Assembly: GCA_001874365.1 (NCBI GenBank)
Contig: MPDF01000020.1
Location: 1 to 33,659, forward strand
DNA: 33,659 nucleotides
Reading direction: 5' to 3'
Source: Gammaproteobacteria bacterium MedPE
GTDB taxonomy: Bacteria; Pseudomonadota; Gammaproteobacteria; Enterobacterales; Psychrobiaceae
In this document: positions 1 to 33,659 of the stretch, piece after piece
How the letters are laid out: the number at the start of each line of letters is the position of its first letter
Numbering within the stretch: position 1 is the first letter of the stretch
Made by a program: the position numbers and the translations under genes
Notes under the pieces: model-generated
The model's database searches: none
The model's input: the letters and a program-made list of their open reading frames with translations, nothing else
Told to the model about the DNA's origin: nothing

Positions 1-106
1 CAAAAGGAAAGCCTTTACCAAACACATTAATTGCCAATTGTGACAATCCGTAGCGAGAAATTGCACCAAGCGCGCCGCCAAGGCCAATCAGCAGTAAATT
101 ATTCAT
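1..106 (-). CDS. crcB: CrcB fluoride channel, N-terminal fragment
   Basis: The first 35 codons are visible on the minus strand and the rest lies beyond the window edge. The translation begins [20 protein letters not shown], which has the Gly-rich first membrane helix and the GAxxR element typical of CrcB/Fluc. These small inner-membrane proteins export fluoride as dual-topology dimers. The ATG overlaps the rarA stop by 8 bases (ATGAATAA), so translation is probably coupled to rarA. The call rests on this N-terminus only. Confidence 0.85.
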
Positions 107-1427
107 AGCGCTTAAGGTCACTTTGTTGATTCAATTGCTTTAAATAGTTGAGTTTATCGGCAATTTTACTTTCGAGTCCACGATTGGTTGGCTGATAAAC
201 TTCAATGTCTTTTATTTGAGGTGGTAAATAACTCTCACCTGCGGCGAATGCATTTTCTTCATTATGGGCGTAGCGATATTCTTGACCATAGCCAAGCTCA
301 CTCATCAATTTGGTGGGCGCGTTACGTAAATGGTGTGGCACTTCAAAGTCATTTTCTTTGGCCACCAGCGCTTTCATATCACTAAACGCCATATAAACAG
401 CGTTACTCTTAGGCGCACAGGCTAGATAAATAACTGCTTGAGCAATGGCTCGCTCTCCCTCACTTGGTCCAACACGATGGAAACAATCCCATGCATTCAG
501 GGCTACTTGCATCGCTTTAGGATCAGCATTACCAATATCTTCAGACGCAATAGCGAGTAATCGCCTGCCCACATAAAGGGGATCACCGCCAACGGCTAAC
601 AAGCGGCAAAACCAATACAAGGCACCATCAGGTGACGAGCCGCGAATTGATTTGTGAAGTGCTGATATTAAATCGTAATAAAGATCGCCCTTGTTATCGA
701 ACTGGCTAACTTTGTCACCACACACTTGCGATAGCATTGACAGGTCTATATCTCTGCCATCACGCATATCTATCAATAGCTCTAAGTAATTAAGTGCCAT
801 TCGTGCATCGCCCTGCACTACATTCGCAAGGCCAGTTAGCACATTGTCATCTAAGGTGATTTGCTCTTTACCGAAACCGCGCTCTTCATCACGCAGTGCC
901 TGTGTTACGAGCGCTTTAATATCATCATTGTCGAGTTTTTTAAGTAAGTAAACCCTCGCACGAGATAACAACGCGTTATTAAGCTGAAATGATGGATTCT
1001 CCGTAGTAGCGCCAACGAAAATTACGGTACCGTCTTCGATGTACGGTAAAAAGGCATCTTGTTGCGATTTATTAAAACGATGTACTTCGTCGACAAACAG
1101 GAGTGTACGACGCGATTGCGATTGTGCTACTTGTTTGGCGTTTTCAATGGCAGCGCGAATTTCTTTAACACCAGAGGTAACCGCAGATATGCGCTCAACA
1201 TGTGCATCGACATAATGAGCAACGATTTCTGCCAAGGTTGTCTTTCCTGTGCCTGGCGGCCCCCACAAAATCATCGAATGAGCACGCCCTGCTTCCAGTG
1301 CTGTGCGCAGCGGTTTGCCCTCACCCAAAATATGAGATTGACCAATATATTGTTGAAAATTTGTCGGGCGCATACGAGCAGCAAGCGGCTGAAAGTCTGG
1401 TGAGAAATCGAATGGCAGGTTACTCAC
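99..1427 (-). CDS. rarA: Replication-associated recombination protein A (AAA+ ATPase)
   Basis: RarA/MgsA is a cytoplasmic clamp-loader-like AAA+ ATPase that acts at stalled or gapped replication forks. The 442-residue product has the family's usual length. Walker A is GPPGTGKT at residues 56-63 and Walker B is LLFVDEVH near 108-115; the C-terminal half matches the RarA/MgsA C-terminal domain. The start is GTG, five bases after the lolA stop, without a clear Shine-Dalgarno sequence, which suggests translational coupling in a lolA-rarA-crcB series. The lolA-rarA adjacency is also seen in E. coli. Confidence 0.96.
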
Positions 1428-1432
1428 AGGGG

Positions 1433-2110
1433 TTATTTAGCTCCGCGCTGATCGTCAAAATCGACACCTTCCGGCATATCAAATGTAAAAACGTCAGCAT
1501 CAATGGCCGTTTGATAATCAAAATTGTTAAACACAAAATGACTTGTTTGACCTTGAGCATCGAGAATATCTAGTTCAGCAATTTTATTATCACTAAAGGA
1601 CATCACAATCTTTTTGGTGAGATTTTTGGCATCTTTAGGCATCACCTCAAAACGGTCGCCATTCTTTATAACATCAAATAACAACCATGCTTCATCACTT
1701 TGATTAGCAATAAGCCACAATGGTGATTGCGTCATCGTGCTATCGAGATCCATCGCACTTACTTGCTCAACAAAGGGATTATAAATCCACACACTTTGCC
1801 CATCAGAAACTACCACCGACTCATCAGGCTCATTAGTGACCCAGCGAAACATGTTCGGTTGTGACATTTTCATTGACCCAGTGGCTTGTTGAATTTCTTG
1901 GCCTTTGTTATCAACAACAGTTTGAGAAAAATTCGCCGCAAAATGGTTATAAACATTAAGCTTATTACGCAGTTCCATCGATGCACTGTCTAATACATTC
2001 TTCTTGTGGAGTTCAATGTCTTTCATTGGCGGCTCAGTAGCAGACGCTAATGGCGAAACAAAACCCGTTATTGTCATTGATAAAACGAGTGTTAATAATG
2101 ATTTTTTCAT
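1433..2110 (-). CDS. lolA: Outer-membrane lipoprotein carrier protein LolA
   Basis: LolA is the periplasmic chaperone that takes lipoproteins from the LolCDE transporter and carries them to LolB at the outer membrane. The 225-residue precursor has a Sec signal peptide ([17 protein letters not shown]...) ending near ASA at about residue 24. The mature part carries LolA-type features, including the [13 protein letters not shown] segment and the later [14 protein letters not shown] segment. AAGGA precedes the ATG at good spacing. It lies 10 bases after ftsK, an arrangement conserved in gammaproteobacteria. Confidence 0.95.
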
Positions 2111-2120
2111 AATACTTCCT

Positions 2121-4736
2121 TTAATTCTTAGGCGCTGGCGGTGCTAATACTTCACGCGTACCATTGTGGCCCGGTGAACTTACGACGCCGCAAGCTTCCA
2201 TTTGTTCAATCAATCTAGCGGCGCGATTGTAACCAATCTTGAACTTACGCTGCACACTTGAAATTGAGCCACGACGGGTTTCTGTGACAAAAGCAACGGC
2301 TTCATCGTAAAACTCATCATTTTCTTCGTCGCCTTCTGCCGCTTCACCAGGCAGTAAAATTGCGTCGTTGCTTTCACCGGATAAAATGGCGTCAATGTAG
2401 TTAGGCTTGCCGCGTAACTTCCAATCATCAACCACTTTGTGAACTTCGTGATCGTCAACAAACGCGCCATGGACACGGGTTGGAACACCTGTACCCGGCG
2501 GTAAATACAACATATCACCTTGGCCCAACAACTGCTCAGCGCCTTGCTGATCTAAGATAGTGCGCGAATCAACACGGGATGACACTTGAAAGGCAATACG
2601 CGTTGGAATGTTTGCTTTAATAAGACCTGTAATAACATCAACCGATGGACGCTGAGTCGCCAATATCAAATGAATTCCAGCCGCACGGGCTTTTTGGGCG
2701 ATACGAGCAATAAGCTCTTCAACCTTTTTACCAACAATCATGATCATGTCAGCGAATTCATCAACGATAACCACAATACTTGGCAACGTTTCTAACAGCG
2801 GCGCGGTTTCATCCATGCTATCACCCGCTTTCCAAAGCGGATCTGTTAGTGGCTCCCCTGCGTCGATGGCCGCTTTAACTTTGGCGTTATAGCCCGCCAA
2901 ATTACGCACACCAACTGCCGATAGCAATTTATAACGGCGCTCCATTTCTCCAACACACCAACGCAGTGCGTTAGCAGCTTCTTTCATATCTGTAACAACT
3001 TCAGATAATAGATGAGGAATCCCTTCATACACTGAAAGCTCAAGCATTTTCGGGTCAATCATGATCATGCGAACTTCATCAGGCGTGGATTTATAAAGCA
3101 GTGATAAAATCATTGCGTTCACACCTACCGATTTACCAGAACCAGTGGTACCTGCAACTAATAAATGAGGCATCTTACCAAGGTCAACAACAACTGGCAT
3201 GCCAGCGATGTCTTTACCCAATACCATCGTTAATGGCGATTTCGATTGTGAGAACTTATCACTAGAAAGGTTTTCTCTTAAATACACAATCTCACGGTTT
3301 TCATTGGGGATCTCTAATCCAATCACGCTCTTCCCCGGAATAACTTCCACAACACGAACGCTAAGTGCAGATAGTGAACGCGCTAAATCTTTAGACAGCC
3401 CTGAAATTTTACTCACTTTTATACCCGGCGCTAAATCAAGTTCAAAGCGCGTGATAACCGGGCCTGGGAATACATCCACCACATTAGCAATGATATTAAA
3501 ATCAAGTAATTTGGCTTCCACCAGACGTGATACACGATCTAAATCTTCTTGAGCAATCGGATTCATTAATTTTTTCGGTGCATCTAATAATTCAAGTGAT
3601 GGTAACGGCGTGGTTGCTCGGCGAACTGGTGGTAGACCATCAATAGTCCCTTTGCCATGTTCAACTTCAACAACCTTAGGCTGAACAGCAGCGATTGCTT
3701 GGGCTAACTCAGCAGTCGATGGTGATTCATTTTCACCACGTAATTCATGAGTTTGCTCATCGCTTGGACGTTGATACATAGTCAAATCAATGTCTTCGTC
3801 TTCATTAGACGCGCTAAATGAAGGTAACTCACTATGTTGCTCTAGATCTGGCGTTGGCGAGTTATTTACTGGCGCCGCATATAATTCAGGGGCTTGAGGC
3901 AAATCTTCAATGTCATCCAAAGAAATCTTAGGCTCTTGAAGCGGTTCATCGTCCTGCGCCGCTAATAATTCAGGCTCATCGATATCAGGTGATGTTACCT
4001 CGTCATTCTCATTCGTTTCAACTGGACGTTCATTGGTATTAACTAAACTCGCTCCTCCTTTAATGACCCACTTAATAGCGGCTAATACCAACGCGCCAGT
4101 GCGTTCAACGACTTGCATCCAGCCAATGCCAGTCATCAACGTAAGTCCAGCAGCAATAAAACAAATCAGTAATAAGGTTGTGCCGATAAAATTAAAGTTA
4201 GGTAACATCGCATTGGCGATAATATCGCCAATAATTCCACCCGCAGAAAACGCTTGATGGATATCATCAAAATTAATACTGGCAGTTGCTAATATACCGA
4301 ATGCTGTCAAGAAAAAACCAATAAAGCGTAAACCCATGGTAAAGAAATCTATTTCTCGTAACTTATGGTGTGCTTTAAACAGCACATAACCAAGTCCGGC
4401 AAGCAAAAATGGGAGGCTGTAGGCTAATATACCAACGCTAACGAATAAAATATCCGCTAAGTAAGCACCTGCATTACCCATCCAATTTTTAGCAAGCTCG
4501 TCACTAGCAGTTTGAGTCCAAGCAGCATCGCCTGCATCAAAACTATACAGCGCTAATAACAAATACAATGATAATAGTGTTGAGGTCACTATGCTGGCTT
4601 CTAAAACGCGCTGCATGCCAGTTACAGGGGGTGTTGTCGTCGATGCAGAAGAAGTACTATCCATAATATGCTCGTTTTCTATTGCTGGTGTATCAGCCAA
4701 AGGTGTAGTGGATTCATTACTATTGTGAGAAACCAA
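2121..4736 (-). CDS. ftsK: DNA translocase FtsK
   Basis: FtsK is the septum-anchored hexameric motor that moves chromosome termini during division and activates XerCD at dif. In the 871-residue product, several hydrophobic helices span about residues 46-205. An acidic, Pro-rich linker covers about 230-390, and the alpha/beta motor about 395-790. Walker A is AGTTGSGKS (528-536) and Walker B is [10 protein letters not shown] (654-663). A winged-helix gamma domain for KOPS reading spans about 805-868. The linker is much shorter than in E. coli FtsK (1329 residues). The start is TTG, supported by AGGAG seven bases upstream. Confidence 0.96.
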
Positions 4737-4743
4737 GGCTGAA

Positions 4744-4748
4744 CTCCT
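4744..4748 (-). promoter_or_regulatory. Ribosome binding site fixing the ftsK TTG start
   Basis: On the minus strand this reads AGGAG, with a seven-base spacer to the TTG at 4736. A strong site at ideal spacing favours this rare start over the internal ATG codons at residues 25 and 41. Confidence 0.7.
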
Positions 4749-4821
4749 GTTGAACAGTTGTATAAATAACGTAATGATTTTATTTATTAAAATTTAGGCT
4801 TACGATACAAAATTTACCGTG

Positions 4822-4852
4822 TAATTGCTATGTTTACGGAACTAATTGCTAT
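4822..4852. repeat. Direct repeat TAATTGCTAT, two copies 21 bp apart
   Basis: Identical 10-base copies lie at 4822-4831 and 4843-4852, in the gap between the lrp stop and the ftsK start. The 21-bp period is two helical turns, so both copies face the same side of the DNA, as paired operator half-sites do. No regulator can be assigned from sequence alone. Confidence 0.4.
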
Positions 4853-4865
4853 TAGTCCAAACAAT

Positions 4866-5330
4866 TTAATTGGAAATAGGTAAGTTTGTTGAATATTTAA
4901 CCTCTTCCATAACAACATAAGTACGAGAATCCTTAATGTCTGGCAAAGACAATAAAGTTTCATTAAGTACTCCGCGATAAGTCGACATATCAGATACTCT
5001 CGTTTTTACCAGATAATCAAAGTCACCTGACACTAAATGGCACTCTAGAATCGTATCGAGTTGTTGCGCTGCTTGATTGAATCGATCAAAAACGTCAGCA
5101 CTACTGCGATGCAACTTAATTTCGACATACACCAATAGAGAGGCATCGACGGCAGTTGGATCTAATAATGCGGTATATTGTCTAATAACGCCACTTCGTT
5201 CGAGGCGTTTTACGCGCTCCAAACAAGGCGTTGGACTTAGTCCGACACACTTTGCTAATTCAACATTCGAGATTCTGCCGTTATTTTGTAACTCACGAAG
5301 AATGTTTTTATCAATGCGATCAAGCTCCAT
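4866..5330 (-). CDS. lrp: Leucine-responsive regulatory protein (Lrp/AsnC family)
   Basis: This is a global feast/famine DNA-binding regulator. The 154-residue product has an N-terminal helix-turn-helix (about residues 5-55, with NVELAKCVGLSPTPCLERVKRLE) and a C-terminal RAM ligand-binding domain (about 65-145, with LVSGDFDYLVKTRV). It begins MELDRIDKNILRELQ, as Lrp proteins do after a short tail. GAGG precedes the ATG. It diverges from ald and lies upstream of ftsK in the same direction, as lrp does in E. coli, so it is probably true Lrp and not another AsnC paralogue. Control of neighbouring ald by Lrp is likely from the layout but not shown. Confidence 0.92.
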   Translation of the reverse strand: MELDRIDKNILRELQNNGRISNVELAKCVGLSPTPCLERVKRLERSGVIRQYTALLDPTAVDASLLVYVEIKLHRSSADVFDRFNQAAQQLDTILECHLVSGDFDYLVKTRVSDMSTYRGVLNETLLSLPDIKDSRTYVVMEEVKYSTNLPISN

Positions 5331-5451
5331 AACCTCATCTGACCTCTTATTACAGCATAAAAAACTAATTAAACCATATTTTTCAGAGTTATTCTCTACA
5401 AATGTCGATTCTTAATGAAAATTAAAGACAAAAATTTCACAGGAACTTTCA

Positions 5452-5457
5452 TATAAT
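5452..5457 (+). promoter_or_regulatory. Probable -10 element of the ald promoter
   Basis: A perfect TATAAT lies 42 bases before the ald start in the AT-rich lrp-ald divergent region. No good -35 sits at 16-18 bp spacing (the closest, GACAAA at 5427-5432, is 19 bp away), which suggests an activator-assisted promoter. Lrp encoded next door is the obvious candidate. Confidence 0.5.
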
Positions 5458-5498
5458 ATTCGCCATTGAAATCACATCCCCATTAATAAGGTAAAAAT

Positions 5499-6614
5499 AT
5501 GCATATCGGTGTACCAAAAGAAATAAAAAATCACGAATATCGCGTAGGTATGGTTCCAGCAAGCGTTCGAGAGCTTGTTCAAAATGGTCATAGTGTTGTT
5601 GTTGAAACCAATGCTGGTGTTGGCATCGGTTTTTCTGACGAAGACTACATCAATGTTGGCGCAACTATCTCAGAAACAGCAAAAGCAATTTTTGACGCCG
5701 CTGACATGATTGTAAAAGTAAAAGAGCCTCAACCTGTTGAGTGTGCAATGTTACGTGAAGGCCAAATCTTGTTTACTTACCTTCATCTTGCACCTGATTT
5801 ACCGCAAACAGAAGCACTTGTGAAATCTAAAGCAGTATGTATTGCTTATGAAACAGTTACAGACCGCAATGGTGGTTTACCACTGTTAGCGCCAATGTCA
5901 GAAGTTGCTGGTCGTATGTCTATTCAAGCCGGCGCTCAAGCACTGGAAAAATCAAATGCTGGTCGTGGCATGTTATTAGGTGGTGTTCCAGGTGTTGAAC
6001 CTGCAAAAGTTGTTGTTATTGGTGGCGGAATGGTTGGTAACAACGCTGCGCAAATGGCGGTTGGCCTTGGCGCTGAAGTAACTATTTTAGACCGTAGCAT
6101 TGAAACATTACGTCGTCTAAATGTTCAATTTGGTAACACAGCTAAAGTACTTTACTCAACAGCTGATACGCTAGAGAAAGAAGTATTAGCAGCTGATTTA
6201 GTTATCGGTGGCGTACTAATTCCAGGTGCCGCGGCACCTAAATTAGTGACTAAAGAGCACATTGCAGCGATGAAATCTGGCGCAGCTATTGTTGACGTTG
6301 CCATTGACCAAGGCGGTTGTATTGAGACATCTCACGCCACAACTCACCAAGATCCAACATACATCGTTGATGAAGTTGTTCATTACTGTGTTGCTAACAT
6401 GCCAGGCGCAGTGCCACGTACTTCAACGTTCGCACTGAATAATGCAACGTTGCCGTATATTATCGACTTAGCAAACAAAGGTTATAAAGCGGCTTTATCT
6501 AATAACCCAGACTTCCTGAATGGTCTAAACGTTATCGATGGTAAAATCACTTGTGAAAGCGTTGCTATTGCACACGGCATGGATTACGTTGCACCAGAAG
6601 TTGCTATCGCGTAA
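5499..6614 (+). CDS. ald: Alanine dehydrogenase
   Basis: This enzyme catalyses NAD-dependent reversible deamination of L-alanine to pyruvate and ammonia. The 371-residue length is normal. Substrate-site residues known for the family are present: Arg15 in NHEYRVGM, Lys75 in VKVKEPQP and His96 in FTYLHLAP. The Rossmann dinucleotide motif is VVIGGGMVGNNAA around residue 175. TAAGG lies seven bases before the ATG. It is divergent from lrp and ends in a strong terminator, so it is probably a single-gene transcript. E. coli has no ald at this position between lrp and trxB. Confidence 0.96.
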   Translation: MHIGVPKEIKNHEYRVGMVPASVRELVQNGHSVVVETNAGVGIGFSDEDYINVGATISETAKAIFDAADMIVKVKEPQPVECAMLREGQILFTYLHLAPDLPQTEALVKSKAVCIAYETVTDRNGGLPLLAPMSEVAGRMSIQAGAQALEKSNAGRGMLLGGVPGVEPAKVVVIGGGMVGNNAAQMAVGLGAEVTILDRSIETLRRLNVQFGNTAKVLYSTADTLEKEVLAADLVIGGVLIPGAAAPKLVTKEHIAAMKSGAAIVDVAIDQGGCIETSHATTHQDPTYIVDEVVHYCVANMPGAVPRTSTFALNNATLPYIIDLANKGYKAALSNNPDFLNGLNVIDGKITCESVAIAHGMDYVAPEVAIA

Positions 6615-6646
6615 TTACTTACCGTAAACCCTGTGTAAATATATTA

Positions 6647-6670
6647 AGCCAGCGTCATGCTGGCTTTTTT
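6647..6670 (+). terminator. Rho-independent terminator after ald
   Basis: The stem AGCCAGC / GCTGGCT has a GTCAT loop and is followed directly by a T run, about 33 bases after the ald stop. Confidence 0.88.
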
Positions 6671-6744
6671 GCGCCTATGCTTAGACTATAATACTTAACA
6701 TATTGTGCCCCTGCCTTGATATCCCTATACTTAGCCCCATATAA

Positions 6745-7758
<1,014 letters not shown>

Positions 7759-7768
7759 TCTGATGTAT

Positions 7769-7804
7769 ATTGCCTGACGTCGATACTTAACAACGTCAGG
7801 CAAT
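7769..7804 (+). repeat. 12-bp perfect inverted repeat after trxB
   Basis: ATTGCCTGACGT (7769-7780) and its exact complement (7793-7804) flank a 12-base loop, beginning 11 bases past the trxB stop. There is no T run, so it is not a simple intrinsic terminator. It may protect the 3' end or bind a protein. Confidence 0.6.
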
Positions 7805-7823
7805 ACCATTCAATTTGGACATA

Positions 7824-7858
7824 AAAAAGCCCCAGCAGTTATTGCTCTGGGGCTTTTT
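7824..7858. terminator. Bidirectional terminator between trxB and the convergent small gene
   Basis: The stem AGCCCCAG / CTGGGGCT is flanked by an A run on the left and a T run on the right. It can therefore end transcription from trxB (+) and from the gene at 7872-8339 (-). Confidence 0.88.
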
Positions 7859-7871
7859 ATTGACAAATTGT

Positions 7872-8339
7872 CTAAATTTTATCGATGAAGACACCTGTCT
7901 CAAAGTACACTAATCTGACCTTATCGTTAGCACGGTAAACACGACCACTTTGCGTTGATAAAATAATGGCTTGGCGTTTTCCATTTTGAAGCTTTACTTG
8001 CAGTTCGGTAAGGCGGACTTTGATCGTACTTTTTAACTCATTCCCTTCAACCTTCTTTTGGTTGTGGGCTAAGATAGTACTTAGAACGCGTTTGACATCA
8101 TCACCTGAACCATTACCGTATTGATAACCTAACACCCCGCCAAGCAATGAATTTCCAAATAATGCCCAGTTTCGATTCTGGTCACGTTCTAAGTCTTGCT
8201 CACTAAGTTGCCTAATACTCGACACCACAGCGGATTCCACCTTTGAAATATGAATGGTTTTATCATTAGCCACAGCTTGGTCTAGCGAACCAATTACGCT
8301 ACTAACTGTTAAAAACACCAAAAAAACCAATCGTTTCAT
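7872..8339 (-). CDS. Small exported protein of unknown function with Gly-rich segment
   Basis: I do not recognise a specific family. The 155-residue product starts MKRLVFLVFLTVSSVIGS and has a signal peptide ending near AVA at about residue 24, with no lipobox Cys. The segment NSLLGGVLGYQYGNGSGDD resembles the short glycine-zipper stretches of some small envelope proteins (SlyB or 17-kDa antigen type), but the rest does not clearly fit. The C-terminal third (QAIILSTQSGRVYRANDKVRLVYF) looks like a small beta domain. GGAG six bases upstream supports this ATG over an in-frame ATG four codons earlier. It is monocistronic and convergent with trxB. Confidence 0.75.
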   Translation of the reverse strand: MKRLVFLVFLTVSSVIGSLDQAVANDKTIHISKVESAVVSSIRQLSEQDLERDQNRNWALFGNSLLGGVLGYQYGNGSGDDVKRVLSTILAHNQKKVEGNELKSTIKVRLTELQVKLQNGKRQAIILSTQSGRVYRANDKVRLVYFETGVFIDKI

Positions 8340-8420
8340 TAAGCTCTCCATGTGCTACACGCCGATCATAGTATATTATAGTGTAATAAAAATTAACGAT
8401 TAACGCACCTATTCTTCATT

Positions 8421-9125
8421 ATGAGTCAACTAACGTTATTAGATACGGATAATATTGATTTTCCTCCCGTAGAGTTCGCACTTAAAGAACCTGACGGCTT
8501 ATTAGCTGTTGGTGGCGATTTATCCAAGAATAGATTGCTAAATGCTTATTATCATGGAATCTTTCCGTGGTTCAATGAAAACGATCCTATTATGTGGTGG
8601 TCACCTAGCAACCGTTGCGTTATCGCGTGTGACGACTTCCATATCAGTAAATCATTTAAGAAGTTTTTAAGGCAGGCAAACATTCGTGTCACCATAAATA
8701 AGCGTTTTACCGACGTCATCAATTATTGCCGCCTACCGCGAAAAGAAGAACCCGGCACATGGATCGATGAAAAAATGACACTTGCCTATATTAATCTTCA
8801 TCAACAAGGTCACGCACATAGCATTGAAGCTTGGCAAGATAATGTATTAATAGGTGGTCTTTACGGCCTATTTATCAATAATACTTTTTGCGGCGAATCG
8901 ATGTTCTCCTTGGCCCCTAATGGTTCTAAAACGGCCCTATTTGGACTAAGTCAATTCCTTACTCGTCACAATGTGTCATTAATCGATTGCCAAATTGAAA
9001 ACCCTCATTTGATGTCGTTAGGGGCGACATTGATTTCACGCCAATCCTTTATTGAGCATTTGGCTTATGCCAATACATTGGTCACCAATATTGATTGGCA
9101 AGCACAGGAGATAAGTCTTGTCTGA
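8421..9125 (+). CDS. aat: Leucyl/phenylalanyl-tRNA-protein transferase
   Basis: Aat moves Leu or Phe from aminoacyl-tRNA to proteins with N-terminal Lys or Arg, making primary N-degrons for ClpS-ClpAP. The 234-residue length is standard. Family signatures include YYHGIFPWFNENDPIMWWSPSNRC (about residues 43-66), EEPGTWID (110-117) and FCGESMFS (about 153-160). No clear SD precedes the ATG. The 3' end overlaps bpt by 8 bases, indicating coupled translation. It sits close to infA and clpA, as in E. coli. Confidence 0.96.
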   Translation: MSQLTLLDTDNIDFPPVEFALKEPDGLLAVGGDLSKNRLLNAYYHGIFPWFNENDPIMWWSPSNRCVIACDDFHISKSFKKFLRQANIRVTINKRFTDVINYCRLPRKEEPGTWIDEKMTLAYINLHQQGHAHSIEAWQDNVLIGGLYGLFINNTFCGESMFSLAPNGSKTALFGLSQFLTRHNVSLIDCQIENPHLMSLGATLISRQSFIEHLAYANTLVTNIDWQAQEISLV

Positions 9126-9825
9126 ATTAGAGCAACTAACGCTTGGCTTAACACAAGCTGGAGATTGCAGTTATTTGCCAAAAGAGTCTGAACGCCTCTT
9201 GGTTATCTATCCCAATCAACAACTTAATAGTTATATATATCAACAGCTAATGGAAAGAGGATTTCGACGCGGTGGCAATGACGCATACCGCCCACACTGC
9301 GAACAATGCAGAGCGTGCCAAAGCATACGCATCAAGGTTAATGATTTTGAGGCAAGTAAAAGTCAAAAACGGGTTATCAGTAAAAATAAACACATTCGAA
9401 CACAATGGGTAACAGCGCCTTCTCAGGACTATTTCCCACTCTACAGTAAATATATAAGCCTTCGCCACCAAACGGGCACCATGTTTCCACCACAGGTAAG
9501 CGCATTGGAAACATTTACCCAGTGTGACTGGCTTAATATTGGTTTTTTAGAAAGTTATATTGATGACCAGCTTATCGGCGTTGCTGTAACAGATATACTG
9601 GGGAATGGACTTTCTGCTGTTTATACTTTTTTCGATCCGGACTTTGAACAGTTTTCATTAGGAAAGCTTCATATTTTAAGACAAATCGAACAGTGCAAGC
9701 AGTTGAACCTGGAATATCTCTATCTTGGCTTTCAAATTGATGACTGTGATGCGATGAATTATAAACAACAATATCGCCCAAATGAGCGCTTCATCGACAA
9801 TAGATGGATTAAATACAAAAATTAA
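9118..9825 (+). CDS. bpt: Aspartate/glutamate leucyltransferase (Bpt; ATE-like)
   Basis: Bpt transfers Leu from Leu-tRNA to proteins with N-terminal Asp or Glu; such proteins were formerly annotated as arginyl-tRNA-protein transferases. The 235-residue product has the N-terminal Cys cluster of ATE/Bpt proteins (RPHCEQCRACQSIRI, about residues 58-72). In eukaryotic ATE1 the equivalent cysteines bind an Fe-S cluster or heme. The C-terminal acyltransferase-like domain includes YTFFDPDFEQFSLG. The start is TTG, supported by AGGAG at 9106-9110, seven bases upstream, and it lies within the end of aat. E. coli lacks this gene. Confidence 0.94.
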   Translation: MSELEQLTLGLTQAGDCSYLPKESERLLVIYPNQQLNSYIYQQLMERGFRRGGNDAYRPHCEQCRACQSIRIKVNDFEASKSQKRVISKNKHIRTQWVTAPSQDYFPLYSKYISLRHQTGTMFPPQVSALETFTQCDWLNIGFLESYIDDQLIGVAVTDILGNGLSAVYTFFDPDFEQFSLGKLHILRQIEQCKQLNLEYLYLGFQIDDCDAMNYKQQYRPNERFIDNRWIKYKN

Positions 9826-9918
9826 CGTCCAAACCTTTACACGGCGTCGTAATTAGTTCATCATTTGCGCCCATAAATTAGCACTGATAAATATTGCTTA
9901 ATAGTTAAACAATTTTAA

Positions 9919-10164
<246 letters not shown>

Positions 10165-10203
10165 TTGTTTCTTATAAATTTTTTCTGCGTGAAATTATTT
10201 ATA

Positions 10204-10232
10204 AAAAAAGCCCATCACTGATGGGCTTTTTT
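10204..10232. terminator. Bidirectional terminator between infA and clpA
   Basis: The stem GCCCAT / ATGGGC has loop CACTG, with an A run before and a T run after. It is placed to serve both infA (+) and clpA (-), which converge here. Confidence 0.88.
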
Positions 10233-10250
10233 GTGGCGATTAGAAATTAA

Positions 10251-12515
10251 CTAGTTAATTTCTTCATGCTTTTCTTGGGGTACAAATTCAAATGCTAACG
10301 CATCGTTTTTAATACTCACCGACACTGTACCGCCATGCGCCAACTTGCCAAACAACAATTCATTAGCCATTGGTTTTTTCAACTCATCTTGAATCACTCG
10401 AGTCATAGGTCGTGCGCCCATCGTTTTGTCATACCCCTTGTTAACTAACCACAAGCGCGCAGCCTTATCGACATTCAACGTTACTGCTTTCACATCAAGC
10501 TGAGCTTGAACTTCAACAATGAACTTATCAACAACTTGCTCAATAATTGACTGTTCTAGGCTATTAAACCAAACAATTGAATCAAGACGATTTCTAAATT
10601 CTGGCGAGAATACACGATTAATTTCTTGCATTGCATCCGTTGAATTATCTTGAATTTGGAAACCAATTGATTGACGCTCTGTCTGTGTCACGCCCGCATT
10701 AGTTGTCATTACAACAATAACGTTTCTAAAGTCAGCTTTACGGCCATTATTGTCAGTCAGGCTACCGTGGTCCATCACTTGTAATAACAGGTTATATACG
10801 TCGCTGTGAGCCTTCTCAATTTCATCAAGTAACACAACACTATGTGGATGTTTACGAACAGCATCCGTCAACAAGCCACCTTGATCATATCCAACATAAC
10901 CAGGAGGCGCACCAATGAGTCGACTCACAGTATGGCTTTCTAAATACTCAGACATATCGAAACGAATCAGCTCGACGCCTAAACATTTCGCCAGTTGCTT
11001 ACAAACTTCTGTTTTACCCACACCTGTGGCGCCAGCAAATAAGAAAGAACCAATTGGTTTGTCTTCATTACCTAACCCAGAGCGCGATAACCGAATTGCT
11101 GACGTTAATTTCTCAATCGCAGGATCTTGACCAAACACAACAAGTTTTAAGTTACGATCAAGATGTTGTAACAGCGTAATGTCAGATGACGATACTGATT
11201 GCTCAGGAATACGTGCCATTTTAGCAATGATGGTTTCGATATGTGAAACATCAATGACGTTGTCATCTTGTTCGTTACGCGTCATTGCGTGTCGAGCACC
11301 AGCTTCATCCATTACATCAATGGCTTTATCTGGTAAAAAGCGTTCTAAGATGTACTTATCTGATAATTTAGCGGCTGCTTGCATTGCTGCACGCGTATAA
11401 GTCACATTATGATGCTTTTCGTAACTCGGCTTTAGCCCCATTAGAATATCTGTTGTGTCTTCGATTGTCGGTTCTACGACATCTATTTTTTGGAAACGAC
11501 GTGCTAACGCTCTATCCTTCTCAAAAATACCACTGAATTCTTGATACGTTGTCGAACCAATACAACGCAATTTACCATTGGATAATAAGGGTTTGAGCAA
11601 GTTAGATGCATCTAACATGCCGCCAGATGCAGCACCGGCACCGATAATCGTATGTATTTCGTCGATAAACAAAATCGCATCAGCCTGTCTTTCAAACTCT
11701 TTAAGCACTGACTTAAAACGCTTCTCAAAGTCGCCGCGATACTTAGTTCCCGCTAAAATAGCCCCCATATCGAGCGAGTAAATAACGTGACCTTTAATCA
11801 CATCAGGCACATCATCTTTAATGATTCTAAAGGCTAGGCCCTCAGCAATTGCTGTTTTACCGACACCTGCTTCACCGACTAATAATGGATTATTTTTACG
11901 GCGACGTGATAATACTTGAACAGTACGCTCGACTTCACTCGCCCGGCCAATTAACGGATCTATTTCACCAGCTGATGCTGATTCATTCAAATTAACAGCG
12001 TACTTGGTTAATGCATTTGCTTTACTGGCGTCTTCCCCACCATCACTCTGTTCAATGCCAGGAATAGGATCGTGCTCTTCGTCTTTAGAGACACCATGAG
12101 AAATATAATTAACCACATCAAGACGTGATACATCAGACTTTTTAAGTAAATAAGTAGCCTGAGATTCTTGTTCACTAAAAATCGCAACTAATACATTTGC
12201 ACCGCTAACCTCACTGTTCCCTGACGATTGAACGTGAAAAACTGCACGTTGTAATACTCGCTGAAATCCCAGTGTTGGTTGCGTTTCTCGGTCGTTATCA
12301 TCTACGGGTAATAACGGTGTTGTTTCTTCGATAAAGGAAATGAGTTCTTGTTTAAGACTTGCTAAATTTGCACCACATGCATTAAGTGCATCTTTAGCTG
12401 ATTCGTTGTCGATGAGGGCCAATAACAGATGTTCTACCGTCATAAATTCGTGACGTTTCGCACGTGCATCTCTAAAGGCGTTATTGAGCGTTAATTCTAG
12501 TGATTTATTTAACAT
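10251..12515 (-). CDS. clpA: ATP-dependent Clp protease ATP-binding subunit ClpA
   Basis: ClpA is the hexameric unfoldase that feeds substrates to ClpP. The 754-residue product has an N domain (about 1-140) and two AAA+ modules with Walker A at GEAGVGKT (214-221) and GATGVGKT (495-502). Walker B includes ILFIDEIH (about 281-288) and VVLLDEIE. The ClpP-docking IGF loop is at 617-619. It lies 37 bases after clpS in the same direction, the conserved clpS-clpA pair. clpP is not in this window. Confidence 0.97.
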
Positions 12516-12552
12516 AAGTTTCCCCTTAAGATAAAGTCACTGTAACCAGCAA

Positions 12553-12867
12553 TTATACTTCTTCCATTGTACATAATAGTGGATGACCGTTTTCACGAGC
12601 ACAATCATTCACTTGGCTCACCTTTGTTTCTGCAACATCAGCACTGTAAGTGCCACAAGTTGCTTTCCCTTCTTGATGAATTTGCATCATCAGCTGATAA
12701 GCAGTTTCATCAGTTTTATTAAAGTATACGTTTAGAACATCAATTACAAAGTCCATAGGCGTATAGTCATCATTATTTAAAACAACCTTATACAGCGATG
12801 GCGGTTTCAAATCCTGTTTTTGAGTGTCCTTCTCGAGCACTAACTCGTTATCATTAAACTCGCTCAT
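12553..12867 (-). CDS. clpS: ATP-dependent Clp protease adaptor ClpS
   Basis: ClpS binds bulky N-terminal residues (Leu, Phe, Trp, Tyr) and hands N-degron proteins to ClpAP. The 104-residue product has the core signature [18 protein letters not shown] (about 28-45), with the pocket-lining Asn-Asp pair and the pocket His in [11 protein letters not shown]. The C-terminal AETKV element is present. The N-terminal extension that controls ClpA ATPase activity spans about residues 1-25. It is divergent from cspD, as in E. coli. Confidence 0.97.
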
Positions 12868-12942
12868 ATCTTAATTTTAGACTCTTTATAAAAATTATGT
12901 GGAAAAATCAAAGAGATTTTATCAAAAAAAACTAATTATCTC

Positions 12943-12971
12943 TTGACTGAAAAATGAATTTGATTAACTAT
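12943..12971 (+). promoter_or_regulatory. Possible cspD promoter
   Basis: TTGACT (12943-12948) is followed at 17-bp spacing by AACTAT, a weak -10. If used, it gives an AT-rich 5' leader of roughly 110 bases before cspD. Long leaders are common in cold-shock-family genes. Only the -35 is convincing. Confidence 0.3.
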
Positions 12972-13087
12972 TTTAGTATTAAATTCGTATTAAAATCCAA
13001 GCTTAAATAATTTTATATGAAGTTGGTATGAAATTAGTAGTTATTTAGGTTGAGTGGAGCAACAGTAAAACAGAAGGAATTGCTATT

Positions 13088-13300
13088 ATGGCTACAGGCA
13101 CGGTGAAATGGTTCAACAATGCAAAAGGATTTGGCTTTATCTGTCCGGATAACGGCGGTGAAGATATTTTCGCTCACTATTCAGTGATCGAAATGGAGGG
13201 ATACCGTACGTTAAAAGCGGGACAAGAGGTTAACTACGAACTACAAAGCGGTCCGAAAGGCGCACATGCGGAGAAGATTAGCCCAGTAGAAAATCAATAA
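13088..13300 (+). CDS. cspD: Cold-shock-domain protein CspD
   Basis: This 70-residue single cold-shock domain has RNP1 (KGFGFI) and RNP2 (DIFAHYS) for single-stranded nucleic acid binding. In E. coli, CspD is a stationary-phase replication inhibitor. The choice of CspD over other Csp paralogues rests on its divergent position next to clpS and its CspD-like C-terminal half (EMEGYRTLKAGQEVNYEL). AAGGA precedes the ATG with a spacer of about nine bases. Confidence 0.92.
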   Translation: MATGTVKWFNNAKGFGFICPDNGGEDIFAHYSVIEMEGYRTLKAGQEVNYELQSGPKGAHAEKISPVENQ

Positions 13301-13337
13301 AAACACTCGTTGGATAATCATTCATTCCCTTGTGAAG

Positions 13338-13358
13338 GGGCTGTTGTTACAATAGCCC
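13338..13358 (+). other. Hairpin between cspD and rluE
   Basis: GGGCTGTT / AATAGCCC form an 8-bp stem with one G-U pair and loop GTTAC. No T run follows, so it is a weak terminator candidate at best. It could also be part of the rluE leader. Confidence 0.3.
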
Positions 13359-13386
13359 TAATCTAACTTAAAACTATTCTATACTA

Positions 13387-14037
13387 ATGTCTCAGACGCG
13401 ATCGCGCTTATCAATCAAACGCAAACCAACTTCACAAAACACTCAATCTAAGCAACACCGCAGTAGTATCTCTAAATCCAAAAAGCCGCAAGGACCAACC
13501 AAGGTTATTTTATTCAATAAACCTTTTGATGTTTTGTGCCAATTTAGTGGTGGCGAAGGCAGAGAAACCCTTGCTGATTATGTCGATGTTAAAGAGGTTT
13601 ATGCTGCTGGGCGATTAGATCGTGATAGCGAAGGTCTGTTGCTTCTAACCAATGACGGTAAATTGCAGGCAAAAATCACCCAACCTACCAATAAAATGGC
13701 AAAGACATACTGGGTACAAATTGAAGGTATTCCATCTGAAGATGCGCTCCGTAAATTAAGTCAGGGCGTTGTTTTAAAAGATGGGTTAACGCGACCTGCA
13801 CAAGTAAAAATCATAGAAGAGCCCTCCTCGTTATGGCAAAGGAATCCACCAATTCGAGAGCGTCAATCAATTCCTACTACCTGGCTTGAACTAACAATTA
13901 CCGAAGGTAGAAATAGGCAAGTGAGACGAATGACAGCGCATATTGGGCATCCTACGCTGCGCCTTATTCGATACCGTATCGGGCAATGGAGTCTTGATGG
14001 TATTAACAACGGCCAGTGGCAGCAAATAAAAGGTTAA
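13387..14037 (+). CDS. rluE: 23S rRNA pseudouridine(2457) synthase RluE
   Basis: RluE isomerises a uridine in the 23S rRNA peptidyl-transferase region (U2457 in E. coli). The 216-residue product has a basic, low-complexity N-terminal tail (about 1-37). The RsuA/RluB/E/F catalytic domain follows, with the catalytic Asp in [18 protein letters not shown] (about 75-92) and the later [22 protein letters not shown] motif. There is no S4 domain, consistent with RluE and unlike RluB or RluF. Its position ahead of mnmA-hflD-purB matches enterobacterial gene order. Confidence 0.92.
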
Positions 14038-14160
14038 CCGACGGCTAAGATATCACTAATTCGTCTACCCACACCTAAATCTTTGTGATAGAATTTGCGC
14101 CCGAAAAATGCCAATCATTTGTTAACTTCGTCACACTATTTTGTCGATTTGAAATTAATA

Positions 14161-14176
14161 GGTGATTTATATCACA
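14161..14176. promoter_or_regulatory. Candidate CRP operator upstream of mnmA
   Basis: GGTGATTTATATCACA fits TGTGA-N6-TCACA at nine of ten half-site positions and is nearly palindromic. Its centre lies about 23 bases before the mnmA ATG. So close to the start it would more likely repress mnmA, or act on a nearby unmapped promoter, than activate in the class I manner. Confidence 0.5.
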
Positions 14177-14191
14177 ATCAGCAGGGTTTTA

Positions 14192-15304
14192 ATGTTAGAC
14201 AACGCAAGCAACGCATCCAAAAAAGTCATTGTCGGAATTTCCGGTGGTGTTGACTCATCTGTATCAGCTTATTTATTACAACAACAAGGCTATCAAGTCG
14301 AAGGGTTGTTTATGAAAAACTGGGAAGAAGACGATACTGATGAATATTGCTCTGCCGCTGACGATCTAAAAGACGCTCAAGCCGTCTGTGAAAAACTAGG
14401 CATCCCATTACATAGCATTAATTTCGCGGCGGAGTATTGGGACAATGTATTTGAATATTTTCTCGAAGAATATAAGGCAGGTCGCACACCTAATCCTGAT
14501 ATTATTTGTAATAAAGAAATCAAATTTAAAGCGTTTTTAGAATTTGCCGCCGAGGCATTAAATGCTGATTACATAGCGACGGGCCATTATGTTCGCCGCC
14601 GTGAAGTTAACGGCCAATGGCAATTATTACGCGGACTCGATGAAAATAAAGACCAAAGTTACTTTCTTTATACGCTCGGCAGCGAACATGTCGGACAAAC
14701 ACTATTCCCCGTTGGTGAACTAGAAAAACCTGAAGTACGCCGAATTGCCCTTGAGCAAGATTTGGTAACCCATAACAAGAAAGATTCAACGGGTATTTGC
14801 TTTATTGGTGAGCGTAAATTTAAAGACTTCTTGGCCAAATACTTGCCCGCACAACCTGGCGTTATCGAAAGTTGTGAAGGCGAAGAAATTGGCAAACACG
14901 ACGGTTTGATGTATCACACATTAGGTCAACGTAAAGGCCTTCAAATCGGTGGCTTATCTAATCATGGTGAAGCGCCATGGTACGTAGTTGATAAAGACGT
15001 TGCCCGTAACGTGTTGATTGTAGGTCAAGGCAGTGACCACCCTCGCCTGTTTTCCAACGGTTTATTGGCAAGTCAAACGCATTGGACAGACCGTCTTGGA
15101 CCGCAGCAGATAACTAAGCTGACGGTGAAAACACGTTATCGCCAAACAGATATTCCATGTACGGTATACCCAGCAGGCCCAGAGCAAGTGCGCGTTATCT
15201 TTGATGAGCCACAAAGCTCAGTAACACCTGGTCAATCAGCTGTTTTTTACGATGGCGAGGTCTGTTTAGGCGGCGCAATCATCGATGAAGTCATAAGGGA
15301 TTAA
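14192..15304 (+). CDS. mnmA: tRNA-specific 2-thiouridylase MnmA
   Basis: MnmA makes 2-thiouridine at wobble U34 of tRNA-Lys, -Glu and -Gln using sulfur relayed through the Tus proteins. The 370-residue product (E. coli 368) has the PP-loop ISGGVDSS. The two catalytic cysteines lie in [13 protein letters not shown] and [12 protein letters not shown]. An in-frame GTG ten codons upstream overlaps the CRP-like site; the ATG at 14192 gives the family length and is preferred, although its SD is weak. hflD follows after two bases. Confidence 0.96.
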
Positions 15305-15306
15305 TT

Positions 15307-15933
15307 GTGTCTGTTGAGTCAATTGACAATCAAGCATTAGCATTTGCGGCATTAGCTCAATGTGCCAAACTTGCAAATGATGTGGCCCGTCATGGGGTTA
15401 TCGATAACGATCAATGGCAAGTGTGTGTTGCAAGTTTAGTGTGCACCAATCCAGAATCAGTAATGGATATTTACGACCCCGTAGCGGACCTTTCATCGGG
15501 TCTTGATACGTTGATTAAACAATTATCAGACTCTGGTGAAGGCCGTAGCATTGAAATAACAAAATATATTGCAGGCGTCGTGTCGTTAAGCCGTAAGTTA
15601 ATGCGCAACGATAATGCGATGGCAATGATGAGCCAGCGTATTGATCAGGTCAAACGTCAACTACATCACTTCACTATAAACGATGATGCAGTGATTAGTA
15701 ATTTTGCTAGCATTTACAGCGATATTGTTAGCCCGTTAGGGGCGAAGATAAATGTGACAGGCACACCGACACATTTACAACAGTTACTAAATCAAAAGAA
15801 AATCAGAACCTTATTATTGGCTGGCGTGCGCGCAGCGATTTTATGGCAACAAGTGGGCGGTAAACGTCGTCATTTGTTCTTTAGCCGTAAAGCCTACGTA
15901 AAATCGGCTAAACAACAATTAACCCAATTTTAA
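15307..15933 (+). CDS. hflD: High-frequency lysogenization protein HflD homologue
   Basis: HflD is a small peripheral membrane protein conserved between mnmA and purB. In E. coli it influences lambda lysogeny by binding CII, and its housekeeping role is unclear. The 208-residue product has the expected SPLGAKINVTGTPTHLQ and LLLAGVRAAILWQQVGGKR segments near the C terminus. It starts with GTG two bases after mnmA, preceded by AAGGGA. Context and length (E. coli 213) agree. Confidence 0.93.
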   Translation: MSVESIDNQALAFAALAQCAKLANDVARHGVIDNDQWQVCVASLVCTNPESVMDIYDPVADLSSGLDTLIKQLSDSGEGRSIEITKYIAGVVSLSRKLMRNDNAMAMMSQRIDQVKRQLHHFTINDDAVISNFASIYSDIVSPLGAKINVTGTPTHLQQLLNQKKIRTLLLAGVRAAILWQQVGGKRRHLFFSRKAYVKSAKQQLTQF

Positions 15934-17328
<1,395 letters not shown>

Positions 17329-17368
17329 TCGGATAATATAACTCAATACCCAAGTAATTTGGGTCTGT

Positions 17369-17405
17369 AAGGCAATGATGTTCAATGAATATCGTTGCCT
17401 TTTTT
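17369..17405 (+). terminator. Rho-independent terminator after purB
   Basis: AAGGCAATGAT pairs with ATCGTTGCCTT (11 bp, one G-U) around an 11-base loop, and a T run follows. A smaller ACCCAA / TTGGGT hairpin lies just upstream at 17348-17364. Confidence 0.85.
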
Positions 17406-17430
17406 AATTTCATTAACCTAAAGAAGCATT

Positions 17431-18582
17431 ATGTATAGCGTAAATTTAAAGAATCTTACTCGTCAGCAATTTTTAGATGAATACTGGCAAAAAAAACCAG
17501 TATTAATTCGCGGTGCAATTACTAACTTCGACGATCCTATTACGCCAGACGAATTAGCAGGTCTTGCAATGGAGCCATCTGCTGAATCACGCCTTGTTTC
17601 TCAAACAGACGGTAAATGGAACGCGCAGCACGGCCCTTTTGATAGTTATGATCACCTTGGCGAAGAAAATTGGTCTTTACTCATTCAAGGTGTTGACCAC
17701 TGGGATGAGAATGTTGATGCTTTGCTCAAAGAATTTCGGTTTATGCCAAACTGGCGTATCGATGACGTCATGGTCAGTTTTGCGACACCTGGTGGTGGCG
17801 TAGGTCCGCATGTTGATAATTATGATGTATTTATCATTCAAGGCAGCGGTAAGCGCCATTGGCAAGTTGGTAGTAATGAAACCCTTACTGAAGTCGTTGC
17901 CAATGAAGCCCTCCTTCATGTTGAAGCTTTTGAACCTATTATCGACGCTCAGTTAACGGCCGGCGACATGCTGTACATTCCGCCTGGTTTCCCTCATCAA
18001 GGCGTTGCTATTGAACCATCAATGAGCTTCTCCGTCGGCTATCGTACTATCGCTAAATCTCACTTGTTTAGTGGATTTGCCGACTACCTCATCGATAATC
18101 AATTAGGGAAAGACATGGTGATTGATCCTCAGCGCCAAGCCACTAAAACCCCTGGCTTGATCGATGAAGATGATATCCACAATTTAACGACTAGCTTGCA
18201 AGACATGCTAGGTGACGAACAACGTTTAACGGACTTTTACGGTCAACACCTCTCTGCCGCTAAACATGAATTAGCCATTGAAGAAGATATAGAACCATTT
18301 TCAGCCGATGAAATTTTGGATATTTTGCAAGAACAACCTCTCAATCGACTTGGCGGATTACGCTGCTTGTATTTTCCACAAGAGTGGGCAAAAGGCTGGT
18401 TGTATATCGACGGTGAAAAATATGTTGTGTCGCCGACATTGCATAACGCAATGACACTGTTAGCCGATGAAACAGCCCTTTCTCATAGACAGTTAGCCCC
18501 TTGGCTTGAATATGACGAATTTAAAATGCTAGTGACACAGCTGGTTAATCAAGGTTTTTGGTACTTTCTTCCGACCGAGTAA
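17431..18582 (+). CDS. roxA: 50S ribosomal protein L16 3-hydroxylase RoxA (JmjC, YcfD family)
   Basis: RoxA is an Fe(II)/2-oxoglutarate oxygenase that hydroxylates a conserved Arg of ribosomal protein L16 (uL16). The 383-residue product (E. coli 373) has the iron-binding HxD in GVGPHVDNYDVF (about residues 125-136) and the distal His in IPPGFPHQGVAI. The C-terminal winged-helix region of the family follows. It comes after the purB terminator, so it probably has its own promoter. In E. coli, ycfD lies just past purB-phoPQ. Confidence 0.94.
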   Translation: MYSVNLKNLTRQQFLDEYWQKKPVLIRGAITNFDDPITPDELAGLAMEPSAESRLVSQTDGKWNAQHGPFDSYDHLGEENWSLLIQGVDHWDENVDALLKEFRFMPNWRIDDVMVSFATPGGGVGPHVDNYDVFIIQGSGKRHWQVGSNETLTEVVANEALLHVEAFEPIIDAQLTAGDMLYIPPGFPHQGVAIEPSMSFSVGYRTIAKSHLFSGFADYLIDNQLGKDMVIDPQRQATKTPGLIDEDDIHNLTTSLQDMLGDEQRLTDFYGQHLSAAKHELAIEEDIEPFSADEILDILQEQPLNRLGGLRCLYFPQEWAKGWLYIDGEKYVVSPTLHNAMTLLADETALSHRQLAPWLEYDEFKMLVTQLVNQGFWYFLPTE

Positions 18583-18753
18583 GTAGGTAAAGGGTCGATA
18601 TCAACTTTTCTTTACACCTACAGAAAAGCTTTTTATTCGCCCTGAACTAGCCACCCAGAATAAGACAATGATATGTTGCCGTCACTCTAATAATAACAAC
18701 GACGTAGTAGCGAGCTATCGCCGTTACGTTTACAGCATCTTAGGAGAACTAAC

Positions 18754-19803
18754 GTGGCTGTTTTTAATTTACCTTCTTTTGATAACCACGAGCATGTTGC
18801 TTTCTTTAGCGACGAACAAAGCGGCCTCAAATCAATCGTCGCTATTCACGATACAACCTTAGGTCCAGCCGTTGGCGGTTGTCGCATGTGGAATTATGCC
18901 AGCGATGAAGAAGCGATTACCGATGTGCTAAGACTCTCACAAGGCATGACTTATAAAAATGCCGTTGCAGGGCTTGCAATGGGTGGCGGTAAATCGGTGA
19001 TCATCGGTGATGCAAACAAAGATAAATCACCTGAGATGTTCCGCGCCTTTGGTCGTTCAATTCATCGTTTAGGCGGTAAATATTACAGTGCAGAAGATGT
19101 TGGGATCACAACGCAAGACATCATGATTGCTCATCAAGAAACACCTTATATGGCAGGCCTAGAAGGTAAAAGCGGCGACCCATCACCTTTTACCGCTTTA
19201 GGTACTTATTTGGGCATTAAAGCCGCCGTAAAATATCAATTAAACAAAGATTCACTGAATGGTCTCTCTGTGGCTATACAAGGTCTTGGTCATGTGGGCT
19301 ATCATTTATGCCGCCACTTACACAACGCCGGTGCAAAATTAGTCGTTACAGATCTTAATCAACAAGCACTAGCAAAAGTCAAACAAGAGTTTAACGCGAC
19401 CATTGTTGGCCTTGAGGAAATTTACCACCAAGATGTTGATATTTATGCCCCTTGCGCCTTAGGTGCAACGATTAATGATCAAACAATTAATGTTATCAAA
19501 GCAAGTATTGTTGCCGGATGCGCAAACAATCAATTAGCAGAACTTCATCACGGAGAAATGCTGCGCCAAAAAGGCATATTATACGCGCCAGATTACGTGA
19601 TTAACGCTGGTGGAATTATCAATGTATCTTTTGACAATGACTATGACGAAGCAAAGTCTACTGCAAAAGTTGAGCGCATTTATAATACCTTACTGGATAT
19701 TTTCCAAGAAGCAGACAGTAAATCTTGTCAGACAAGTACGATTGCCGATGCGATGGCACGTGATATCATTGCTAATAAAAAAGCACAACAACAATTAGTT
19801 TAA
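18754..19803 (+). CDS. Leucine dehydrogenase
   Basis: This enzyme catalyses NAD-dependent oxidative deamination of branched-chain amino acids to 2-oxo acids, the first catabolic step. The 349-residue product belongs to the Glu/Leu/Phe/Val dehydrogenase family. The catalytic Lys is in AGLAMGGGKSVIIGD, preceded by GPAVGGCRMW. The nucleotide-binding motif is VAIQGLGHVGYHLC, and PDYVINAGGIINV lies near the C terminus. The start is GTG with AGGAG seven bases upstream. The shorter length and the VGGCRMW motif favour leucine over glutamate dehydrogenase; valine specificity is possible. Confidence 0.92.
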   Translation: MAVFNLPSFDNHEHVAFFSDEQSGLKSIVAIHDTTLGPAVGGCRMWNYASDEEAITDVLRLSQGMTYKNAVAGLAMGGGKSVIIGDANKDKSPEMFRAFGRSIHRLGGKYYSAEDVGITTQDIMIAHQETPYMAGLEGKSGDPSPFTALGTYLGIKAAVKYQLNKDSLNGLSVAIQGLGHVGYHLCRHLHNAGAKLVVTDLNQQALAKVKQEFNATIVGLEEIYHQDVDIYAPCALGATINDQTINVIKASIVAGCANNQLAELHHGEMLRQKGILYAPDYVINAGGIINVSFDNDYDEAKSTAKVERIYNTLLDIFQEADSKSCQTSTIADAMARDIIANKKAQQQLV

Positions 19804-19863
19804 TCATCCTTTTTTACTAATTCGTTATTGTTTAATAGCGTTTTCTTTCCTATAGTTAAGGAC

Positions 19864-21867
19864 ATGGAAGTCTTTACAAAGTGTATTATGGACAATAAAC
19901 GATTAACATCATTTAGTTTGATCCCACCGTCACAATTGACCTCATTTAATTATGTCAAAACGCCGATGTGGATTTATGATGTCGAAGCATTTCATATTTG
20001 CTGGGCTAATGATCCTGCATTAACGCTCTGGAATAACAGCCAAGATAACCCTCTATTATCTCGCGATCTCTCAGAAGACATGTCACAAGTTATTGAACTT
20101 AGTATCAAACAAATCGCAAAAGAAAGTCGCAAGAAGCCGTGTAAAAGTTGGTGGACGCTCTACCCGCAAAATATTGCAAAACAAGTCTACATTCGTTTTT
20201 CAAATATCAGTAATGACGACGACCAAAACCTACTGCTATGTGAAGCGCTGTTAGAGCGTGATGAGGTAGAACGCGATACGCATTTCGCTCTCGACAATAC
20301 GATTAAGTCCTTATTCAACCGTGATGGCAGTCTGCTTAGCGGAAATCTTAGGTTTGCCGAATGTTATGATACGCAGACAATTTCATTACCTGAACTTATC
20401 GAAATGGAAGTTGATGAGTTAAAACGTAAAATGGGAATGAACCACCAGATAGAGTTTGAACGTCAAACCATTAATCGCGGTGTGATGGCCTGGTATAATT
20501 TTCACATCAAGGAATTAATGCCAGAGCAGCATTATATCATTAGCCAAGAAAATATTACTGAACGAAAGTTAAAAGAGCAGACCTATCGTCACCTCGCTTA
20601 TCACGACCAATTAACAGGACTACTCAACCGTTATGGATTCAACAATTTTCTTATAGAGCAGTGCCACAAAGCAGAGCCATTTTATCTCTTTTTAGTTGAT
20701 TTAGACGCGTTTAAACTGGTTAATAATAACCTAGGTCATAGCGCTGGTGACGAAGTTCTCGTCGAAATTGCGCGGCGCTTCGTAATGCATTTACCTGACA
20801 GCTATCAAACCTGTCGCTTCGCTGGCGACGAGTTTATTGTCGTCGTCCCCCAACAACAAGATAGTCAATCGGTTGATGCTATCAGTCAGTTAATTCTAGA
20901 CATTGTTGCCCAGCCAATAGAAAAAATAGACAGTATTCAAATTACCGCGAGTATCGGTGCGGCCAGTTATCCTATCGATGCTAAAGAGCCTAACGACCTC
21001 ATTATGTACGCTGACACTGCAATGTATAAAGCAAAAGAACGTGGCTCAAAAAGCTATTGTAGTTTTGCTCAACAAATGAGTTTAGAAATTCAACGTCGCT
21101 CTGCAATTCAGCAAGGTTTGAAACAGGCACTTAATTTCAGGGAGCTTGTGCCTTTATTTCAGCCGATTGTCGATATGAAAAACAATACGTTAATTGGTAT
21201 GGAAGCGTTGCTAAGCTGGGATAGCCCAACGCTTGGCCGTGTCCCACCACAGGAGTTTGTTGAAGAAGCCGAACGATCTGGCATGATGAATGAAATTGGA
21301 CAGTGGATTTTGCGCAGTGCCTGTGAGCAATGCTTAACATGGCAACAACGTACTGGGCACCCATTAACCTTATCCGTTAATGTTTCTGCTATTCAGCTTA
21401 ACGATAATTTCATTAATACCTTAGATGACATTCTCAAAAAAACAGGCTTTCCTGCAAAGCAACTGACCCTTGAGTTAACAGAATCTATCTTTTTATTAAA
21501 TATCAAACAAGTAATCAAACGTCTTAAAGCTATTAGTAGTCGTGATGTTGGCGTTTGTATCGACGACTTTGGCACCGGATATTCGTCATTATCCTACATT
21601 CATAAATTGCCTATTGATGCACTCAAAATAGACCGTTCATTTATTAGTGATATTGATAATAGTGATGTAGTTATTGAAGCGACGGTCGCGATGGCAAGTA
21701 AACTTGGGCTCAAAGTAGTGGCAGAAGGTATTGAAAGTCAACATCAACGGGAAATGATGCTGCGTTACCCAAATTTATTGGCACAAGGCTATTATTATTC
21801 TCGCCCAGTTAACGCACAGGAATTTGAGAAGTTAAGTTTATTTACTAAATTATTGCCCAAAGAATGA
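19864..21867 (+). CDS. PAS-PAS-like GGDEF/EAL cyclic-di-GMP protein
   Basis: This is a predicted cytoplasmic two-domain c-di-GMP enzyme without membrane helices. Residues about 30-120 and 140-235 look like two PAS-type sensor regions (PMWIYDVEAFHICWAN, then an ENITERKLKEQ exit helix). The GGDEF domain (about 245-400) has AGDEF at 320-324, a variant compatible with cyclase activity. The EAL domain (about 425-660) keeps EALL (447), NVSAIQL, ELTES, DDFGTGYSS (567) and AEGIES (620), so phosphodiesterase activity is expected. Start choice is uncertain among TTG 19828, ATG 19864 and ATG 19888; none has a well-placed SD. Confidence 0.88.
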   Translation: MEVFTKCIMDNKRLTSFSLIPPSQLTSFNYVKTPMWIYDVEAFHICWANDPALTLWNNSQDNPLLSRDLSEDMSQVIELSIKQIAKESRKKPCKSWWTLYPQNIAKQVYIRFSNISNDDDQNLLLCEALLERDEVERDTHFALDNTIKSLFNRDGSLLSGNLRFAECYDTQTISLPELIEMEVDELKRKMGMNHQIEFERQTINRGVMAWYNFHIKELMPEQHYIISQENITERKLKEQTYRHLAYHDQLTGLLNRYGFNNFLIEQCHKAEPFYLFLVDLDAFKLVNNNLGHSAGDEVLVEIARRFVMHLPDSYQTCRFAGDEFIVVVPQQQDSQSVDAISQLILDIVAQPIEKIDSIQITASIGAASYPIDAKEPNDLIMYADTAMYKAKERGSKSYCSFAQQMSLEIQRRSAIQQGLKQALNFRELVPLFQPIVDMKNNTLIGMEALLSWDSPTLGRVPPQEFVEEAERSGMMNEIGQWILRSACEQCLTWQQRTGHPLTLSVNVSAIQLNDNFINTLDDILKKTGFPAKQLTLELTESIFLLNIKQVIKRLKAISSRDVGVCIDDFGTGYSSLSYIHKLPIDALKIDRSFISDIDNSDVVIEATVAMASKLGLKVVAEGIESQHQREMMLRYPNLLAQGYYYSRPVNAQEFEKLSLFTKLLPKE

Positions 21868-21909
21868 TGATAATATTGTGTCTATACAGTGCTCTACTCA
21901 GAACTCTGG

Positions 21910-22470
21910 TTAGGACAAGTCACCTAAACAATATGGTTTATTAGTAATGGTAAGCCACAGTTTATTATCAACATCACCGCACTGAGACAGTGCAAGTTCG
22001 ACTAAGTCATAATAAACAGCGCGATTAACTTGAGCAGACAAACCGCGCCATAAATTAACGTAGAGCCTGTCGCCCTTCAACACCAATGGATAGTCGTCAC
22101 CCACATCGATACAATCGCCAATATTTGTAACCAGTTTAAGTTGACCACGTTGATGCTCATCAATCGAAAATTGGTAATCCACCACTAAAAACGCCGCATC
22201 TTCAACAACGATGTCGATTTTTTCAACCGGTGTTTTTAAACAATGAACGCCCTCTTCAACACACAATACTTTACTAAAGAGCAAAATTAATTTATCGCGG
22301 GTTATTTGAGTGCCGTTATGCCACCACTCGCCATTGGCCTTAATCAGTAAATCCATGGCGCCACAGCTTTGTGGTGACCATTTTTCTAGGGGATACGCTA
22401 AACCAGACAGCTCATGAGTGGTTTCAGCGCCTATCGCCTTGGTAAACTGTGATAAGTCAAATCCACTCAT
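21910..22470 (-). CDS. DUF1285 family protein
   Basis: The function is unknown. The 186-residue product matches the DUF1285 pattern I know: CGAMDLLIKANGEWWHNGTQITRDKLILLFSKVL (about 36-69), then TPVEKIDIVVEDAAFLVVDY, TNIGDCIDVGDDYPL, and NRAVYYDLVELAL near the C terminus. It is a soluble two-lobed beta-rich protein with no signal peptide or membrane segment. It lies 28 bases downstream of the YdiJ-like gene in the same direction and is probably cotranscribed with it. Confidence 0.85.
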   Translation of the reverse strand: MSGFDLSQFTKAIGAETTHELSGLAYPLEKWSPQSCGAMDLLIKANGEWWHNGTQITRDKLILLFSKVLCVEEGVHCLKTPVEKIDIVVEDAAFLVVDYQFSIDEHQRGQLKLVTNIGDCIDVGDDYPLVLKGDRLYVNLWRGLSAQVNRAVYYDLVELALSQCGDVDNKLWLTITNKPYCLGDLS

Positions 22471-22498
22471 TAAAAATCTCCTCCAATATCAGCGCCTG

Positions 22499-25400
22499 TT
22501 AGTTTAATGCATTGGCAATAACTTGCACTGGATGTAATGGCTTAAAGTTGTCAAATCGTTTTACCTGACTGCGACAAGAATAGCCAGTCGCTAAGATCTG
22601 ATTAGCTGATTGTTTGGCCAATTTAGGTTGCCAACTCATGCTGTAAAGTGACTTAGAGTTATCAACGTTCTTCACTTCGTGACCGTAAGTACCGGCCATG
22701 CCACAACATCCCACCTCTTGAGAGGTTAAATTAAGCCCTAGATGGTTAAATATCTTAATCCAGTCTGCATGCGTTGACGTGACGGCAGTCTTTTCACTAC
22801 AATGGGCGAACAGCTGATAGTCAGTCTCATCTTTACTTTGACTAACAGCTTTTACTTTGCTTAGCTGAGGAATCAGCCATTCTTGAAATAACTGCACATC
22901 AAAATCGCCGCGTTTATCACCTAATACAGCATGATATTCATCGCGATAGCAAAGTACCAACGATGGATCTACACCAACTAAAGGACAACCAAGTTTGGCC
23001 AGTTGGGCAAAAAAATCACTTGCATTTTGCGCCATTTTTGCAAATTTAGTTAGAAAGCCTTTAACATGTGCAGGTTTACCATTGGGCTTAAATGGCAACA
23101 ACATAGGGCTGAAGCCCAATGCCGCTATTGCCGCCATTAACCCTTCGACAACATCAGCATCATAAAAGCTAGTGAATGGATCTTGCACAACAAGTACTAT
23201 CTTCTTTCGCTCTGCTTGACTCATTTTAGACAACAATTCACCATCAAATTCATCGTAACGCGGCGTGATTCGCTCAGCTAGGGTCGGTACTGATAATGCT
23301 GGTGAGTCAATCATACCTATTGATTTCTTAAGTAATAACGACGAAATTGAGTTAGTCATCAAGCCATTTGCAACGCGCGGGAATTTCGCCATTAACTGAC
23401 TGGTTGACTCAACATTTGCAACAACGTGATCAACTAATGGACGTAAATAACGCTGATGATAAATATTAATAAAACGACTTCTAAAGCCTGGCACGTCTAC
23501 CTTTATCGGACATTGACTTGCACACGCTTTACACGCCAGACATCCTTTCATCGTGTCCATCACTTCGTGAGAGAAATCATTGCTTGAATCACTAAACCAC
23601 GAATTTTTAATCTTGCTAAACACCGATGCGCTACAGTCTTGTTTTTCAAGAACAACAGGGTCGATACCTTGCACACTTAACAGTCGTAGCCACTCTCGAA
23701 CCATACTCGCACGCCCTTTTGGCGAATGGCGTCTGTCACGTGTCACCTTGCTCGATGGACACATCGGCGAGTCGACATCAAAGTTAAAACATTGACCATT
23801 ACCATTGCAGCTCATCGCTGGCATAAAATCTTCACGAACAGCAATAGGGATTTGCCTATCAAAACTGCCTCGTTTCACATCGCCAACACGAACTAACTGA
23901 TGTTCTCCCTCAATAGGCGTACATATCTTTCCAGGATTGAGTCTGTTTTGTGGATCAAAGATGCCTTTAATGACCCGCAATTGTTCAAACAACGCCTCAC
24001 CAAAAAACTCGGGACCGTATTCACTTCGGTAACCTTTACCATGCTCTCCCCACATTAAACCACCATATTTGGCGGTTAATGCAACGACTTGATCAGAAAT
24101 TTCTACTAATCGACGTTCTTGTACTTCATCACACATATCCATCGCTGGGCGCACGTGAAGTACACCGGCATCAACATGACCAAACATCCCGTAATGTAAA
24201 TCATGAGAATCTAACAGCGCTCTAAACTCAACAATGAAATCTGCTAGTTGTTCAGGTGGTACCGCCGTATCTTCAGCAAAAGCGATTGGCTTTTTAAAGC
24301 CTTTGGTTGCACCTAACAAGCCCACCGATTTTTTACGCATCGCGTAAATTCGGTTGATCTCCCCCAACTCATTACATACTTGATAGCCAAGTATGCCACC
24401 GCGTTCAAGTTCAATATCGTCTTCTAGTCGCTGAGCCAGTATTTGTAACAACTGTGCTTGTTCTTGCGGATCATTACTGGCGTACTCCACCATATTTAAA
24501 CCGTCAGTAACTTTATCTTTACGCTGCGGAATCAGGTTGCTTACTGTATCCCAAACGATATCTTGTTTCGCTAAGCCAAGTACCTTGCTATCAACTGTTT
24601 CAACTGACGTCGCCTTCGCTTTTACTAAGTTTGGCGCGTCACGCAATGCTGAATCAAAGCTATCGTAAATAATATTCACTAACGTGCGTAATTTAGGAAT
24701 CGGCGTGAGATTTAACTTTGCTTCACTAATGAAGGCTAACGAGCCTTCTGACCCCGTTAATATGCGTGTGAGATTAAATTCGCTCAAGTCATCGTTATAG
24801 ACATGCTCTAGATCATAGCCAGTTAAAAAGCGATTTAACCGTGGGAATTTATTTAAAATTAGGTCGCGATGTTCAAAACAAATATCAGCAACTTGCTTGG
24901 TAATCATTTGCGGCGAAGAGTCACCACCAGCGCGAGCTTGAGATGTTGGTTGATTAACAGTTTCTAAGATCTCACCGTTAACTAACACGCTCGTGAGTTC
25001 TAATACATGATCAGATGTTTTACCGTAAACTAACGATCCTTGCCCCGACGCATCGGTATTAATCATGCCGCCAAGCGTCGCCCGGTTAGACGTTGAGAGA
25101 TCTGGCGAGAAGAAGTAACCATAAGGCTTAAGAAACTTGTTTAGTTGATCTTTTACCACACCGGTTTGAACTCGTACCCATCCCTCTTGTTCATTGATTT
25201 CAAGAATATTGTTCATATGACGTGACATATCGACAATAATGCCGTCATTTAGTGATTGACCATTTGTGCCGGTACCGCCACCACGAGGGCTAAAAGTTAA
25301 GGCCGAAAATTCCGGGCTCTTGGCAAGTGTTAGCGCCACATGAAGATCATCAGTTCCCCGAGGAAATATGACGCCTTGCGGCATATTTTGATACACACTA

Positions 25401-25546
25401 TTGTCGGTAGAAACCGCTAATCTAGCACCATAACCATACTCAACATCACCACCAAATCCATGGTCAGGTAATGCTTTTAAATAAGAAAGGTAAGACTTGG
25501 AAACAAGTTGTTCAACATTCAGTTGCGGTAACATAGAAACATTCAA
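22499..25546 (-). CDS. ydiJ: FAD- and Fe-S-containing D-2-hydroxyglutarate dehydrogenase (YdiJ family)
   Basis: YdiJ-type enzymes oxidise D-2-hydroxyglutarate to 2-oxoglutarate, clearing a by-product of SerA. The 1015-residue product has an FAD-binding type 4 domain (about 45-280, with PRGGGTGTNGQ at 87-97) and an FAD-oxidase C-terminal domain to about 545 (HVDAGVLHVRP, EHGKGYRSE). Cys-rich Fe-S segments follow at 590-597 and in CLACKACASQCP (669-680). The C-terminal CCG domain has VGCCGMAGTYGHE. All domains are intact. Another 2-hydroxyacid substrate cannot be excluded from sequence. Confidence 0.9.
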   Translation of the reverse strand: MNVSMLPQLNVEQLVSKSYLSYLKALPDHGFGGDVEYGYGARLAVSTDNSVYQNMPQGVIFPRGTDDLHVALTLAKSPEFSALTFSPRGGGTGTNGQSLNDGIIVDMSRHMNNILEINEQEGWVRVQTGVVKDQLNKFLKPYGYFFSPDLSTSNRATLGGMINTDASGQGSLVYGKTSDHVLELTSVLVNGEILETVNQPTSQARAGGDSSPQMITKQVADICFEHRDLILNKFPRLNRFLTGYDLEHVYNDDLSEFNLTRILTGSEGSLAFISEAKLNLTPIPKLRTLVNIIYDSFDSALRDAPNLVKAKATSVETVDSKVLGLAKQDIVWDTVSNLIPQRKDKVTDGLNMVEYASNDPQEQAQLLQILAQRLEDDIELERGGILGYQVCNELGEINRIYAMRKKSVGLLGATKGFKKPIAFAEDTAVPPEQLADFIVEFRALLDSHDLHYGMFGHVDAGVLHVRPAMDMCDEVQERRLVEISDQVVALTAKYGGLMWGEHGKGYRSEYGPEFFGEALFEQLRVIKGIFDPQNRLNPGKICTPIEGEHQLVRVGDVKRGSFDRQIPIAVREDFMPAMSCNGNGQCFNFDVDSPMCPSSKVTRDRRHSPKGRASMVREWLRLLSVQGIDPVVLEKQDCSASVFSKIKNSWFSDSSNDFSHEVMDTMKGCLACKACASQCPIKVDVPGFRSRFINIYHQRYLRPLVDHVVANVESTSQLMAKFPRVANGLMTNSISSLLLKKSIGMIDSPALSVPTLAERITPRYDEFDGELLSKMSQAERKKIVLVVQDPFTSFYDADVVEGLMAAIAALGFSPMLLPFKPNGKPAHVKGFLTKFAKMAQNASDFFAQLAKLGCPLVGVDPSLVLCYRDEYHAVLGDKRGDFDVQLFQEWLIPQLSKVKAVSQSKDETDYQLFAHCSEKTAVTSTHADWIKIFNHLGLNLTSQEVGCCGMAGTYGHEVKNVDNSKSLYSMSWQPKLAKQSANQILATGYSCRSQVKRFDNFKPLHPVQVIANALN

Positions 25547-25653
25547 TTTTTAGCTGCAGACAATGACAGGCAATATACCATGAAGTCCCTTAATTTTCAG
25601 TGCTCTTAGGGGAAATTAATCGTGAAATTTTGTGGCATAAACGAGGGACAATC

Positions 25654-25682
25654 TTGGCGTTATCGCATTTTTAGGTCATAAT
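25654..25682 (+). promoter_or_regulatory. Sigma-70 promoter of the Pmp3/YqaE gene
   Basis: TTGGCG (25654-25659) and CATAAT (25677-25682) are separated by 17 bp, leaving a leader of about 20 bases with AAAGGAG before the ATG at 25708. Confidence 0.65.
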
Positions 25683-25707
25683 GCCGACAACTTAAAGGAG
25701 AATTTAG

Positions 25708-25899
25708 ATGTTTCGATTAATTTTAGCGTTATTAATTCCATGGCTACAGTTTTTTACCATTGGTAAACCAATCTCAGGAATCATTTGTTTAATTTTACAA
25801 ATCACCTTAATTGGCTGGCCAATTGCAGCAATTTGGTCAGTGTATGCATTAAGTCAATACAACACTGACAAAAAAATAAAACAAGCTATGCGTGACTAA
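25708..25899 (+). CDS. YqaE/Pmp3-family small membrane protein
   Basis: This 63-residue protein consists of two hydrophobic helices (about residues 2-20 and 25-50) and a short charged tail. The pattern of a loop with GKP, then LILQITLIGWPIAAIWSVYAL, matches the Pmp3/YqaE proteolipid family. Members are stress-induced in yeast, plants and bacteria and affect membrane potential. It has a good promoter and SD and stands alone, divergent from the YdiJ-like gene. Confidence 0.82.
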   Translation: MFRLILALLIPWLQFFTIGKPISGIICLILQITLIGWPIAAIWSVYALSQYNTDKKIKQAMRD

Positions 25900-25905
25900 T
25901 CCACA

Positions 25906-26808
25906 TTAGGCGTGATATCGATAGTGATAAACCTTTAACCCTTTATCACTATCAATTTCTTTAAACACAACAGGGTTATCCACGACACCAATAAATTCAC
26001 AGGTTGGTGCATGCTCATTCATCATTGCAGCAATAAAATCACTACCTAGATCCGGTGAATTCAAACAGATTAACAAGTCTGCCTTATCATTGGCCAATTG
26101 TGCGATCCGTTTAACCAATTTATGATAATCATTCTGCGCAACAAAGCTGCCCACTTGGTTAGTTGGTGGATCAAAAACAATGGCATCATAGCCGCCATAT
26201 CGCTTTAATTTTCCCCATGACTTGAATATGTCATGACGAAAGAACTTCACTTTTTCAGTTGGAATATTATTCAGCTTATGATTAATTTTTCCAAGCTTTA
26301 ATGCACCATGACTCATATCAATATTAATCACTTGATCTGCACCACCAGCAAAGGCAGCGAGAGAAAATGAGCAGGTATAGCTAAATAGATTAAGAACATT
26401 ACGCCCTTTTGCGATATGTTTGAGCCAAGAACGCCCTGCACTCATATCCAAAAACAATCCATTATTTTGACCATCCATTAACTTAACTTGATAAGTAGCA
26501 CCAGATTCTGTGACATGGTGTGGCACTGGTAACTCACCGCGTATAATTTCTACCGGCGCGCCATGGATGTAGCGCCGCTGAATTAATAACGGCCCATCAA
26601 AGGTTGGAAACGCCTGACCAATAGTTTCAATGACATTGTGTTCAAAGTCAGTATCATGTTCCGCAAAGAGGGTAACGAAAATAGCAGGCGCGAACCAATC
26701 AATAGTAAGTTGCTCGAAACCTACGAAGCATTTACCTCGCCCGTGAAATAAACGACAAGCATCGTTCCCTAATGATTGTTGTGATAATTGTTCAACTAAT
26801 AATTGCAT
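25906..26808 (-). CDS. Class I SAM-dependent methyltransferase, RlmI-like
   Basis: The 300-residue product resembles the catalytic half of RlmI/RlmK 23S rRNA methyltransferases: QNNGLFLDMSAGRSW (about 114-128), the SAM-binding VLNLFSYTCSFSLAAFAGGA (about 138-157), VINIDMSHGALKLGKIN, and the acidic-Pro motif VFDPPTNQVGSF. It lacks the N-terminal PUA domain of RlmI, so the target may be a different RNA site. Known relatives are usually annotated only as SAM-dependent methyltransferases. It converges on the YqaE gene with a six-base gap. Confidence 0.85.
   Translation of the reverse strand: MQLLVEQLSQQSLGNDACRLFHGRGKCFVGFEQLTIDWFAPAIFVTLFAEHDTDFEHNVIETIGQAFPTFDGPLLIQRRYIHGAPVEIIRGELPVPHHVTESGATYQVKLMDGQNNGLFLDMSAGRSWLKHIAKGRNVLNLFSYTCSFSLAAFAGGADQVINIDMSHGALKLGKINHKLNNIPTEKVKFFRHDIFKSWGKLKRYGGYDAIVFDPPTNQVGSFVAQNDYHKLVKRIAQLANDKADLLICLNSPDLGSDFIAAMMNEHAPTCEFIGVVDNPVVFKEIDSDKGLKVYHYRYHA
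25920..25953. repeat. 12-bp perfect inverted repeat at the convergent gene ends
   Basis: GATAGTGATAAA (25920-25931) and its exact complement (25942-25953) have a 10-base loop. It lies inside the last codons of the methyltransferase gene and in the 3' region of the YqaE transcript. Neither side has a T run. It may act as a factor-assisted terminator or 3'-end stabiliser where there is no room for a separate terminator. Confidence 0.5.
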
Positions 26809-26863
26809 GACGTGGCTAACTTTCTAAAATGGGCGCTGATTATAGCGAGCTAACACAATTTGG

Positions 26864-27067
26864 TTAAGTGTTATTTGCTCTAAGTTTGGTAACAACCTCA
26901 CCACCGATCCCCCAGTTATCAGTATTAACTTCATCGATAACGACGACAGTGGTTGCTGGATTTTTTCCTAACACGTCCACTAATAAATCCGTGGCCCCTT
27001 TGATCAACGCCGCTTTTTGCTCCACGGTCACCGCTTCGTCTGTAATTTTTATATTCACGTATGGCAT
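26864..27067 (-). CDS. 4-oxalocrotonate tautomerase family protein
   Basis: This is a 67-residue tautomerase-superfamily protein. After Met removal the catalytic Pro1 heads PYVNIKITDEAVTVEQKAALI; Pro1 acts as a general base in enol-keto tautomerisation. The ending NTDNWGIGGE fits the 4-OT/DmpI group. The Arg11 of classical 4-OT is not at the matching position, so the natural substrate is uncertain. A longer in-frame start 14 codons upstream is rejected, because only the MPYVN start exposes Pro1; GAGAG precedes it. Confidence 0.88.
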   Translation of the reverse strand: MPYVNIKITDEAVTVEQKAALIKGATDLLVDVLGKNPATTVVVIDEVNTDNWGIGGEVVTKLRANNT

Positions 27068-27105
27068 AACACTTCTCTCTCTAATTAATTTACTAATAAT
27101 AATCT

Positions 27106-27987
27106 TCATTGGCCAAAACAGCGGCGACGGATTAAGCGACTATGGGCAAACCACGCGCCACCACTAACAAGCGTCAAACCAATAACTAATGAAACAGTTG
27201 CCGGTTCATCAAACACAAATATCGCGCTAATGCCGGAAATAAACGGAACCATAGCCATTAACGCGCCCATTGACGATGGCCCAATACTTTGCACAGCCTT
27301 TACATAAAAAACAACCTGTACGATTGATGCAAGCACCCCTTGATAAAATGCTTGAATCGCAACAGATTCCCATGCAGCCCAACTAATTGCTTTGGGTAAA
27401 AACAACCAATAAATCGGCAGATAGACAACACAGGTAACATACGCCAAGCTAATCGTGACTTGCCATGGAGAAATGTTCCATCGCTTTACCAAGACAGAGA
27501 ACAACGACCAACATAATGCTGCCGCGATAAAATATCCATGACCCAAGGTAAAGGCTTGACTCAACCATAACGGCGTTAACAATAATCCTATGCCAAGGGT
27601 TATGATGAATACCCCCAGCCATTGTTGCTTTGACGCTCGCTCATTGTTGACAAAATACGCTAATACAATAATAAAAAATGGCATTAATCCAGGGAGTAAC
27701 GCAGCGGCATGAGACGCTGGTGCTTGAGAAAACCCTTGAAAAGCAAATACCGCATAAATAACACCGCCTATTAAACTGGCGAAGATTAACCGTTTATCAA
27801 ACGGTTTATTACGCCAATACAGCCACCAAATTGGCGTGACTAACAACGCGCAGGTAATATAGCGCACCGCAATGACATCATAAGGCGTTAGTTCGCTAAT
27901 GCCACCTAATCGAGAAACGAGAATAAAACCACTCCAAATTAACGCCGCAATAATCCCGCTCAAGATCCCCAATTGACTTGTTGTCAT
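27106..27987 (-). CDS. EamA-family drug/metabolite transporter
   Basis: This 293-residue inner-membrane protein has about ten hydrophobic helices in two EamA repeats, roughly residues 5-140 and 148-285. The first repeat opens GIIAALIWSGFILVSRLGG, with the usual N-terminal Trp-Ser helix. The second carries SSMGALMAMVPFISGISAIFVFDEP, the conserved late-helix motif. The substrate cannot be predicted. An ATG at 27987 with an AGTGGA SD-like site is preferred to the GTG four codons earlier. The tautomerase gene follows 38 bases downstream. Confidence 0.88.
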   Translation of the reverse strand: MTTSQLGILSGIIAALIWSGFILVSRLGGISELTPYDVIAVRYITCALLVTPIWWLYWRNKPFDKRLIFASLIGGVIYAVFAFQGFSQAPASHAAALLPGLMPFFIIVLAYFVNNERASKQQWLGVFIITLGIGLLLTPLWLSQAFTLGHGYFIAAALCWSLFSVLVKRWNISPWQVTISLAYVTCVVYLPIYWLFLPKAISWAAWESVAIQAFYQGVLASIVQVVFYVKAVQSIGPSSMGALMAMVPFISGISAIFVFDEPATVSLVIGLTLVSGGAWFAHSRLIRRRCFGQ

Positions 27988-28060
27988 TACAATATCCACT
28001 CATTTCAGAGGCAACAGTATGAGACGTTATCGTCAATAACACAATTGGGCTAAGGTGTGA

Positions 28061-28933
28061 TTAATATTGATTAATCCATTGAATAACCATTGGCCACAGC
28101 GCATTACTTCGGCGACTAAAAAAACGCATGTGGCCAATGTCATTTAACTGATGATCTTTGGGGGTAAGTATCGTTTTGCTATGTTGACATTGTGGAAATA
28201 CGCGAATCATATCGTCGACATTTTTCTCGTTGGCAATGTCGTCATCTATTGCGTTAACCCAATGTATTGGCAACGACAGGGTGTCATAGTTGTGCCGCCC
28301 TATTTCTTGGCCAAATCCAGTTTCGACATAACCTTGTCCATTACACCACCGACGCCATTGACTAGCGACTAGTCGCGGAAGTTTTTCTCCCATGCCAACC
28401 CAATCACTGTTTGTTTGCCCAAATAACCAATTATTGAGGGGAATAAAAGCATTCATAAAATAGTGTGCTTTTAAACGATAACCCAATCTCATGTTACTTA
28501 ACTGACCAGAAGAACAAGCGACATTAAAGACACTAGTAAGCAGCTGATTATTTTCCATCAACCCGATGAGCTGACCACCCGCACTATGTCCAACCAAGTG
28601 ATAGCCACAATCAGGAAAGGCTTCTTTCAAACAATATAATGCAGCAGTGAGATCACCTTGTCCCCATGTCACCAGACTCGCGTCGCAATGTCTAACCGAG
28701 GATGCCTTAGAGCCACCAATACCATAATTATCAAACGTCAATACGCCATAACCTGCATGTGCTAGAAACGTTGCAAAGTGTTGATAAAACTCGCGGCCAA
28801 TACCCGTTGCTGGCCCTATTAATATCGCACCTAGTGGCGATTGTGCCGGAACATAAAGGGTTGCAGCGAGTGAGTGACCAAGAGGCGACAAGATACTCAC
28901 ATCTTTTTGACTAATGCTGTCGATAGCATTCAT
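28061..28933 (-). CDS. Alpha/beta-fold hydrolase
   Basis: This 290-residue cytoplasmic hydrolase has no signal peptide. The nucleophile elbow is GHSAGG (115-120, Ser117). A probable acid lies in VNAIDDDIANEKN and the catalytic His in NDIGHMRFF near the C terminus. The N-terminal LIGPATGIGREFYQHFATFLAHAGYGVLTFDN region forms the oxyanion side and resembles the COG4757 group of uncharacterised hydrolases. The substrate is unknown. In-frame starts at 28969 and 28993 are possible. It is divergent from the DUF4198 gene, so the Fur-like box between them could affect both. Confidence 0.8.
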   Translation of the reverse strand: MNAIDSISQKDVSILSPLGHSLAATLYVPAQSPLGAILIGPATGIGREFYQHFATFLAHAGYGVLTFDNYGIGGSKASSVRHCDASLVTWGQGDLTAALYCLKEAFPDCGYHLVGHSAGGQLIGLMENNQLLTSVFNVACSSGQLSNMRLGYRLKAHYFMNAFIPLNNWLFGQTNSDWVGMGEKLPRLVASQWRRWCNGQGYVETGFGQEIGRHNYDTLSLPIHWVNAIDDDIANEKNVDDMIRVFPQCQHSKTILTPKDHQLNDIGHMRFFSRRSNALWPMVIQWINQY

Positions 28934-29038
28934 GAATAATTCTCTTATTAATCCAGTAAACACTATCATTTCATCTGGTCTTACCTGTGTCAATATATCG
29001 AATGGTTACAAATAATAACCAAACAAACGCAATTACTA

Positions 29039-29066
29039 TTGCGAATCGTTATCATTTACGTATACT
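29039..29066 (+). promoter_or_regulatory. Promoter with overlapping Fur-like box upstream of the DUF4198 gene
   Basis: TTGCGA (29039-29044) and TATACT (29061-29066) are 16 bp apart. TGCGAATCGTTATCA (29040-29054) matches the 7-1-7 Fur consensus TGATAATNATTATCA at 11 of 14 positions. A Fur dimer here would cover the -35 and spacer, the classic layout for iron repression. Confidence 0.7.
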
Positions 29067-29105
29067 TCTCGTCCTAAATGACTATATGACTCACAGGATA
29101 CAACG

Positions 29106-29894
29106 ATGCGCGCATCTAAAATCATGGTACTTTCGGCTTTAATCGCCAGTTCTACTGCTGCTTTAGCACATACGCCCTACCTACAACCAACATCATTTGA
29201 AGTTAACCGTTCAGGTAAAGTAAGTTTCGATGCGTCTTTCGCTGAAAAATTCTTTGTGCCTGAAGTTGCATTTAACAACAGCATTTTTACGATTACTGGG
29301 CCGTCGGGCAAGCAAGTGACGCCAGAGTTTCTCTCAGTGTTATCTGTTAGAACTATCGCTGAGCACACGCTGAAAGATTCTGGAACCTATCGTGTAAGCA
29401 CTGGCAATCGCTTAGGAAAGATTTTCAAAGTCTATAAAAAAGACGGTGAGCGTCATTCCGCCAAAGACCCTAAAGCGCCCTTACCTAAAGGTGCCAAGCT
29501 ATTATCTTTCTTTCAATCAAATACGAAAGCAGAAACCTACGTCACAAAAGGAAAACCTAGCAAACAAGCGTTAAAAGCAACCAACAGTGGCTTAGAGTTA
29601 GTCATGGAAACACATCCTAATGAGTTGTTTGTTGGCGATGACATTTCAATGAACGTTCAATACGACGGCAAAGCGATTGACGATCTAACCGTTGACGTAA
29701 TGCTAGCAAAAGACCAATTCAGCACCGATAAAGCAGCATATAAAATGACAAGCGAGCATGGAAAGTTACGTCTTAATGTTGATCAACCTGGCACCTATTT
29801 ATTAAGAGCTCGCCACAGAACAAAAGCACCTGAAGGATCAGTAGCGCCTGTTATTAGTAACACCTACACCCTTACGCTAGAAATTATTGATTAA
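29106..29894 (+). CDS. DUF4198 exported protein
   Basis: This 262-residue periplasmic protein has a signal peptide MRASKIMVLSALIASSTAALA (cleavage after residue 21), leaving His at the mature N-terminus (HTPYLQPTSF). DUF4198 proteins are beta-sandwich domains related to NikM-type components and often accompany metal-uptake genes. The C-terminal half (VGDDISMNVQYDGKAIDDL ... GTYLLRARHR) is the typical Ig-like part. The function is not established; an exposed N-terminal His could bind metal, as in CopC-like proteins. It is first in a run of four same-strand genes behind the Fur-like box, with CACAGGATACAACG before the ATG. Confidence 0.85.
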   Translation: MRASKIMVLSALIASSTAALAHTPYLQPTSFEVNRSGKVSFDASFAEKFFVPEVAFNNSIFTITGPSGKQVTPEFLSVLSVRTIAEHTLKDSGTYRVSTGNRLGKIFKVYKKDGERHSAKDPKAPLPKGAKLLSFFQSNTKAETYVTKGKPSKQALKATNSGLELVMETHPNELFVGDDISMNVQYDGKAIDDLTVDVMLAKDQFSTDKAAYKMTSEHGKLRLNVDQPGTYLLRARHRTKAPEGSVAPVISNTYTLTLEIID

Positions 29895-29910
29895 TTCCAT
29901 AGGATACATC

Positions 29911-30852
29911 ATGAAAAAGACGCAACTACTTGCACTAAGTGCCTTATTCACCAGTTTATTTACACAAGCCGCTTCTCATCACAAATTAGTATTCATTAAT
30001 CAGTACGATGCTAATCAAGATTGGTCGCTGTCGTTGGCGGAGTTTGATAAAGCGCGTGAATCACGATTTAACATCACCGACGAAAACAATGATGGATTTG
30101 TTGACGAAAGCGAATATGTGTTCGAATACAAAAATCGCATGGACAATCAGTTAACGAAAGATCGTCAAGGGCAAATTAAACAAACCATTATTCGTTTTAA
30201 TGCATTAGATAAAAATGAAAACGCACGTATCGACTTAGCGGAATATCAGGGGTCAGGTAAGCGCACCTTTACATATTTCGACACCAATAAAGATGGTGTC
30301 ATCAGCGAGAGTGACCCAGCCCCAAAACGCCGCGCCAAAAAAGCAGAGAAAACGCTCACTGCAACCCAACAGCGAGAAACACAAATTAAAAAACTACCTC
30401 GTGCAAAGCGCGTACTATCAATGCCAACAACACATTCATTTAACGGCTTATTGACTAAATACGATGCAAACGATGATAAAACCATAACGCCTCAAGAAAT
30501 TGCTATTGTTCGCCAAAAAATATGGGATCTGGCGGATGAAAACAATGATGGTTGGATATCTGAGCAAGAATATCTCTATGAATTTGAAGATCGTATGGAT
30601 ATGCAAATTGCTAAAACCCGCAAATCCGCAGTGAAGCAGACTTATGTTCGATTCGGCATCTTAGATAAAGACAAAGACGGTAAAATGACACTGGCGGAAT
30701 ACCAAGCATCGGGCCACCGTAGCTTTAATCGATTTGATACCGATAACAACCAAATAGTCACCTTAGACGAAGCAATGCCGAAATCTTATTCAAAGAAAAA
30801 AGGTAAGAAGAACGTCAAAAAACAAAATGTCGCCAGTAACACAAGCTACTAA
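29911..30852 (+). CDS. Exported eight-EF-hand protein with internal duplication
   Basis: The 313-residue product starts MKKTQLLALSALFTSLFTQA (signal peptide ending near residue 21) with AGGATA upstream. Eight EF-hand loops begin at residues 33, 57, 100, 124 and 185, 209, 252, 276. The second set lies exactly 152 residues after the first, so the protein is a tandem duplication of a four-hand unit joined by a basic linker (137-170). Loops such as DENNDGFVDESE and DKDKDGKMTLAE keep all Ca ligands; loops 3 and 5 are less canonical. A Lys-rich tail follows. It probably binds Ca or another divalent metal in the periplasm. Its role next to apbE and a TonB receptor is unknown. Confidence 0.85.
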   Translation: MKKTQLLALSALFTSLFTQAASHHKLVFINQYDANQDWSLSLAEFDKARESRFNITDENNDGFVDESEYVFEYKNRMDNQLTKDRQGQIKQTIIRFNALDKNENARIDLAEYQGSGKRTFTYFDTNKDGVISESDPAPKRRAKKAEKTLTATQQRETQIKKLPRAKRVLSMPTTHSFNGLLTKYDANDDKTITPQEIAIVRQKIWDLADENNDGWISEQEYLYEFEDRMDMQIAKTRKSAVKQTYVRFGILDKDKDGKMTLAEYQASGHRSFNRFDTDNNQIVTLDEAMPKSYSKKKGKKNVKKQNVASNTSY

Positions 30853-30859
30853 TCGACAG

Positions 30860-30964
30860 AGCTTGTAGCACATCAGCTACAAGCTTAAAAGAATTCAAGA
30901 TTGCGATGAGGATAATCGCAATCCAACACCCAATGATTGATAGTCAGGATAAGAAACTATCAAT
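30860..30964 (+). promoter_or_regulatory. Three consecutive hairpins before apbE, two with AGGA loops
   Basis: Hairpin 1 is AGCTTGTAGC / GCTACAAGCT (30860-30885, loop ACATCA). Hairpin 2 is GATTGCGA / TCGCAATC (30899-30923, loop TGAGGATAA). Hairpin 3 is ATTGATAGT / ACTATCAAT (30936-30964, loop CAGGATAAGAA). All stems are perfect and none has a T run. AGGA in two loops about 37 bases apart resembles paired CsrA/RsmA binding sites in an mRNA leader. Confidence 0.55.
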
Positions 30965-30979
30965 ACCAAGAGCAACATT

Positions 30980-32416
30980 ATGTTTTATCGACTATTAATT
31001 TTATTGGTTGCCTTACCACTAAGTCACCAAGTCTTTGCAACGAAAACCAATGCACAAGTGAATGGTGTGTTAGGGACATCTTTTGATATTACGCTCTATG
31101 GCATTGAGGAGCCTCAGTCTCATGCGGCTATTAGTTCATTACTTAGCCATATTAACAATTTAGAAAATACGTTATCTACATGGCGTAAAGACAGTGAAAT
31201 TAGTCAGTTCAATCGACTCAAACAACTTAATGGTATGTCAGAACATTTAGTGCAAGTACTTAATCTTTGTCATCAATGGGAAAATCAGAGCCAACAACAT
31301 TTTAGCTGTCGAATAGGCAAGATTCACAAACAGTGGCAACAGGCAGTCACGACACAAGTGCTACCCAACCGGATTGCCATGCGACGATTAGCTCGCGACA
31401 TCATCAAAACACCGATGTTCAACTTTAATACAAAGCAATCGGCAATCATCCAATCGCATATTGTCTATGACGTTTCTGCACTTGCTAAAGGCTATATTCT
31501 TGACGATGCTATCAAGTTCATTCGAGCGCATTCACCCAAGGTGACCGGGATTAAACTTAACATTGGTGGTGACCTTGTTTTTTGGGGTAAAAAAAGCCCA
31601 GACTCAATGTGGAATGCGGCAATCGGCCAACATAACCTCATGAACGACAATGATCAATCAACGATTATTTCTATCAGCGAAGGTGCTATTGCTCATAGTG
31701 GCATGGGTGAGCGCGACTTTAGGATAAACCGACGTCAATTTAGTCATATTTTAGCGCCTAAAGAAGGTTGGCCGATTGATACACCGCATAGCGTTAGTGT
31801 CTACGCACGTGACGCAACAACAGCGGATGCTGCTGCAACCATGCTAAGTAATATGGACATTGCAAACGCCATAGACTGGGTTAATAAGCAACAAGATCTA
31901 GAAGCCCTATTTCAAGCCGCTGATGGGCAGAAATATTGGTCTAACAATTGGCAAGCGTTAGTTAAAACAAAATCTAATCAACCGCTAACTCGAATGACTG
32001 TTGACTACCAAATACCGCAGTTTAGTGGCACTGACTATGAACGGCCCTATCTCGCAATATGGTTAACAGATAAAAATAACCAGTTTATTCGTCAGTTGCT
32101 ATTACTAGGTAGTTCAAATCGTTGGGCTCAAGAAAACAAACGCTGGTGGCGAAACATCGGCAGAAAAAATGACAGTATGCTCGATGCACTAGCAAAGCCG
32201 ACTCGTCGCCCTGGCCACTACAGTCTGCAATGGGACGGCTTTGATTTTAATCATAACATTGTTGAACAAGAGCATTTGGTGCTGCATGTAGAAGCCTCTC
32301 GTGAACACGGCGGACACGATTACCAACGCATAACAATAGATTTAGCAACCAATTCACCGATGAGCCTTAACGGCGTCGGCGAAATTGGAAAAACGGTTGT
32401 CACCATTAACCAATAA
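30980..32416 (+). CDS. apbE: FAD:protein FMN transferase (ApbE) fused to a DUF2271 domain
   Basis: ApbE attaches FMN from FAD to Thr/Ser of extracytoplasmic redox proteins. The 478-residue precursor has a signal peptide ending near VFA (residue 20) with no lipobox. The ApbE domain (about 25-330) keeps DVSALAKGY (164-172), NIGGD (194-198) and TADAAAT (281-287, the Mg-site region). The usual HIIDPxTG is HILAPKEG (256-263), with Asp replaced by Ala. Residues about 338-470 match DUF2271 (YLAIWLTDKNNQFIRQLLLLG, RPGHYSLQWDG). The typical stand-alone enzyme is about 330-350 residues. Its flavinylation target is not evident in this window. Confidence 0.88.
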   Translation: MFYRLLILLVALPLSHQVFATKTNAQVNGVLGTSFDITLYGIEEPQSHAAISSLLSHINNLENTLSTWRKDSEISQFNRLKQLNGMSEHLVQVLNLCHQWENQSQQHFSCRIGKIHKQWQQAVTTQVLPNRIAMRRLARDIIKTPMFNFNTKQSAIIQSHIVYDVSALAKGYILDDAIKFIRAHSPKVTGIKLNIGGDLVFWGKKSPDSMWNAAIGQHNLMNDNDQSTIISISEGAIAHSGMGERDFRINRRQFSHILAPKEGWPIDTPHSVSVYARDATTADAAATMLSNMDIANAIDWVNKQQDLEALFQAADGQKYWSNNWQALVKTKSNQPLTRMTVDYQIPQFSGTDYERPYLAIWLTDKNNQFIRQLLLLGSSNRWAQENKRWWRNIGRKNDSMLDALAKPTRRPGHYSLQWDGFDFNHNIVEQEHLVLHVEASREHGGHDYQRITIDLATNSPMSLNGVGEIGKTVVTINQ

Positions 32417-32423
32417 TTTTATC

Positions 32424-32455
32424 TGTTCTCAAAGCCATTAACTTGATTGAGAACA
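32424..32455 (+). other. Hairpin after apbE
   Basis: TGTTCTCAA (32424-32432) and TTGAGAACA (32447-32455) form a 9-bp perfect stem with a 14-base loop, eight bases after the apbE stop. No T run follows. It may attenuate or stabilise rather than fully terminate transcription before the receptor gene. Confidence 0.4.
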
Positions 32456-32522
32456 AACGCCCTGTGCCTAATCACATGACGCGCTGATTAACTGGTGAAA
32501 TGACTCCACAAACAACATTAAA

Positions 32523-32537
32523 TACGAATCATTCGTA
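32523..32537. promoter_or_regulatory. Perfect 7-1-7 palindrome upstream of the receptor gene
   Basis: TACGAATCATTCGTA is a perfect 15-bp palindrome with the 7-1-7 geometry of a Fur box. It matches the Fur consensus at only 8 of 14 positions but shares 10 of 15 bases with the Fur-like box at 29040-29054. It lies 27 bases before the receptor ATG and may be a second operator for the same or a related regulator. Confidence 0.4.
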
Positions 32538-32564
32538 CTACATTTAACTTTAAGGTACTATACT

Positions 32565-33659
32565 ATGTTCAAAACTACACCGACGCTACTGGCGGTTGCA
32601 GTCAGTTTATTGATTGCCCAACCTACATTTGCCAACAATGAATTACAAAAAACAACTGTTAAAGACGATAAATCGAAAACAGTGTCAACCAAGAAGAAAA
32701 CAATTACCAGTGCTGATATTGATAAAGAAATGCAAGGTGATATCTACGATGCAACTCGTTATATCGCTGGTGTCGATGTTGCAAACACCGGCAATCGCTT
32801 TGGCGCAAATGGTTTTAATATTCGCGGCATGGAAGGTGATGCAGTCGCAATCACTGTCGATGGTTTATCCCAAGGTGAAAGCTTAAACCCACCAAGTTTT
32901 AGCCGTTATGGCATGTTTAGTTCCACACGTAATGGTGTTGACCCTGAAAGCATGAAAACAGTTACCATTGTAAAAGGTGCAAACTCTGTCACCGCTGGTA
33001 GCGGCGCTTTAGGCGGCGCGGTAATGTACGTCACTAAGGATGCAAAAGACTTTTTATCAAGCGATGCTAACGCATTCAATGGCAATGTAAAACTTGGCTT
33101 TGATGGTCGCAGTGATGAGCAACTAGTGAGTGTTAGCCTAGCGAAACGCTTTGGTGATTTCGAGGCTCTTGCAATTTTAACATCTCGTGAAGGCAATGAA
33201 ACGAAAGCGCATTCTGATGGTTTAGACATCTTAGGTAATGCACGTGGCATTTCTGATCCCCTTGATAAATCACAAACTAATGTCTTATTGAAATTAAACT
33301 ATCAATTAAACGACGCGATGAACATTGGTCTTGTATTTGAAGATTATGACAAAAATAGCCAAGGACAATCGTTGTCACGTGAATCATCGACCTATAGTGG
33401 CTTTCGATTTGACGATGATTCGACGCGTGAACGCATCGGCATTACCTTTAATTGGCAGGCAAACAATGCCGCGTTTGATGAACTAGAGTTAAAATTCAAT
33501 AACCAAGAAGTCTTCACCAGTGGCGTTACCTCATTTGATTACACAAGTCGCGGCGCAACTTATTTGCGCATCGAAGATCGTAACTACCTACAGGACATGA
33601 CGAATTTTAGCGCCGATTTATCGAAAGTCATAGCCAATGGTAATACGACACATAACATC
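32565..33659 (+). CDS. TonB-dependent outer-membrane receptor, N-terminal part
   Basis: The frame is open for 365 codons to the window end. A signal peptide (MFKTTPTLLAVAVSLLIAQP, cleavage after about residue 23) precedes a plug domain with NGFNIRGMEGDAVAITVDGL (about 85-104) and TVTIVKGANSVTAGSGALGGAV (about 129-150). Beta-strands of the barrel then begin (NVKLGFDGR..., alternating polar/hydrophobic). The plug motifs resemble the hemoglobin/transferrin/lactoferrin receptor group more than siderophore receptors, so heme or a protein-bound iron source is plausible. AAGG lies nine bases before the ATG. I see no obvious TonB box. The 3' end is outside the window. Confidence 0.9.
   Translation, partial: MFKTTPTLLAVAVSLLIAQPTFANNELQKTTVKDDKSKTVSTKKKTITSADIDKEMQGDIYDATRYIAGVDVANTGNRFGANGFNIRGMEGDAVAITVDGLSQGESLNPPSFSRYGMFSSTRNGVDPESMKTVTIVKGANSVTAGSGALGGAVMYVTKDAKDFLSSDANAFNGNVKLGFDGRSDEQLVSVSLAKRFGDFEALAILTSREGNETKAHSDGLDILGNARGISDPLDKSQTNVLLKLNYQLNDAMNIGLVFEDYDKNSQGQSLSRESSTYSGFRFDDDSTRERIGITFNWQANNAAFDELELKFNNQEVFTSGVTSFDYTSRGATYLRIEDRNYLQDMTNFSADLSKVIANGNTTHNI

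Follow-up and report, generated by a model that had tools for sequence, protein, structure and literature searches.

The CsrA dimer, in the experiments described in PMC3856055, bridges RNA sites that lie 10–63 nt apart, with an optimum at 18 nt. For repressed targets, the CSRA_TARGET rule, as laid out in PMC4066749, asks for an A(N)GGA motif between -30 and +5 and for at least three sites. The CsrA-activated leaders of flhDC, moaA, and ymdA in Escherichia coli, in the accounts that PMC7652899 and PMC7492729 give of them, use two sites, and two-site activation is described there for leaders without a site at the Shine-Dalgarno sequence. CsrA control of iron storage genes in E. coli is also on record (PMC6686035; PMC7652899). 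With respect to the flavin transferase ApbE, DUF2271 proteins are described as its substrates and DUF4198 as a frequent member of such clusters (PMC8238504), and in Alteromonas macleodii, DUF4198 and DUF2271 genes are described as adjoining iron-responsive TonB receptors, with enrichment under iron limitation (PMC7190382). In one literature search on CsrA with ApbE, we found no earlier report of Csr control of ApbE/DUF2271 systems. Here, sequence comparison leads us to propose that the 127-base stretch before an apbE gene is probably a CsrA/RsmA-type leader, in which a dimer would bridge two hairpin loops (hairpins 2 and 3, below) and set the expression of apbE apart from that of the upstream genes.

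The genes concerned lie in the window, that is, the whole stretch of 33,659 nucleotides that was analyzed:

29106..29894, + strand: DUF4198 gene (PF10670), the first of the operon
29911..30852, + strand: EF-hand repeat gene, upstream of the leader and probably on the same message as apbE
30980..32416, + strand: apbE-DUF2271 fusion (PF02424 and PF10029), the probable target, with an in-frame stop 10 codons upstream of its ATG
32565..33659, + strand: TonB-dependent receptor gene (PF07715), 148 bases downstream of apbE and running off the window

By analogy with known ApbE/DUF2271 clusters, this operon likely plays a role in iron uptake. Between 28900 and 33000, the + strand contains two promoter-like sites, both before the DUF4198 gene; the promoter scan yielded four sites in total, fewer than the shuffle mean of 9.8, and thus offers weak evidence for a single message. 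A promoter-like TTGCGA-16-TATACT precedes the DUF4198 gene at 29035-29066. The counterpart of this segment in the relative G006 reads TTGATAATTATTATCATTTGC, which looks Fur-box-like by eye; in the promoter region before DUF4198 in the window, the Fur-box match is not above background. In G330, a genome from another family, an EF-hand repeat protein like that of 29911-30852 again adjoins a TonB receptor and an ApbE-DUF2271 fusion, and this association across families suggests a shared pathway. The DUF2271 part of the fusion (30980-32416), here as well as in G007, G006, and G330, lacks the [S/T]GA[S/T] flavinylation motif that is reported for ApbE-linked DUF2271 (PMC8238504). In the four fusions, A[KR]PT and then RRPG occupy the position expected for this motif. 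The fused DUF2271 domain may not be a flavin acceptor.

Between the EF-hand stop (30852) and the apbE start (30980) lies an untranslated gap of 127 bases. The three perfect hairpins that a sequence-only reading of this DNA had reported in the gap are indeed present, with stems of 10, 9, and 9 bp:

30860..30885, + strand: hairpin 1, 10 bp, loop ACATCA, without GGA, -15.2 kcal/mol
30886..30898, + strand: A/U-rich spacer, a possible processing site (A/U at 11 of 13 positions; 7 of 11 in G007 and 7 of 8 in G006)
30899..30923, + strand: hairpin 2, stem of 9 bp, GAGGATA in the loop, its GGA at -70 relative to the apbE ATG, -11.3 kcal/mol, pairing probability 0.99-1.0
30936..30964, + strand: hairpin 3, stem of 9 bp, CAGGATAAGAA as the loop, its GGA at -33 relative to the apbE ATG, -6.3 kcal/mol alone

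The same reading placed AGGATAA in the loops of hairpins 2 and 3, with the AGGA cores about 37 bases apart. The spacing is exactly 37 (AGGA starts at 30909 and 30946), and in hairpin 3 AGGATAA is entirely loop, whereas in hairpin 2 it extends one base into the 3' arm, with AGGA itself in the loop. Hairpin 1 has no GGA and lies outside the proposed CsrA element, which comprises hairpins 2 and 3; a strong hairpin, likewise lacking GGA, occupies that spot in each relative too, and hairpin 1 is probably a shield for the 3' end of the upstream message. A further hairpin without a T-run (32424-32455) lies just 3' of apbE (-10.5 kcal/mol for 32417-32470) and resembles hairpin 1 after the EF-hand gene.

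A count of perfect hairpins with stems of 8 bp or more and loops of 4–12 gives 15 for the window, against a mean of 5.45 in 20 Markov copies. The leader accounts for three of the 15, and hairpins 2 and 3 are the only ones among them with GGA in the loop. Two GGA-loop hairpins (stem of at least 8 bp, loop of up to 11) appeared in none of 5000 dinucleotide shuffles of the 127-base leader of the window, and the same count of zero was obtained for the leaders of G007 and G006; a single such hairpin appeared in 6, 22, and 36 shuffles for the window, G007, and G006, respectively. The leaders of the window and G007 contain a pair of this kind and that of G006 does not; a looser, G006-type pair (one stem of 5 bp closing at most 13 loop bases and one of 9 bp closing at most 11), defined post hoc after inspection of the G006 leader, was likewise found in none of the 5000 shuffles of each leader. 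Furthermore, the segment 30853-31000 folds with a z-score of -7.57, a value that none of 200 shuffles equaled. A search of the window against Rfam release 15 gave no match at the gathering score, and a relaxed search of 30700-31100 gave nine matches, all at chance level (E 1.4-8.1).

The EF-hand and apbE genes are present in three of the nine genomes of the genus, namely the source genome, G007, and G006, in which ApbE is 85% and 62% identical, respectively, to that of the window. In both relatives, a pair of GGA-loop hairpins is retained no more than 2 nt away from the positions seen in the window: hairpins 2 and 3 span -81..-57 and -44..-16 from the apbE ATG in the window, -79..-55 and -42..-16 in G007, and -79..-57 and -44..-15 in G006. 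The loop GGAs are 37, 37, and 36 nt apart, AGGA is present in all six loops, and GGA is in the loop of both hairpins in all three species, with the fold of hairpin 3 in the window being contested (see below). One extra GGA occurs in each relative, at -88 in G007 and at -76, within a stem, in G006. Compared with G007, the window has the same base at 18 of 18 stem positions in hairpin 2 and at 16 of 18 in hairpin 3 (34 of 36 jointly), and both changes yield U-G pairs; elsewhere, identity is 64% at third codon positions of the three genes, 8/13 and 6/12 in the spacers, and 11/15 in the last 15 bases. In hairpin 1, one compensated G-C to A-U exchange separates G007 from the window, with four of the six loop bases changed, and G006 has an unrelated strong hairpin (-16.5 kcal/mol) at this position. 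Across the three species, six pairs of hairpins 2 and 3 are changed on both sides with 98.1% of cells paired, in an alignment (A6) that was fitted to the structural model R1 described below and leans towards the structure; hairpin 3 alone contributes four such pairs with 100% of cells paired. This result was equaled by 2 of 500 shuffles, and structures slid along the alignment gave no pair changed on both sides. Two MAFFT alignments of the three leaders (A2 and A4) misplace G006 and were left out of these counts. The G006 counterpart of hairpin 2 is weak, with 5 bp closing a loop of 13, an energy of -3.4 kcal/mol, and a probability of 0.83. The sequence-only reading had named comparison of the leader in relatives among its checks, with a lack of compensatory changes and of conserved loop GGA as a refuting outcome. 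This outcome did not occur: G007 and G006 show compensatory changes and keep the loop GGA and the spacing. On the evidence of these three species, the leader is a real, conserved RNA element.

The same comparison bears on the idea that the inverted repeats, which are perfect over 9 bp at the DNA level, are operators that bind a transcription factor at an internal apbE promoter. The DNA of hairpin 2 matches a Fur-box consensus at 14 of 19 positions, which ties for the best score in the window, but two unrelated places in the window score equally and the leader has no promoter-like site on the + strand. Moreover, the repeat sequences of G006 differ while their pairing is kept, and G007 and G006 contain G-U pairs, which an RNA helix tolerates and a DNA palindrome does not need. 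We consider such operators improbable.

A model built from the window and G007 leaders alone (R1) finds the G006 leader with 23.1 bits (E 0.0007 in 86 kb); it also gives a weak match on the reverse strand of the leader (16.3 bits, E 0.045), as is expected of palindromes. Across the nine genomes of the genus, the best R1 match besides the window and G007 had an E of 0.16, the G006 leader having been missed at first look, and, as far as these matches were listed, a GGA in each of the two loops is absent from all five weak places. A model of all three leaders (R2), applied to 295 genomes of the order under strict filtering and with a small number of initial candidates taken to scoring in each, recovered those three leaders alone. 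A dispersed repeat is unsupported within the reach of the R1 and R2 searches. Searches for apbE in further genomes added little: only G007 and G006, besides the source genome, have full-length matches among 58 genomes of relatives; four of 394 genomes of the order (the source genome, G007, G006, and G330) pass an E of 1e-50; and among 369 genomes of the class, only the source genome passes 1e-60. Around G330, a search of six genomes of its genus and 40 of its family returned only G330, which has the apbE fusion, EF-hand, and receptor genes and in which no clear version of the leader or GGA-loop pair was found.

In RNA folding, which the sequence-only reading had proposed as a check, hairpin 2 of the window is stable, but hairpin 3 is outcompeted by a pairing with one further segment:

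30989..30999, + strand: start of apbE, able to base-pair with 30936-30946, the 5' arm of hairpin 3; the competing helix so formed would surround the apbE start

When the window strand is folded in isolation, this longer helix, which joins early apbE codons to that 5' arm, is predicted to displace hairpin 3, the GGA of which is then mostly paired. The ensemble probability of hairpin 3 is 0.01 in the window, as opposed to 0.71-0.89 in G007 and 0.48-0.54 in G006, and the competing helix has an energy of -12.1 kcal/mol in the window versus -4.4 and -4.5 kcal/mol in the two relatives. Since it is weak in both relatives, the start-enclosing helix is not the conserved mechanism and was ruled out as a conserved switch. 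In the window, CsrA could act by holding hairpin 3 against this helix.

CsrA (PF02599) is encoded in eight of the nine genomes of the genus, including G006 and G007, and was not found in the source assembly, which is 81% complete. The Rfam CsrB model (RF00018) gave nothing above its gathering score in the nine genomes; weak matches (E up to 1) occur in seven of them, yet also in 5 of 14 control genomes, so that the score alone proves little. Read directly, three of the weak-match regions are rich in GGA (18 in 325 nt, 12 in 220, and 10 in 194), compared with 1.8-2.6 per 300 in their flanks (those of the third being counted on the other strand), and further regions of the genus reach up to 19 GGA per 250. 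The loops of these CsrB-like RNAs include AGGATAA and AAGGATA, like hairpin 3 of the window and G007. GGA-rich RNAs of this type, apparently of more than one kind, lie at eight loci (L046, L047, L048, L050, L051, L052, L054, and L055), all below the Rfam CsrB gathering score and candidates for an improved model. No CsrB-like RNA was found in the 81% complete source assembly, which has one terminator-like RF00018 match and none to the G007 RNA.

On a site motif built from 149 partly homologous GGA sites of the CsrB-like RNAs, hairpin 3 ranks 17th of the 431 GGAs of the window and its G007 counterpart would rank 9th, and hairpin 2 has an ordinary context (rank 133 of 431; 117 for G007). The two sites of G006 would rank 62 and 205, the latter being hairpin 3. 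The G at -2 of the hairpin 2 context occurs in 9 of the 149 sRNA sites, and A at -2 is found only in hairpin 3 of G007. Thus, each leader has one site with a good or fair context, the other being carried mainly by its hairpin. The likeness of the AGGA loops to the CsrB-like RNAs of the genus raises the alternative that the gap yields a small sponge RNA, which would titrate CsrA in the manner of CsrB, with apbE not being a target. Two loop sites compare poorly, however, with the 10-19 of the GGA-rich RNAs, the gap has neither a terminator nor a promoter on the + strand, and the near-constant distance to the apbE start favors a role in cis, so that we regard a sponge as very improbable.

There is another way to account for the AGGA loops. 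AGGA is also the core of the Shine-Dalgarno sequence, and its conservation therefore does not single out CsrA. The structure could be independent of any protein, with hairpins that stop exonucleases and mark processing and AGGA loops that serve as ribosome standby or Shine-Dalgarno-like sites to aid a weak apbE start; there is no AGGA near the apbE ATG, each of the three species has a strong hairpin after its EF-hand gene, and the window has one more after apbE. Against this, AGGA is 32-34 nt from the ATG with an intervening stem, a distance beyond that of normal use, a fixed spacing between two such loops would not be needed, and the loop of hairpin 3 matches those of the CsrB-like RNAs of the genus. 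We rate this explanation as rather unlikely. A short upstream ORF coupled to apbE, starting from the ATGAGG of a GGA loop, would have a precedent in the control of iraD by CsrA as described in PMC7652899, and ATGAGG with a short frame does occur in all three leaders. These frames differ, though: that of the window has 30 aa and overlaps apbE, that of G007 shares the apbE reading frame, and that of G006 has 9 aa, with its ATGAGG in hairpin 3, not hairpin 2; of all the explanations considered, we deem this one the least probable.

Under the preferred CsrA reading, one dimer would bind and bridge both loops, the spacing of 37, 37, and 36 nt falling inside the 10-63 nt bridging range. With a message that would start before DUF4198, CsrA would then shift the output of apbE relative to the DUF4198 and EF-hand proteins. 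The sequence-only reading had suggested that translation of apbE and the receptor could be set apart from the upstream genes; the leader can do so for apbE, whereas no finding ties the TonB-dependent receptor gene to it. Its proposal of a CsrA/RsmA-controlled leader is partly supported: the comparative evidence speaks for it, and Csr machinery is present in the genus. The leader has an AGGA core, a primary site in the list of PMC4066749, but the nearest GGA is at -33 in the window, -31 in G007, and -32 in G006 (AGGA one base further), outside the -30 to +5 interval, and the number of GGAs is two in the window and three in each relative, counting GGA motifs only. With sites at -33 and -70 and fewer of them than the rule asks for, repression via a covered Shine-Dalgarno sequence is not indicated. 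The leader also differs from antagonist RNAs of the CsrB/CsrC type in having two GGA hairpins versus 10-19 in the GGA-rich RNAs of the genus.

Because both sites lie outside the ribosome-binding region, protection or activation suits the leader at least as well as repression does. Bound CsrA may protect or open the apbE message, as with flhDC, moaA, or ymdA of E. coli, an outcome that we slightly favor over ribosome blocking: given binding, protection or activation has about an even chance, repression is a somewhat lesser prospect, and any other effect has a slight one. A complex on a hairpin that ends at -16 could also be repressive. In a concrete version, cleavage would occur in the spacer between hairpins 1 and 2, hairpin 1 would guard the upstream 3' end, and the hairpin pair bridged by CsrA would guard the new 5' end of the cut message. 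Such an operon-internal CsrA clamp, by which a regulator of carbon status would tune the flavin-transferase gene of a probable iron-acquisition operon independently of its upstream partners, is offered as a tentative and rather unlikely scheme.

Judged from the sequences, the apbE leader most likely represents a familiar mode of gene control acting on a target for which we found no earlier report. If so, the Csr system would control one gene inside a probable iron-uptake operon, beside its known control of iron storage in E. coli, and an operon-internal clamp would link it to the ApbE/DUF2271 systems. The leader would, moreover, be a small, testable example of paired loop sites that lie upstream of the ribosome-binding site and at a distance from it, an arrangement with few worked-out mechanisms. 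It would also indicate that raw sequence can reveal a conserved regulatory RNA that no Rfam model matches.

Among known systems, the CsrA-repressed leaders of glgC, cstA, and pgaA, as presented in PMC4066749, share with the apbE leader AGGA sites, their presentation in loops, and a pair spacing of 10-60 nt, but each of them has three or more sites, with one falling at -30..+5, and neither feature applies to apbE. The CsrB-like RNAs of the genus (RF00018) share AGGAUAA and AAGGAUA loops on short stems, but these RNAs have many sites, whereas the apbE leader has two, in cis to apbE, and no Rfam match. The E. coli flhDC leader, which CsrA protects from RNase E in the account of PMC7652899, likewise has two sites far upstream of the start, although these are at the natural 5' end of the message, whereas the apbE message, under our proposal, would first need cutting. 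The CsrA-activated ymdA leader of E. coli, as described in PMC7492729, shares two leader sites upstream of the ribosome-binding region, with GGA at or near a hairpin, and its GGA at the Shine-Dalgarno sequence is not bound by CsrA. CsrA acts on ymdA by opening a hairpin in which the Shine-Dalgarno sequence is hidden, whereas no conserved start-hiding helix was found in the apbE leader (one is present in the window only) and its loops are already open. Finally, unlike the ymdA leader, the apbE leader sits inside an operon.
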